Assembly: GCA_021155965.1 (NCBI GenBank)
Contig: JAJNBJ010000003.1
Location: 124,001 to 188,000, forward strand
Origin: Flavipsychrobacter sp.
GTDB lineage: Bacteria > Bacteroidota > Bacteroidia > Chitinophagales > Chitinophagaceae
DNA: 64,000 nucleotides
Direction: 5' to 3'
Part shown: positions 1 through 64,000 of the stretch, one piece after another
Position numbering within the stretch: the first letter of the stretch is position 1
How the letters are laid out: each line of letters begins with the position of its first letter
Position numbers and translations under genes: made by a program
The notes under the pieces: generated by a model
Told to the model about the DNA's origin: nothing
The model's database searches: none
What the model saw: only the letters and a program-made list of their open reading frames with translations

Positions 1-45
1 TGAATTATAAACTAAAGTAAAAAATATAAATTAACCAATCACATC

Positions 46-282
46 ATGAAAATCAACATTGAGGTAGAAGTAGATGATCTTACCGGAAGTAATTACCAGG
101 ACTTAAGCACTGATTGCAAACAAAGGCTCATTGCAGAGATAGGAGAAGTGCTGAAAACGACTGTGAATAATGAGCGGGTAACGAAATTAAAGACATTATT
201 GCAGGAACTGCAAAATGAAACAGGCGGCACAGATTTTGACCCTGAAATACTATACGATCTGCTACGCAAAGAAGATGATTAA
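46..282 (+). CDS. hypothetical protein (78 aa)
   Basis: Intact ATG ORF with no recognised domain. Confidence 0.6.
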   Translation: MKINIEVEVDDLTGSNYQDLSTDCKQRLIAEIGEVLKTTVNNERVTKLKTLLQELQNETGGTDFDPEILYDLLRKEDD

Positions 283-311
283 GCCGCGCAGCAATATTCA
301 CAAAAAAGTAC

Positions 312-656
312 CTACACAGAAAACGAGCTACCGCAACCGCAGGTGGAACTTGCATTGGGATTATTGAACACAAAGCCGCGCGCATTCAGCCCGTCTGAGA
401 AGTCAACCTGCATCCCATAGAGGTAAATACCATGTGCGGTTTTCACAAGTACTTTTATTCCTTCTATTTCATGCATTTCGTCGTCTGCCTCTTGTTTATC
501 AAAACCAAGTATATAACTAAGCCCGGAGCAGCCGCCGCCTTTCACGCCTATACGTAAATAAGTATCATTATCAAAACCCGGCTCGCTCATCAGCCTTTTT
601 ACTTCTGCTACTGCATTCGGGGTCAGTTTCACCGGGGCACTGGTCATTACATCCAT
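312..656 (-). CDS. HesB/IscA-family iron-sulfur cluster assembly protein
   Basis: LTPNAVAEVKRL...RIGVKGGGCSGLSY...NPNASSTCGCGSSF: the three conserved Cys of A-type carriers (C, CGC). Confidence 0.93.
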   Translation of the reverse strand: MDVMTSAPVKLTPNAVAEVKRLMSEPGFDNDTYLRIGVKGGGCSGLSYILGFDKQEADDEMHEIEGIKVLVKTAHGIYLYGMQVDFSDGLNARGFVFNNPNASSTCGCGSSFSV

Positions 657-740
657 CGCTATAGGTATTTATGCAAAGTTACCACTACTTTACAGCGTTA
701 CCAAAAACACAACCTTAAAGTATTATTAATGCCTATAGCG

Positions 741-1046
741 CTATAAAGCTGCCTCTGCCAGGCGCTTCTTCCTCAACCGGTAAAGGAAGAACGCAGTAAC
801 ACCTCCAATTACAAGTATGGAAATAAAAGAAAACATATCGTCTGACACAGCTCCGTTAAGCACTATCCATAACAGCAATATTATTATGGTAACAATATTG
901 ATGATCGTACATACACGAACAGTCATGTTCTGCCAGCCAATATTTTTTTTCAGGAAGGAGAAGATAATGCACAAAATATTGAGGGGGATACCTATCCAAA
1001 AGAAGAAATATAATTCCCATAACCCGAAACCAAGGAAATATGCCAT
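741..1046 (-). CDS. hypothetical membrane protein
   Basis: 101 aa with several hydrophobic segments. Confidence 0.5.
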   Translation of the reverse strand: MAYFLGFGLWELYFFFWIGIPLNILCIIFSFLKKNIGWQNMTVRVCTIINIVTIIILLLWIVLNGAVSDDMFSFISILVIGGVTAFFLYRLRKKRLAEAAL

Positions 1047-1187
1047 AAAATTTACGTTTTACAATTAACAGGAATAAAGGTAATAAGTACCGACTGCATA
1101 GGAAATACCATTATAATGGTATTCATGGCTACATTTTTTCTTTTTTTAGATTTTAGCCTACTTTTGCTTTCCTAAAAAATCACATTT

Positions 1188-1751
1188 ATGACAGGGTCAA
1201 TTGAAGAAATAATAGATGACGTATCCTCACATATGAAAAAGGCCATCTTGCACCTGGAAACAGAAATAAGCAAGATACGTGCAGGAAAAGCCACACCTAT
1301 GGTAGTTGATGGCATACATGTGGAATACTACGGCAACCCTACCCCTTTACAACAAGTCGCCAATGTGACCATACCTGATGCCCGCACTGTAAGTATTCAG
1401 CCATGGGAAAAAAACATGCTTGGCCCGATAGAAAAAGCGATAATGGCGGCCAACATCGGCCTTACACCACAGAACGATGGTAATTTCATACGCCTGTTCC
1501 TGCCACCACTTACCGAAGAGCGCCGTAAAGACCTGGTGAAGCGCGTTTATGCTGAAGGCGAACACGCAAAAGTTGCTATACGCAATATAAGGCGCGATGC
1601 TATTGAAGGCGTAAAAAAACTGCAAAAAGATGGCCTTAGCGAAGATATTGCAAAAGACGGCGAAACCCGTATTCAGGGTATTACCGATAAGAACATCGGG
1701 CATGTGGACCAGCACTGCAAGGATAAAGAAAAAGAAATAATGACCGTTTGA
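1188..1751 (+). CDS. frr: ribosome recycling factor
   Basis: 187 aa; KIRAGKATPMVVDGIHVEYYGNPTPLQQVANVTIPDARTVSIQPWEK is an RRF signature. Confidence 0.97.
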   Translation: MTGSIEEIIDDVSSHMKKAILHLETEISKIRAGKATPMVVDGIHVEYYGNPTPLQQVANVTIPDARTVSIQPWEKNMLGPIEKAIMAANIGLTPQNDGNFIRLFLPPLTEERRKDLVKRVYAEGEHAKVAIRNIRRDAIEGVKKLQKDGLSEDIAKDGETRIQGITDKNIGHVDQHCKDKEKEIMTV

Positions 1752-1789
1752 TCCCAAGAATTGGGAGGATATAAATCATTTTATCAGCT

Positions 1790-2695
1790 ATGGACTTGCA
1801 GGAACAAATACTATTATTGCTATCCATACCCATCTATGCCATACTTATTCCCCTGGAGATAGTACTGAGCAATTTTAAACATCACAAATTCTATAGCTGG
1901 AAGGAAACACTGGTAAATATTTACCTGAACCTGCTGAACACGGGCATCGACCTGCTCCTGCGCATATTTATTGGTTTTGCCATCCTTAATTTCTTCTACC
2001 AGTATCATTTCACAATAAACTGGCATCCTGTAGTTTACTGGATAATACTGTTGCTGGGTGAGGACCTGCTCTTCTGGATAGAGCATTATGTTGACCACAG
2101 TGTAAGGTTGTTTTGGGCAGTGCATGTTACGCACCACTCATCGCCAGAGTATAATCTTACCACAGGTTTCAGGTCGTCAGTACTGATGCCGGTGTATAAA
2201 TACTTATATTTTATTCCACTGGTACTGCTCAATTTCCGACCGGTGGATGTTGTGTTCATGTACTCTGCAACGCAGATCTACGGCATATTGGTGCACACTC
2301 AGTCGGTGAAGAAACTGCCAGACTGGATAGAGTTCTTTTTTGTTACGCCATCCCACCACCGGGTACACCATGCCAGCAATATACCCTACCTGGATAAAAA
2401 TATGGGTATGGTGTTCATCATCTGGGACAGGATTTTTGGCACCTTTCAGCAAGAAACGCCGGATGAAGTACCACACTACGGAATAACCAAACCTATAGAA
2501 AAGCCATTTCACCCTGTTCATATTGTAACTCACGAATGGAAAGAAATAGGCAAAGACCTGAAAAGATCAAAGAGTTTTAAAGATAAGTTCAATTACCTTT
2601 TTCGTTCACCGGGCTGGAGCCACGATGGCAGTACCAAGACCTCAAAAATGCTACAGGCTGAATACCTGAGAGAAAATGCGGTAAATGCAAAATAA
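1790..2695 (+). CDS. sterol desaturase / fatty acid hydroxylase family protein
   Basis: His clusters EHYVDH, HVTHHS, HHRVHH with multiple TM segments. Confidence 0.9.
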   Translation: MDLQEQILLLLSIPIYAILIPLEIVLSNFKHHKFYSWKETLVNIYLNLLNTGIDLLLRIFIGFAILNFFYQYHFTINWHPVVYWIILLLGEDLLFWIEHYVDHSVRLFWAVHVTHHSSPEYNLTTGFRSSVLMPVYKYLYFIPLVLLNFRPVDVVFMYSATQIYGILVHTQSVKKLPDWIEFFFVTPSHHRVHHASNIPYLDKNMGMVFIIWDRIFGTFQQETPDEVPHYGITKPIEKPFHPVHIVTHEWKEIGKDLKRSKSFKDKFNYLFRSPGWSHDGSTKTSKMLQAEYLRENAVNAK

Positions 2696-3137
2696 ATCGT
2701 TCAAAAGAGCGTTTATTCTGAACTTATCTATGCGGTATATAACTGTTCTCGCACTAACTATTTTGGCTATATCATGTGACAGGCCTGAATGCACTGATCA
2801 CAATCCTATATTTGAGCGAAACGACCCCAAAAGTGAAGAATATAAGGCTGAATTGGTAAGGCAATTGCTGCACCGAAAACCTAAGTCGATAGACTATTCG
2901 ATCAACTGTTACGATGAGATAGACAATATCCCTTACCTGGTTGTTGACATTATCAGTAAGAACCTCTGTGCGAAAGGGTATCTAAATATAAAAAATGCCG
3001 GCAGGATGGAATGGTTCAAAAAAGTGAGAGGGAATGCCTACCATGGAGCAGGATTGGCAGGCTTAAAATATCATATAGATTCCTCGGGTGGAAACTATAA
3101 TTTCATCTTCGATGATGTGGATTGGATTATGGATTGA
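2685..3137 (+). CDS. hypothetical exported/lipoprotein, tandem paralogue A
   Basis: N-terminal hydrophobic segment ending in a SC lipobox-like site; clearly similar to the next ORF. Confidence 0.7.
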   Translation: MQNKSFKRAFILNLSMRYITVLALTILAISCDRPECTDHNPIFERNDPKSEEYKAELVRQLLHRKPKSIDYSINCYDEIDNIPYLVVDIISKNLCAKGYLNIKNAGRMEWFKKVRGNAYHGAGLAGLKYHIDSSGGNYNFIFDDVDWIMD

Positions 3138-3146
3138 TACCTTTGT

Positions 3147-3560
3147 GTGATGAAGCGCCTGCTTATTTTCCTTTCTGTAGTCCTGTTAGCTGCATGTAAC
3201 AGCAAACGACATGAATGCACGAATTATAACCCCAGGTTTGAGCGGTACGGCCCTAAGAGCAATGAATACAAAGCAGAACTGGCAAGACAATTGCAGCTAC
3301 GTAATTTCGAAAACATCCGGTATTATATTGACAAGTATGAAGAAATAGCTGGCAAGCCCTTCATGGTGGTGGATATAATAGGTGAAGAGCTTTGCGCAAA
3401 AGGCTATATCGACATCAAGAACCCGAACAAAATGCAGAAATTCAAAAATGTTAAGGGCATTTCTTATGCAGGAGCGGAGATAGTGGATTTCCAGTACAAA
3501 ATAGACACTGTGGATGGAAAAATATTATTCCTCTTTGAAGAAGGCAAAGTAAAGGACTGA
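3147..3560 (+). CDS. hypothetical lipoprotein, tandem paralogue B
   Basis: Lipobox LLAAC; shares ECTxxNPxFERxxPKSxEYKAELxRQL and LCAKGYxxIKN with the previous ORF. Confidence 0.75.
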   Translation: MMKRLLIFLSVVLLAACNSKRHECTNYNPRFERYGPKSNEYKAELARQLQLRNFENIRYYIDKYEEIAGKPFMVVDIIGEELCAKGYIDIKNPNKMQKFKNVKGISYAGAEIVDFQYKIDTVDGKILFLFEEGKVKD

Positions 3561-3566
3561 CCCAAA

Positions 3567-3980
3567 CTACAGCCCGCCCATTTTCAGTATCTTCTTATAC
3601 TCCGTAGCACTTACCGGACTAACAGACAACCTGCCTATGCGTATCAACGCCATATTCTCGAAAGTTTTATCTGCTTTCATATCGGCTAATGTTACCGGTT
3701 TAGGCAAAGCTTTTACAGGCTTCAGGTCAACTACCACCCAGTTGGTATCATCCGTGGTTGGATCCTGGTAAAACTCTTTCATTACTTCAGCAATGCCTAC
3801 AATTGCTAAACCTTCATTACTATGGTAAAAGAAAACCTGGTCGCCTTTCTTCATTGCTTTAAGGTGGTTACGTGCCGCAAAATTGCGCACCCCATCCCAT
3901 GTCGCTTTTTTGTCCTTTACCAGTTGGTCCCAACTATAGGTACTTGGTTCTGATTTTACAAGCCAGTAGTTCATATGCAA
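3567..3980 (-). CDS. EVE domain-containing protein
   Basis: MNYWLVKSEPSTYSWDQL...WDGVRNFAARNHLKAMKKGDQVFFYHS is a typical EVE domain start. Confidence 0.92.
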   Translation of the reverse strand: MHMNYWLVKSEPSTYSWDQLVKDKKATWDGVRNFAARNHLKAMKKGDQVFFYHSNEGLAIVGIAEVMKEFYQDPTTDDTNWVVVDLKPVKALPKPVTLADMKADKTFENMALIRIGRLSVSPVSATEYKKILKMGGL

Positions 3981-4016
3981 ATATTGTGCTGTAAAGATAA
4001 TATCCTCATTTCAACA

Positions 4017-4388
4017 TTAATACAACACCCGTACAGGATAAGTTATTCTAGGAGTATGTACGTAAATAAGGCAACACGCACAATTCTGCACCTCCTGTGG
4101 AATTATTTTAAAACTGATAGTATCGCCTTTAGGGGCAAAACCAAACTGGCAGGCATTGGCAACAGTGAATACGTTATTGCGAACCTCGTAGGGCATTGCA
4201 TTGCTGTCTATCCAATTATCAATGCCTAAACTGTCGTTATCTATAACCTGTATCACATTCTGGCAGCAAAGGCTGTGCAGTACCACACCTTTGTAAACAC
4301 CAACAGGAGTATTGTTTGTACTGCTCCGCCGGCAACTTAAAGCCGCTATTGCCAATACTAACAGGATCAAGGCTGATCTTCTTTCCAT
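4017..4388 (-). CDS. hypothetical lipoprotein
   Basis: N-terminal hydrophobic segment with LSC site. Confidence 0.55.
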   Translation of the reverse strand: MERRSALILLVLAIAALSCRRSSTNNTPVGVYKGVVLHSLCCQNVIQVIDNDSLGIDNWIDSNAMPYEVRNNVFTVANACQFGFAPKGDTISFKIIPQEVQNCACCLIYVHTPRITYPVRVLY

Positions 4389-4392
4389 TTCG

Positions 4393-5358
4393 TTATTTAT
4401 CCCTTAAAAGTAAGTAATTAGCCAATTCAAACAGCGGCTCCTTGCGTTTTGATGGAATAGCCAGTTCCTCAAGACACCCGTAAGCCCTCCTGGAGTACAG
4501 AGAGACAGCCTCCCTGCAGGCTGCATCTGCACCTGTTTCAGTATAAATGGTGAGCATTGATTTTACTTTATCATCACCATCTTGCCCTGTCAGGGTTGCT
4601 ATTTCTTCCCGTTGCCCGTTATGCGCATTTTCGAGCGCCTTTATGTGCAGATAAGTCTTTTTATTTTCTTTTATATCGCCACCATTTTGCTTGCCTAGTT
4701 TTTCCGCGTCTCCAAAAGCATCCAGGTAATCGTCCTGCAACTGGAATGCAATGCCCATATTCTTGCCAAATTCATAGAGCTTGTTAGCGCTGTCTCCCAG
4801 TGCGCCACCCACCATGGCGCCCATTTTCAGGCTACAGGCAAGTAAAACAGATGTTTTCAGGGTTATCATGTGCATATACTCATCAATACTAACATCATTC
4901 CTCGATTCAAAATCCATATCCATCTGCTGGCCTTCGCAAACCTCTATCGCCGTTTTATTGAACAGCCTTAACACTTGCGGCAGGCTGGCCTTAATTTTCG
5001 CCAGGTGGTCGTAAGAATAAATGCTCATCACATCACCGCAAAGTATGCCTGCCGTCAGCCCGTACTTTGCATGAATGGTTGGGTTGCCACGCCTAAGCGG
5101 GGCATTGTCCATAATATCATCATGTATCAGTGTAAAATTGTGGAATAGTTCTATACCCATTGCCGCATGCCAGGCATCTTCAGTAATACCATCAAAAAGC
5201 TCATTGGCCATCAGGCACAGTGCAGGCCGTATTCTTTTGCCACCTTTTTGCAAAAGGTAACGGCAAGGGTCATATAACGTAACAGGCGATGGGGCAAATG
5301 GTAATGAAGCAGCAAAACGTTCTTCAAAAAGCTTTGCTATATCTGCGAAAGAATGCAT
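4393..5358 (-). CDS. polyprenyl synthetase family protein
   Basis: GGKRIRP, DDIMDNAPLRRG and LQDDYLD (both Asp-rich motifs). Confidence 0.94.
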   Translation of the reverse strand: MHSFADIAKLFEERFAASLPFAPSPVTLYDPCRYLLQKGGKRIRPALCLMANELFDGITEDAWHAAMGIELFHNFTLIHDDIMDNAPLRRGNPTIHAKYGLTAGILCGDVMSIYSYDHLAKIKASLPQVLRLFNKTAIEVCEGQQMDMDFESRNDVSIDEYMHMITLKTSVLLACSLKMGAMVGGALGDSANKLYEFGKNMGIAFQLQDDYLDAFGDAEKLGKQNGGDIKENKKTYLHIKALENAHNGQREEIATLTGQDGDDKVKSMLTIYTETGADAACREAVSLYSRRAYGCLEELAIPSKRKEPLFELANYLLLRDK

Positions 5359-7428
5359 TTATCTCTTTTTATGTTTGTATTTTTTATTGTCTTTGCCCCT
5401 TCCTTTCTGATCTCTCCCTTTCCTGCTCAAATTTACATTATCAAACGATAATGCCGTGCCCTTCCTGTCTGTTTGCGGCACTTCCAGTAACTGGTAATCA
5501 ATTTGCCGTTTCGCAAGGTTCGCCGCTGTTACCTTTACCCTTACTTTATCGCCCATTGCAAACCTTAAACCGGTATGCCTTCCCACTAAAGCGTATTCCC
5601 CTTCATTGAACACAAAATCATCAAATTCAGCCAGGTCGTTTGCAGAAACCATGCCCTCGCATTTATGTTCCACAGTTTCTGCCCAAAAACCGAATGCGGC
5701 TACCCCGCTTATAACAGCGTCAAAATCCTCGCCAACATAATCCTGCATATACTCCACCTGCTTGTATTTATTAGCTGCGCGCTCTGCCTCCATGGCCCTC
5801 CGTTCCTGGTCGGAGCAGTGCCGGCATTGTGCCTCCAGGTGTTTGATGGGTTTTACATTATCTTCTATACATTGCAGCAGAATACGATGCACCAGTACAT
5901 CGGGATAGCGGCGGATGGGGGAGGTAAAATGGCAGTAGTGTTCAAATCCCAGGCCATAATGCCCAATATTATCGGTAGTGTACACAGCTTTCGACATAGT
6001 GCGGATGCCCAATTGCTCCAGCACGTGTTGCTCAGGCTTACCCTCCACCGTCTCCAGCATCTGGTTGAACGAGCGGGCAATAGCTTCCGGAGTTCCCAGG
6101 TCGAACTTAACACCAAACCTTGCAGCAAATAAGGTAAATACCCTCAGTTTATCCTCATCCGGCACATCATGCACACGATAAGGAAAAGGTATTTTATCAC
6201 CTTTATATTCCATACTCCCTACATATTCTGCAACAGTCCTGTTTGCCAGCAACATGAATTCCTCGATCAATTGGTGTGCCTCCTTGCTTTCTTTCACAAC
6301 TATGCCTATTGGCCTGCCTGATTCATCCAGTTCAAACCGCACCTCCTGCGATGAGAAATTGATCGCTCCCTTTTTAAACCTTTGCTGGCGCAGGTTACGG
6401 GCAATAGCGTTCATAAGATGTATCTCCTGCTCATGGTCACCGCCCGCACCCTCAATTATTTCCTGCACTTCTTCATATGTAAACCGCCTGTCGGAATGGA
6501 TAAGCGTTTTATTTATCGAGTAGTCTTTTACCTTTCCCTGCTTATTGATCTGGAAAATGACAGAGAATGTGTACTTGTCCTCATGAGGCCGTAACGAGCA
6601 AAGTTCATTCGACAATCGCTCAGGCAACATAGGCAGCACCCTGTCCGGCAGGTACACGCTCGTTGCCCGTTGATAAGCTTCCTTATCCAATGCAGACCCT
6701 GCTTCTATATAATGTGCCACATCGGCGATATGCACGCCAACTTCATACAGGCCATCTTTTAACTCCCGGAAAGAAAGGGCATCATCAAAGTCTTTTGCAT
6801 CAACGGGGTCAATGGTCATGGTAAGCACATTGCGCATATCCTTTCGATTCTTTATTTCCTGCTTATCTATACCTTCCGGGTAACGCGCCGCGTCCTCAAG
6901 CACATCGTCAGGAAAAGTAAGCGGGAAACCATTTTCCACCAGCAAGCCCTGCATAGCGATCTCGTTCACCGATTCATGGGTAAGCACACTTACAATTTCG
7001 CCAACCGGGTTTTTCGTTTTCCCGGTCCATTCCACAATACGCCCCATGGCATGATCGCCATTCTGTGCGCCATTAAGTAAATGCAATGGTATATATATAT
7101 CCACCGGCATTTTGTCGCTCTCCGGCACCAGGAAAGCAAAATGTGGATGCACCTCTACCCTGCCGCTAAACTCCGTTTGCTTGCGGCGCACTATTTCTGT
7201 AATAGTTCCTTTCAGCCGCTTATTATTATCAAAATAGCCTCTTACTTCTACCTTTACTTCATCGCCGTTCAGGGCATTGTTCATATTTTCCCGCTCTATC
7301 ATTATGTCGCTGTCCAGGTCTGGCACAACCACAAAACCCATCCCGCTGCGTGTCACCTCAAGTTTACCGGTATAAACCTTTCTTCCGCCGCCATCGTTTT
7401 TATTCTTTCTTTTATTATTCTTTGCCAT
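5359..7428 (-). CDS. rnr: ribonuclease R
   Basis: RNB domain (TIDPVDAKDFDDALS...HIADVAHYI...FTSPIRRYPDVLVHR) with cold-shock and S1 domains and a basic C-terminus. Confidence 0.95.
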   Translation of the reverse strand: MAKNNKRKNKNDGGGRKVYTGKLEVTRSGMGFVVVPDLDSDIMIERENMNNALNGDEVKVEVRGYFDNNKRLKGTITEIVRRKQTEFSGRVEVHPHFAFLVPESDKMPVDIYIPLHLLNGAQNGDHAMGRIVEWTGKTKNPVGEIVSVLTHESVNEIAMQGLLVENGFPLTFPDDVLEDAARYPEGIDKQEIKNRKDMRNVLTMTIDPVDAKDFDDALSFRELKDGLYEVGVHIADVAHYIEAGSALDKEAYQRATSVYLPDRVLPMLPERLSNELCSLRPHEDKYTFSVIFQINKQGKVKDYSINKTLIHSDRRFTYEEVQEIIEGAGGDHEQEIHLMNAIARNLRQQRFKKGAINFSSQEVRFELDESGRPIGIVVKESKEAHQLIEEFMLLANRTVAEYVGSMEYKGDKIPFPYRVHDVPDEDKLRVFTLFAARFGVKFDLGTPEAIARSFNQMLETVEGKPEQHVLEQLGIRTMSKAVYTTDNIGHYGLGFEHYCHFTSPIRRYPDVLVHRILLQCIEDNVKPIKHLEAQCRHCSDQERRAMEAERAANKYKQVEYMQDYVGEDFDAVISGVAAFGFWAETVEHKCEGMVSANDLAEFDDFVFNEGEYALVGRHTGLRFAMGDKVRVKVTAANLAKRQIDYQLLEVPQTDRKGTALSFDNVNLSRKGRDQKGRGKDNKKYKHKKR

Positions 7429-7527
7429 GCATCAATATTAATTCTTCTATAAAGGTAGGCTGTATAGCCGAATTTGGAGATTTGACGTGTTAAAGGTGTA
7501 ATAAAACTTCCATTAACAAAGAATAAG

Positions 7528-7559
7528 TTTGTTTGCTAAACCTGCAACCCCTACATTTG
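7528..7559 (+). promoter_or_regulatory. putative Bacteroidota-type promoter of the tRNA-fMet gene
   Basis: TTTG (7528-7531) - 20 nt - TACATTTG (7552-7559), matching the -33 TTTG / -7 TAnnTTTG consensus, just upstream of the tRNA. Confidence 0.55.
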
Positions 7560-7584
7560 CACTCCACCTCAAAAAGGTGTATAC

Positions 7585-7656
<72 letters not shown>

Positions 7657-7660
7657 CTAA

Positions 7661-7698
7661 AATAAAAAAGGAACGTATTATGCGTTTCCTTTTTTATT
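7661..7698 (+). terminator. putative terminator downstream of tRNA-fMet
   Basis: aataaaaaaggaa ... ttccttttttatt inverted repeat followed by T/A-rich sequence. Confidence 0.55.
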
Positions 7699-7704
7699 TA
7701 TTAT

Positions 7705-7757
7705 TCAGCGGCAGAATCGGGCTCATAACCCAAAGGTCACTGATTCGATCCCACAGC
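7705..7757 (+). pseudogene. degenerate partial tRNA-fMet copy
   Basis: tcgggctcataacccaaaggtcactgattcgatccca (7717-7753) matches the intact tRNA 7610-7646 at 35/37 positions; acceptor and most of the D-arm are lost. Confidence 0.85.
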
Positions 7758-7768
7758 TGCTTTTAGCC

Positions 7769-7816
7769 CCAATAAATAATACAGGCGGCCACTTGGCCGC
7801 CTGTATTATTTATTGG
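7769..7816. terminator. bidirectional hairpin
   Basis: Perfect 22-bp inverted repeat ccaataaataatacaggcggcc-actt-ggccgcctgtattatttattgg. Confidence 0.8.
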
Positions 7817-7880
7817 ATACTCTGTTTTTAGTGCTTCCATCCACAAAAAACTCAAAATCAACGTTTCTGATATACGATCG

Positions 7881-10800
7881 TTATCTTGAAATAGCCACCG
7901 GGATGTTTATTGTGCCCCCATCAGCATATATTGTCAACAGATATATACCATTGGCAAGATCACTGTTTAACTGTATTCTATGGCTTATTGCTCCATTCGT
8001 GTTAGTTATTGTATTACTATAAACGACACGGCCTGTCAGATCGATTATATCCATGCGTATGAGGTTATTATCTGACGGTATGTGTCCTTTAACAACAAAT
8101 TCTCCATTATTAGGATTGGGAATAACCCTGATGTCTGCTGGCAGTTTAGACACTCCTTTCACCTCAACACCATAAACGTACACTGTTAGAGAAGATGAAC
8201 CGGACATACCGGCACATGCGCTGCTTGCGGTAACTTTACAGGAAACAACATCGCCATTGGCAAAGTTGGACCTTGTAAGAGAAACACCGGTTACTCCGGC
8301 AACAATGTTGCCGTTGATCTTCCATTCGCATACAGGTGCTGTTCCGCCATTGTTGATCACTGCGGTTATGGTCATTGACTGACCAGGCGTGATGTTAGGC
8401 TGAGAAGTAACAAGCGATACCGTTGGCGGTACAGGAGCATCAACGCGCATGATCACCTTATTGCTTGTAGCATCATCGATCCGGCGGCAACTGTAACTGC
8501 TCGTCATTATACATTCTATTTCATCTCCATGCTCAGGCCGATAGCTATATATTGATGAAGAAGCTACCACAATACCGTTCCTGACCCATTGGTATGCAGG
8601 CGAAGCACCTCCGAATGTTGCGGTTGCCTGGTAAGTAACATTAGTGCCCTCGCAAACATTAAAACTTGGGCTTGCCGTGATTGTTACAGATGGTGTTTCG
8701 GTATTGCCAACAGTGATCGTTTTTGATGCAGATATGCTTAATGGTAACGCACATGCAATACTGCTGGTCATTTGTACTGACACCACATCTGCATCTGTCG
8801 GCAGGTAAGTGAAAGAGCTACCTGCACCCATGCCTGTGCCATTCACTGACCACTCGTAGTACGGTGCAGAACCTCCATTCACAGGAATAGCCGTGAGCGT
8901 GATCAATGTGCCTGAGCAAGCGGTATCCCCAACGCTTGACGCAATTATAACTGACGGGATCGAAGCCGGGATAACGCTTACAGATGCACTTCCGGACATA
9001 TTGTTCACGCAACCGGTAACTGTGTCGGTAGCGCGGACAGTGTATACTCCGGCAGCAGTTTGAAGTCCCAGGCCAGAAGCAAAACCAGTACCATTTAACG
9101 GGCTGCCGGTGGGAGAAGTGCCATTGTAAAGCTGGTAGCTAACGCCAACAGAGGTATTTGCAATGCCAATAGAAACACCTGCACCACCCGCGCAATAGCT
9201 GCCGCCGCCAACAACAAGATGCGAAACAGGAAGCGGGTTGATAGCTATTGAAGCAGTACCCGGCATGGTTGATAAACATCCGGTTGCAGCATCAACTGCT
9301 GTAACAATATATGATCCGGGTACAACCTGAGGCCCGAAATCCACAGGACCTCCTGTGCCAGGTACTGGCACGCTAACCAGTGTTGTACCATTATACAACC
9401 TGTAGTTGATGCCTGCATCGGAACCAACTACGCCTATTGTAACCCCACTGCCGCCAGGGCAATAGCTGCCACCGCCTGTAACTGCGAAGCCGGCCGGTGA
9501 CGGGCTGATACCAACGATCGTCGTTCCGGTCATGTTGCTGGCACAGCCGGTAATTAAATTGGTCGCTATTGCGGAGTAAGTACCTGTTGCAGTGGTCAAA
9601 CCGAAATCAATTGCTGATCCGGTGCCTGTGAAAGGTGTGCCAAAAGGCGTGCCATCTAATAACAGCTGATATGTTACACCTGTAGAGGAACTGCCAAGGC
9701 CAATGTGTACACCTGTGCTGCCGGCACAGTAATTGCCACCGCCATTTATCGCAAATACTGCGGGAGCAGTATTTGTGCTCACGTTAGCCGCACCCGACAT
9801 AGTGCTGGTGCAGCCGGTAATATCATCAGTAGCAACAATATTGTAAGCGCCTGTAGTTGTTCGCAACCCGAGATCAATTGCACCACCCGATCCGGCAACA
9901 ACAAGGCCAGATGCAGTTGTGCCCATGAAGGACTGGTAGCTTACGCCAGCATCAGAGTTGCTCAGGCCGATCGGCACACCCGCTCCGCCTGGGCAATAAC
10001 TGCCGCCCCCGGTAACTGTATACACATTTGGCCTTGCATCAATTGATACATTTGCAGATCCCGACATCGTATTGACGCAAGCTGAAGTTGCATCAGTGGC
10101 GATCACGTTGTATGTTCCTGCCATCAGGTAACTGCCAAAATCTAAGGAAGATCCTGTGCCGGCCATAGGAGGGCTCACAGCCGTTGAACCTTCGTAAAGT
10201 TGGTAATTAATGCCGGTGGCAGAGCCATCTATGCCTATATGCGCGCCCGGGCCTGCATCACAATAACTGCCACCGCCGGTTACATTATATTGTGCTGGTA
10301 ACGTAACTATACTAACTACAGCGCTTCCATTCATTGCATTGGTGCATGAGGTCACGTCGTCTTTAGCGATCACGGTATAATTTCCTGCTGCTACCTGGTT
10401 GCCAAAGTCGAGTGGCGCGCCTGTACCGGCTAACGGAGTACCCACTGTTGAAGGTCCCTCGTAAAGCTGGTACGACACTCCGGTAACAGAACCATTTAAT
10501 TCTACGTTGCGTCCTGTGCCGCCTGCGCAATAACTTCCACCTCCAAGAACATCGTATGCAACTGGCAGCGGGTCAACAACTACATCAGCGGAGCCATACA
10601 TCATGTTTTGGCATCCTGTGCCTATACTGGTTGCTTTAACCTGGTAATTACCTGCGATCGTCTGCAGCCCGAATCCGATAGGTGCACCGGTACCGGAAAT
10701 AGCCAGGCTGGCCGCGGTTGTCCCCCTGTACAGTTGGTAGGTTATACCCGGATCAGAAAAGCTGACACCAACATGTACGCCAGTACCATCTGCACAGAAA

Positions 10801-13800
10801 TTGCCACCGCCTGTAACCGAATAACTTCCCGGCAGAGGTATGGCGAACACAGATACACTACCCAGCATTGTACTTTCGCAGCCAAGGGTGTTAGCCGCCA
10901 TAACATAGTAAGAACCTGCTGCCGCCTGTGCGCCAAAATCAATAACAGCGCCAGATCCAATTATGCTTTCTATTAATGACGCACCACTATATAACCTATA
11001 GGTCACGCCTGCTTCTGAATTATCAAGGCCAACATGCACGCCAGTGCCGCCTGCGCAGAAACTACCGCCACCCGTTGTATTATATACATTCGGCACCGGG
11101 TCTAATGCAATGTTTGCACTTCCGGTCATAACTGCAGCACATGTTGTACCTGAAGCAAGCGCTATAGCAGTATACGTGCCCGCAGATGTTTGCAGTCCGA
11201 AATCCAGGGCACCGCCGGTTCCGGTTACAGATGCCCCTACCGGCGTGCTGCCGTTGTATAATTGGTAAGCGCTGCCTCCGGCGCTGCTGCTGAGGCCCAC
11301 CGGGACACCCGTGCCACCGGGGCAAAAGCTGCCGCCGCCTGTTACCGTATAGAGTACCGGCATCGGCATTATAGCGATATTACTGCTGCCCGGCATTGCG
11401 CTGCTGCAGCCTGTAGTGGCATCAACTGCTTTTGCTGTATAGGTGCCAGGTGTTGTAAGCGCACCAAAACTTATACTTGTTCCAGTGCCTGCAACCGGCG
11501 AACCAACAGCTATGCCCCCCCTGTATAACTGGTAGTTTATACCTATGTCGGACCCATCAAGATCAATATTCACACCAGGCCCGCCGGTGCAATACCCGCC
11601 GCCGCCGGTTACTATGTGTGGGGCAGGCGGTGGATTTATGCCAACGCTTGCAGTACCGCTCATTGCTTCAGTGCAGGAAGTTACAGCATCAGTTGCTGAG
11701 ACCGTGTAGATACCCGGTACTGTATGCATACCCCAACCGATGGCTAACCCGGTACCGGAGATCATCGCCCCAACCGGTGAACCTCCACGGTATAATTGAT
11801 ACTGCACACCCGGCGCAGAACCACTTAATCCAATATTCACTCCTGCACTTCCGGGACAATAATTGCCGCCTCCTGTAATAGTATGTACAGCAGGCACAGG
11901 CAGTGTGCTAACATTTGCGCTGCCTGTCATATTGTTGCTGCAGCCTGTCGTAGCATCAGTTGCTGCAACAGTATATATACCTGCACTTGTTTGTAATCCG
12001 AAGTCAAGAAGTGCGCCTGTGCCCGGTACCGGTGACCCCGTTGCTGTGCCACCAAGATATAACTGGTAGTCAACACCCGGTGTTGATGAAAGCAACCCTA
12101 CCGAAACACCTCCGCCGCCGGCGCAATAATTTCCGCCACCGGTTACGGATTGACTGATTGGTAACGGCGATGCACTGATGGCCACGCTGCCTGCCATGTC
12201 ACTTGTACACCGTGTTGACACATCGGTAGCCACAACTGTGTATGAACCCGTTACGGTTTTAATGCCAAAGTCCAGCGCAGAACCGGTTCCTGCTACTGCA
12301 GTGCCAACCATTGAACTGCCATTGTATAGTTGATAATTGTTGCCAACCGACGATCCGCTTAAGCCAATGTGCAGGCCTGGGCTGCCGGCACAATAGTTAC
12401 CCCCGCCTGTAACGGTATAAGATGCAGGTGCCGTATGCAGAGATACAGAAGCACTGCCTGCCATATTGTTGCTGCAGCCTGTAGCTGTATTTGTTGCTGC
12501 AACTGTGTAACTTCCCGGCGATGCCTGAAGCCCCATATTAATTGCGGAACCGGTGCCGGCAAATGGTGAGCCAATAGCTGAACCGCTTTGATACAATTGG
12601 TAACTGATACCTGTATTTGAATTACTCAGGCCAACCGGGATGCCGCCTGTGCCAGGGCAAAATGCGCCTCCTCCCGTCACAATATAACTTGCAGGCAGGG
12701 GATCTATGCCAACAGCTACGCTCCCGGCCATTGTGCTGAAACACAAAGTTGACGGATCAGTTCCAACAATTGTATAGGTTCCCGTTACAGTTGCATTACC
12801 AAGCGGCAATGCAGAGCCTGTTCCGGCAACTGTTGCACCGACTGGCGTTCCTGCCAGCATCATCCTGTAATCTATGCCTGATTGTGATCCAGTGAGGCCT
12901 ATAGATACACCACTGCTACCAGCGCAGTAGTTGCCGCCGCCGGTTGCCGAGAAGGTATTATCGGGCAATGGATTGATGGAAATGGTTGCGCTGCCCGACA
13001 TATTCGATGTGCAGCCACCACTATTTGTAGCTACAACCGCATAGCCGCCTGGCGCCGTTTTTAAGCCGAAGCCAATGGCAGACCCCGTTCCTGCTGCTGT
13101 TCCAACAACGCTGCCTCCATTGTATAACTCGTAAGTGACACCCGGTGCTGAACTGCTTACGCCTATGCTGATGCCGGAGCCTCCGGCACAATAGCCACCA
13201 CCACCCGTAACAGTATACACTGCTGGGTTAGCAATAACACCAACCACCGCGCTGCCATTCATTGTGCTAGTGCAGCCGGTAATATCGTTGGTCGCCCTGA
13301 CGGTGTAGGTACCCGACGTTGTTTGCAACCCGAAAGTGATGGGCGCACCAGTGCCAGCTACCGGAGAGCCAACGGATGTTGAACCTCTCCTCAGCTGGTA
13401 ACTAATGCCAGCAGCAGATGTATTGAGGCCTATACTCACACCGGTCCCGCCTGAACAATAATTGCCGCCTCCTGTCACATTGTAGGCAGCAGGCAGGGCA
13501 TTTACGGTTATTGTGGCGTACCCTGTCATCGTGCTGCTGCAGCCTGTAGTCGTGTTGGTGGCCAGGACCGTGTAGGTACCACCCGCAGTAAACGAACCAA
13601 AATCAAGCACGCTGCCTGTTCCGGTTACTGTAGCGATTAATGAAACACCATTGTATAATTCATATTGAATACCACTTGTTGAGCTACTTAGCCCAATGTG
13701 GTAACTTGTGCCAGTTCCGCTGCAATATGCTCCACCGCCAGTAACAGTAAAGCTTGTTGGCAGGGGATCAACCGACACAACGGAACTCCCGGTCATTGTG

Positions 13801-16067
13801 CTCGTACATCCGGTAACAACATCAGTGCCAACTACCGTATAAGTTCCTGCAGATGTCTGATACCCGAAGTTAAGTGAAGTACTCGTCCCTATCATTGGTG
13901 TTCCAACCGGTGTGCTGCCATTATAAAGCTGGTAGTTTACACCTACAGTTGAAGACGCAAGGCTGACATTAGAGCCTAGTCCCCCCGCACAATATGGCCC
14001 ATCGCCTGACACTGAAAATACAGGTGGGGCAGAGTCAATAGAAACAATGGCCGAGCCACCCATATTAACTGCGCAGGCCGTTCCGGGATTGGCAATAACT
14101 GTGTAGATACCAGGTGTGAGAAAGTAGCCGAATGTCAATGTTCCACCAGTACCTATTGCCGGTGATCCCAGCGGGCTTGAGGAATGATATAACTGGTATA
14201 TCACGCCCGGATTGGTTGCGCTAACGCCAACTAACACACCTACTCCGTCAGAGCAATATGCCCCTCCGCCCGTCACGGCGTAAGCAGTTGGCGGGTTCGT
14301 AACTGCCACACTAACCGTTTCGGTACATCCTGTAGAAGTGATAACATAAGAAATTATTGCTGTGCCAAGAGTTAACCCGGTGACAACACCACTGCCTGTG
14401 CCGACCATTGCGATTGACGGTACACTGCTGCTCCACGTACCGCCGGGAGTGGCGTCGCTTAAAGTTGTGGTGTATCCTATGCACATGCTTGGTGTGCCGG
14501 TTATGGGAGACAAAGCATTGACCGTAACTGAGTGCATTGTGTTGCATCCCCCAGGCATTGTATAGGTTATGATTGATGATCCAGCCCCTGTGCCGGTAAC
14601 CACACCTGTACTGCCAATAGTTGCCCCACCGCTGGCCGACCAGGTGCCCCCGATTGATGTATTGCTCAAAGTGATCGATTGTGTTTCACAAACTGACGTT
14701 GCCCCCGAAATTGCTGCAGGCATTGCGTTTACTGTGAATTGGAATACAGTACTGCACCCACTGGACAAAGTATAGGATATATTGGGTGTGCCTGCCGCTA
14801 CTCCTGAAACTACGCCAGACGAGTTGACCGTAGCAACAGATGTATTACTGCTTGACCATGTGCCGCCTGATGTAGTATTGCTAAGGGCTGTTACGCTGCC
14901 TGAACAAATATTATTGGTTCCGGTAGTGGTAGCGGGGGAAGTATTTACTGTTATTGGTTTTGTTACAAAGCAACCGCCGGCTGTTACTGTATAAGTAATG
15001 GTGGCTGTGCCGGCTGTTACCCCGTTTACCACACCGGTAGTTGCACCAACTGATGCAACAGATGAGTTACTGCTGCTCCATGTGCCCACACCAGAAGATG
15101 TTAAAGTGATGGTATTGCCGGTGCATATAGTTGAACCACCTGAAATAGCCGATGGCACTGCATTGACGGTCACAATTTTTGTAGCTGCGTTACCGCATGC
15201 AGACATATATGAGATAGTTGCCGTTCCGGCAGCAACTCCGCTCACAACGCCACCGGAAGTAACTGTAGCTACCGAAGTATTGCTGCTGCTCCATGTTCCG
15301 CTTGAAAGAGAATTCGTCAGAGTAGTGGTACTGCCTGCACAAATGCTTGCCGTGCCTCCTATAGTTGGCACAGGCGGGCACCAGGTAAATATCAAACCGT
15401 TCGCAGGCTTTACACTATTGTTTGAGGTACACTGTACCGAGTTGCTTGTGCCGGCCGTTGTTGCAGACCAGTTACTTGTTGTTGTACGGTTATTGTAGTC
15501 GCTGGTGGAGGATCCATTGATGCCTACCTGCGGATAATAGTTAGTTGATAAGGAAGGTGTAAATGCTCCATATATGAACTCAATTTTATTTGAAGTTTCG
15601 TATAGTCTTATCTGGAAGTTCAACGGCCCGCTTGAGCTGGAACTGTAATAACAGACATTGAACCACTCGATAATGAGTACCCTGTTAGGTGAAGAACCTG
15701 TGACTTGAGAAACAACTCCACTACCCGAGGTGGCCCTGCGGTATATATCTTTACCCAGGGGAGCAATAGCATATGTTCTCGCACTTATTGGTGTATAAGA
15801 TGACGATGTAGAACTGCCAAAATTTATCCAGCCATTGGCATTTATGTTGAATGATGTATAATTATTGCCGCAGTATGTAAAAGTAAAACCAATACTGCGC
15901 CCGTTACTTGTATTATCGTCCCATGATCCAGAAAAGATTGTAGAGCCGCTGGACGAAATGCTTGAAAAAGTGCCCATGTCTTGTGAGAAAACATAAGAAG
16001 CCGCCGATTGTGCTTGTGCAACGGCAGCCGTTATGCATACGATCGCTAGTGTGTATAAGTATCTCAT
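7881..16067 (-). CDS. giant T9SS-sorted repeat surface protein (2728 aa): Big2-like domains, 20 tandem ~88-aa repeats, Ig/PKD-like domains and a T9SS type A C-terminal sorting domain
   Basis: Signal peptide MRYLYTLAIVCITAAVAQAQS; GTWSSSNTSVATV..GVVSGVAAGTATISY Big2 motifs; repeats VTGGGxYCxGGxGVxIGLxxSxxGxxYQLYxG...GTG...FG...GxYTVxATxxxTGCxxxMxGSAxV; C-terminus VIPNPNNGEFVVKG...VYSNT...LANGIYLLTI. Confidence 0.9.
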   Translation of the reverse strand: MRYLYTLAIVCITAAVAQAQSAASYVFSQDMGTFSSISSSGSTIFSGSWDDNTSNGRSIGFTFTYCGNNYTSFNINANGWINFGSSTSSSYTPISARTYAIAPLGKDIYRRATSGSGVVSQVTGSSPNRVLIIEWFNVCYYSSSSSGPLNFQIRLYETSNKIEFIYGAFTPSLSTNYYPQVGINGSSTSDYNNRTTTSNWSATTAGTSNSVQCTSNNSVKPANGLIFTWCPPVPTIGGTASICAGSTTTLTNSLSSGTWSSSNTSVATVTSGGVVSGVAAGTATISYMSACGNAATKIVTVNAVPSAISGGSTICTGNTITLTSSGVGTWSSSNSSVASVGATTGVVNGVTAGTATITYTVTAGGCFVTKPITVNTSPATTTGTNNICSGSVTALSNTTSGGTWSSSNTSVATVNSSGVVSGVAAGTPNISYTLSSGCSTVFQFTVNAMPAAISGATSVCETQSITLSNTSIGGTWSASGGATIGSTGVVTGTGAGSSIITYTMPGGCNTMHSVTVNALSPITGTPSMCIGYTTTLSDATPGGTWSSSVPSIAMVGTGSGVVTGLTLGTAIISYVITSTGCTETVSVAVTNPPTAYAVTGGGAYCSDGVGVLVGVSATNPGVIYQLYHSSSPLGSPAIGTGGTLTFGYFLTPGIYTVIANPGTACAVNMGGSAIVSIDSAPPVFSVSGDGPYCAGGLGSNVSLASSTVGVNYQLYNGSTPVGTPMIGTSTSLNFGYQTSAGTYTVVGTDVVTGCTSTMTGSSVVSVDPLPTSFTVTGGGAYCSGTGTSYHIGLSSSTSGIQYELYNGVSLIATVTGTGSVLDFGSFTAGGTYTVLATNTTTGCSSTMTGYATITVNALPAAYNVTGGGNYCSGGTGVSIGLNTSAAGISYQLRRGSTSVGSPVAGTGAPITFGLQTTSGTYTVRATNDITGCTSTMNGSAVVGVIANPAVYTVTGGGGYCAGGSGISIGVSSSAPGVTYELYNGGSVVGTAAGTGSAIGFGLKTAPGGYAVVATNSGGCTSNMSGSATISINPLPDNTFSATGGGNYCAGSSGVSIGLTGSQSGIDYRMMLAGTPVGATVAGTGSALPLGNATVTGTYTIVGTDPSTLCFSTMAGSVAVGIDPLPASYIVTGGGAFCPGTGGIPVGLSNSNTGISYQLYQSGSAIGSPFAGTGSAINMGLQASPGSYTVAATNTATGCSNNMAGSASVSLHTAPASYTVTGGGNYCAGSPGLHIGLSGSSVGNNYQLYNGSSMVGTAVAGTGSALDFGIKTVTGSYTVVATDVSTRCTSDMAGSVAISASPLPISQSVTGGGNYCAGGGGVSVGLLSSTPGVDYQLYLGGTATGSPVPGTGALLDFGLQTSAGIYTVAATDATTGCSNNMTGSANVSTLPVPAVHTITGGGNYCPGSAGVNIGLSGSAPGVQYQLYRGGSPVGAMISGTGLAIGWGMHTVPGIYTVSATDAVTSCTEAMSGTASVGINPPPAPHIVTGGGGYCTGGPGVNIDLDGSDIGINYQLYRGGIAVGSPVAGTGTSISFGALTTPGTYTAKAVDATTGCSSAMPGSSNIAIMPMPVLYTVTGGGSFCPGGTGVPVGLSSSAGGSAYQLYNGSTPVGASVTGTGGALDFGLQTSAGTYTAIALASGTTCAAVMTGSANIALDPVPNVYNTTGGGSFCAGGTGVHVGLDNSEAGVTYRLYSGASLIESIIGSGAVIDFGAQAAAGSYYVMAANTLGCESTMLGSVSVFAIPLPGSYSVTGGGNFCADGTGVHVGVSFSDPGITYQLYRGTTAASLAISGTGAPIGFGLQTIAGNYQVKATSIGTGCQNMMYGSADVVVDPLPVAYDVLGGGSYCAGGTGRNVELNGSVTGVSYQLYEGPSTVGTPLAGTGAPLDFGNQVAAGNYTVIAKDDVTSCTNAMNGSAVVSIVTLPAQYNVTGGGSYCDAGPGAHIGIDGSATGINYQLYEGSTAVSPPMAGTGSSLDFGSYLMAGTYNVIATDATSACVNTMSGSANVSIDARPNVYTVTGGGSYCPGGAGVPIGLSNSDAGVSYQSFMGTTASGLVVAGSGGAIDLGLRTTTGAYNIVATDDITGCTSTMSGAANVSTNTAPAVFAINGGGNYCAGSTGVHIGLGSSSTGVTYQLLLDGTPFGTPFTGTGSAIDFGLTTATGTYSAIATNLITGCASNMTGTTIVGISPSPAGFAVTGGGSYCPGGSGVTIGVVGSDAGINYRLYNGTTLVSVPVPGTGGPVDFGPQVVPGSYIVTAVDAATGCLSTMPGTASIAINPLPVSHLVVGGGSYCAGGAGVSIGIANTSVGVSYQLYNGTSPTGSPLNGTGFASGLGLQTAAGVYTVRATDTVTGCVNNMSGSASVSVIPASIPSVIIASSVGDTACSGTLITLTAIPVNGGSAPYYEWSVNGTGMGAGSSFTYLPTDADVVSVQMTSSIACALPLSISASKTITVGNTETPSVTITASPSFNVCEGTNVTYQATATFGGASPAYQWVRNGIVVASSSIYSYRPEHGDEIECIMTSSYSCRRIDDATSNKVIMRVDAPVPPTVSLVTSQPNITPGQSMTITAVINNGGTAPVCEWKINGNIVAGVTGVSLTRSNFANGDVVSCKVTASSACAGMSGSSSLTVYVYGVEVKGVSKLPADIRVIPNPNNGEFVVKGHIPSDNNLIRMDIIDLTGRVVYSNTITNTNGAISHRIQLNSDLANGIYLLTIYADGGTINIPVAISR
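8965..14290 (-). repeat. 20 tandem coding repeats of about 266 bp (about 88 aa), diverged
   Basis: Counted as 20 occurrences of the (V/T)xGGGxYC/FC block in the translated ORF, each paired with a downstream Cys in the TGC/SCT region. Confidence 0.88.
14290..15385 (-). repeat. five tandem Big2-like (bacterial Ig-like) coding repeats
   Basis: Five GTWS(S/A)... (V)VxGxxxGTxxISY units in the N-terminal part of the giant protein. Confidence 0.8.
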
Positions 16068-16238
16068 TTATATATTTTTTATGTGGTGAATATTCCCCTA
16101 CGGATATATTTCTTGTTATGCAGAGCATTATCTGCATATAGCAAACGTGATTTTTTAGCCTTACGAGCTAACATATAGATCAATTATGGCAGCAGAAGAT
16201 ATTTTTCTGCAAAAGCAACGGAGCATTAAAGATGTGAT

Positions 16239-16607
16239 TTAAGCCAAAGGTGGACCTCGTAGCTTGAACGAGAAGGGAGATACACCACATTTTAAAGTGC
16301 TGACATACTGATTTAAAAAACCGCAAATTTCAGGTACATCCGGCTTACCTTTCATAACAGGAAGCAACTGGTGCCGGCAATACCGCTCGCGGTACCGGAT
16401 CTTCAGTTTTCCCTTTACAGTTATTTTACGTGATTCGTTATAACTTTTAAACGGGGGATATTCAAAACTGATCTCATAGGTTGGGTTATCGTCTTGAATA
16501 TTTGAAAAAGAAAATTCACTATTGTCAGCGCCGGAAATGCCCGTCTCCTGCACTCCTAAGAATGCAAGGATAAATAACAGGGCAATTATACGTAGCAATC
16601 TGATCAT
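16239..16607 (-). CDS. hypothetical exported protein
   Basis: 122-aa ORF with N-terminal hydrophobic segment. Confidence 0.5.
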   Translation of the reverse strand: MIRLLRIIALLFILAFLGVQETGISGADNSEFSFSNIQDDNPTYEISFEYPPFKSYNESRKITVKGKLKIRYRERYCRHQLLPVMKGKPDVPEICGFLNQYVSTLKCGVSPFSFKLRGPPLA

Positions 16608-16878
16608 TCTAAATACTAGTTATTATTAGTTCCTCTACATTCTAACCATTCTCCCCTAAATTATGGGCATACTCCCCTTAATTAGGACTATACTCCCCAT
16701 ATAAAGTTGACTATTTTTCTGAAAAAAAACAAATAATCTATAGTTAATAGAAGCACAATAAAAACAAGAATAATAATGTATGTATTTTTTGCAATTTTAT
16801 CTAATTGATTATCTGTATTAAATTTGCTGCGACTTCTTTTTAAATAAAATTTTGCCTAATACATAACCTAGACTATAT

Positions 16879-17526
16879 TTGCATATAACCAAACATGCAG
16901 ATTTGAAGAGAAGCCTGGTTTTATTCACTATAGCATGTATCTCAATTTCGCTGCTCAATAGCTGCCACTCACGCAAAAAAGCAGCGGCAAGGCTGTCGCT
17001 CCAATCAAAAAAAACCAATACTTACAGAAGGCCCGCAACAACTGCTCAAAACAGGCCAAAAAAACCAGCTGAGCCAATACGCAAAGCACCTGATGCATAT
17101 ACGCTAAGAAAAAAGTATGCATCCATCCTGGGCATATCTCCAGTGAAGATTAGCAATTATCCGTTATATCAGTTTATTGACCGCTGGTACGGCACCCCAT
17201 ACTGCATAGGTGGTTGCGATGCAAAAGGTATAGACTGCTCAGGCTTTGCGCAAAAGTTGTATCGTGATGTCTACAAGACCGATCTGGTGCGCACGGCACT
17301 GCAGCAATTCCGGAACTGCAAGCGATTTAAAAATACTGCAGAGGCTATAGAAGGGGACCTTGTCTTCTTTAGCATTCACAGCAAGAACATTACCCATGTA
17401 GGTATTTACCTTGCCAACAACCACTTCGTTCATGCATCAACCTCGGGTGGAGTGATGATCAGCAGCCTGCGGGAAGAATACTGGAGTAAATACTATTCTG
17501 GTTGCGGCAGGGTGCCAAAAAGCTGA
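16879..17526 (+). CDS. NlpC/P60 family cell-wall endopeptidase, lipoprotein-like
   Basis: GIDCSGFAQKLYRDVY (catalytic Cys), GDLVFFS..SKNITHVGIYLANNHFVHAS (catalytic His). Confidence 0.92.
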   Translation: MHITKHADLKRSLVLFTIACISISLLNSCHSRKKAAARLSLQSKKTNTYRRPATTAQNRPKKPAEPIRKAPDAYTLRKKYASILGISPVKISNYPLYQFIDRWYGTPYCIGGCDAKGIDCSGFAQKLYRDVYKTDLVRTALQQFRNCKRFKNTAEAIEGDLVFFSIHSKNITHVGIYLANNHFVHASTSGGVMISSLREEYWSKYYSGCGRVPKS

Positions 17527-17572
17527 TCTGTAATGAACTGCACAGGGGCATGATTTTGGGAGCATTTAACCA

Positions 17573-19303
17573 ATGGCTGCCCAGAAAAAACATAAGGTAC
17601 TGCGTGTCATACTAATAACCTTTCTCCTTTTGATCGCCGGCTTTCTCGGCTTTACTTTATGGCTATCTTATAGCTATAAAAGTATTGTGGCCGACCGGAT
17701 GCCAAAAATGGTCAAAAAGGCTACCGATGGTATTTATCGCTTTTCTTACGGCACGATCGACCTCAGCGTAGCCAACGGAACACTAACTATGACCGATGTA
17801 AAACTATGGCCGGATACTGCGCGTGCAAGAATTTTGCGGGCGCAGCATAAAAAAGTACCTAATACACTGATGACCATAACGATACCCCGGCTGGAAGTTA
17901 CAGGCATAAACTGGGGCAATATTACGGGCAGCGGCGCTATCAACTTTGACACAGTAGTTGCATATAATGTTAAATGGCTGCTCAGCAACAAACCCTACCC
18001 AAAAGACTCACTTCCTGAAGCTAAAGAGCGATTGATCAATAAAATAACTACTAAAACACTGATACTGAAAGAGCCGGATGTAACCTACATTCACCACGGC
18101 AGGTCTTCATTTACATACTATATGAAAGGCGGCACAATAACTGTTAATAATTGGGCATATAATTTCGATCAGTTGAAAGATACCTGCACCTTCCTTTACG
18201 CGCATAGCGGCTCATTGAGACTGAACAGTTTTATTATTAAGAAACGCAAGGCCACCTACACTGTAAGAAAACCGGTGCTGGATTTCACAACTACCAGCAA
18301 CAGCGTAACGCTTAAAAACGTTATAATAGGCCCTGTACCTAAAACAGACCCGGCAACCGGGAATGAAAAAGAAGTGCACCACTACCGCTTTCCTGAAATT
18401 GTCTTACAAGGCTTTAACTGGAATAAATTGATAGGCAATAATCTATTAGCCGTCGGTGAACTCAACGCCCGCAATGCAGTAGTCGAGGTAAAACATGACC
18501 AGCGATACGATGACCCGAACGAGAACAAAGTAGGCAGCTATCCCCAGCAACTGCTGAAAGAGGTGGAAATGAAAATGTACATAGGCAAATTTAAGCCATC
18601 TAATAGTACCTATAAGGCTACAACAATAACACGAAAAGGGGATGAGGCAAAGATGGCTTTCACGGGTATCAACGGTACTATTCATAATGCAACAAACATG
18701 CCAGCCTATATCGCCCGCAACAAAAACTGCAGCGTCAGGTTAACAGGCAGGTTCCTCGGCAAAAGTGAAGTAGCAGCCAACTTCAGGTTCCTGCTCGCCG
18801 GCAGGTCAGGGCGTTTTGTGGTAAATGGCTACATCAAAGACCTGAATGGTGAAGATGTAACTCCCCAAACAAAAAAATTCACACCGGTGGCTGTTTCGCA
18901 TTTCCACCTCAAAAAAATGGACTTCCGCATCGAAGGTGACGAAATGCATACCAAGGGCAATTTTACAGTTCTGTACGATGGCCTGAAGATCTCTTTATTA
19001 AAGTTCGATTCAAAAAACCGTAGCGGGGCAAACGGGCCTTTTGCATTTATAGCAAATGCCACAATGATCTATCCAAGCAACCCTATGCCCGGCAAAGATG
19101 TGCGCAGCGTCGCCACCTCCTTTGCCAGGGATACCACTAAAGGGTTTGTAAACCAGCTATGGGCAAGTATGTTTCGTGCTGCAGAAAAAACTGCAACCCG
19201 CAACCAGGATGTCATTACCCTCATAAATGGCAGGGAGACAGAAAAAGGAGAGCAACCCAAAAAAGGGTTGCTCAAAAGATTATTCGGCAAAAAGGACAGA
19301 TAA
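17573..19303 (+). CDS. hypothetical membrane-anchored protein, AsmA/DUF748-like
   Basis: N-terminal TM helix followed by a long beta-rich region (SYGTIDLSVANGTLTMTDVKL). Confidence 0.6.
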   Translation: MAAQKKHKVLRVILITFLLLIAGFLGFTLWLSYSYKSIVADRMPKMVKKATDGIYRFSYGTIDLSVANGTLTMTDVKLWPDTARARILRAQHKKVPNTLMTITIPRLEVTGINWGNITGSGAINFDTVVAYNVKWLLSNKPYPKDSLPEAKERLINKITTKTLILKEPDVTYIHHGRSSFTYYMKGGTITVNNWAYNFDQLKDTCTFLYAHSGSLRLNSFIIKKRKATYTVRKPVLDFTTTSNSVTLKNVIIGPVPKTDPATGNEKEVHHYRFPEIVLQGFNWNKLIGNNLLAVGELNARNAVVEVKHDQRYDDPNENKVGSYPQQLLKEVEMKMYIGKFKPSNSTYKATTITRKGDEAKMAFTGINGTIHNATNMPAYIARNKNCSVRLTGRFLGKSEVAANFRFLLAGRSGRFVVNGYIKDLNGEDVTPQTKKFTPVAVSHFHLKKMDFRIEGDEMHTKGNFTVLYDGLKISLLKFDSKNRSGANGPFAFIANATMIYPSNPMPGKDVRSVATSFARDTTKGFVNQLWASMFRAAEKTATRNQDVITLINGRETEKGEQPKKGLLKRLFGKKDR

Positions 19304-21478
19304 TTATCCCTTTGTTTTACTCATATCTACTTTCGTCTTGTTATAGTCCAGCCCCATATTCCAAAACAGGAAAGACCATTTATCAGCTTGTTCGGCTATG
19401 ATCATGTCTGTTGGCTTTCCGGCACCATGTCCTGCTTTAGTTTCCACCCGTATCATAACAGGGTTCCTGCCCGACTGGCCTTTCTGTAAGGCTGCAGCAA
19501 ATTTGAACGAATGCGCCGGCACTACCCTATCGTCATGGTCGCCGGTTGTTACCATTGTTGCCGGATAGCTGGTTTCTTTTACATTGTGCACAGGAGAGTA
19601 TTTATACAGGTAATCAAACATCTCTTTGCTGTCTTCTGCAGTACCATAATCATATGCCCACCCTGCACCGGCAGTGAACTTATTGTAGCGCAGCATATCC
19701 AGCACCCCTACTGCGGGGAAACAAACTTTATACAGGTCAGGGCGCTGTGTAAGGCACGCACCAACCAGCAACCCGCCATTAGAGCCCCCGGCGATCGCCA
19801 GGTAGTCTTTTGATGTATATTTCTCTTTGATCAGGTATTCAGCAGCAGCTATAAAATCATCAAACACATTTTGTTTCTGCATTTTGGTACCGGCATTATG
19901 CCAGTTGTCACCATATTCACCGCCACCACGCAGGTTAGCTACGGCATATACTCCACCATGCTGCATGAACACCAGGTTGCTCACGCTGAATGAAGGTGTC
20001 AGGCTCACATTAAACCCCCCATAACCATATAGCAATACAGGGTTCTTGCCGGTCAGCATCATTCCCTTTTTATAGGTAATGATCATCGGTATTTTCTCAC
20101 CATCTTTCGAGGTATAGAAAACCTGTTTGCTTTCAAACTCTTTGGGATTGAATTTTACACCGGAAGCCTTGTATAATGAAGATTTTCCGGTTTTAATATC
20201 ATACTTAAAAATAGTTGGTGGGAATACATAAGAAGTGTAACTGTAGTAAGTTTCCATTTCTTCGTCCTTTCCGCCAAAACCGCCGGCAGAGCCTAATCCA
20301 GGCAGTTCAATTTCTTTTTCTTTTTTACCGTCTAAGCTATATTGGTAGATCTTGGTCACCGCATCTTCAATGTAGTGCGCAAAAACCTTCTTGCCACAGG
20401 TAGATATTGAAAGTGGGAATTTGGTTTCAGGTATCACTGTCTTCCAGTTCTCTTTACCGGGGTTCTTGACATCAACCTTCACAAGCGTACGGTTTGGTGC
20501 TCCCTGGTTGGTAACTATATACAACGTGCTTTTCTCAACATATGCTATATCCTGCTCATAGTCAAAACCGGTTACTATCGGCACTATCGGCGCATCTTTT
20601 TTGGTCAGGTCTTGTATATACAACTCATTACCATAGGTAGCGTTCGCAGCACTTATTACCAGGAAGTTCTGGTCATCCGTCACTGCTCCGCTTAAATATC
20701 TGCGAGGAGTACCCTCACCGCCAAATATCAACTTATCAGCACTTTGCGGCGTACCTAACTTGTGGTAAAACAGTTTGTGTATCTGGGTCTTTTCAGATAG
20801 TTGGCTGCCCTTGGGCTTATCATAGCTGCAGTAATAAAAACCATCATTGTTGAACCATGACAGGCCGCTGAATTTCACATCCCTTAAAGTATCGTCTTTT
20901 TTCTGTCCTGTTTTTGCATCGATCACTATCACTTTGCGCCAATCCGACCCTCCTTCGCTAATCTGGTAAGCAGCCAGTGAGCCATCTTTAGTAAAACTCA
21001 AACCTTGCAAGGAGGTTGTACCATCTGGCGAGAATTTGTTAGGATCAAGGAACACTTCCTGGTTCCCATCCCCTTTCTGCCTGTAAAGCACGCTTTGGTT
21101 TTGCAGTCCGTTATTTTTATAGAAATAGGTATACTCACCTTCTTTAAAAGGTGCAGAATATTTCTCATAATTCCACAGTGCCTTCAGGTCTGCTTTTATG
21201 TCATTCCTGTAGGGTATCTGGCTCAGGTAGGCATTGGTCACCTTGTTTTGCTCTGCCACCCAGTTTTTGGTATCCTCGGCACGGTCATCTTCCAGCCAGC
21301 GGTATGGGTCCTGCACTTTTGTCCCGAAATATTCATCCACCTGGTCTGCCCTTTTTGTCTGCGGGTATTTGCCTGCATAGATCGATTGCTTCTGCGCCTG
21401 TGCTGCCATGCTCATCATTAATATTGAAACACAAATTGGAAATGCTCTCATTATTAGCTTTTTTAGTATTATTTTCAT
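19304..21478 (-). CDS. prolyl oligopeptidase family serine peptidase (S9), exported
   Basis: DPYRWLED, GGSNGG nucleophile motif, DHDDRVVPAHSFKF, GHGAGKPT; start set to the internal ATG preceding the signal peptide rather than the ORF-track start 21634. Confidence 0.93.
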   Translation of the reverse strand: MKIILKKLIMRAFPICVSILMMSMAAQAQKQSIYAGKYPQTKRADQVDEYFGTKVQDPYRWLEDDRAEDTKNWVAEQNKVTNAYLSQIPYRNDIKADLKALWNYEKYSAPFKEGEYTYFYKNNGLQNQSVLYRQKGDGNQEVFLDPNKFSPDGTTSLQGLSFTKDGSLAAYQISEGGSDWRKVIVIDAKTGQKKDDTLRDVKFSGLSWFNNDGFYYCSYDKPKGSQLSEKTQIHKLFYHKLGTPQSADKLIFGGEGTPRRYLSGAVTDDQNFLVISAANATYGNELYIQDLTKKDAPIVPIVTGFDYEQDIAYVEKSTLYIVTNQGAPNRTLVKVDVKNPGKENWKTVIPETKFPLSISTCGKKVFAHYIEDAVTKIYQYSLDGKKEKEIELPGLGSAGGFGGKDEEMETYYSYTSYVFPPTIFKYDIKTGKSSLYKASGVKFNPKEFESKQVFYTSKDGEKIPMIITYKKGMMLTGKNPVLLYGYGGFNVSLTPSFSVSNLVFMQHGGVYAVANLRGGGEYGDNWHNAGTKMQKQNVFDDFIAAAEYLIKEKYTSKDYLAIAGGSNGGLLVGACLTQRPDLYKVCFPAVGVLDMLRYNKFTAGAGWAYDYGTAEDSKEMFDYLYKYSPVHNVKETSYPATMVTTGDHDDRVVPAHSFKFAAALQKGQSGRNPVMIRVETKAGHGAGKPTDMIIAEQADKWSFLFWNMGLDYNKTKVDMSKTKG

Positions 21479-21637
21479 TAGAACTGGCCTCAAAATAAGT
21501 GTATTTTTGTGAGTGTGCCATCCCCCATCCCATACCCCTGTATTTTTATATAGATATATAGAAAACGTTAACAGTTTATTTATGGCTAAACCCTTTATTG
21601 AAATTACATTTGTAAGAAGTTGATATAATATCACAGT

Positions 21638-24600
21638 CTGAGACGCTTTTTTAAAATATTACGCTACACCGTTGGCACACTGCTGGCAATTTTGCTGCTG
21701 GTTGTTGTGCTCATCAACTTTACCTCCGTGCAGAATATTCTCGCCCGTAAAGGAACCGATTGGCTCTCAAAAAAACTGAAAACAAAAGTAGAGATCAGGC
21801 ATGTACGCATAGATTTTATAAATCATTTATTATTACAGGGGCTTTATATAGAAGATCAGGCCCACGATACCTTACTCTATGCCGGCGAAGCACAGGTGCG
21901 TATAACCGATGTGCTGTTTTCCGATAAAGACCTTACCCTGCGGTATATAGGGCTTCAAAATGCGTATGCACACCTGTACCGGGCAGCCACCTCAAAAGAA
22001 TGGAACTATGGTTTTATAGAGGATGCCTTCAGCACAGGCAAAAAAGACACAACTAAAAAAGCCCCGGGCAAGCCATTTGAATTTGACCTGGAAAAAATTG
22101 AATTGGAAAATGTGCGCATCCATATGGATGATGCCTGGGTAGGCGAAGACCTGGATTTTGATATAGGCTACCTTCTGGCAAATGCAAGGGACCTTGACTT
22201 CGGCAAAGAGATACTGGACATTAAAACGGTCAACATCGCTAATGCGCATATCAGCGTTAATGAATACAAGGGCGGGCGGCCACCAAGAGCAAAGGTTGGC
22301 CACCCATGGCAGGAACTGCCGTATAAAACCCCTTTCAACCCCGGCAACTGGGCAGTGCAGGTTGATGAACTATCTCTCGATAGCTGCACATTCCGCTTTA
22401 AAGGAGAAGATCACATATCTGAAGAAGGCCATTTTGATGAAACTAACTTCTACATCTCAGGTATCCAGCTTGCTGCAGATGAAATAAAAATAAAAGGGGA
22501 CACCCTGCGCGGCAATCTCAACAATCTTAGCGCAAGAGAACGGTGTGGCATCGTTATCAAAACATTGCGTAGCAAAGTAACTGTTTCTCCCAATGCCTCT
22601 ATCTGCGAGAACCTGTACCTGGAAACCAACTACAGCAAGATCAAGGACTACTATGCAATGCACTACCTGCATTTCCCTGCATTTAACTATTATATAGACA
22701 GCGTGACCATGGTTGCACACCTTCGTGATGCTTCCATTGATCAGCGCGACATTGCCTTCTTCGCACCGCAAATAAGAAACCTGCCCGCTACAGCATTGAA
22801 GGTTAGCGGCGATGGCCGGGGCACAGTTGCCAGCCTCGCCGTAAAACGCCTGAATGTTACAGATGGTAACAGTGTTATAAAAGGCAATCTATCTATGAAG
22901 GGCTTACCGGACATTTACGCAACCAAAATATCGTTCACCGATGCCGAGATTACTACAACCGGCAATGGTATATTGCATTACGCCCCTGCATTGAAAGACA
23001 ATCCCAATATAGCTGTAGACCGCCTGCTGTTTGCGCACTTCAAAGGCAATTATGAGGGTACCATCGAAGATTTTGCATTAAAAGGCACAATCACCACCAA
23101 CCTTGGCAACATTAATACAGACCTTAAAATGCAGATACCGGATTTTGACCCTAAGAAAGCAGCTTACTCAGGCACCGTTGCGGCTGACAATGTACAGGTC
23201 GGGGATTTCCTCAGGCAATCCTGGTTAGGCGGAGTTACTTTGAAGGAAGAGTTCTCGGGTACTTCATTCGACCCTGATGATATTCAATTAAAGATAGACG
23301 GCAGTATACAGCAAATCCGCATCGATAGCTATACCTATCACAATATCAGCACGCATGGTGTAGTAGCGAAAAAACAATTCAAAGGCAACGTGCTGATAGA
23401 CGATCCTAACCTGGCACTGGAATTTAACGGGGATATCAACTATGGCGGAAAGAACCTTGCCATTAATGCTACGGCCCATCTGCTTGCTGCCAATTTCAAA
23501 GCGCTGCACCTTACAAAAGACACCGTCACCCTCTCTGCCGACTTCGACCTCAACTGCACGGGCAGTAACATAGACAACTTCTCGGGCTATGCAAAGCTCA
23601 ACAACATAGACCTGAAACGAAATGCACACAAGCTCGCACTCGATTCGATCCTCGTCAATGCTACCGGCGACAGCGTCAATAGGTATCTGTCCATACAAAG
23701 CAACGATGTTACCGCTACCATCAACGGCAGCTACCAGTTGAGTAAGCTCCCTGCTTCCGTTCAACTGTACCTGTCGCGCTACATACCTAACTATATCCAG
23801 CCCCCAACCAGGTATGCCCCCAACCAGAACTTTGAGTTCACCATCACCACAAACAATGTAGACAGCCTGTTTGCCGTAACGCTCCCTATTCTCCGTGGGT
23901 TTAATTCTTCCAAGATCAGCGGGGGGCTCAATATGACATCCAGGAAGCTAACCCTGAAAGCATCGGTGCCGCATGCTGCTATTGGCAACTTTAGCCTGTA
24001 CAACATTGCCTTGCAGGGCCAGGGCGATTTTGATGCGCTTAGCCTTAACACCACTGTCGACAATGTGGTGATCGGCGATAGTATACTTAATGGCTCTTTA
24101 AGCCTCAATACAACCGTTGCCCACGACTCTATAGCATTTACCGTCACCACCAGCTCATCCGATACTACCAGCTCTCTATCATTGAACGGCAATATCCAGG
24201 CGCGCCGCGACTCACTATTCCTCACTATTCTGCCCTCCCAGTTCTACCTCAACCAGGCAAAGTGGAACATAGCAGGCGGCAGCAAAGTAGTATACAGCGA
24301 CAAATACCTGCAGGTTGAAGGCATCAGCATCACCTCCGGCCTGCAGAAGATAACGGCAGCTACCGAGCTGCGGAACAACGAGCGCGACCTCGTTATCAAT
24401 ACCGAGAACCTCGACCTTGGCCAGTTTGGCAACTGGGCCGGGCTTGCCGCATACCAGCCCGATGGGCGTTTGAGCGGCAACATACGTATCAACAAAATAT
24501 TCGAACGGCTTTTTATTGACGCCAGCGTCAAAGCAACTGATGTCAAGTTCAATAACATCGATGTGGGCACCGTCAACATCATCGGCAACTACGATAACGG

Positions 24601-26434
24601 CACCCGTCTCCTTCACCTCGATCCCAGGACAGGCATTTTCAATAAAGATGCGTCCGTAACTGCATCCGGTACTATGTCGTTCGACAGCACCTCCAAACAA
24701 AAGATTGATGGCAAGCTCACGTTCAAAAACACGCCCGTTGCATGGGCTACCCCATTCCTCACCGGTGTCATGAGTAACCTCGGTGGCACAATTGAAGGGG
24801 CCGTGGATATTAAGGGCACTGCAGTGGCCCCGGATATTGAGGGTAAGCTTAACCTGTTCAAAGGCGCCTTCAAACTCGATTACATGGGTACTAACTACAC
24901 CATACCCTTCGCCAATGTAACTGTAAATAACCGGCGCATTGAATTGGGCAAGGTAATGATCTTCGACCGCAACTCACGGTATGCCATACTTTCCGGCTAC
25001 TTCTCCCACAACCTCTTCAACAATATGCGCAGCCGCATCAAGGTCACATCCGACAATTTTGAAGTGATGAACCTTGCCAGCTACGATAATAACCTCTTCT
25101 ACGGCAACGTCCTCGCCAGTTTCGACTCAATTACACTGCGCGGGCAATTCAACAACCTTCGCCTTAATGTTTACAACATTGCTCCTGCTGCTAAGTCGCG
25201 CATATTTATCCCGGTCAACTCATCGGGCGAGGCTGGCTCGTATTCCTATGTATCGTTCAAAAACTATAGTAAGACACAGGATAAGATACTAAAAAAGCGC
25301 AAGGACAAATTCAGCGTCAGCATAGATGCTAACCTTAATACGCTTGCCGAGATGGTCATTGTGCTCGACCCATCCAATGGCGATGAGATACGCGCCAAGG
25401 GAGATGGCAGGATACAAATGGACATACCCGCCAATAACGATATGACCATAACCGGTTTGTATATCATAGATCATGGCACCTACACATTCACGCTGAACCA
25501 GTTTTTCATCAGGCGCACGTTCACGCTCGATGGTGGCAGCACCATCAGCTTCAACGGGCCTTTTTCATCAACCGAGCTCGATGTGGACGCCACCTACAGG
25601 GTCAAGGCAAGGCTCGCAGACCTCCTTACGGAATCGGAGAAGGCCGCACCTGATGTAAACACTCAGGCGCCTCAATGGGTAAATGTAAAGCTCCACATGT
25701 TTGGCCCGCTCGAAAAATCGAGCCTCACCTTTAACCTCGACCTGGAAGACAAGCACGCCCAGAACTCTATTGCCTACACAAAGCTGAGGCTGGTAAATGC
25801 CGATGCCCGCCAGCAGTTGACGCAGGTTGGCTCATTACTCCTTGTAGGCCAGTTCATACCACCCGAGGGTATTGGATCGGGCACAGCCCTATCGGGCACC
25901 GTGAACAACATCAGCCAGATATTCTCCAGCAGTGTGTCTACCGGCCTCACGGCTATCGTCAATAAGCTTACGGGCGATAAAGACCTGAACGTAGCCGTGA
26001 AGTACACCAACTATGCCGACCAAACTGCCGCCGGCAGCCGCAGTGAGATCAAGCTGGGTGTGAACAAAAGCCTCCTCAACGACCGCCTCATTGTAGAAGT
26101 GGGCAGTACCTCAAACTGGGGACGGCCAACCAGCACTACCAGCAGTTCTTCAGGCTTCAACGTTAATGGCGACTTCCGGGTGCAGTATAAGATAACACCT
26201 ACCAGCGGCCTGCGCCTCAATGCCTTCCGCACCAGCGATTACGATGCAACTCTCGACCGCTCAATTGTGCGCAGTGGTTTGGGTATGTCATGGAGAAAAT
26301 CGTTCGATAACCTGCCCGACTTTTTCCGTGGCAAGAAATATGCACAACGCGAAAGAGAGATACAGCTAAAGCGCATCAACGAAGCCTCCACCGATACCGT
26401 CCGCACCCTGCGCCGCAACGGCTCCAGGCCGTAG
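21638..26434 (+). CDS. TamB-like translocation/assembly module (DUF490) protein
   Basis: N-terminal TM helix, about 1580 aa of beta-rich repeats, C-terminal GTYTFTLNQFFIRRTFTLDGGSTISFNG...LDVDATYRV. Start is uncertain: track start is TTG 21692, CTG 21638 also plausible. Confidence 0.85.
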   Translation: MRRFFKILRYTVGTLLAILLLVVVLINFTSVQNILARKGTDWLSKKLKTKVEIRHVRIDFINHLLLQGLYIEDQAHDTLLYAGEAQVRITDVLFSDKDLTLRYIGLQNAYAHLYRAATSKEWNYGFIEDAFSTGKKDTTKKAPGKPFEFDLEKIELENVRIHMDDAWVGEDLDFDIGYLLANARDLDFGKEILDIKTVNIANAHISVNEYKGGRPPRAKVGHPWQELPYKTPFNPGNWAVQVDELSLDSCTFRFKGEDHISEEGHFDETNFYISGIQLAADEIKIKGDTLRGNLNNLSARERCGIVIKTLRSKVTVSPNASICENLYLETNYSKIKDYYAMHYLHFPAFNYYIDSVTMVAHLRDASIDQRDIAFFAPQIRNLPATALKVSGDGRGTVASLAVKRLNVTDGNSVIKGNLSMKGLPDIYATKISFTDAEITTTGNGILHYAPALKDNPNIAVDRLLFAHFKGNYEGTIEDFALKGTITTNLGNINTDLKMQIPDFDPKKAAYSGTVAADNVQVGDFLRQSWLGGVTLKEEFSGTSFDPDDIQLKIDGSIQQIRIDSYTYHNISTHGVVAKKQFKGNVLIDDPNLALEFNGDINYGGKNLAINATAHLLAANFKALHLTKDTVTLSADFDLNCTGSNIDNFSGYAKLNNIDLKRNAHKLALDSILVNATGDSVNRYLSIQSNDVTATINGSYQLSKLPASVQLYLSRYIPNYIQPPTRYAPNQNFEFTITTNNVDSLFAVTLPILRGFNSSKISGGLNMTSRKLTLKASVPHAAIGNFSLYNIALQGQGDFDALSLNTTVDNVVIGDSILNGSLSLNTTVAHDSIAFTVTTSSSDTTSSLSLNGNIQARRDSLFLTILPSQFYLNQAKWNIAGGSKVVYSDKYLQVEGISITSGLQKITAATELRNNERDLVINTENLDLGQFGNWAGLAAYQPDGRLSGNIRINKIFERLFIDASVKATDVKFNNIDVGTVNIIGNYDNGTRLLHLDPRTGIFNKDASVTASGTMSFDSTSKQKIDGKLTFKNTPVAWATPFLTGVMSNLGGTIEGAVDIKGTAVAPDIEGKLNLFKGAFKLDYMGTNYTIPFANVTVNNRRIELGKVMIFDRNSRYAILSGYFSHNLFNNMRSRIKVTSDNFEVMNLASYDNNLFYGNVLASFDSITLRGQFNNLRLNVYNIAPAAKSRIFIPVNSSGEAGSYSYVSFKNYSKTQDKILKKRKDKFSVSIDANLNTLAEMVIVLDPSNGDEIRAKGDGRIQMDIPANNDMTITGLYIIDHGTYTFTLNQFFIRRTFTLDGGSTISFNGPFSSTELDVDATYRVKARLADLLTESEKAAPDVNTQAPQWVNVKLHMFGPLEKSSLTFNLDLEDKHAQNSIAYTKLRLVNADARQQLTQVGSLLLVGQFIPPEGIGSGTALSGTVNNISQIFSSSVSTGLTAIVNKLTGDKDLNVAVKYTNYADQTAAGSRSEIKLGVNKSLLNDRLIVEVGSTSNWGRPTSTTSSSSGFNVNGDFRVQYKITPTSGLRLNAFRTSDYDATLDRSIVRSGLGMSWRKSFDNLPDFFRGKKYAQREREIQLKRINEASTDTVRTLRRNGSRP

Positions 26435-26436
26435 GC

Positions 26437-26473
26437 AATTTGAAAATGTGCTGATTTGAAAATTTGAAAATTG
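26437..26473 (+). repeat. AT-rich dispersed repeat copy 1
   Basis: aatttgaaaatgtgctgatttgaaaatttgaaaattga; near-identical to 27767-27803. Confidence 0.8.
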
Positions 26474-26512
26474 ATGCTACCGAAATTAAAACGGACAACG
26501 AAACACGGATAA

Positions 26513-26549
26513 TTTTCAAATTACCACATTTTCAAATTTTCAAATTAAT
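26513..26549 (-). repeat. AT-rich dispersed repeat, partial inverted copy
   Basis: ttttcaaattaccacattttcaaattttcaaatt, inverted relative to copy 1. Confidence 0.65.
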
Positions 26550-27759
26550 TAACCGCTTTCTGCACCAGTTCTGCAGCTTCGCTCAGCAATATTGCTGACT
26601 GCACTTTAAGGCCGCTGTTCTTTATCAGCTCCTGTGCGGCTTCGGCGTTGGTGCCTTGCAGGCGCACTATTATCGGGATGTTGATGTTGCCCAGTTTGTT
26701 GTAGGCTTCTATCACACCGGCTGCAACACGGTCGCAGCGAACAATGCCGCCGAATATATTGATGAGGATCGCTTTTACGTTCGGGTCTTTCAGTATAATG
26801 CGGAAACCTGCCTCCACTGTCTGTGCGTTGGCGCTGCCGCCCACGTCCAGGAAGTTTGCCGGTTCACCGCCTGCCAGTTTTATCATGTCCATGGTGGCCA
26901 TGGCAAGGCCTGCGCCGTTCACCATGCAACCCACGTTGCCGTCCAGCTTCACATAGTTCAGGTTAAATTCGCCTGCCTCTACTTCTGTCGGGTCTTCCTC
27001 GCTCTTGTCGCGCATATCTGCAAGGTCTGAGTGGCGCATCAGGGCGTTCTCGTCCAGGTTCATTTTGCAGTCTACGGCAAGTATCTTGTCATCCGCACTT
27101 TTGAAGAGCGGGTTTATCTCCAGCATAGAGCAGTCCAGACCCACATAGGCATCGTATAAGTTGGTTACGAACTTCACCATGTTCTTAAACGCAGTGCCGC
27201 TCAACCCAAGGTTGAAGGCTATCTTCCTTGCCTGGAACGGCAACAGCGGGAAGCCCGGCTGTATCCACTCTTTGAATATTTTTTCAGGGGTATCGTGCGC
27301 CACTGTTTCAATGTCCATACCGCCCTCGGTGCTGTACATCACCACGTTCTGTTTCTTTGCACGGTCCAGCAATATAGAGAGATAGAATTCCTTACGCTCA
27401 CTGGGGCCATCGTAATACATATCCTGCGCTACCAGTATCTTATGCACTTTTTTGCCTGCCGCACCTGTTTGTATGGTTACCAGTGTATTGCCGAGTATAT
27501 TTTTGGCTACCCTTTCCACGTCCTCCGCACTCTTCACTACGTTTACGCCGCTCTGATCAGGTACTTCTTTCATCCTGCCCTTGCCACGGCCACCGGCATG
27601 TATCTGCGCTTTTACTACGGCAAACTTAGTGCCTGTAGATGAGGCTATTTGTTTATAAGCGGCAACAGCAGCATCTGCATGCTCTACGGCTACGCCTTCC
27701 TGTGTAGGTACATTATATCTTTTCAGCAGCTCTTTTGCCTGGTATTCGTGCAAGTTCAT
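26545..27759 (-). CDS. sucC: succinyl-CoA synthetase beta subunit (ADP-forming)
   Basis: MNLHEYQAKELLKRYNVPTQEG; GGRGKG; NFLDVGGSANAQTVEAGFRIIL; NIFGGIVRCDRVAAGVIEA. Confidence 0.96.
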   Translation of the reverse strand: MNLHEYQAKELLKRYNVPTQEGVAVEHADAAVAAYKQIASSTGTKFAVVKAQIHAGGRGKGRMKEVPDQSGVNVVKSAEDVERVAKNILGNTLVTIQTGAAGKKVHKILVAQDMYYDGPSERKEFYLSILLDRAKKQNVVMYSTEGGMDIETVAHDTPEKIFKEWIQPGFPLLPFQARKIAFNLGLSGTAFKNMVKFVTNLYDAYVGLDCSMLEINPLFKSADDKILAVDCKMNLDENALMRHSDLADMRDKSEEDPTEVEAGEFNLNYVKLDGNVGCMVNGAGLAMATMDMIKLAGGEPANFLDVGGSANAQTVEAGFRIILKDPNVKAILINIFGGIVRCDRVAAGVIEAYNKLGNINIPIIVRLQGTNAEAAQELIKNSGLKVQSAILLSEAAELVQKAVN

Positions 27760-27766
27760 ACGTTAT

Positions 27767-27803
27767 AATTTGAAAATGTGCTAATTTGAAAATTTGAAAA
27801 TTG
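27767..27803 (+). repeat. AT-rich dispersed repeat copy 3
   Basis: aatttgaaaatgtgctaatttgaaaatttgaaaattga, one difference from copy 1. Confidence 0.8.
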
Positions 27804-28163
27804 ATTGTTTTTATTCAAAAAATTGTGGTGCGAAGGTAATAATTACGGCCAAAAAACGGGGTTGAATTTTGCACACTTCGCGGATATTTTTTTGTAACAA
27901 CACTTATATGTATAACTGAATGATCCATAATACTTATAAACATTTTTTTTTGCGCACTATTTGCACACTTGTTGCGCATCCAGGCATTGATTATCAATGA
28001 GCCTTGTTCCTGAATTTGGCAGCCCCTTTGGGGTAAATAACCCGTTGTTGAGTTTTATTTAACCGCAAAGGGCGCAAAGACACAAAGAGAACCGCAAAGT
28101 CTTGTACCCGGGCAGTTGCGGAACAAAGTTCGTAAGAGTTTTGGTGGTGAAAAAATCTAATTT

Positions 28164-28194
28164 CCGTCACGGTACTGAAACTGTACCGTGACGG
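28164..28194. repeat. perfect 12-bp inverted repeat, part of a dispersed composite repeat
   Basis: ccgtcacggtac-tgaaact-gtaccgtgacgg followed by TTTTT. Confidence 0.7.
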
Positions 28195-28540
28195 TTTTTG
28201 GGTATAGTGTGGGCGCGGGTTTGCGGGGATCTTGAAATATTTTATGCGGCGTTTTTTTTGTCTGAACTCGAATTGATGGAATTATTGAATTTTTAGAATT
28301 GGGTAGAGTGGATGCCTGGTTCGTCAGAAAATAAAACCAGCAAAGGATGGAAGTTTCAACACCGAGCCCTAAATACCTTCTCAGAAAGGGTTTCATTAGC
28401 AGTTCCGGATAAATCCGGAACAACATGGAAATTGTCTCATCCTGAATAAGACTAGACAACGGATAAATTAAAATAAACAACATTTTTTAATTATTTTTTA
28501 TATTTTTATGATTTATTATTAATATTTTAATTGCCCCGGT

Positions 28541-30469
28541 ATGAAGTGCTTTTTTTTAATCCCAGTTATTTTGTTGTTGGCCTATTCATCTGTTTTTGCT
28601 AAAAAAAGCGGGCAGGAGCGAATTGATTCTTTACTGGGTGAGGTATCTAATAAAAGAGATGATACCAGCCAGGTGAAGTTGTTGAGTGACTTAGCTGCGG
28701 CATATTCCGTTATTAACCCCGATGAAGGAATAAAGTATGGGGAACAAAGCCTGGCACTTGCCGGGAAATGTAATTGGAAAAAGGGCCAGGCAATGGCGAA
28801 CATTGATATTGGGTTAAATTACCGCACTAAAGCAGACTTCCAAAAAGCGCTGCAACATTATCAAAATGCCCTGAAAATAAGTGAAGAAGCCGGTCTTAAA
28901 AAAACTGTCGCTACTGCGTTGGGAAACATTGGTATTATTAATTCGGAAACGGGTAATTATCCCGGCGCCCTTGAATATTACTTCAAAGCGCTGAAAATAC
29001 ACGAAGAGTTGAATGACAGAATGGGTATGGCCAGGAATTTTGGCAATATCGGCAATATCTACAGTAAACAAAAAAACTCTTCTAAAGCGCTGGAATACGA
29101 CTTTAAAGCATTGAAGATATGTGAAGAGTTAAACCTTAAAAAAGGCATTGTTGTCAACCTTAATAATATTGGCAACGAATATGCGGATATGGGAGACATC
29201 CCTAAAAAATTGGAGTATTCTTTTAAGGCGCTGAAAATAGCCGAAGAAATACAGGATAAATATGAGATACAGAAAATTTATTGCAGCATCGGCATTGTTT
29301 ATTACAGGATGGGAAAATACCCCGATGCGCTGGAGAATAGCCTGAAAGCACTGAAAACTTCTGAAGAAATTCACGACAAATACAGCATTGCTTATAATAT
29401 AGCTCAGATAGGCTGCGTTTACAGCGATATCGCGAAAAACCTGCAAAGGGAAAAGCAGAAAGGCAATTTTAAATCATTTAGCAAAGATGAATTGTTGCAT
29501 AAAGCAACCGTATGGGTCGATAGCTCGGTGAAGCTATTTAAGGAAATTGGCAATGTGTCAGCGTTATTATATGCCATTGAAAACCTGTCAGAAATTCAAC
29601 GTGAATCGGGAAATTATAAAGGTGCGCTTGAGTCGTACCACAAATATGTTTTTTATAAAGATTCCCTTTTTTCACTGGAAAATAATGAAAAGATCACCAA
29701 TCTTGAAACTAAACGTGAACTGGACCTGAAAGATAAAGTGATAGAAATTAACAGGCTGAAAGTAATACAGAAACGCAAAACAAATATATACTTGTCTTGT
29801 GGAATCGCTTTGCTGCTTGTGGTGGTAGGTTTTGTAGTAAAAGAACGTAAAAAATCAGATAAGCTATTACTCAATATCCTGCCCGAGAAGGTAGCTGACG
29901 AACTGAAAAAGAAAGGCAGTTCTGCAGCGAGCCATTTTGATGCCGTTACGGTAATATTCGCGGATTTTGTGAATTTCACCAAGGCATCGGAACGTATGAG
30001 CCCGCAGGAACTGGTAAACGAACTGGATGCCTGTTTCAGGGTGTTTGATAAAATTACGTCTGATAACCATATAGAAAAAATAAAGACAGTGGGCGATGCA
30101 TACCTCGCGGTTTCCGGATTGCCAAAACCTAATGCCGGCCACGCAGTAAATATGATCAAAGCGGCAAAGGAAATTATGGCTTTTATGATGGACCGAAGGG
30201 CTAAGATCGGTGACAGGACCTTTGAGATACGCATCGGTATCCATTCAGGCACTGTGGTTGCGGGAATAGTGGGCATCAAAAAATTTGCTTATGACATATG
30301 GGGGGATACGGTAAATATTGCCGCGCGTATGGAACAAACTTCCGAACCTGGAAAAATAAATATTTCGCAAAGTACTTTCGATCTTGTAAAAGACAAATTC
30401 AGCTGCACCTATAGGGGCGAGATTGACGCTAAGAATAAAGGCGGCATGAACATGTACTTTGTAGATTAA
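28541..30469 (+). CDS. TPR-repeat membrane protein with C-terminal class III adenylate/guanylate cyclase domain
   Basis: Signal peptide, TPR units (ALEYYFKALKIHEEL...), TM helix YLSCGIALLLVVVGFVV, cyclase motifs VIFADFVNFT, IKTVGDAYLA, YDIWGDTVNIAARM. Confidence 0.93.
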   Translation: MKCFFLIPVILLLAYSSVFAKKSGQERIDSLLGEVSNKRDDTSQVKLLSDLAAAYSVINPDEGIKYGEQSLALAGKCNWKKGQAMANIDIGLNYRTKADFQKALQHYQNALKISEEAGLKKTVATALGNIGIINSETGNYPGALEYYFKALKIHEELNDRMGMARNFGNIGNIYSKQKNSSKALEYDFKALKICEELNLKKGIVVNLNNIGNEYADMGDIPKKLEYSFKALKIAEEIQDKYEIQKIYCSIGIVYYRMGKYPDALENSLKALKTSEEIHDKYSIAYNIAQIGCVYSDIAKNLQREKQKGNFKSFSKDELLHKATVWVDSSVKLFKEIGNVSALLYAIENLSEIQRESGNYKGALESYHKYVFYKDSLFSLENNEKITNLETKRELDLKDKVIEINRLKVIQKRKTNIYLSCGIALLLVVVGFVVKERKKSDKLLLNILPEKVADELKKKGSSAASHFDAVTVIFADFVNFTKASERMSPQELVNELDACFRVFDKITSDNHIEKIKTVGDAYLAVSGLPKPNAGHAVNMIKAAKEIMAFMMDRRAKIGDRTFEIRIGIHSGTVVAGIVGIKKFAYDIWGDTVNIAARMEQTSEPGKINISQSTFDLVKDKFSCTYRGEIDAKNKGGMNMYFVD

Positions 30470-30631
30470 TCCCGGATTGACCGTAGTGTTCTGACTCTTT
30501 AGTGCAGCCAATTCCCCGTCTGGCTCGAGTTTTCGTCCTCCCCGCGTGTCCTAGCCGATGTCTCTCAGAAGCGTTGGCTTGCTGTGTTGGGAGGACTCGG
30601 CGGCAATCGGAGAACTGTCGTTGATGTCCCA

Positions 30632-30681
30632 GTTGCCCGTAGTGTTCCCAAAAATTAAAAAATAGAAGTTAACCGTAGTCT
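30632..30681 (+). repeat. 50-bp exact direct repeat, copy 1
   Basis: gttgcccgtagtgttcccaaaaattaaaaaatagaagttaaccgtagtct, identical to 31862-31911. Confidence 0.9.
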
Positions 30682-30689
30682 ACGTCCCC

Positions 30690-30742
30690 GGCGGGTCTCC
30701 CATAGCGTAGCCGGTGCGTTTAGCGGGGACCCGCAGGCATCA
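30690..30742 (+). repeat. GC-rich hairpin repeat, copy 1
   Basis: GCGGGTCTCCCATAGCGTAGCCGGTGCGTTTAGCGGGGACCCGCAGGCATCA. Confidence 0.8.
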
Positions 30743-30817
30743 GAGCACTGTAGTTGATGTTCCTCCTTTGGTGTCTATGTAAGCACAGAATAGTTATCTT
30801 TATGATATATATCCATA

Positions 30818-31801
30818 ATGAAGAGAAGAACCCTCCAAATATTCGCCCTACTTATTTTCTGCGTGCAATTAAAGGCACTGTCGCAGATTGTGCTGACCAA
30901 TGCCACCAATGGCTACCTGCCGGGCTACAAGGTGTGGTTATATTACAATTGGTCGGTTAATACGGGATACTACCCGGTTTCGCCGGGTTATACAAGCAGT
31001 TTGACCCATACCTGGGACCTGCATGATATGACAACACTGCTTGGCCAGCGACTGGATTACAACCATTGCCCTGTTAACGCATCGCAGATAATTACACCCA
31101 ACGGAGATTGCGTATTGAATACAGACGACTACATTGTTCGCACCATGCACTATCCCTTCATGTACAACGTTCCTGACACGCTGATGAAATTTCCGATGGC
31201 ACAAGGCGACCACTTTAATACTACCTATTATACCACCAATCCCATCTCAACGTCTGCAAAATTCCGCACGGTGTATGGTACCGATTCGGTTGCTGCCGAT
31301 TTAGCAGGCAAACTGATATTGCCACATGCAACTTTTGATGAAGTTCTGAGAATAAGGACGGTGAGCAACTTCACAGATTCGAGCCATAGCACGGCAGATA
31401 CGGTATTCAGAACGCGTACTATAAAGTACGCCTGGTATTCGCCCATGCACAGGCAATACCTGCTGGTACTAGATACAAGCTATCTATACCGGAAATGGGG
31501 GTTCGACATTACTAACCAGGTGAGCGTTTATTCGGGCTATACGCTGCCCTTTCCTATGGCTGTGGCAGATCCTGCAAAACCACACAACCTGCTGGTCTCC
31601 CCCAACCCTGCAGGTGATGTGCTGACAGTTTCCTGCGCCGAAGGGCTCAACTCAGTAATTATTTGCAATCTAACGGGTCACAATTTACTCAGCCAATCGT
31701 TTACCTCCCGGCAAGCCGATCTGGATATTGCTCATCTGCCAGCGGGCGTGTACTTTATTAAGGTAAACGGCAGCGAAGTACGGCGGTTTGTGAAACAGTA
31801 G
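30818..31801 (+). CDS. T9SS type A sorting domain-containing protein
   Basis: Signal peptide plus C-terminal LLVSPNPAGDVLTVSCAEG...VIICNLTGHNLLSQSF...LPAGVYFIKVNGSEVRRFVKQ. Confidence 0.88.
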   Translation: MKRRTLQIFALLIFCVQLKALSQIVLTNATNGYLPGYKVWLYYNWSVNTGYYPVSPGYTSSLTHTWDLHDMTTLLGQRLDYNHCPVNASQIITPNGDCVLNTDDYIVRTMHYPFMYNVPDTLMKFPMAQGDHFNTTYYTTNPISTSAKFRTVYGTDSVAADLAGKLILPHATFDEVLRIRTVSNFTDSSHSTADTVFRTRTIKYAWYSPMHRQYLLVLDTSYLYRKWGFDITNQVSVYSGYTLPFPMAVADPAKPHNLLVSPNPAGDVLTVSCAEGLNSVIICNLTGHNLLSQSFTSRQADLDIAHLPAGVYFIKVNGSEVRRFVKQ

Positions 31802-31861
31802 CCAAAGGCACCGCCTTAAAAAACCAACCACAAACAAGCACATCCCGAAAATTATACCTCC

Positions 31862-31911
31862 GTTGCCCGTAGTGTTCCCAAAAATTAAAAAATAGAAGTT
31901 AACCGTAGTCT
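31862..31911 (+). repeat. 50-bp exact direct repeat, copy 2
   Basis: Identical to 30632-30681; its end joins a 10-bp hairpin aaccgtagtc-tct-gactacggtt (31901-31923). Confidence 0.9.
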
Positions 31912-31977
31912 CTGACTACGGTTGCGCGATATCCAATCTCCCAATTGGCATTTGAGCCGGGTTTCATACATTTATAT

Positions 31978-32415
31978 ATGCGCTTCATAACCCTTTTCAG
32001 CATACTGCCGGTTTACTTCTTTTTATGCTCATGCGGCAAAACAACCATTGACTATGGCGTGAAAGGCGAATTCAGGTATTATAACCGTACCGTCAATACG
32101 ATACGGGTATCCCTGGTGCTGGGCATGGAAAAAGCGTATGCATCATACACTCTAGCCCCCGGCGACTCGTTCGTCATCAACACCAGCGGTATTGGCGAAA
32201 AAGTTGCCGACCCTGAAAAATACGTACCGGGCATAGCTTCTGATACCACTACCATACGGTTCAACGATACCCTGTGTTATTCGGAATACATGAAAAAGGG
32301 CCCCGTCCTGCATAATAATGCCACCCACACTTATCTGAAAAGAGGTGATAATGATTATATATTCTATTTCAACATCGACACTATCCTGTATAATCTTGCT
32401 ACAAGGTGTCCCTAA
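31978..32415 (+). CDS. hypothetical lipoprotein
   Basis: MRFITLFSILPVYFFLCSC lipobox; start moved from ORF-track 31945 to the ATG preceding the signal. Confidence 0.65.
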   Translation: MRFITLFSILPVYFFLCSCGKTTIDYGVKGEFRYYNRTVNTIRVSLVLGMEKAYASYTLAPGDSFVINTSGIGEKVADPEKYVPGIASDTTTIRFNDTLCYSEYMKKGPVLHNNATHTYLKRGDNDYIFYFNIDTILYNLATRCP

Positions 32416-32480
32416 CCCCTTTATACCTTAAACAAAAACAACTTTGGTACATTATTTGCTGGTTAATAAACATATACCTT

Positions 32481-32717
32481 ATGAATAGAAAATACCAGCT
32501 TCTGCCATTTATCATCCTTGTATTTACCGGTTGTAAAAAAGACTATACCTGCACTTGCGGGACAGGAACGTATAACCCATATACACAACGGTATAGTTCA
32601 GGCAAGTCAGTAACAACTATATATGGGACTGAGAACAAAGGCCGTAAAAAATGTGAGGATATTCGAAACTCGCTGAACAAGGGCCACAACATAACTGCTG
32701 AATGCGAGTTTAAATAG
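32481..32717 (+). CDS. small hypothetical lipoprotein
   Basis: MNRKYQLLPFIILVFTGCKKDYTCTCG lipobox; start moved from 32406. Confidence 0.65.
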   Translation: MNRKYQLLPFIILVFTGCKKDYTCTCGTGTYNPYTQRYSSGKSVTTIYGTENKGRKKCEDIRNSLNKGHNITAECEFK

Positions 32718-32739
32718 CCCGGGCCATCCCGTCCCAAAG

Positions 32740-32790
32740 GGCGGGTCTACCATAACATAGCCCGTGCGTTAGCGGGGACCCGCAGGAATC
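32740..32790 (+). repeat. GC-rich hairpin repeat, copy 2
   Basis: GCGGGTCTACCATAACATAGCCCGTGCGTTAGCGGGGACCCGCAGGAATCA. Confidence 0.8.
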
Positions 32791-32886
32791 ACGTGAAAAT
32801 CCTTTGTTTCACAAGACACCGCAAATAAGATTAATCAACCGCTATCATAAAATGCATACTCGCGATCTGATACTTGAAGGTGTGCA

Positions 32887-33318
32887 ATGGCATGCATTTT
32901 TTACGTCCATTTTAAAAAAGGTATGCAGACAGCACAGATAACAGCAGACAGGGTAAGGGACAATACTGCGGACTCTATTAACCAAAAAATAGATAACGAG
33001 ATCAATGCCAGCATTCAATTCTACAAGCAACAAGATGCAAGTGTTATCCGTGCCAGGATAGCAGAACTTGATAAAGAATGGGATATTGAAAGGACCCTTG
33101 AATTTAACGCATCGGCAGTGGCGTTCATAGGTGTAATACTATCGGCCACCGTGAGTAAAAAATGGATGATCTTGCCGGGATTGGTAACGTTTTTTCTTGG
33201 GCAACACGCAATACAGGGATGGTGCCCGCCATTACCGCTCTTCAGGCAAATGAACATAAGAACGAGAAAAGAGATAGATAAAGAAAAATATGCTTTATTA
33301 GAGCTATTAAAAAGTTAG
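32887..33318 (+). CDS. hypothetical protein with a membrane segment
   Basis: 143-aa ORF with hydrophobic stretch FIGVILSATVSKKWMILPGLVTFFLG. Confidence 0.55.
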   Translation: MACIFYVHFKKGMQTAQITADRVRDNTADSINQKIDNEINASIQFYKQQDASVIRARIAELDKEWDIERTLEFNASAVAFIGVILSATVSKKWMILPGLVTFFLGQHAIQGWCPPLPLFRQMNIRTRKEIDKEKYALLELLKS

Positions 33319-33337
33319 CCGGGAATTCTGCCCCCTG

Positions 33338-33390
33338 GGCGGGTCTCCCTTAGCATAGCCCGTGCGTTAGCGGGGACCCGCAAGCATCAG
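33338..33390 (+). repeat. GC-rich hairpin repeat, copy 3
   Basis: GCGGGTCTCCCTTAGCATAGCCCGTGCGTTAGCGGGGACCCGCAAGCATCA. Confidence 0.8.
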
Positions 33391-33498
33391 GGCATTGCTG
33401 AGTACGAGTTCGAATAACCCGGGGCATCGTCCGGCAGTTTCCACGCAGGTTTTAAATGGCATGATGTTTATGCGTTGGTACAGGCATAATAAACTTGT

Positions 33499-35067
33499 AT
33501 GAACAGGGAGATCGGCAACATTACTGCGGGAGAGCATTTATCTTATTGGGTAAGTTCATCGGTGCCTTTAGCTTATCAGCCGCTAAAGAAAAACACCAAT
33601 ACCGATGTGCTGATAATAGGCGGCGGCATAGCCGGCCTTACTACTGCCTATTGCCTTGCCAAAGCGGGCAAAAGCGTGATACTGATAGAAGACGGCAATA
33701 TTGGCAGCGGCGAAAGTGGCAGGACAACAGCCCACGCCACCTGCGCGCTGGATGACCGGTATTACCATATAGAGCAACTGCACGGCAAAGACAAAACAGC
33801 AAAAGTTGCTGCCAGTCATATGAAGGCGATAGCGTTTATTGCCGGCACAGTAAAAAACGAAAATATTGACTGCCATTATAAAACAGTCGATGGCTACCTG
33901 TTCCTGCACCCGACAGACACCAAGGAGAACCTGGAGAAAGAATATGAAGCAGCACGCCGAGCAGGGGTGCTCACCGAAATGCTGGAGGCCATTCCTGCTT
34001 TAGCTGCAGAAGAAGGAAAATGGTGCATCAGGTTCAGGGAGCAGGGGCAGTTCCACATTATGCATTATTTAAAAGGGCTTGCAGATGCGGTAGTGAAACT
34101 CGGTGGAGAGATCTATACACAAACCCATGCATCAAAAATTGATGTTCATGGCGCTACTGCCAATGGATACGATATAAAGGCCAACCATATTGTAGTAGCT
34201 ACCAACAGCCCGGTGAATGACATTTTTACCATGCACACCAAGCAGTATCCTTACAGGACATATGTAATAGCTGCAAAGATCGCTAAGGGTACACTGCCCT
34301 ACTCCTTATGGTGGGATACCGGCGACCAGGACAGCAAGTGGATCGCGAAGCCTTATCATTACGTGCGACTGGAAGAATATGATGACCAATATGACCTGCT
34401 GATAGCCGGCGGCGAAGACCACAAAACCGGCCAGGCCGATGATGAAAAAATACCTGAAGAAGCGCGCTATGACCGGCTGACAGAATGGGCAAGAAAACGC
34501 TTCCCTGCAATGGGCGATATTGCTTATAGATGGTCGGGGCAGGTGCTGGAGCCATTGGATTCGCTGGCGTTCATTGGCAAAAATCCCGGCGATGAGAACA
34601 TATACATCATAACCGGCGACTCAGGGAATGGCATAACTCACGGCACCCTTGGCGGTATCATTGTTTCTGATATCATCCGCGGCATACCCAATGAATGGGC
34701 GGCGCTATATGACCCGGCGCGCATTACCATGAGCACAGCAGGCGACTATATTGAGGAAGCGGCAAACATGGCGGCACAATATGGCGACTGGCTGGACCCA
34801 GGCGATGTGGAAAGCATGGCAGAAGTAAGAGCTGGCGAAGGCGCAATAATAAGTGTAGGCTTAAAAAAAATAGCTGTATTCCGGGACGAGGAGCAAAAGT
34901 TGCATACTTATAGCGCAGTATGCCCGCACCTGGGTTGTGTGCTGCAATGGAATGCCGATGAAAAGTCGTTCGACTGCCCATGCCATGGGTCAAGGTTTAC
35001 CAAGGAAGGGAAAGTGATCAATGGTCCGGCGCAGAGTGATCTGAAAAAAGTGGGGATACGGGAGTAA
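33499..35067 (+). CDS. FAD-dependent oxidoreductase with C-terminal Rieske [2Fe-2S] domain
   Basis: TDVLIIGGGIAGLTTAYCLAKAGKSVILIE (FAD) and CPHLGCVLQWN...FDCPCHGSRF (Rieske). Confidence 0.94.
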   Translation: MNREIGNITAGEHLSYWVSSSVPLAYQPLKKNTNTDVLIIGGGIAGLTTAYCLAKAGKSVILIEDGNIGSGESGRTTAHATCALDDRYYHIEQLHGKDKTAKVAASHMKAIAFIAGTVKNENIDCHYKTVDGYLFLHPTDTKENLEKEYEAARRAGVLTEMLEAIPALAAEEGKWCIRFREQGQFHIMHYLKGLADAVVKLGGEIYTQTHASKIDVHGATANGYDIKANHIVVATNSPVNDIFTMHTKQYPYRTYVIAAKIAKGTLPYSLWWDTGDQDSKWIAKPYHYVRLEEYDDQYDLLIAGGEDHKTGQADDEKIPEEARYDRLTEWARKRFPAMGDIAYRWSGQVLEPLDSLAFIGKNPGDENIYIITGDSGNGITHGTLGGIIVSDIIRGIPNEWAALYDPARITMSTAGDYIEEAANMAAQYGDWLDPGDVESMAEVRAGEGAIISVGLKKIAVFRDEEQKLHTYSAVCPHLGCVLQWNADEKSFDCPCHGSRFTKEGKVINGPAQSDLKKVGIRE

Positions 35068-35072
35068 AGTTC

Positions 35073-35538
35073 TCAACGAAATACCACCTTCCAATTACGC
35101 TTGTTGTCCACATATTTGTCAATAGTAATGTAGCGCGACCAGCTATATTGTGAGGGATTTAAGTCACGCTTCATGTACATGTAAAAGGCCTTATATAATC
35201 CATCATTGTCATAACAGTCCAGTGCCACATCCACGTCTTTATTGCCCTTCATTTTCAGGATAAAGGTTGTTTTTTCATCCCTGGATATCTTTTTTACGGG
35301 ATAGGGAGTAATATAACCGGGGACGGTGATAGTTTTATTATCCAGATCGAGTAAATGTCCTGAAGGAGACCTTGTCTTTCTTATCGAACCAGAGCTCATC
35401 CATATCACCTGCTCCATAGGTAAGCTTTACAGAATAGAGGGGTTTGAAGGTATAGACCTGTGCTACGCTGATAAAAGACACGCATAACAGTGCTGCTATA
35501 AAGGAGAACTTCTTCATTGCATAGTGATTTATATGCAA
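35073..35538 (-). pseudogene. small exported hypothetical protein, apparent frameshift between two ORFs (35338-35538 and 35073-35417)
   Basis: First ORF carries the signal peptide and ends ...DKVSFRTFTRSG*; the rest of a plausible protein continues in another frame (HLLDLDNKTITVPGYITPYPVKKI...). Confidence 0.6.
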
Positions 35539-35570
35539 TGTAATAAAAAACGTTGGGAGGGCGTATAAGA

Positions 35571-35777
35571 CTAATTCTGAGTATTACTGAAACGCAGATC
35601 GGGCGGGAGATCGCCGCCAGTTATGGTTAAGGCTTTGTCGATGGGAAGGCTGGAGAGCAGGGAGAAGAACTGTTCACGCCTGCTGATGGGAATTGTAGGT
35701 AATGCCTTTAAGTATTTCCTGTATTCATCCTTCTTCAGGAGGTTTTGCGCCATAGTTTTAAATTCTCCAAGGTTCAT
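35571..35777 (-). CDS. hypothetical protein (68 aa)
   Basis: Intact short ORF. Confidence 0.45.
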   Translation of the reverse strand: MNLGEFKTMAQNLLKKDEYRKYLKALPTIPISRREQFFSLLSSLPIDKALTITGGDLPPDLRFSNTQN

Positions 35778-35902
35778 ACTATTCGTTTTCTACCATTATT
35801 ACAAAAGTTGTTCCAACATTTTTTTGCATAATATGCACCTTCTCTGTTGTTGCTTTTATGCCAGTTGCATATTATATTTGGTATCATTAAAAGATCAGGG
35901 CT

Positions 35903-36202
35903 ATGTATATCGTACGAGATATCTTTCATTTAAAATTCGGGCATTACAGGGATGTTAAAGTATTACTGGATGAAGCAGCCAGCAAAAAGATGTTTGCCGA
36001 AAATCCCGGTAACAGGGTGCTCACAGACTTTACCGGGGATGCTTACCGGGTGATACTGGAGCAGGGGTTCAAGTCGCTGGAGGAATATGAGAAAACACTT
36101 GCAAGCGACATGGGTAAACCGGAATGGGGAAGCTGGTATATGCGCTTTAAAGATCATGTGGAACGGTCGCACAGGGAGATACTGAGACAAGTATCCCTGT
36201 AG
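35903..36202 (+). CDS. hypothetical protein, possibly dimeric alpha/beta barrel (NIPSNAP-like)
   Basis: 99 aa, MYIVRDIFHLKFGHYRDVKVLLDEA...RVILEQGFKSLEEYEKTLA. Confidence 0.6.
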   Translation: MYIVRDIFHLKFGHYRDVKVLLDEAASKKMFAENPGNRVLTDFTGDAYRVILEQGFKSLEEYEKTLASDMGKPEWGSWYMRFKDHVERSHREILRQVSL

Positions 36203-36217
36203 GTACTCAATTTAATT

Positions 36218-36258
36218 ATTCCCCTCCTGTATCGCCAGTGCAGGAGGGGAATTTATTT
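36218..36258 (+). terminator. putative rho-independent terminator
   Basis: attcccctcctg ... caggaggggaat 12-bp stem followed by T-rich sequence. Confidence 0.75.
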
Positions 36259-36336
36259 TATTACAGATATATTTATGTTTTGTTTTGTCCCCTTGTTAAT
36301 TCCTTGATCGTTATTAATGCATAAAAACAGCAAATT

Positions 36337-36771
36337 ATGGCATATTCAATCAAACATTTATTCCACATCAATGCTTCTAAGGAACAAGTATTTAAGGCCA
36401 TTTCCACCATTGATGGCCTTGCCAACTGGTGGACTTCGCAAACTACCGGCAATGCCGGGCAAGGTGGAGTGATACAATTCCGTTTCGTTGGCGAAGGGCC
36501 GGATATGAAGGTAACGGAGGTAAACCCGAATGACAAAGTATCGTGGGAATGCGTGGCGAGCCAGCATGGCTGGGTTGGGCATAAGTTCCACTTCCTGCTG
36601 GATGAAAATGAGGGCAAAACACGGGTGCGCTTCTCTCATGATGGCTGGAGCGAACAGGACGATTTTTATGCTATCTGCTCCATGAGCTGGGGGCGGTATA
36701 TGGAAAGCCTGAGGCAGCTTTGCCAAACAGGTAAGGGTGAAGCTTTCGGGAGTGAGGGATATAGAAAGTGA
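36337..36771 (+). CDS. SRPBCC / AHSA1-like domain protein
   Basis: KHLFHINASKEQVFKAISTIDGLANWWT...FRFVGEGPDMKVTEV. Confidence 0.88.
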   Translation: MAYSIKHLFHINASKEQVFKAISTIDGLANWWTSQTTGNAGQGGVIQFRFVGEGPDMKVTEVNPNDKVSWECVASQHGWVGHKFHFLLDENEGKTRVRFSHDGWSEQDDFYAICSMSWGRYMESLRQLCQTGKGEAFGSEGYRK

Positions 36772-36879
36772 AATATTTGAACAAGAGAATAACGGAAGAT
36801 AAAAACAGCAAAATATTTTTTTAGAAAATTGTCCCTTTTGAAAAACACTGATCGTTATTATAGCATAAAACAAAAAAAC

Positions 36880-37362
36880 ATGGTAAATTCAATTAAACAT
36901 CTCATCAACCAATACAACCTGCAAACGAGGTTGTTCAGCAATGTGACCACGGGTGTAAACGATACACAGGCACAGCAGCAAATGAACCCGAATACCAATC
37001 ATATTGCGTGGCTTGCGGGACATACCGTGTCTACCAGGTATATGCTGGCAAATGCACTTGGCTTGCAGGAAAAAGAGCCATTCCCGGAGCTGTATGAAAA
37101 TGGCAAGGGTATGGATAAAACTGCAAAATACCCGGCAATGGCGGAGCTGACCAGGGACTGGGGCAGTGTATCAGAGAAAGTAGGTGCCGCATTAAATAAC
37201 CTGACCGAGGAAGCCTTGCAAAACAAAATGCCGTTTGCAGTGCCAACCGGCGATACGCTTGGTGATTTTATAACGTTCATTATTCACCATGAGGCGTACA
37301 CTATTGGGCAGATGGGCATATCGAGGAGGTTCTTTGGGCTGGATGCAATGAAGTACAATTAA
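36880..37362 (+). CDS. DinB family protein
   Basis: NHIAWLAGHTVSTRYMLANALG...DFITFIIHHEAYTIGQMGISRRFFG; start moved from 36829. Confidence 0.82.
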   Translation: MVNSIKHLINQYNLQTRLFSNVTTGVNDTQAQQQMNPNTNHIAWLAGHTVSTRYMLANALGLQEKEPFPELYENGKGMDKTAKYPAMAELTRDWGSVSEKVGAALNNLTEEALQNKMPFAVPTGDTLGDFITFIIHHEAYTIGQMGISRRFFGLDAMKYN

Positions 37363-37448
37363 ATAACCCAAACCCTTAAAGGGCGCTCTCAATTTTCAAA
37401 AAAAATTAAAAATCAAACAATTATAATCACAATCTAAAATCACAAATT

Positions 37449-37802
37449 ATGTCAGAGTTCTTATTATTATTCAGGGGCGGCGATGGCCCAACGTTACAGC
37501 AGTCGCCGGAAAAATGGCAGGCACATATGCAAAAATGGATGCAGTGGATGGGCGGCCTGCAGGAACAGGGAAAATTCCTGGGGGCGCAGCCACTGAAGCC
37601 TGGCGGCAAGGTAATAACCGGCAACAAGCTTGCAATAACTGATGGCCCGTATATGGAAGGAAAGGAAATGGTAGGTGGCTACCTGATGTGCAAGGCTGAT
37701 ACTTATGATGAGGCTGTTGCAATATCAAAAGGTTGCCCGATACTTGAATTTGAAGATGGCGTAGTGGAAGTGCGCGAAATACAGGAATTAAAAATGAATT
37801 AA
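37449..37802 (+). CDS. YCII-related (DGPF-like) domain protein
   Basis: [11 protein letters not shown]...[37 protein letters not shown]. Confidence 0.9.
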
Positions 37803-37804
37803 AA

Positions 37805-38248
37805 ATGGTTGACGTTATCACCAGCATTATCATACAGGCGCCATTGACGGAAGTTGCTGCATATGCATCCAACCCCGACAATGCGCCTGAATGGTACGCA
37901 AACATTAAAAGTGCGGAATGGCGCACCAAAAAACAGCTGGCCATCGGCTCAAGGATAGCTTTTATAGCCCACTTTATGGGCAAGCGATTGGCGTATACGT
38001 ATGAAGTGACAGAATATTCGCAAAACAAATTTGTTATGCGAACCGCTGAAGGACCATTCCCAATGGAGACTACCTATACCTGGGATGCTATTGACAATCA
38101 TACCACGCGAATGACCTTAAGGAACCGGGGCAACCCCACAGGCTTCTCAAAATTGCTGGCGCCGTTTATGTCTTTAATGATGCGTAAGGCCAATCAAAAA
38201 GACTTAAATTGCATCAAAGGCATACTTGAAAGCAGGGCAAACAAATAA
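37805..38248 (+). CDS. SRPBCC family protein
   Basis: [37 protein letters not shown]. Confidence 0.85.
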
Positions 38249-39500
38249 AGACATCCACAAACTTGCCGACCACCTGTTCCGACATGAAGCGGGGAAAATG
38301 GTGGCCGTACTAACACGCCTTTTTGGTATCCATAACCTGGAACTTGCCGAAGATGTGATGCAGGAGGCTTTTGCCAAAGCGCTAAAGGAATGGACATTCG
38401 GTATCCCATCGAACCCGGCAGGATGGCTGATGCTTACCGCAAAGAACAAGGCCATAGATGTTATCAGGCGTGAGCGGTATAAAAAAGAATTTGCGCTGGA
38501 AACCACTGCGCTGCTGAGATCGGAATATACTACCAGCCCGGTAGTGGAAAAACTCTTTATGGCATACGAGATACAGGACAGCCAGCTACGCATGATATTT
38601 GCGTGCTGCCACCCTGCCCTCCCGCCAGCAGACCAGATAGCACTCACGTTGAAAACATGTTCCGGTTTCGGCACACAGGAGATCGCTGCTGCTTTGCTTA
38701 CGAACAGCGAAACCATAAAAAAACGCCTGCAACGGGCCAGGAATACAATTACGGAAGAAAATATAAGCTTTGACATACCGATAGGAGAAGAACTAAAGAA
38801 CCGGCTGAACATTGTGCTGCAAACCATATACCTCATCTTCAACGAAGGTTATAACTCGTGCAACAAAGAAGAACTGATACGCAAAGACCTATGCGAAGAA
38901 GCCATAAGATTGGCGTTACTGCTAACTGAGAATGATTACACCAACCAGTCAAAATGCTACTCCCTGGTAGCGCTTATGGCGTTACTTTCCTCCCGCTTTG
39001 AATCGCGGATGGATGAGAACGGAGAAATAATATTGCTGGAAGACCAGGACAGGAGCAAGTGGAATAATGAGCTTATCAATATAGGATTATCCTACCTCAC
39101 CCGGTCTGCCGAAGGCGGAGAAGTGAGCACTTACCATATAGAAGCAGCCATAGTTGCCGAGCATAGCATGGCAAAGAACTTTGAAGAAACCAACTGGCAA
39201 ACTATTTCTGCGTTATACAATCACCTTGCCCACTTTAATCCATCGCCTTCGATACTGCTTAATAAGGCAATCGTTACCAGTAAACTGATGGGCCCGCAGA
39301 CAGGCATTGCCGAAATAATGGCCATACAGAATATAGATAAACTTATGGACACACAATACCTTTTTGCTGCCGTGCTTGGCCATTTATACAAACAAGCGGG
39401 AGACAGGGGTAAAGCAATAGCATTGCTTAATAAAGCTATAAGCCTTACTTCATCGGTAAGCGAGAAAAAGCTATTAAAAAGGAAATTGGAGGCGCTTTAA
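38226..39500 (+). CDS. ECF RNA polymerase sigma factor with extended C-terminal domain (DUF6596; ECF42-like)
   Basis: [55 protein letters not shown]; long TPR-like C-terminus; adjacent YCII gene; TTG start overlapping the upstream gene. Confidence 0.9.
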
Positions 39501-39706
39501 CCTATTGGTGTCACGTTTGCCGCCTGCGCACCTTTAGGGCCCTGCTCAAGGTCGAATTCAACCGCCTGGCCTTCTTTTAACGCTTTGAAACCTGTAGCTT
39601 TAATTGCTGAGAAATGAACAAATACATCCTGGCCGCTTTCAGAGGTGATGAAACCGAAGCCTTTTGCATCGTTAAACCATTTTACTTTTCCTGTTGTTCT
39701 TGACAT
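39497..39706 (-). CDS. cold-shock domain protein
   Basis: [30 protein letters not shown]. Confidence 0.96.
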
Positions 39707-39744
39707 AAAGTTTAAATAATATTGTACAAATCTAATGAATTATT

Positions 39745-41475
39745 TCACATTTCCGCACGTGGTTTCAACTCATTTTCAGTGCGTAATGCCAGTTTTTCGG
39801 CAGGAGTAAGTGGCTGGACCCACGAATTATCGTATGGTTTGAAGCATTGGGCATCCATTACTTCGCCTGCTGATATTTTAGCATCCATATAGCCGGCAAG
39901 CATTTTGAAGGCCTCCTTATTTTCCTGCTGCAATATGAGGAGGGCGGCATTAGCACCGGCCTTTACCGCAATAGGCACGCCGCCACCCAATTCCGCCCAA
40001 TGGCCGCCCAATATCATATTTTTTACCGGCGTGCGGTAATGAGCTATTTTATTCTGCATATTCGCGCGGCCGGGTTTAGCGCCCATCATAGTACCGTTCT
40101 TATTTCCCGTGTACCTGTGATGGGTAACAGGCGTAGCCACATCATAAAAAAGAATATGCTTGCGGAGGTTGGGGACCAGGTGCTCCTCTACCCTTCTTAT
40201 CAAAACCTCTGCTATTTCGTGTTTCAGCTTATTATATTGTTCATTACGAACATAGTTACCATGCTCGTCCATATGTGTATGCCAGTTGTCTTTATAATTC
40301 ATGTAAGCGGGCATAAATATAACCAACGTTCCCATGCCCGCGGGTGCCAGTGATTTATCCCTGAGCGATGGTGGCAGAATGATCAATTCCGTTCGCTCAG
40401 GGTCCCCGCTCATATGCTCACTTCGCGGTATTGATTCACTGCCCAGGTGTATTGCTTCTTCATTCAATCCCAGGTCTTCGGTGGGACAATCGAGGGCAAT
40501 AGATATTGTTACCGATGAGCTATATATTTCTGCGGCACGCAGGCGTTCTTTCATTTTAGCAGGCACCATGCTTTCGGGCAACATTTTCTCGTAGAGTGTT
40601 TCCACATCGCAAGCGGGTACCACATACTTGCTGTTGACTACATATTCTGTTCCACGATAATCGAATTTTACTCCCTTGGCTGTCTTTCCATCCAGTAAAA
40701 TTTCCTTAACCCGGCATTTATAGTAAATATCGTTTTTGTAATATTTCACTATATGCTCCAGCCAGTGAGGTATAGCCTGACCGCCACCCTTTGGTGGGCT
40801 TTGAAAATCGCCATAATATGCCCAGCCTATAGGCACAAGGCAAGACAACAAACTGCTGTCAGAACAAAAGATATCGTGTATCTTCTCGTTCTTAAAGTAC
40901 TTTCTCAATCCTTTTTTTATCCCTTCCTCACCATCATAACTTATAAAAGGAATAAACGGAAGGGCAAACTTCAGCAAGTGGCGTTTGTTTGCCATTTTCT
41001 CATAAAAGGACATTGTCTCCTCACTGCGGAAATAGCTGCTGAAATTGGCAAATGACTTACCAATTCTTTTTGCCGCCTTAAAAAAACGGATAATACCCTC
41101 TTTATCTTCGGGAAACTCACGGATGAGCCGGTCTTTAAATTCGTCAGGGTTATTGGTGAGCAGGTAATCGAAATTGTCGCCTTTGAAACGCCTGATGCGT
41201 TTTTGAGGAACAGCTACAGGGTGATCGGAGCCTAAAATATCAAATATTTTACCCACCATTCCACCTGGGGCACACTGGTTGAGCCAGTGGATAGCGGTAT
41301 CGAATATAAAATGCTTGCGCCTGAAACCAGCAAGGTAGCCACCGGAATGATCTGCCATTTCCAGTACACAGACCGACAAACCAGCTTTACTAAGCAAAGC
41401 AGCCGCTGTAAGCCCACCCACACCTGCACCAATTACTGTAACGTCATAATGTGGCTTTAAGTCGATCTTCTGCAT
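39745..41475 (-). CDS. phytoene desaturase / carotenoid isomerase-like FAD-dependent oxidoreductase
   Basis: YDVTVIGAGVGGLTAAALLSKAGLSVCVLEMADHSGGYLAGFRR; about 576 aa. Confidence 0.87.
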   Translation of the reverse strand: MQKIDLKPHYDVTVIGAGVGGLTAAALLSKAGLSVCVLEMADHSGGYLAGFRRKHFIFDTAIHWLNQCAPGGMVGKIFDILGSDHPVAVPQKRIRRFKGDNFDYLLTNNPDEFKDRLIREFPEDKEGIIRFFKAAKRIGKSFANFSSYFRSEETMSFYEKMANKRHLLKFALPFIPFISYDGEEGIKKGLRKYFKNEKIHDIFCSDSSLLSCLVPIGWAYYGDFQSPPKGGGQAIPHWLEHIVKYYKNDIYYKCRVKEILLDGKTAKGVKFDYRGTEYVVNSKYVVPACDVETLYEKMLPESMVPAKMKERLRAAEIYSSSVTISIALDCPTEDLGLNEEAIHLGSESIPRSEHMSGDPERTELIILPPSLRDKSLAPAGMGTLVIFMPAYMNYKDNWHTHMDEHGNYVRNEQYNKLKHEIAEVLIRRVEEHLVPNLRKHILFYDVATPVTHHRYTGNKNGTMMGAKPGRANMQNKIAHYRTPVKNMILGGHWAELGGGVPIAVKAGANAALLILQQENKEAFKMLAGYMDAKISAGEVMDAQCFKPYDNSWVQPLTPAEKLALRTENELKPRAEM

Positions 41476-41613
41476 AAGAAAAGGTTACAAAATAAGTCAA
41501 AATCCTTATCTATTACGAATTTGTATTGAGGATATGTGATTGAAACAGTTCTTTCACGTAATTTTCGGGTATAATTTTTATACCACCATATTCTTCATTT
41601 CAAACAATAAATT

Positions 41614-42114
41614 ATGCGGACAACATTATTACTAGCTGCAGTTTTTGTTACCATGAGCTCATTTTTGCCAGATGGTATCACTATCACAAGCAGCGCCTTC
41701 AGGCATAACTTACCTATACCCACAAAATACTCGTGCGAGGGGGAAAACATTAATCCGCCGCTGGATATTTCGGGTATACCTGAAGGGACACAATCGGTAG
41801 CGCTCATCATGCACGACCCTGATGCACCAATGAAAGGAGGTTTTACGCATTGGGTGATGTGGAATATAAAACCTAATGCCCATATCTCTGAAAAATACAA
41901 TGGGGCTGAAATGGGTATGAACAGCGCAAGGAAAATAGGTTATATAGGTATGTGCCCACCTACCGGCACACACCATTACCACTTTACGGTTTATGCACTG
42001 GATACCAAACTATCACTTACAGCTCAAACCGATAAAGCGGGACTGGAAGAAGCTATGAAGGGACATATACTGGCAGAAAGCACGCTGACAGGACTTTATA
42101 AGAAAACCAAATAG
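41614..42114 (+). CDS. YbhB/YbcL family (PEBP / Raf kinase inhibitor-like) protein
   Basis: CEGENINPPLDISGIPEGTQSVALIMHDPDAPMKGGFTHWVMWNI. Confidence 0.94.
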   Translation: MRTTLLLAAVFVTMSSFLPDGITITSSAFRHNLPIPTKYSCEGENINPPLDISGIPEGTQSVALIMHDPDAPMKGGFTHWVMWNIKPNAHISEKYNGAEMGMNSARKIGYIGMCPPTGTHHYHFTVYALDTKLSLTAQTDKAGLEEAMKGHILAESTLTGLYKKTK

Positions 42115-42183
42115 CCGATACACTTATTTCTATTTCTAAATAGAAGTATATACATCTACCTTTAGTGCCTTAATCAAATTAAT

Positions 42184-43134
42184 ATGTCTAAAAAGAAAAC
42201 AATAGTCGTATTTGGCGCCACAGGCGCTCAAGGTGGCGGCCTGGTCCGCGCCATATTAAATGAACCTAACAGTGAATTTGCTGTACGTGCGGTAACCCGC
42301 GATGTAAATTCTGATAAAGCAAAAGTACTGGCCAGCCAGGGCGCTGAAGTAGTGGCGGCAAACATAGATGATAAAGAAAGTATTAAGAAAGCGCTGAATG
42401 GAGCCTATGGAGCCTATTTTGTCACCTTTTTCTGGGATCATTTTTCACCGGAAAAAGAGATGGAACATGCTAAGAACATGGCCTTAGCTGCAAAGGAAGC
42501 AGGTATACAACATGCTATCTGGTCGACGCTGGAGGATACGCGAACATTAGTACCACTACACGATGACCGTATGCCAACGCTGCGTGAAAAATACAAAGTA
42601 CCGCACTTTGACGGCAAGGGCGAAGGCGACCAGTATTTTGCCGATGCAGGAGTGCCGACAACTTATTTGCTTGCCTCGTACTACTGGGATAACCTCATTT
42701 ACTTTGGCATGGGACCAAAACAGGGGCCTGATGGTAAATTATACCTCACATTCCCAATGGGCAATGCCAAGATGGCGGGAATCAGTGCTGATGACATAGG
42801 TAAGTGTGCTTATGGCATCTTCAAGCAAGGTACCACTTTGGCCGGCAAGCGGATCGGTGTTGCAGGCGACCAACTAACGATATCGGAAATGGCCCAAAAA
42901 CTATCGAAAGTGCTGGGGCAAGAAGTGCTGTATAATGAAGTTAGCCCAGAACAATATCGTGGATTTGGTTTCCCGGGCGCCGATGACATTGGTAATATGT
43001 TCCAGATCTACCGTGATTTTGCGGATGAATGTAACGAAACGCGTGATGTGGCCCGATCAAGGGAATTGAACCCTGCTTTGAAATCTTTTGATAGCTGGCT
43101 AGCAGAAAACGGCAGCCGGATACCATTGAGTTAA
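42184..43134 (+). CDS. NmrA-like NAD(P)-binding protein
   Basis: TIVVFGATGAQGGGLVRAIL Rossmann motif; NmrA-like overall. Confidence 0.9.
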   Translation: MSKKKTIVVFGATGAQGGGLVRAILNEPNSEFAVRAVTRDVNSDKAKVLASQGAEVVAANIDDKESIKKALNGAYGAYFVTFFWDHFSPEKEMEHAKNMALAAKEAGIQHAIWSTLEDTRTLVPLHDDRMPTLREKYKVPHFDGKGEGDQYFADAGVPTTYLLASYYWDNLIYFGMGPKQGPDGKLYLTFPMGNAKMAGISADDIGKCAYGIFKQGTTLAGKRIGVAGDQLTISEMAQKLSKVLGQEVLYNEVSPEQYRGFGFPGADDIGNMFQIYRDFADECNETRDVARSRELNPALKSFDSWLAENGSRIPLS

Positions 43135-43153
43135 CTGTACATTGAACTTATCT

Positions 43154-43187
43154 AAGAAAAGGGCCGGTTGGCCCTTTTCTTTTTTCA
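43154..43187 (+). terminator. rho-independent terminator
   Basis: aagaaaagggcc-ggtt-ggcccttttctttttt. Confidence 0.85.
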
Positions 43188-43276
43188 CAACAATAAAAAA
43201 GTAAAAAATATGTTATTAAGACCGAAAAGAGCAATTCCTCAAAAACCGTACTTTTGCACCCGTTAAAAACCTAAGC

Positions 43277-44404
43277 ATGCAAAATCTCCAGATGGTTGAC
43301 CTGAAGCGTCAATACCATAAGATAAAAACTGAAATAGATACAGCAGTTTTAAATGTAATAGAAAGTACCGCCTTTATCAACGGACCTGATGTACAGAATT
43401 TTGGTAAAGAACTGGCGGCCTACCTTGAGGTAAAACATGTTATACCATGTGCGAATGGCACTGATGCACTGCAAATAGCGCTGATGGCGCTGGGCCTGCA
43501 GCCAGGAGATGAGGTTATTACTACATCGTATACTTATATAGCTACCGTAGAGGTTGTGGCATTGCTGCGCCTGAAACCGGTATTTGTAGATGTGGATGCC
43601 GATACCTTTACTATGAACCTGGATGGTCTGAAAAAGGCTATCACCCCAAAAACAAAAGCGATAATACCCGTGCACCTGTATGGGCAGTGCGTGGATATGG
43701 AACCACTATTGGCAATAGCCAAAGAACATAACATACCTATAGTAGAAGATAATGCACAGGCAATAGGTGGTACCTATACCTTTAGTGATGGTACTAAGAA
43801 GAAGACAGGCTCTATGGGCATTATTGGCTGTACCTCTTTCTTTCCGTCCAAAAACCTGGGGGCATATGGTGATGGTGGTGCAATATTCACTAATGATGAT
43901 GCGTTGGCGGAAACCATTAAGATGGTTGCCAACCATGGGCAAAAGGCAAAATATTATCACGAAATAGTTGGCTGTAACAGCCGCCTGGACAGCATGCAGG
44001 CTGCAATATTGCGTATAAAACTGCGCCACCTGGATGAGTACTGCACTGCCCGCCGTGCTGCCGCAGACTTTTATGATAGTGCTTTTAAGAATAATCATAA
44101 GATAGTAACCCCATACAGGGCGCCTTACAGCTACCATGTGTTCCATCAATACACATTGCAGGTAAAAGGCGTGAACCGTGATGAGCTACAAACCAAGCTG
44201 GCAGAAAGGAAAATACCTTCAATGATATATTACCCTGTGCCCTGCCACAAGCAAAATATGCTGAAGGAATATGGCAGTGCCAATCTTGACCTGCCTGTAA
44301 CCAACATGCTACAGGACTGTGTAATATCGCTGCCTATACATACTGAGCTGACGCAGGAAGAATTATCATACATCACTACTAATTTTCTTGAATTAATAGG
44401 CTAA
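43277..44404 (+). CDS. DegT/DnrJ/EryC1/StrS family aminotransferase
   Basis: VDLKRQYHKIKTEID...NGTDALQIALMALGLQPGDEVITTSYTYIAT...CTSFFPSKNLGAYGDGGAIFTND. Confidence 0.95.
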   Translation: MQNLQMVDLKRQYHKIKTEIDTAVLNVIESTAFINGPDVQNFGKELAAYLEVKHVIPCANGTDALQIALMALGLQPGDEVITTSYTYIATVEVVALLRLKPVFVDVDADTFTMNLDGLKKAITPKTKAIIPVHLYGQCVDMEPLLAIAKEHNIPIVEDNAQAIGGTYTFSDGTKKKTGSMGIIGCTSFFPSKNLGAYGDGGAIFTNDDALAETIKMVANHGQKAKYYHEIVGCNSRLDSMQAAILRIKLRHLDEYCTARRAAADFYDSAFKNNHKIVTPYRAPYSYHVFHQYTLQVKGVNRDELQTKLAERKIPSMIYYPVPCHKQNMLKEYGSANLDLPVTNMLQDCVISLPIHTELTQEELSYITTNFLELIG

Positions 44405-44407
44405 CCT

Positions 44408-44959
44408 ATGAACGTTACCACTACCCCACTTGAAGGACTATTGATACTGGAGCCCAAAGTACACCGCGATGACCGGGGCTATTTCTTCGAAAGCTATAAT
44501 ATGCAGGCTCTTGCTACTGCAGGCAACTATACAACCCCATTTGTGCAGGATAACCAGGCACGGTCGGTAAAGAATGTATTGCGAGGACTGCATTACCAGA
44601 ACCTGCCGGTGCCGCAGGCAAAGCTGATACGTGTGCTGGAGGGCAGGATATGGGATGTGGCGGTGGATATACGTAAGAACAGCCCCACTTATAAGCAATG
44701 GTTTGGCATAGAGCTGACCGCTGAGAATAAGCTGCAACTATTAATACCTCACGGTTTTGCACATGGATATGCTGTATTGAGCGATACAGCGGAAGTGTTC
44801 TACAAATGCGATAACTTCTATAACAAGCCGACAGAAGGCGGCATCTACTTTGCCGATACTGAAATAGGTGTAGACTGGAAGATCAACATTAATGATGCTA
44901 TCATCTCGGAGAAAGACCAAAAGCAACCGATGCTAAAAGATGCATCGAATACATTTTAA
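44408..44959 (+). CDS. rfbC: dTDP-4-dehydrorhamnose 3,5-epimerase
   Basis: LEPKVHRDDRGYFFESYN...DNQARSVKNVLRGLHYQ...IPHGFAHGYAVLSDTAEVFYKC. Confidence 0.94.
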   Translation: MNVTTTPLEGLLILEPKVHRDDRGYFFESYNMQALATAGNYTTPFVQDNQARSVKNVLRGLHYQNLPVPQAKLIRVLEGRIWDVAVDIRKNSPTYKQWFGIELTAENKLQLLIPHGFAHGYAVLSDTAEVFYKCDNFYNKPTEGGIYFADTEIGVDWKININDAIISEKDQKQPMLKDASNTF

Positions 44960-45074
44960 TGTAGAGGACACGCTGATGTGTGACGGATTTTTAAACGATA
45001 CAGAGAAACAAGAATAGCGGACATATCAGATATGCAAATGGGATGGTTGCCTATGACGCTAAAAGTATTTGATT

Positions 45075-45512
45075 TTATTGAGAGAATAGTAGTAAATTTT
45101 CCGAATAAGCCGGGAACAATCCAGTTATCCGATTGAATTTAATTTTATTGCTAAGGTAGTTAAAGACAAGGGCACTGTTCACGACTGTATCATAAAAGTA
45201 CTTATTTTTATAACCATACACTTCAAAAGTTATTTCGGAGTCGTTTGATCTCGAGTAGTATAAAGCTGAACTGTCATAACTAACTAACATGGTTGTATCG
45301 TTGAGCTTGGTTATTGGAAAATCATAACTAACTGAAATAATAGAATCAGGCTTGTTGTAATAATTATAGACTATTGCGCCTGACCAATGGTGCATACCTT
45401 CCATTTTGGATGCATGACTTAAAGGTGATGTCTTATTTTTTTTACAACTACTAATGAGTAAAAAAGCCAAAAATAAAATAAACATCTTTTTCACAGGACT
45501 TGCATAAATCAC
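45075..45512 (-). CDS. hypothetical lipoprotein
   Basis: MFILFLAFLLISSCKKNKTS lipobox. Confidence 0.6.
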   Translation of the reverse strand: MIYASPVKKMFILFLAFLLISSCKKNKTSPLSHASKMEGMHHWSGAIVYNYYNKPDSIISVSYDFPITKLNDTTMLVSYDSSALYYSRSNDSEITFEVYGYKNKYFYDTVVNSALVFNYLSNKIKFNRITGLFPAYSENLLLFSQ

Positions 45513-45546
45513 TTTATTACAAATCTAAAGCATTTTCGAATAAAAC

Positions 45547-46680
45547 TTACAACCCCACCCCAATTCCAAATTCTGAGTATTCAGCAACAGCCATATGAGT
45601 ATTGAGCAGTGCTGTAATAAATAGCTCCTTAATTACACCTTTCTCGCTTTGAATAAGGTATAGGTTAGCGCCAAACTTTTGATTGAAGGGATCGTTGCCA
45701 TAGGTGAGGTAAGTGGTGCGGTAGTAATAACCTACCTGCGTGAGTATCCCTACCCTGCCAATAAGAAATTCGTGGCCAAGGAAGAAAGTACCATCCCAGG
45801 CATTACTGCGCTCGTGGCCTGTGTGAATTCCATAAGTTTTGTAGAATGCATAGGTAGGTTCGTGGTAGGCATAATCAATGCCACCGTATATCTTATTCTT
45901 GCTCCGGTACCTTCTGCTCGCATAGCCAGATACAATATAGACAGGCAGATGCGGGTTGCCAGTGGCGTTGGCCTCATTGAAGCCGATGCCCATCCTCAGG
46001 TGCAGCAGCCACCGGTCAGCCAGCTTTGGGAGGTCACCCCTGATTATTCTTTTGGGTTTATAGGTTGCGGGGAAATATTGTATCCCCACATGCGCACCAA
46101 CCATATTCACACCAAGGTTAGGCGGCCTGAAATAGCCATTAGAAATGTGGGTGAAGTTCACACCCGCCTGCAACTGCCAGTGATCATCAGCATGATAACG
46201 CAGGTCTGTCATGAAAATAGCAAAGTCATTGATGTGCGAGCCTATTGCCGTATTCACAGTATCTGCTGGTGATCTGCGGCTGTATTTTTTAGTAACGTAG
46301 GCAATGCCATCACCAATACGAAGCGTCCATTCCAGCTTTTTACCGCGTACAATAGGTACCTGTATATTGGGATAAATGCCCACACAGTGGCCAAACACCT
46401 GGTTGTTGCCATAGTCGGTCAAGGTCATGCCCAACCCGATCTGCGGAAAATTGCGGCGCTGATGCCATTCTTTTTTGCCATAGGTCTGCCATACAAAATT
46501 CACATCCACTGCAGTAGATAGTTCTGGTATGGGTGCGGTGAATTTTTTAGTATGCTTAATGATCTTGCCTGCCATTAGGTTAGTTTCCACACCAAACCCT
46601 GAAAACGCATCGTCCTGCTGCGCGGATGCCCGGGCGGCTAGCAGTAATAATAGTATGCAGGTAAATGGTTTTATGGCCAT
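45547..46680 (-). CDS. acyloxyacyl hydrolase / PagL-like lipid A deacylase family protein (paralogue A)
   Basis: Signal peptide, outer-membrane beta pattern, FTHISNG resembling the PagL His-x-Ser motif; homologous to 49086-50228. Confidence 0.75.
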   Translation of the reverse strand: MAIKPFTCILLLLLAARASAQQDDAFSGFGVETNLMAGKIIKHTKKFTAPIPELSTAVDVNFVWQTYGKKEWHQRRNFPQIGLGMTLTDYGNNQVFGHCVGIYPNIQVPIVRGKKLEWTLRIGDGIAYVTKKYSRRSPADTVNTAIGSHINDFAIFMTDLRYHADDHWQLQAGVNFTHISNGYFRPPNLGVNMVGAHVGIQYFPATYKPKRIIRGDLPKLADRWLLHLRMGIGFNEANATGNPHLPVYIVSGYASRRYRSKNKIYGGIDYAYHEPTYAFYKTYGIHTGHERSNAWDGTFFLGHEFLIGRVGILTQVGYYYRTTYLTYGNDPFNQKFGANLYLIQSEKGVIKELFITALLNTHMAVAEYSEFGIGVGL

Positions 46681-46800
46681 ATTATAAATATAGTTTCACA
46701 CTATATTAACTTTACTGATCGTAATTTTAGGAGTATTACAAAAGTACTAAACCGCAACAACATACGTTATCCATTATATACCTCTATAACTGATCCTAGT

Positions 46801-47334
46801 ATGACAAATGACCTGATATACAGGCCTGGCACCGTGAATGACAGGCAGCAGCTGAAAGAACTGGGGCTAATTGCTTATGGCGAATTTGCCAATACACTTA
46901 CCCCTGAAAACTGGGGGAAAATGGAAGCTAGCCTCAGCGATGAAGAAAAGCTGACACAACTGCTGGATACAGCTAAAGTGTACGTATGTGCGCACCGTGG
47001 CGAGATAGTGGGCATGGCCTACCTGGTGCCACGCGGTAATCCAACCCCCATATATCCGGCTGAATGGTCTTATATACGGCTGGTGGGCGTGCATCCACAC
47101 CATCGCGGGAAAGGGATAGCCAAAACACTTACCCAGCAGTGCATCAATTATGCAAAACGAACGGGAGAGAAGACCATTGGCCTGCACACATCGGAAATGA
47201 TGGATGCTGCACGGCATATTTATGAAGGGTTTGGTTTTAAAATGCAGCAAGAGATAGACAACCCGTTTGGAGTAAAATACTGGCTATACAGTCTTGACCT
47301 TACAAATAATAATGCAAAAGGACAGGCTGCCTAA
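46801..47334 (+). CDS. GNAT family N-acetyltransferase
   Basis: YIRLVGVHPHHRGKGIAKTLTQQCINYA. Confidence 0.9.
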   Translation: MTNDLIYRPGTVNDRQQLKELGLIAYGEFANTLTPENWGKMEASLSDEEKLTQLLDTAKVYVCAHRGEIVGMAYLVPRGNPTPIYPAEWSYIRLVGVHPHHRGKGIAKTLTQQCINYAKRTGEKTIGLHTSEMMDAARHIYEGFGFKMQQEIDNPFGVKYWLYSLDLTNNNAKGQAA

Positions 47335-47345
47335 CCTGTCCTTTT
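47316..47345 (+). terminator. putative terminator overlapping the GNAT gene end
   Basis: aaaaggacagg ... cctgtcctttt. Confidence 0.65.
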
Positions 47346-47364
47346 GTAGCAATCAGAAAATAAC

Positions 47365-48003
47365 TTAATTCAGATCCGGTTGTGGCGTATACCGCAGGTA
47401 TGGCTTTATTATCTTCAACCCTTTAGGGAATTTCTTTTCAGCTTCTTCGGTCGTCACCGCCGGAACAACAATAACGTCTTCTCCATGCTTCCAATCCGCC
47501 GGGGTAGCTACACTATAATTAGCGGTCAGTTGCAGTGAATCGATCACTCGCAATACTTCCACAAAATTCCTGCCTGTGGATGCAGGATAAGTAATCGACA
47601 ATTTCAGCTTCTTGTCAGGACCTATAATGAACAATGAACGCACGGTTGCAGTAGCTGATGCATTGGGATGTATCATATCATATAGTGTTGCCACATTGCG
47701 GTCGGCATCAGCTATAATCGGGAAGTCCACGGTGGTTTTCTGTGTTTCATTAATGTCGCTCACCCATCCCTGGTGTTTATCCAGCGGGTCTACGCTCACT
47801 GCCAGTACTTTTACATTTCTCTTTGCGAATTCATCTTTTAGCTGTGCCGTCCTGCCCAGCTCTGTAGTACATACCGGCGTATAATCTGCAGGGTGCGAAA
47901 ACAACACACCCCAGCTATCGCCCAGGTAGTCGAAAAAATTGATGTCACCATTGGTGGTGGTTGCTTTAAAATCGGGAACGGTATCCCCTAAGTGTATTGC
48001 CAT
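47365..48003 (-). CDS. 1-Cys-type peroxiredoxin
   Basis: HPADYTPVCTTELGRTAQLKDEF active-site motif; about 212 aa Prx6-like length. Confidence 0.93.
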   Translation of the reverse strand: MAIHLGDTVPDFKATTTNGDINFFDYLGDSWGVLFSHPADYTPVCTTELGRTAQLKDEFAKRNVKVLAVSVDPLDKHQGWVSDINETQKTTVDFPIIADADRNVATLYDMIHPNASATATVRSLFIIGPDKKLKLSITYPASTGRNFVEVLRVIDSLQLTANYSVATPADWKHGEDVIVVPAVTTEEAEKKFPKGLKIIKPYLRYTPQPDLN

Positions 48004-48035
48004 AGTATTTAGTTTAGGCGTGCAATTTAAGCAGC

Positions 48036-49070
48036 CTAGCCGAATTTCAGCGAATTGATCTTTTTGCGGAGAGGTTTTTCAATAAACATGTATGAGAGTG
48101 CAGACACAAGGAGCAATGCAAGTAACCCTAAAAAGAAAAAATACTGTTTAGGTATATGCATATATTGCTTATTCACAGCTTCGAGGAATTTAAATACCGG
48201 GAATTGCAGAATGTATATCCCATAGCTTATCTCCCCCAGGAAAACAAACCATTGCAAATTCAGGATGCTTGCATTGTTTACAGCCACACTTAAAACAAAT
48301 ATCATAAACACCGGCGCTATAAGCCCAACATGGTAACTTACATTATCGGGACGGTAGATGATCAGGGCAATGATCAATAACAGCAAACCAGCCGCGATCC
48401 AATTACTTTTGGGCATTGAAGACCTGTTATTAGTGTATAAATAACCGCCTATCATGCCAATAAGAAACTGGCTGATATGCATGACAGGATTAAAAAAAAC
48501 AGTATCAACAATACTATCAGGCAGGCTCCACCGGGAGGTATAATATTTGAGATGAAAGTATTGCGACAGCAGAAAGAGAACGACTGTTATACCAATAAAC
48601 AGTTTTGTATTCTTATTAAGCAACAGTAAAAAAAATGGGAATACAGCATAAAACAGCATTTCGACTGAGATAGACCATGCCGGGGAATTAAGCACTAGTG
48701 GATAGGACGGTACCCATGACTGGAGGAAGGAGGCGCTCAGCAATACTTCTTTCAAAGCTGTTCCATTGAGCGGATAGTTAAGAAAGAAAACAGCCACCGG
48801 CACCATGAACAGCAGTGCCAGCCAGTACACCGGCACAATGCGGCCAATACGCCGTTGAAAATAATCTGCATAACTGACATGAACACCGCTATACGATATA
48901 CATAACACAAAACCGGAAAGCACAAAGAAGTAGCTAACCGGTATGTTGCCGCTTTGAAACAGGTTGTTTGATAAGGTGAATGGGAATACACCATAACCGA
49001 AATGGTGGATCACCACCATTATTGCGGCAATGGCACGCGTGGATGTAAGGGCATTTATCTGTTGCCTCAT
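48036..49070 (-). CDS. acyltransferase 3 family protein (paralogue A)
   Basis: INALTSTRAIAAIMVVIHHFG; multiple TM segments; LGEISYGIYILQFPVF. Confidence 0.9.
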   Translation of the reverse strand: MRQQINALTSTRAIAAIMVVIHHFGYGVFPFTLSNNLFQSGNIPVSYFFVLSGFVLCISYSGVHVSYADYFQRRIGRIVPVYWLALLFMVPVAVFFLNYPLNGTALKEVLLSASFLQSWVPSYPLVLNSPAWSISVEMLFYAVFPFFLLLLNKNTKLFIGITVVLFLLSQYFHLKYYTSRWSLPDSIVDTVFFNPVMHISQFLIGMIGGYLYTNNRSSMPKSNWIAAGLLLLIIALIIYRPDNVSYHVGLIAPVFMIFVLSVAVNNASILNLQWFVFLGEISYGIYILQFPVFKFLEAVNKQYMHIPKQYFFFLGLLALLLVSALSYMFIEKPLRKKINSLKFG

Positions 49071-49085
49071 GCAATTTTTATTTCT

Positions 49086-50228
49086 TTAGATCCCAAAGCC
49101 TATCCCGAATTCAGCCAGTTGGGCAACCACAAAATGGGTAAGCAGCAAACCTGATACAAAAACTTCCTTTATGGGCCCTTTCTCGCGCTGCACAATATAG
49201 ACATTGCCCCCTATCTTTTGATAAATATCATCGAACTTCAGGAAGGTTTGCCGGTAATAATAGCCAACTTGTGTAACAAGCCCCACCCTGCCAACTATAA
49301 ATTCATTACCAACGAAAACAGCCCCATCCCAGGAGTGGCTTCTTTCATGGCCGATATGCACACCATAATTTTTCAGGAAGGCATATACATCGCCATGATA
49401 GGCGTAGTCCATCCCTATAAATAACTTATTCTTGCCAAGCCAGCGCCTGCTGAGGTAGCCCGCAGCAAAATAAGAAGGGCAAACCGGGTTGCCTGCCGCC
49501 CGCGCCTTTTTATACGAAATGCTGGCACGCCCCTGCAGCAACCACCTGTTGGGTAGTTTTTCCAGGTCTCGCACAATACGTTTGGGTTTGGAGCAGGTAG
49601 GAAAATACCTGACTCCCACGTGGCCGCCCAGCATATTGATGCCCAGGTTTGGCTCTGAATAATCGGCATTGGATATGTGTGTGAAATTAGCGCCTAGCTG
49701 GAACTGCCAATGGTCGTTATAACTATAACGCAGGTCGGTCATGAAGATTGCAAAATCGTTGAAGTGGCTACTTACGGCACTGTTGGCAGTATCCATAGGC
49801 TCATTCGCATTAGGGTTATACCGGCGGGTCACATACCCCAGACCATTCCCCAAGCGGAACGTCCACTCCAGGTCTTTGCCACTGATAATAGGTATCTGCA
49901 GGTTGGGATATATGCCCACGCACCTGCCATATATGGCGTTATTCCCATAGTCGGTAAAAGTGATACCCACTCCTACAACCGGGAAGCCCCGGCGCTGCTG
50001 CCAGTCCTTTTTGCCGTAGGTCTGCCATACAAAATTCACATCCAGCGCATTGGATAATGGCGGAACGGGCGAGGTAAATTTTTGGGTGTGCCTGATGATC
50101 TTGCCCGATAACGCATTTACCTCCACTCCAAAGCCAGCCAGCGGATCATTAGTTTGGGCGCACAGGCTTAACGGTGCAACCGCCAAAACAAATAGCACAA
50201 CCCTTAATGCATTACCAAACAAAGCCAT
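49086..50228 (-). CDS. acyloxyacyl hydrolase / PagL-like family protein (paralogue B)
   Basis: FTHISNADYSEPNLGINMLGGHVG; closely similar to 45547-46680; start set to the signal-peptide ATG. Confidence 0.75.
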   Translation of the reverse strand: MALFGNALRVVLFVLAVAPLSLCAQTNDPLAGFGVEVNALSGKIIRHTQKFTSPVPPLSNALDVNFVWQTYGKKDWQQRRGFPVVGVGITFTDYGNNAIYGRCVGIYPNLQIPIISGKDLEWTFRLGNGLGYVTRRYNPNANEPMDTANSAVSSHFNDFAIFMTDLRYSYNDHWQFQLGANFTHISNADYSEPNLGINMLGGHVGVRYFPTCSKPKRIVRDLEKLPNRWLLQGRASISYKKARAAGNPVCPSYFAAGYLSRRWLGKNKLFIGMDYAYHGDVYAFLKNYGVHIGHERSHSWDGAVFVGNEFIVGRVGLVTQVGYYYRQTFLKFDDIYQKIGGNVYIVQREKGPIKEVFVSGLLLTHFVVAQLAEFGIGFGI

Positions 50229-50263
50229 ACAGAACAAAAATAAAGCTATTTCTGTTCGGAAAA

Positions 50264-51307
50264 TTAATGCGTGGTTAGTTTTGTGCCGGAATGCCTTTTC
50301 ACGATGTTTCGTATAGGTTTTTCGATGAAATAATAGCTGATAATAGCTGTGACACATAATATTGCAAATGCAAAAAAGAAAAAGTATGAGGGCGATAGCT
50401 TTAAGTGGGTATTGTTAAACTCCGCTAAGGTCGCATATACCGGGAACTGTAAAATGTATATGCCGTAACTGATCTCTCCAAGAAAAACCAGTGGCCTGCT
50501 GTTTAGAAATACCGGATCATAAACAGCTACGCTAATAATGAACAATAAAAACAGCGGCGCAAACAATCCGACATCGAAAAATAGGTGAATTGGCTTTAAG
50601 GTAAGACCTAAAAGTATGACACAAAACAAAGCCAGAGGCATAAATGGAATTCTCTTTTTAAAAGGGCGCCTATGCATGAACCAATAGCCACCTACCATAC
50701 CTACCAGGAATTGATTGATATGCATAAGAGGATTATACATGAAAAAACTAAAGTTATTGGTCTGCGTAAAATCATTTTTAAAAAATATATGAAAAAGAAT
50801 TTGGGTCAGGAGAAAAATGACGATAGTAAACACGATGAATAATTGCTCTTTTTTCTTCTGAAAAAATAAAAGCAATGGAAACACTATATAAAAAAACATT
50901 TCCACTGAAATACTCCAGGCAGCGGTATTAAGCACTATCGCATATTCGGGTATATAGGTCTGTATAAAAAGTGCGCAGTAAATAATTTGTACCATTACCC
51001 CATGCGTATAGATATTCTTGTAAATACAGAAGAAGACCAGTATAAACCAACCTAATGCAAGATAATAAGCTGGCGCTATCCTTGCCAGGCGCTTCTTAAA
51101 ATAGCTCCGGTAGCTGCCATAACCGGGTGAATAAGAAATATATAGTACAAACCCGGAAAGCACATAAAAATAACTTACCGCAAGATTACCATTCATAAAA
51201 ATACCCCTTACACGGGTGAACGGCTCCTCCATTCTGCCAAAGTGGTAGATCAATATCATTATTGCAGCAAATGCACGGGTAGCGGTCAGAGAATTGATCT
51301 GTTTCAT
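50264..51307 (-). CDS. acyltransferase 3 family protein (paralogue B)
   Basis: INSLTATRAFAAIMILIYHFG; LGEISYGIYILQFPVY. Confidence 0.9.
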   Translation of the reverse strand: MKQINSLTATRAFAAIMILIYHFGRMEEPFTRVRGIFMNGNLAVSYFYVLSGFVLYISYSPGYGSYRSYFKKRLARIAPAYYLALGWFILVFFCIYKNIYTHGVMVQIIYCALFIQTYIPEYAIVLNTAAWSISVEMFFYIVFPLLLFFQKKKEQLFIVFTIVIFLLTQILFHIFFKNDFTQTNNFSFFMYNPLMHINQFLVGMVGGYWFMHRRPFKKRIPFMPLALFCVILLGLTLKPIHLFFDVGLFAPLFLLFIISVAVYDPVFLNSRPLVFLGEISYGIYILQFPVYATLAEFNNTHLKLSPSYFFFFAFAILCVTAIISYYFIEKPIRNIVKRHSGTKLTTH

Positions 51308-51403
51308 TTTTTACAAGTGTTGTGCATTCTTATAGTAAACTCAACAAATCTAATTATTTGCAGGCATGCTATTTATACATACATATGTGCAAATACTAAA
51401 ACT

Positions 51404-51616
51404 ATGGAAAAACGGGCTATAGGACTTGTGTTAACCGTATTAGGCATCATATCACTGATAATTGGTGGCTATACCTTTGTGAACCATACCGGCAACACTT
51501 ATAACATTAAACTGATCATTGCCACTGCAGTATTGGGCATTGTATTTTTTACTGCTGGCATTAACCTGGTGCGTAGCACTAAAGACACATTGAAGAACAA
51601 TGAGCGGGTTGGTTAG
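51404..51616 (+). CDS. small membrane protein
   Basis: MEKRAIGLVLTVLGIISLIIGGYTFV; two hydrophobic segments; start moved from 51242. Confidence 0.65.
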   Translation: MEKRAIGLVLTVLGIISLIIGGYTFVNHTGNTYNIKLIIATAVLGIVFFTAGINLVRSTKDTLKNNERVG

Positions 51617-51617
51617 C

Positions 51618-52505
51618 TTATGGTGTATGCAATCTATATTCATAAAAATACTGCGCTTTTGAATTGCCGAACGGGCCATAGCTGTATCTGCGATAATAGC
51701 CTATGGTATCTTTAGTGTGGTCATATGCAATCCCGGTACTATCGAAACCAAATGATGTGTATTTCTTGTAGCAAAGAATATTGCCTGCCGACCTTGCCGG
51801 GTCATATACCAAGGTGTCTTTTCCAACTGCAACTGCTACTTCATTAACATAGTTTATAGCAAAAGAAGTATCCATTGTATTAGTTACCCGTTTCATTAAC
51901 TCAGACCTGGTGCCATGCCAGTTTCTGCTACCTGGTATAAGGTGGGTATAGAGCGGATCATTGAGTATTGAAACGGTCCGTTTCAGCGCGTATGCGGAAT
52001 TATTGTTCACCAATAGCGTAACGCTATACTGACCGGTATCCGCATAAGTATGGACAGGGAAAGAATCAGCAGATGTGTTTCCGTCACCAAAATCCCACAA
52101 ATAGCTGCAATCGGGCAGTTGCAACCACTTTAAATTAAACGAAACTGAGCGCCCCGGCAGGGGTATGCCTGACATAAAAAAATCTAAATTAGGGCTGATG
52201 CCTATAACCTTACTCACCTTTTTAGCCTCATCATTATTGATGGTAAGTGTTATGGTATAAACACCTGTTGCTTTGTAGTAGTGAACTTCTTCATTGGCGG
52301 TAGAGGTAGTGCCATCGCCAAATGTCCATAAATACGTATAACCGGAAGCCTTGGATAAAGTTGAAGATATATGTAGCTCATGGACAAAATTACGTGGGCC
52401 CGGCGACACCGTGATCTCGAAATTGGGGACTACATTTTTCTTTTTACAGCCCGGTTGCAGGCATACCAGCCCGGCAATGAATAATAGAAAGGAGAGGTTT
52501 TTCAT
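51618..52505 (-). CDS. PKD domain-containing lipoprotein
   Basis: Two PKD signatures YTYLWTFGDGTTS and CSYLWDFGDGNTS; lipobox LQPGC. Confidence 0.88.
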   Translation of the reverse strand: MKNLSFLLFIAGLVCLQPGCKKKNVVPNFEITVSPGPRNFVHELHISSTLSKASGYTYLWTFGDGTTSTANEEVHYYKATGVYTITLTINNDEAKKVSKVIGISPNLDFFMSGIPLPGRSVSFNLKWLQLPDCSYLWDFGDGNTSADSFPVHTYADTGQYSVTLLVNNNSAYALKRTVSILNDPLYTHLIPGSRNWHGTRSELMKRVTNTMDTSFAINYVNEVAVAVGKDTLVYDPARSAGNILCYKKYTSFGFDSTGIAYDHTKDTIGYYRRYSYGPFGNSKAQYFYEYRLHTP

Positions 52506-52898
52506 AAGGATAATTATAAGATAGTATCAATATCACCGCAATTATGATGCCAAAGATCATTTGTCCTTCTGTCCCAGGCGGGCCCCAACTGGCGCGAGTT
52601 AGCGCAGCGCTCCTGTTCATCCTCTAATTCTGAAAATCCTGATTCAGACGATCACCCGCGCATCCATCGTAACACTTTCCACAATATACCGAAAAAAAGC
52701 ACTCGTTGCGCCGACAGGTTTTGACACAAAAGTTTTTCAATACAAAAAATTTTCACAAACCGCCGAAACCCGCTCCCACAGCGCAAACTAATTTCCGTCA
52801 CGGGTGTACCGTCATGGATTTTAAATTTTTTCACCCAAAATTTCTTCCGGAACTTTACATAGAAACAGCCCCGTGTGCTAACCTTGTGGCATTTGTGG

Positions 52899-52916
52899 TC
52901 CCGATAGCTATCGGGA
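52899..52916. repeat. 18-bp perfect palindrome
   Basis: tcccgatagctatcggga. Confidence 0.7.
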
Positions 52917-52994
52917 TCGTGCCTTCACCCTGAGCTTGCCGAAGGGGTGATTAGTTTTTTCGGCACAAGGCTCAAGCTCTTTGAATGACTGACA

Positions 52995-53132
52995 ACTTAT
53001 GACTTACGACTTATGACTTAGACTTATGACTTACGACTTACGACTTACGACTTATGACTTACGACTTACGACTTATGACTTACGACTTATGACTTATGAC
53101 TTACGACTTACGACTTATGACTTATGACTTAT
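52995..53132. repeat. heptanucleotide tandem repeat (ACTTAYG)n, about 20 units
   Basis: Consecutive acttatg/acttacg units with one 6-nt unit. Confidence 0.93.
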
Positions 53133-53194
53133 TTACCTGCCGTAGCTTTTTTGCGAAGGCAGGCGGCTTTCAACATCCAAAACCAGGAAATCCC

Positions 53195-53250
53195 GGTATA
53201 ATTATACCTTTTTCGGGTATAATTATACCTTTTCAGGGTATAATTATACC
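53195..53250. repeat. three tandem 21-bp-spaced palindromes GGTATAATTATACC
   Basis: Identical 14-bp palindromes at 53195-53208, 53216-53229 and 53237-53250. Confidence 0.93.
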
Positions 53251-53494
53251 CTTTTATACCCGTTTATACCTAATGATAAAACACATAAGATTTGCCAGTA
53301 GCGCATTTCACCCACATAAAATAAAAAATATGTATCAAAAACCGGCTTTTCCCAAATTATACCTTCTTACCCGAAGCTTTTCTCTCCACCTCCAAAGCTT
53401 TTTTCAGCGAAGGGCCCCTCGGTTTTCCTCCGGCCCTCGTATGAGGGCAAACATGCTGCTCACAATTTTTTATCTTTGGAGCAAACACGCACAA

Positions 53495-53890
53495 ATGAAC
53501 AAATACATCGTACTTATTATAGCTATATTTTTCAGTGCATCTGCATACGCGCAGAACCAGACCCGTTTCAGCGACATAAAACCCGGCATGCAGGATACGG
53601 AACTGGAATGGCAGGCAATAAAGGAAGCCAATAAAAGAGGCCTGACGTTTTGCTGGAAAGAGGATTTTACAAAAGCAGTGATCATATCGCCAAAATGGGA
53701 ACTGGAAATGGACAGCGAAGGTTTCGTGAAGTGGCGCAAAATACATATGGTACTCTACGCAGTGCAGTGGAACGGTAGATGCGCCATCACAGATTTTACC
53801 TTTAAACAAAAGCTGCTGCCTGATGAGACTTTTTCGGATAAGCTTTACTACCAGTCGGTAGGGGATATGGTGTATGTGGAGTGTGAGTAA
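53495..53890 (+). CDS. hypothetical exported protein
   Basis: MNKYIVLIIAIFFSASAYAQ signal peptide; ORF-track start 53096 rejected. Confidence 0.65.
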   Translation: MNKYIVLIIAIFFSASAYAQNQTRFSDIKPGMQDTELEWQAIKEANKRGLTFCWKEDFTKAVIISPKWELEMDSEGFVKWRKIHMVLYAVQWNGRCAITDFTFKQKLLPDETFSDKLYYQSVGDMVYVECE

Positions 53891-53992
53891 CCCAATATAG
53901 GGTCTAAATAATTTCGTTCTTTACCCAGCTTCACTATATTCAATCAGCAGTCATGGTTCGACATAGCTGCCATGACATTAACTCTTTTAAGC

Positions 53993-54481
53993 TTATTGTA
54001 GTTTTAATCCATAATAGACCTGGCTGCACTCAATACCAGCGAAATCGGCAATACGGGGCAAGTATGCCCATTGTTCGAACCCAGCTTTTGCCAACAGCTT
54101 TGCGCTTGCTATATTAGGCTCCAGTATGATGGCCAAAAGTGTTTTATAGCCCAATATTCTTGAAGCATTGATACCATGCATCAGCAATTGTATTCCAATT
54201 CCCTTGCCCTGGAAATCTTTGTCGATGAAGTAACTCACCTCTGCTGCATAACGCAAAGCCCCCCTGCCATGCCTGTACTCGCTTATACTGAGCCAACCCA
54301 CCACTTTACCTACATCCTCGTATACAAACAATGGATAGCTTTCGGTATGCTCTTCGAACCAACCAACGCGGTCTTCAGTTTTGAGCCGTTCTGTAAATGC
54401 TGTCTGGAACCCGGCATCTATTGCCTGGTTATAAATACCGGTGATCGCTTCAAGATCGCTTATCGCAGCAATTCTGATCAT
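53993..54481 (-). CDS. GNAT family N-acetyltransferase (phosphinothricin acetyltransferase-like)
   Basis: IRIAAISDLEAITGIYNQAI...EVSYFIDKDFQGKGIGIQLL. Confidence 0.9.
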   Translation of the reverse strand: MIRIAAISDLEAITGIYNQAIDAGFQTAFTERLKTEDRVGWFEEHTESYPLFVYEDVGKVVGWLSISEYRHGRGALRYAAEVSYFIDKDFQGKGIGIQLLMHGINASRILGYKTLLAIILEPNIASAKLLAKAGFEQWAYLPRIADFAGIECSQVYYGLKLQ

Positions 54482-54494
54482 GGGGATTATTTCT

Positions 54495-55061
54495 TTAACT
54501 ACGCATCTCAGCTATCACATTATTGCCTTTCTGAAACACCTCAAGCCAGGGAGATGTGCCGTCATCCAGGTATTTTACCTGTTCCTGCCCTGCATAGATG
54601 CATTTATTGGTAAGCAAATAAAACCGGATGCAGCCGGGGTGCAAAGCACTATCGGTATTGGCAACCGGCACCACCCGTTCTATGTGGTCGGCAGCGATGG
54701 CAACAAATTTTACTGCAGCCTCGCCCACATTGGGATTCTTGCCTGCGCCGTGAACACCACCGCCACCGCCAAGGTACAGGTTTGCAGCACCGGTTATATA
54801 TGCCGCCAGGGATACCATGGATTCGCCCATATTCCAGTCCATCACCACCCCATATACAAATGTGATGTTGTCGGGTATCATTAACTTCAGTTGTGCATGA
54901 GTAACGCTGAGTGCCATCTTTCTCTGATGCTCAAAACTTCCTTGCTCATGTTCAGCACCTGCTATCGGACCTTTACCCACGCGTTGCCTGTTACGCCTCA
55001 TAAAATAGACGATGATAAAAACCTGCAATAAGATCACTACCACATAAATGGCTTCCTTCAT
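54495..55061 (-). CDS. hypothetical membrane-anchored protein
   Basis: 188 aa with N-terminal TM and Gly-rich patch YLGGGGGVHGAG. Confidence 0.55.
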   Translation of the reverse strand: MKEAIYVVVILLQVFIIVYFMRRNRQRVGKGPIAGAEHEQGSFEHQRKMALSVTHAQLKLMIPDNITFVYGVVMDWNMGESMVSLAAYITGAANLYLGGGGGVHGAGKNPNVGEAAVKFVAIAADHIERVVPVANTDSALHPGCIRFYLLTNKCIYAGQEQVKYLDDGTSPWLEVFQKGNNVIAEMRS

Positions 55062-55091
55062 CAGAAATTAATTAGCGGGTAAAAATAGTAA

Positions 55092-56216
55092 TTATAACCC
55101 ACGGCTCATGAGGTATTGCCTGAACTCCTCCTTGCCCTTGGTAGCAGCAACACGGATCCACTGTATGCCGAGCTCTTTGTCCATCTTCACGCCGCGGCCC
55201 TCGTAGAGTAATACGCCTTGCTTACCCATGGCGTTGTAATGCATCTGTTTTGCGGCTTTTTCGTACCATACATAGGCAAGGCTATCGTTCTTCTTAACGC
55301 CGCTTCCGGCCTCGTACATCAGGCCAAGCTTGTATTGGGAATTCATATGGCCTGTTTCAGCAGCGTGCTCGTAATAGTGGGCAGCTTTCTTCAGGTCCTG
55401 TTTTACTTCACCTGCTCCCGCCTCATATATCTGGCCAAGCACATACATGCCCAACGGGTGATCTCTTTGAGCAGACCTTGTAAACCACTTAACGGCCTCC
55501 TTATAATCTGCAGGATGCCCTCTATATCCCTGGTAGTATATTTTCCCGAGGTTGTTGATGCTGACAAGTTCCCCCTGCTCTGCAGACTTAGTATACCATT
55601 TTACCGCTTCTGCAGTATCAGGTTTTACACCCAGGCCCCGCTCATATAAAAAACCAAGTTTGCCCTGGGCAACAGCGTTATTAAGCGCTGCTGCTTTCTC
55701 GTACCATTTTCTTGCTTCAATAAGGTCAACACTCACACCGATCCCCTCTTCATATGCCCTGCCTACGTTCAGCAAACCAAAATCATAATCTGAGGCTGCT
55801 GCCTTTTTATACCATTTAAAGGCTTCATTAAAATCCTGGTTCGTGCCATTGCCTTTTTCGTACATATCGCCCAGGTTGCACTCGCACCTGGCAAAGCCTT
55901 TTGCAGCGCTTTTGCGGTACCATTTTATGGCTTCAAAATTATCATGCTTTACGCCTATGCCCTTTTCGTACATGTACCCTACATTGCATTCTCCCTCTGC
56001 GCTACCCTTGTCTGCTGCTTTCATATACCATCTGAAAGCCTCCCCTACACTCTTACCCATCCCTTCGCCATTAAGCATCATATTCCCGATACGCACCATG
56101 CTGGCAACATCTCCTTTGTTTGCAGCCTCATTCAGGGAATCAAAAGTAGTTTGCGCATTTGCATGTCCGCCCAAGACAGCGAACAAGACGAATAAACATA
56201 TAAAGGGTTTTTGCAT
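55092..56216 (-). CDS. Sel1-like repeat (SLR/TPR) exported protein
   Basis: Repeated AxxKWYxKAAxxGxAxxxxNLGxxYExGxGVxxD units, signal peptide. Confidence 0.94.
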   Translation of the reverse strand: MQKPFICLFVLFAVLGGHANAQTTFDSLNEAANKGDVASMVRIGNMMLNGEGMGKSVGEAFRWYMKAADKGSAEGECNVGYMYEKGIGVKHDNFEAIKWYRKSAAKGFARCECNLGDMYEKGNGTNQDFNEAFKWYKKAAASDYDFGLLNVGRAYEEGIGVSVDLIEARKWYEKAAALNNAVAQGKLGFLYERGLGVKPDTAEAVKWYTKSAEQGELVSINNLGKIYYQGYRGHPADYKEAVKWFTRSAQRDHPLGMYVLGQIYEAGAGEVKQDLKKAAHYYEHAAETGHMNSQYKLGLMYEAGSGVKKNDSLAYVWYEKAAKQMHYNAMGKQGVLLYEGRGVKMDKELGIQWIRVAATKGKEEFRQYLMSRGL

Positions 56217-56397
56217 AAATAAATATTAGGCCACTAAAGTTACTTCATCTGCTCCAATATCAGCTGCACCGCGTCTTTTTTTCAGATATAATTTAGCATT
56301 TTTTAACTAAATGATACTTCAAACTATGAACATTTTGCCGTGTTTCTGTAGTATTTGTTTCAAAAATAAATGCTTAGCTTAGACCAAATTCAACGTT

Positions 56398-56862
56398 ATG
56401 GTCAAAAAGATATTTATCATATTATTGGTTGCTTTTGTGGCTATCCAGTTCATTCGCCCGGAAAAGAACAATAATGCTACGGCATCGGCCGATGATCTAA
56501 ATGCCCTATACCCAATACCGGACAGTGTGCAGCACATACTTAAAAAGGCCTGCTATGACTGCCATAGCAACAATACAGCCTACCCGTGGTATTTCAATAT
56601 ACAACCGGTTACCTGGTGGATGGATGACCATATAGAGGAAGGTAAGGATGAACTTAATTTTTCTGAATTTGGCAAACGTAAAATTGAAGGAAGGATAAAA
56701 AAACTAAAGAAGGTTGCCAAAGAAGTTGAGGAGGGAGAAATGCCCCTTGACAGCTACACATGGATACATAAGGATGCTGTGCTTACTGAACAGGAGAAGA
56801 ACACCATCATTACCTGGGCGAGGAGCTTATCGGAACAAATAGCTATGCAAGCGCCAAAGTAA
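56398..56862 (+). CDS. haem-binding domain (CxxCH) protein
   Basis: ACYDCHSNNTAYPWYFNIQPVTWWMDDHIEEGKDELNFSEF. Confidence 0.92.
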   Translation: MVKKIFIILLVAFVAIQFIRPEKNNNATASADDLNALYPIPDSVQHILKKACYDCHSNNTAYPWYFNIQPVTWWMDDHIEEGKDELNFSEFGKRKIEGRIKKLKKVAKEVEEGEMPLDSYTWIHKDAVLTEQEKNTIITWARSLSEQIAMQAPK

Positions 56863-56892
56863 AAAGGGCAGGCCTCACGCCCACCCTTTTAT
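56862..56892 (+). terminator. putative terminator
   Basis: aaaagggcaggc-ctcac-gcccaccctttt. Confidence 0.6.
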
Positions 56893-56909
56893 TATAGTTG
56901 TTCGAATAA

Positions 56910-57416
56910 TTAATTAACAGCCGGTGCCACTTGCGCATCTTCCTGCAATGCTTGCATGGCTTCATTATAGTTTTTCCAGTTTGTGTTTGGATGTGCCTGT
57001 TTGTTTGATGGAGAAATTACTACTGTTCTGAATGTCCATGTGCCGGTAGGAAATGCCGGGGTGCTACCATCAACGGTGGTATAATAGATCTCAAAGCCAC
57101 CTTTAGAAAACCGATGATAAAACTGTGTACCATTTAATATGTCCGGCAAAGGCCTCCAGGTATTATCTGCTGTATAAAAAAGAAACATCTCTACAACACC
57201 TCGGTCTGCGACAGCTTGTGTAATGTCTGCATCAGTAAAAGAAGCTACATAGGCATTTTCAGAAGAGCTGAATGACCAGGAGGTAACGTTGAATGGATCA
57301 GAGCCTCTTACATTCGCGTTACCCTGCGGCCCTTGCGGGCCCTGTGGGCCGGTTTTGGTGCAACCGTTGAAAATAAAAAGACTTCCGGCTAAAAGAATTA
57401 AAGCAATTTTGTTCAT
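56910..57416 (-). CDS. hypothetical lipoprotein with short collagen-like GPQGPQGPQG segment
   Basis: MNKIALILLAGSLFIFNGCTKTGPQGPQGPQGN; start moved from 57446. Confidence 0.75.
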   Translation of the reverse strand: MNKIALILLAGSLFIFNGCTKTGPQGPQGPQGNANVRGSDPFNVTSWSFSSSENAYVASFTDADITQAVADRGVVEMFLFYTADNTWRPLPDILNGTQFYHRFSKGGFEIYYTTVDGSTPAFPTGTWTFRTVVISPSNKQAHPNTNWKNYNEAMQALQEDAQVAPAVN

Positions 57417-57559
57417 TTTGTGGTGAGTTGTTCCGCCCGGCCCCAAGGACGAATGTTTACGATAAAATCTGCATGGAACCTAAAAATGCAGGTTAATGTT
57501 CTCTAAAACAAAATTAATGCCAATGTATTAACACAAAAGTTAAAACTAGCTTAACGCTC

Positions 57560-58165
57560 TCAGGCTGTCTTTTTCCGCACCACAAACCTATCTGCCATGC
57601 GGCCCTCGTTGGCAGCAATAATTATCTCTTCTATCCGCTTTGCTTTTTTTTCGGCACTTTTTACACCATTAACGTAGTAAAGAATGTATTTCTTATTGGT
57701 TTTGCCCAGTGTTTCGAAGAACTTAGCAGCTTTTTTGTTTGCGGCAAATGCTTTCTTTAATTCAGGTGGTACAGTAAAAGATTCAATGGTATCCAGTTTC
57801 TCCCATGTGCCATTTTTCTTAGCAGCTTCAATTTTCTCTATCCCGGCAGGCATCATCAATCCTTCTTCTACCATTCTTTCTATACGCTCTTTGTTCAGCT
57901 TAGACCAACCACTTTTAGGTTTGCGTGGGGTGAACAACTGCATAAAACTTACTTCGTCAATAGGATTGAAAGTACTGTCTATCCAGCCAAAACAAAGCGC
58001 TTCTTCTACTGCTTCAGCATATTCCACGCGCGATTTGCCACTGTCTTTTTTGTAATAGACAAGCCAAACTCCTATGCTGGATGCGTGATTTTTCTCCAGC
58101 CATTTGCGCCATGCTTTTCGGTCTTTCGCATAATACCTGTTGGTTTTATCTATTCCGTTTGCCAT
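57560..58165 (-). CDS. YdeI/OmpD-associated family protein
   Basis: WLEKNHASSIGVWLVYYKKDSG...EALCFGWIDS...FTPRKPKSGWSKLNKERIERM. Confidence 0.9.
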   Translation of the reverse strand: MANGIDKTNRYYAKDRKAWRKWLEKNHASSIGVWLVYYKKDSGKSRVEYAEAVEEALCFGWIDSTFNPIDEVSFMQLFTPRKPKSGWSKLNKERIERMVEEGLMMPAGIEKIEAAKKNGTWEKLDTIESFTVPPELKKAFAANKKAAKFFETLGKTNKKYILYYVNGVKSAEKKAKRIEEIIIAANEGRMADRFVVRKKTA

Positions 58166-58169
58166 ATTA

Positions 58170-59072
58170 TTATTTAAATCTTGGGTGGTATTTTTCCAAT
58201 GTCTGCCGGAGGTAGCCACGGTCCAGGTGAGTATAAATTTCTGTTGTGGTAATACTCTTGTGCCCCATCATTTCCTGCACTGCACGCAGGTCTGCGCCAC
58301 CCTCTACAAGATGAGTGGCGAATGAATGCCTGAGTGTATGCGGGTGTACACTTTGTTTAATACCTGCTTTCTGTGCCAGATCCTTTAATATCATAAACAC
58401 CATGACCCGGGAAAGCGCCCCGCCCCTGCGGTTAAGAAAGAGAATATCCTCACTCCCTTTCTGTATGAGAGGTATATGATTGCGCACATGATCCTTATAT
58501 AACTTAATGTGCTTTACGGCCTCCTCACCTATTGGCACCAGCCGCTCTTTATTTCCTTTACCGATCACTTTTATAAAGCCCACATCAAGGTAAAGGTTTG
58601 TCAATTGCAGGCTTATCACTTCGCTCACCCGCAAGCCACAGCTATACATGGTTTCCAGCAGCGCATGGTTCCTGGTTCCCTCGGGTTTGCTGTGGTCTAT
58701 TGCGGCCAGCATCTTATCTATTTCTGCAAGGCTCAGCACATGTGGCAGCTTACGTTTGAGCTTGGGCGCATCCAGCAATTCAGTAGGATCCCGCTTAATT
58801 ACTTCTTCGAGTAACAGGTAACGAAAAAAGGATTTAACCCCGCTTAGTACCCTTGCCTGTGTTGCAGCAGATAACTCAAGGTCATAGATAGCTGCCATGA
58901 GCGATTGCAAGTGCTCCAGCTGAATACTCTCAACCGCAGTACCGGGATAGGCCTCCTGAACATGATCACGCAGCATAGCTACATCATGCAAGTACGCCTC
59001 TATCGTATTCTCTGACATAGAGCGCTCCAGTTGCAAATAAGCCTTAAAACCTTTTAAATACGCTTCCCACAT
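58170..59072 (-). CDS. xerD: site-specific tyrosine recombinase XerD
   Basis: LLETMYSCGLRVSEVISL, HPHTLRHSFATHLVEGGADLRAVQEMMGHKSITTTEIYTHLD; full R-H-R-H-Y set. Confidence 0.95.
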   Translation of the reverse strand: MWEAYLKGFKAYLQLERSMSENTIEAYLHDVAMLRDHVQEAYPGTAVESIQLEHLQSLMAAIYDLELSAATQARVLSGVKSFFRYLLLEEVIKRDPTELLDAPKLKRKLPHVLSLAEIDKMLAAIDHSKPEGTRNHALLETMYSCGLRVSEVISLQLTNLYLDVGFIKVIGKGNKERLVPIGEEAVKHIKLYKDHVRNHIPLIQKGSEDILFLNRRGGALSRVMVFMILKDLAQKAGIKQSVHPHTLRHSFATHLVEGGADLRAVQEMMGHKSITTTEIYTHLDRGYLRQTLEKYHPRFK

Positions 59073-59160
59073 ACCCCTGCCCCCTAAAGGGGAACCACAA
59101 ATTTAGCCATTTAACAATACCATCAAGAAATATGAGAAAGCCCCTTTAGGGGTTTGGGGT
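59073..59160. repeat. inverted repeat between xerD and aroQ
   Basis: acccctgccccctaaagggg (59073-59092) and cccctttaggggtttggggt (59141-59160) are near reverse complements. Confidence 0.7.
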
Positions 59161-59177
59161 TTTTCTTATCTTGCGCT

Positions 59178-59606
59178 ATGCTTCAGTTAGCTATCATTAA
59201 TGGCCCGAACCTGAACCTGCTTGGTATGCGGGAACCGCATATTTATGGCAGCCAGAGCTTTGACCAATATTTTGAAGCGCTAAAAAAGCGCTTCACATCT
59301 GTGAGCCTGGAGTATTACCAGAGCAATGTAGAAGGAGAACTTATCAATCATCTGCATGGCTGCATGGGTAAGGTACAGGGCATTATACTGAATGCAGGCG
59401 CTTATACCCATACAAGCATAGCCATTGCAGATGCGATTGCCGCTATTAGCATACCAGTAGTTGAAGTGCATATTTCCAATGTGCTGGCACGGGAGGATTA
59501 TCGCAAGACATCCTTTATAGCGCCAAAATGTGTGGGTTCTATCAGTGGATTGGGGATGAATGGTTATGCACTTGCCGTGCAACATTTTATAGATGCTAAC
59601 CCCTGA
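59178..59606 (+). CDS. aroQ: type II 3-dehydroquinate dehydratase
   Basis: LAIINGPNLNLLGMREPHIYG...QSNVEGELINHLH...LNAGAYTHTSIAIADAI. Confidence 0.95.
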   Translation: MLQLAIINGPNLNLLGMREPHIYGSQSFDQYFEALKKRFTSVSLEYYQSNVEGELINHLHGCMGKVQGIILNAGAYTHTSIAIADAIAAISIPVVEVHISNVLAREDYRKTSFIAPKCVGSISGLGMNGYALAVQHFIDANP

Positions 59607-60528
59607 AGCCTCTCAGGAAGTCGGTTACCGGCATTCTTTTCTTTCCCTCTTGCTGTAGGTCGTTAATGTAGATCCAGCCATCCTTTGCGGCGAAACGGAG
59701 GTATGAGGTATTGTCTGTGTCATATTTTCCAGGGGCAACAGAATGGCTTTCGGACTTGAAAGTAATGTTGTAGACTTTTATCATTTTATCGCCCAGCTTA
59801 GTTATTGCTGCGGGATAAGGAGACAGGCCGCGAACAAAATTGTTTATTTCCGCACCCGGTCTTTCCCAATTGATAACGGTATCTTCTTTAAAAATCTTCG
59901 GAGCGTGTTTAATAGTTTGCTCATCTACGTTATCCTGCGGTATCTCCTCCAGTGTACCTGCGGCAAGGCCTTTCACTGTTGTCACTAACAATTCAGCACC
60001 CGCAACCATCATTTTATCGTGCAATGTACCGGCATTATCTTCAGGCAGTATGGGCACTTTTTCCTGGAGGAGTATATTCCCGGTATCAATCTGTTGTTTC
60101 AGCTTAAAGGTGGTCACGCCAGTTTCTGTTTCACCATTCATAATGGCCCTGTTGATAGGCGCGGCACCACGATACTGCGGCAGCAACGAGCCATGCACAT
60201 TTATAGTACCCATCGGCGGCATATTCCAAACCACCTCAGGCATCATTCGGAAAGCCACAACTATCTGCAGGTCGGCATTAAGGTTTTTGAGTTGTTCTAA
60301 AAATTCCGGCGACTTCATTTTTTCCGGCTGCAATACCGGCAAACCTTTATTTACTGCATACTGCTTTACTGCTGATGCCTGCAATTGCATACCCCTGCCG
60401 GCAGGCTTATCGGGAGCTGTTACTACTGCCACAATATTTGCACCAGCCTCAACCAATGCGCTTAGAGACGCAACTGCAAAATCGGGTGTACCAAAAAACA
60501 CTATGTTTAACTGCTCAAACGTCTTCAT
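59596..60528 (-). CDS. fmt: methionyl-tRNA formyltransferase
   Basis: IVFFGTPDFAVASLSAL; VVAFRMMPEVVWNMPPMGTINVHGSLLPQYRGAAPINRAIMNGE. Confidence 0.96.
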   Translation of the reverse strand: MKTFEQLNIVFFGTPDFAVASLSALVEAGANIVAVVTAPDKPAGRGMQLQASAVKQYAVNKGLPVLQPEKMKSPEFLEQLKNLNADLQIVVAFRMMPEVVWNMPPMGTINVHGSLLPQYRGAAPINRAIMNGETETGVTTFKLKQQIDTGNILLQEKVPILPEDNAGTLHDKMMVAGAELLVTTVKGLAAGTLEEIPQDNVDEQTIKHAPKIFKEDTVINWERPGAEINNFVRGLSPYPAAITKLGDKMIKVYNITFKSESHSVAPGKYDTDNTSYLRFAAKDGWIYINDLQQEGKKRMPVTDFLRGFRG

Positions 60529-60567
60529 TCGGGATGCAAAGCTAACTTTAATGGGGGATGAAGGAAT

Positions 60568-60762
60568 TTATGCTTCTATTGCTGTTAAAACATCTTTTAC
60601 AATCTTGGGATGAAGTGATCTTGCAGCGTGGAAAGGGACTACAACTCTTACACTTCCTTTCATGTAAATTCTATGACTACCCTTACTGCGAACCAATGTA
60701 TATCCTGCTTTAAGTAACATACTTTCAGCTTCCTTCGCATTCAATATAGGCAACTTAGGCAA
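60568..60762 (-). CDS. hicA: HicA family toxin (mRNA interferase)
   Basis: LLKAGYTLVRSKGSHRIYMKGSVRVVVPFHA...LHPKIVKDVL. Confidence 0.92.
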   Translation of the reverse strand: MPKLPILNAKEAESMLLKAGYTLVRSKGSHRIYMKGSVRVVVPFHAARSLHPKIVKDVLTAIEA

Positions 60763-60979
60763 CCTTTACCTCCATTGTTGTCGTAAGTATTTCTTTATTC
60801 AAAGAGGTTTCGATTTCTTCTTTACTCATCGTTTCCAAATAAAGGTCTATTGCCTCCCTAATATTAGCCTTTGCTTCTTCAAAGCTATCTCCCTGGGAAT
60901 GACAACCAGGTAATTCGGGACAATAAACATAGTATCCGTGTGCATCTTCTGTAAAAACAACGTTGACCTTGTATACCAT
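60755..60979 (-). CDS. hicB: HicB family antitoxin
   Basis: VVFTEDAHGYYVYCPELPGCHSQGDSFEEAKANIREAIDLYLE; overlaps hicA by 8 nt. Confidence 0.93.
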   Translation of the reverse strand: MVYKVNVVFTEDAHGYYVYCPELPGCHSQGDSFEEAKANIREAIDLYLETMSKEEIETSLNKEILTTTMEVKVA

Positions 60980-61012
60980 GCTATTATTTTAAATACAAAT
61001 TTACCAATTTTG

Positions 61013-62890
61013 TTACAACCTTCCTTCTTTCTGCATAACCGCCATAGCATTCAGCGCCTGGGGGTACTGAGGGTTAGACTTGAGGGCATGCCGCCAGCAA
61101 TCAATAGCCTCGGGATACCTCTTTTCAACATAGAAATTCACGCCAATGTTGAAGAACATTTCATCAAGCTTTGGATAGCGCGGGTATAACTCCTGTACTT
61201 TCTTCAGGTTATAAATGGCACTATCCGGCTCCTTCAGCTTAAAATGCGCCATCCCCCTGTTCAGGTATCCCGAAACAAAGGCAGGGTTGATGTCGATCGC
61301 CTTGCTGAAGTACCGTATACCCAAACGTATACTCTCCCGCTTCTTCTGCTCATCTTGTATATAGTCTGCACCGTTTACATAGGATGAAGCCACATCAGCA
61401 TTTACCAATACGCTGTTGGGCGCAACCTTTATGTCCTCAAAGAATAAAGTATGATCATTTTTCCAGAATTTGGCACGGTCAACAGTCTTGAAACTGCAAA
61501 GCCCGAGCAACACCAACAGACCTCCTCCCAGTGCAACTTTACCCACCACTTCTGACTTTATTTTCTGTGTGCCCAGGTTCAGGAGGAACGCTACAGCAAG
61601 GCAGAAACCCAAAGAAGAATGGTAACTGAGACGTTCGCCCATTGTGCCGCCTATGTTGAATATAAGGTTGCATACCAACGCAATGTTGATGAGGTAGAAC
61701 GCGATAGCAAAGCTTAATACATGGCGCCGTTTGAAATAATAGAACAACAACCTGATGAGGCCAATGTGAACAATGATAGACAGCCATACCTGTGGATGTC
61801 CAAAGTCCTTGTATGCTATCGTATTGTAAGAATAATCTGCTGAAAGCGGGTGCGGGAATATCAGCAGCTTCAGGTAATTAAGTGTAGTTGAAATCTGCGT
61901 AGCCAGTTTTTCAGTATCGGTAGCAAGTGCATATGGATTATTCAGGATATCATGTTCCGAGTCCTTACTCATCTCCCCAACTATCTGCAATCGTATGACT
62001 ATGTATAATGCCATTACTCCATAGTACGGCAACGAAGCTGCAACACTTTTTGACAATGAGAAATTATTGAACAGATAAAAAGCCATGGGCAACAAAAAGA
62101 TCAGCCCGATAGCATATTCCTTCGACAGGAAGGCCAGGAAATAACATAACAAACCTGCAAACAGTGGCCACTTCTTTTCTTTGTTCTCCTCATATTTAAA
62201 GGCAAAAACGAAGGTGAGGCAGATGAACATCAGCGACATGATCTCGTCGCGGCTTTTTACATTCGCTATTACCTCCGTATGAATTGGGTGCGCTGCAAAC
62301 AAAACGGCAGTCATTAATGCTATCAGCGGGTTATTTTTCAATACTACCTTATGCAGGAAGTATAGCAACACAACCATTGACAACGCGAATATGAATACCT
62401 GTATCACGTGACGGGTCTGCATTTGTTTGTTGAACCTTTCCTCCTGCGGGCCTGCCTCGCCGGCATGGGCGACAACACTGTCTACCTTGGATTTTGGTAT
62501 GGGCCCCATGAATTGCTGCTCTATAGCAAACGTAACTATCGATAAAGGCCTGTAACGGCCACCAGCCAACTGGTTACTGGAATTGAATTGCTTGTAATAA
62601 CTGTCGAAAGCATCTTTCGTCAGGATGTCCAATATGCCGCTAAAACCTTCGTACACGTACTCATTCTTAGCTATTACAATTGTATCGTCCAGGGCATATT
62701 CGTGCTTGAATGTATTAGCATAAAGCAGTATAGATAAAACGGCCACGAGCACAGCCTGTACTTTAAAATCTGTGAGCCATGCGGGCACCTTAATATCAGG
62801 AAATACCGGCGCCTTTACATAAGTGTCTTGCTTCGGTTTTGCCGCTACCGGCTGGGGCCTTGGGGTGGATTTTATATTACTTTTTGCCAT
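61013..62890 (-). CDS. TMTC-like GT-C membrane protein with C-terminal TPRs (putative protein O-mannosyltransferase), paralogue A
   Basis: YALDDTIVIAKNEYVYEGFSGILDILTKDAF...GRYRPLSIVTFAIE...HTEVIANVKSRDEIMSLMF, many TM helices, then TPRs. Confidence 0.78.
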   Translation of the reverse strand: MAKSNIKSTPRPQPVAAKPKQDTYVKAPVFPDIKVPAWLTDFKVQAVLVAVLSILLYANTFKHEYALDDTIVIAKNEYVYEGFSGILDILTKDAFDSYYKQFNSSNQLAGGRYRPLSIVTFAIEQQFMGPIPKSKVDSVVAHAGEAGPQEERFNKQMQTRHVIQVFIFALSMVVLLYFLHKVVLKNNPLIALMTAVLFAAHPIHTEVIANVKSRDEIMSLMFICLTFVFAFKYEENKEKKWPLFAGLLCYFLAFLSKEYAIGLIFLLPMAFYLFNNFSLSKSVAASLPYYGVMALYIVIRLQIVGEMSKDSEHDILNNPYALATDTEKLATQISTTLNYLKLLIFPHPLSADYSYNTIAYKDFGHPQVWLSIIVHIGLIRLLFYYFKRRHVLSFAIAFYLINIALVCNLIFNIGGTMGERLSYHSSLGFCLAVAFLLNLGTQKIKSEVVGKVALGGGLLVLLGLCSFKTVDRAKFWKNDHTLFFEDIKVAPNSVLVNADVASSYVNGADYIQDEQKKRESIRLGIRYFSKAIDINPAFVSGYLNRGMAHFKLKEPDSAIYNLKKVQELYPRYPKLDEMFFNIGVNFYVEKRYPEAIDCWRHALKSNPQYPQALNAMAVMQKEGRL

Positions 62891-62937
62891 TATCAATAAG
62901 TGATAGCCAAATATAGTAGTTTATCGCTTTTTTTGTA

Positions 62938-64000
62938 TCATTTTTGGGCTTGCAAGACATTATTAACATCATTCAGCGCCCTTTGCAGGCTGAGATCGTT
63001 GGGATATAATTTTTCTGAAACTGTGAGTGTCGCCTTCGCGTTCTCGTATTGCCTTTGCTGATAATATAGCATGCCTGCATGATAATACATCTCTGGCAAG
63101 CGGGGATGAATGGGATATAATTTATAGATCTTGTCCAGGTCCATTACCATGCTGTCTGCATAGCCCAACTTCAGATAACCAATGCTCCTGTTCATATAGC
63201 CTAAAACATAATTATCCTGCATGCCAATAACTTTGTCGAATAGCCGTATCCCCCTCTTCAATTCCTCATTCTTTTTTTGCTCGTTTTGCTCAAAATCAGA
63301 CCGGTTAATGAGCAGGGTGGCCACATTTGCGTTTACCAGGAAGCTATTTGGCGACGTATTAATATCCTGCATAAATAATGTTTCATCGTTCTTCCAGTCT
63401 TTATTTCGGTGTATTGTTTTAAAACCACATAAGATAACAATTAACGTAATACCGCCTATCGCAAGGCCCTGCCTTGTCTGTATTGAACCAACCTTTTGAA
63501 GAACGATACTAAGCAGGTAAGCAATAGCGATCATAAAGCCCACGGAGGCATGAAAAATAAGCCGCTCCCCCATTGTAGCACCAATATCGAACAGGAAATT
63601 ATTGACCATCAGCAGGTTCAGGACATAGAATGCGATAGCAAAACTTAGAATGGGGTGTTTTTTCATGAACCAGAAAAACCCAACAACCAACGCCACATGC
63701 GCCAGAATTGAGGCCCACACTAGCGGGTGTCCGAATTCTTTGTAGGGGATCTGGTTATAAGAATAGTCGGACGATAATGGATGAGGGAAAATGAGGAGCT
63801 TTAAATAATTTAAAGAAGTAGCGATCTCGGTTGCCAGCTTTTCTGAGGCCGATGCCCATGCGTATGGATTGATCTGAATATCGTCATCAGAAAGTTCGCT
63901 TCTTGGGCCTATTATCTGGAACCTTATAAATAGGTATACAGCCGCAACGGCAAAATATGGCAGTGATGCCAGGAGGCTTTTCTTTACAGTCTCCCTATTC
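62938..64000 (-). CDS. TMTC-like GT-C/TPR membrane protein, paralogue B (5' end beyond window)
   Basis: The frame stays open to the window edge (IGPRSELSDDDIQINPYAWASASEKLATEISTSLNYLKLLIFPHPLSSDYSYNQIPYKEFGHPLVWAS...) and is homologous to paralogue A; the ORF-track start 63720 is an internal GTG. Confidence 0.8.
   Translation of the reverse strand, partial: NRETVKKSLLASLPYFAVAAVYLFIRFQIIGPRSELSDDDIQINPYAWASASEKLATEIATSLNYLKLLIFPHPLSSDYSYNQIPYKEFGHPLVWASILAHVALVVGFFWFMKKHPILSFAIAFYVLNLLMVNNFLFDIGATMGERLIFHASVGFMIAIAYLLSIVLQKVGSIQTRQGLAIGGITLIVILCGFKTIHRNKDWKNDETLFMQDINTSPNSFLVNANVATLLINRSDFEQNEQKKNEELKRGIRLFDKVIGMQDNYVLGYMNRSIGYLKLGYADSMVMDLDKIYKLYPIHPRLPEMYYHAGMLYYQQRQYENAKATLTVSEKLYPNDLSLQRALNDVNNVLQAQK

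Follow-up and report, generated by a model that had tools for sequence, protein, structure and literature searches.

A twenty-unit array of divergent Ig_7-type domains in a giant predicted T9SS cargo protein of Flavipsychrobacter sp.

Introduction

GhpA, the grappling hook protein of Aureispira, is a giant T9SS cargo (PMC11205867) of 5898 aa that forms a heptameric hook with a T6SS partner (PDB 9flp, 9flw, 9g8b and 9fly). RemA and SprB of Flavobacterium are T9SS surface adhesins, and the sorting domain of RemA is of type A. In Flavobacterium johnsoniae, cargo with a type A sorting domain takes the PorV route and is then anchored statically or released, while type B domains lead to the gliding track (PMC12618676). 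In the periscope proteins SasG, Rib and Sgo_0707 a rod of tandem domains projects an N-terminal domain; the repeats of these proteins are near identical and their number varies between strains (PMC8201768). The more identical tandem repeats are, the more their number varies, so that repeats which have diverged should keep a stable number; neighbouring domains with less than about 50% identity are thought to limit misfolding (PMC8201768). A long array of Ig-like repeats is also present in region II of MpAFP, an adhesin of Marinomonas primoryensis, where the repeats are identical and Ca-dependent (PMC4083281).

Here we describe a gene with 20 tandem Ig-like units in a stretch of 64,000 nucleotides from Flavipsychrobacter sp. 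(the window, by which we mean the whole stretch of DNA analysed). Tandem-domain stalks are usually discussed as length-variable, as in the periscope proteins; here, the number and order of the units persist despite near-saturated divergence and across differing heads, and the persisting count allows a direct test for selection on the stalk length as such. Furthermore, the protein ties a large unstudied group of T9SS proteins, for which no description was found in the literature, to GhpA, a single member whose structure and task are known.

Results and Discussion

Domain organisation and export route

The gene is an intact open reading frame with an ATG start (Table 1). A giant single frame with 20 tandem two-cysteine units had been proposed in the original prediction and this was borne out, as 20 units with a G[GD]GxxC motif follow each other at a spacing of 87-89 aa with exactly two cysteines in every one. 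The putative signal peptide, read by eye, ends in AVAQA and is followed by QS. The mature chain has 62 cysteines, namely four in the N-terminal domain, one pair in each of five Big_2-like units, one pair in each of the 20 array units and eight in the three C-terminal Ig units. Five Big2-like units had been predicted, and five regular cysteine pairs agree with that count, while Pfam Big_2 itself, with the protein above its cut-off, covers four stretches. Similarly, the approximately three Ig/PKD-like units expected on the C-terminal side are present in the layout, with Pfam support that is sub-threshold (PKD_3 at 21.1 against 26.3 bits). The AF2 model of the head has a pLDDT of 63 only, a fold search with the head-domain model gave no confident match, and no recognisable adhesive domain was found in the protein.

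The C-terminal type A sorting domain lies above the TIGR04183 cut-off of 23 bits, SprA is encoded in the genome (2439.7 bits) and at least 150 type A sorting domains are found in the 4.25 Mb of this genome, their actual number being higher. Hence, the assignment of the protein as a T9SS cargo is supported and, SprA being the T9SS gene found elsewhere in the genome, so is the proposed export route. The neighbouring genes encode RNase R and an NlpC/P60 protein, and no SprF-like gene adjoins the array gene. A tRNA-Met gene at 7585-7657 (+) lies between the array gene and that of RNase R and could be an insertion point.

Table 1. Features of the array gene, in window positions
Feature	Position	Strand	Basis or remark
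Whole ORF, 2728 aa	7881..16067	-	
Putative signal peptide, aa 1-20	16008..16067	-	read by eye
Head domain at the N-terminus (aa 21-230), rich in beta strands, with a borderline nidogen-like (NIDO) match	15378..16007	-	NIDO 24.9 bits against a cut-off of 25
Five Big_2-like units, aa 231-590, one Cys pair each	14298..15377	-	Pfam and Cys spacing
Array of 20 Ig_7-type units, aa 591-2366	8970..14297	-	
Unit 1 with unit-1 mark (one-residue deletion at model column 70, and NPGTxC)	14034..14297	-	
Unit 5 with unit-5 mark (one-residue deletion at model column 46)	12969..13232	-	
Unit 16 (fifth from the end), ordinary here (GGGSYC); GGG motif lost in most other arrays	10038..10304	-	
Three Ig/PKD-like units, aa 2367-2640	8148..8969	-	89 ORFs in the loci collected have a homologous tail
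T9SS type A sorting domain, aa 2648-2720	7908..8126	-	TIGR04183 33.3 bits; PF18962 31.6 bits

The repeat unit and its cysteines

Twelve columns are invariant across all 20 units and the mean amino acid identity is 48%, with a pairwise range of 33-61%, which excludes a chance origin of the repeat. The original prediction regarded the repeat as unnamed and non-standard. This did not hold, as the sequence places it in Pfam Ig_7 (PF19081, Ig-like domain CHU_C associated) as a divergent subtype: the whole protein reaches 132.4 bits over 19 stretches against a curated cut-off of 27.3. When units are taken singly, 10 of the 20 match Ig_7 at E<1 (best 4.1e-8) and the remaining ones are tied to them by the identities given above. 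Since the units match a known Pfam family, novelty at the domain level is removed on the prediction's own terms. Compared with typical Ig_7 domains, the subtype is 89 aa long, carries a GGGxYC and TGC...M signature and is concentrated in one genus.

An Ig-like sandwich is confidently predicted as the fold of the unit, three consecutive units being modelled as all-beta sandwiches of this kind with a mean pLDDT of 94.8. In the predicted model, C15 comes directly after a short strand (12-14) and C76 directly before another (77-79), and the two cysteines would face each other if these strands pair. We infer one intradomain disulfide per unit, an idea strengthened by the conservation of both cysteines, which are retained in 1507 of the 1514 unique units of the collected loci. 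As the two cysteines are almost never lost, their co-loss is unusable as a test of the disulfide. Disulfides are documented in the Bacteroidota periplasm (PMC12635249); in this genome VKOR was not found and a DsbA-like protein gave one marginal match only. The extended fibre of tandem two-cysteine domains proposed in the original prediction is a plausible reading.

Relationship to GhpA

The PDB was searched with a profile built from non-overlapping unit triplets, which gave one clear sequence, GhpA of Aureispira sp. CCB-QB1 (E 1.3e-41); a profile of the single unit missed it. Independently of the profile search, Foldseek returned three GhpA fragments as the top three fold matches and, in the alignments listed, the cysteine columns of the unit coincide with cysteines of GhpA. 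GhpA is the nearest solved relative, by profile and by fold. As a control, GhpA was compared with a stretch of ordinary Ig_7 sequence taken from a different protein of this genome, which matches it better (E 1.5e-67), so that a link specific to GhpA was rejected: the link is one of domain family and does not make the protein a grappling hook. Indeed, the two proteins are alike in being T9SS-secreted giants with homologous Ig-like domains, but they share only about 20% identity, the layout of GhpA is different and no in-register cassette of 20 units is shown for it.

Divergence of the units

The units of the window protein are as far from each other (48.8% identity within the array) as from units in other proteins of the genome (48.7%) or in other genomes (49.6%), and neighbouring units are no more alike than distant ones. 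At the DNA level the units are 53% identical, with 33% identity at third codon positions. A recent tandem duplication was rejected, as there is no lag structure and the third positions are saturated. Assembly collapse is unlikely because the unit DNA is only 53% alike. Hence, the highly identical tandem repeats by which periscope proteins are recognised are not found here (mean 48% in amino acids and 53% in DNA, with a maximum of 61%) and, whereas the number of periscope repeats varies between strains, the count of 20 is modal and in register. Orthologous array pairs with 64-90% positional identity all keep 20 units, in a comparison made among arrays of equal length only. The array also differs from region II of MpAFP in that its units are diverged, charge-poor, of the two-cysteine kind and free of DxDxD.

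Unit number and register

Loci were collected by similarity to the window protein; the sample is biased to its subfamily and the frequencies given below are not unbiased. It holds 135 complete arrays, of which 87 have at least five units, from 26 genomes. A tail class was defined by a tail of 350-375 aa, made of three Ig units and the sorting domain, and includes 58 arrays of at least five units (loci L034-L106, L113-L132 and L156-L183 together with the window). Exactly 20 units are found in 27 of these 58 arrays, which come from nine genomes and combine heads of 224-3138 aa with tails of 363-371 aa. Next in frequency are counts of 21 (six arrays), then 35, 12 and 11 (three arrays each), no array has 22, and the class ranges from 6 to 62 units. 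Five of the 20-unit arrays, the window protein included, belong to this genome. The longest array seen, at L051, has 62 units in a frame of at least 6805 aa.

When 20-unit arrays were compared two by two, in the 321 pairs below 58% positional identity, units at the same position are more alike than others, and this is the case only at shift 0. The excess reaches z=27 against shuffled unit order; as the pairs share ancestry, this z describes register and not independent events. Furthermore, three positions carry marks. The one-residue deletion of unit 1 occurs in 16/27 twenty-unit arrays against 0-1 at other positions, and that of unit 5 in 19/27 against 0-5. At the fifth unit from the end, the GGG motif is lost in 42 of the 58 arrays; at each of positions -1 to -4 and -6 the loss affects 1-3 of 58, and shuffled arrays give a mean of 7.7 and a maximum of 19. 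This last mark is present in every tail-class array of 19 or 21-62 units. The fifth-from-last unit, towards the membrane, may be a joint or site of a specialised kind. The window protein has the marks of units 1 and 5 and is an exception in lacking the third, its unit 16 being the only one, among the 27 arrays of 20 units, to have an ordinary Gly at column 24 of the model. That the unit count is fixed, in register and common to paralogues had escaped the original prediction.

The stalk and tail together behave as one old, non-homogenised cassette of fixed length that was duplicated with exchange of the head, and not an expanding, homogenising array. The published ideas on repeat stability and misfolding account for part of the fixed-count pattern. 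A count of 20 could also result from pure inheritance together with low unit turnover, without selection on length; a change in unit count is possible, since arrays of other lengths exist. A second class of arrays (L093, L172 and L176), with a 705-aa tail and 23-26 units, has lost GGG at the shared positions -6, -9, -10 and -12 and is another registered cassette.

Distribution of the subtype

This genome encodes about 229 units in about 24 genes, and the open frames of these genes sum to about 183 kb, or about 4% of the genome. The subtype was found in 24 of 24 sampled congeners, in few other families of the order and in 20 of 396 genomes across the phylum. Thus, a whole genus devotes about 4% of a genome to one Ig_7 subtype. 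The named records of this group come from Bacteroidota MAGs; many bear only the label Bacteroidetes bacteria, while others are given as Taibaiella, Chitinophagaceae or Sphingobacteriales. No phage homologue was found. The nearest head homologues share no neighbour genes with the window protein, so no gene-order orthologue was found among them, and they have arrays of 11 or 20 units, which speaks for an exchange of heads. In this same genome (G000), a very large protein of 9551 aa, in whose open frame 13 units of the subtype occur, is encoded at about 208000-247800 of C16 (L120 and L121).

Proposed function and alternatives

The protein is, in our judgement, probably a T9SS-exported and surface-anchored stalk that carries a variable head for binding at a distance of roughly 80-110 nm from the cell; the adhesion and the stalk length are both inferred. 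The chain would be exported by Sec through its putative signal peptide and its Ig-like domains would fold in the periplasm, each being probably closed by one disulfide between the cysteine before strand B and the one in the F-G loop. By analogy with the type A cargo of F. johnsoniae, the sorting domain would then direct the protein by the PorV route through SprA, followed by static anchoring or release. The 20 Ig_7 units and three Ig units would form a stalk of standard length holding the NIDO-like/Big_2 head at the distance given above from the membrane, if each Ig domain adds about 4 nm, and the head would bind a surface, a polymer or another cell. An ancient stalk-and-tail cassette would have been duplicated and then joined to different heads, and divergence to about 48% in amino acids and 53% in DNA may suppress recombination between units, keep the count at 20 and limit misfolding between neighbours.

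A secreted protein with a structural role in a sheath or biofilm matrix, lacking a specific ligand and using its array as spacer bulk, would agree with the charge-poor array (77 of 1776 residues charged), in which neither RGD nor DxDxD motifs were found, with the many paralogues and with the fact that type A cargo can be released (PMC12618676). On this reading there would be no reason to expect a unit count so exactly fixed and in register behind such different heads, and we regard it as unlikely. A filament in which several chains form a multimeric hook of the GhpA type and catch prey or other cells is a little less probable still: GhpA is indeed the top profile and fold match, and both proteins are giant T9SS cargo (PMC11205867), but the stronger match of ordinary Ig_7 domains of this genome indicates a shared domain type and not a shared function, and GhpA differs in length and layout. 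Moreover, TssC (PF17541), the T6SS-iii marker for the killing that goes with such a hook, is absent from the genome, while the same model finds it above cut-off in 13 of 295 genomes of the class.

A mobile gliding adhesin of the SprB/RemA kind seems to us the least probable of these alternatives. The protein is a T9SS giant, SprB-repeat proteins are encoded elsewhere in the genome, and the whole protein matches RemA at E 1.9e-14. However, a relationship with RemA was rejected, as the match is reproduced neither by the head alone nor by the Big_2 region alone and is probably compositional. A search of the array protein at E up to 10 reported neither SprB repeats nor a type B sorting domain; no lectin domain was found, and the gene lies beside RNase R and NlpC/P60 genes with no SprF neighbour. 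SprB had been named as an example of the long T9SS repeat adhesins, but its repeats are missing from the array and GhpA is nearer. An SprB-like gliding role ranks low because the sorting domain is of type A, a type that does not send its cargo to the gliding track (PMC12618676).

For the surface-anchored stalk that we favour, a further and doubtful possibility is that it acts as a molecular ruler, in which selection would hold the stalk length and unit order, with a specialised joint fifth from the membrane end, so that many heads of one genome stand at a common height.

Other genes of the window

Another small T9SS cargo protein, without other Pfam domain, is encoded at 30818-31801 (+). The protein encoded at 28541-30469 (+) combines TPRs and a class III adenylate/guanylate cyclase domain, and two PagL-like lipid A deacylase genes lie close together at 45547-46680 (-) and 49086-50357 (-).
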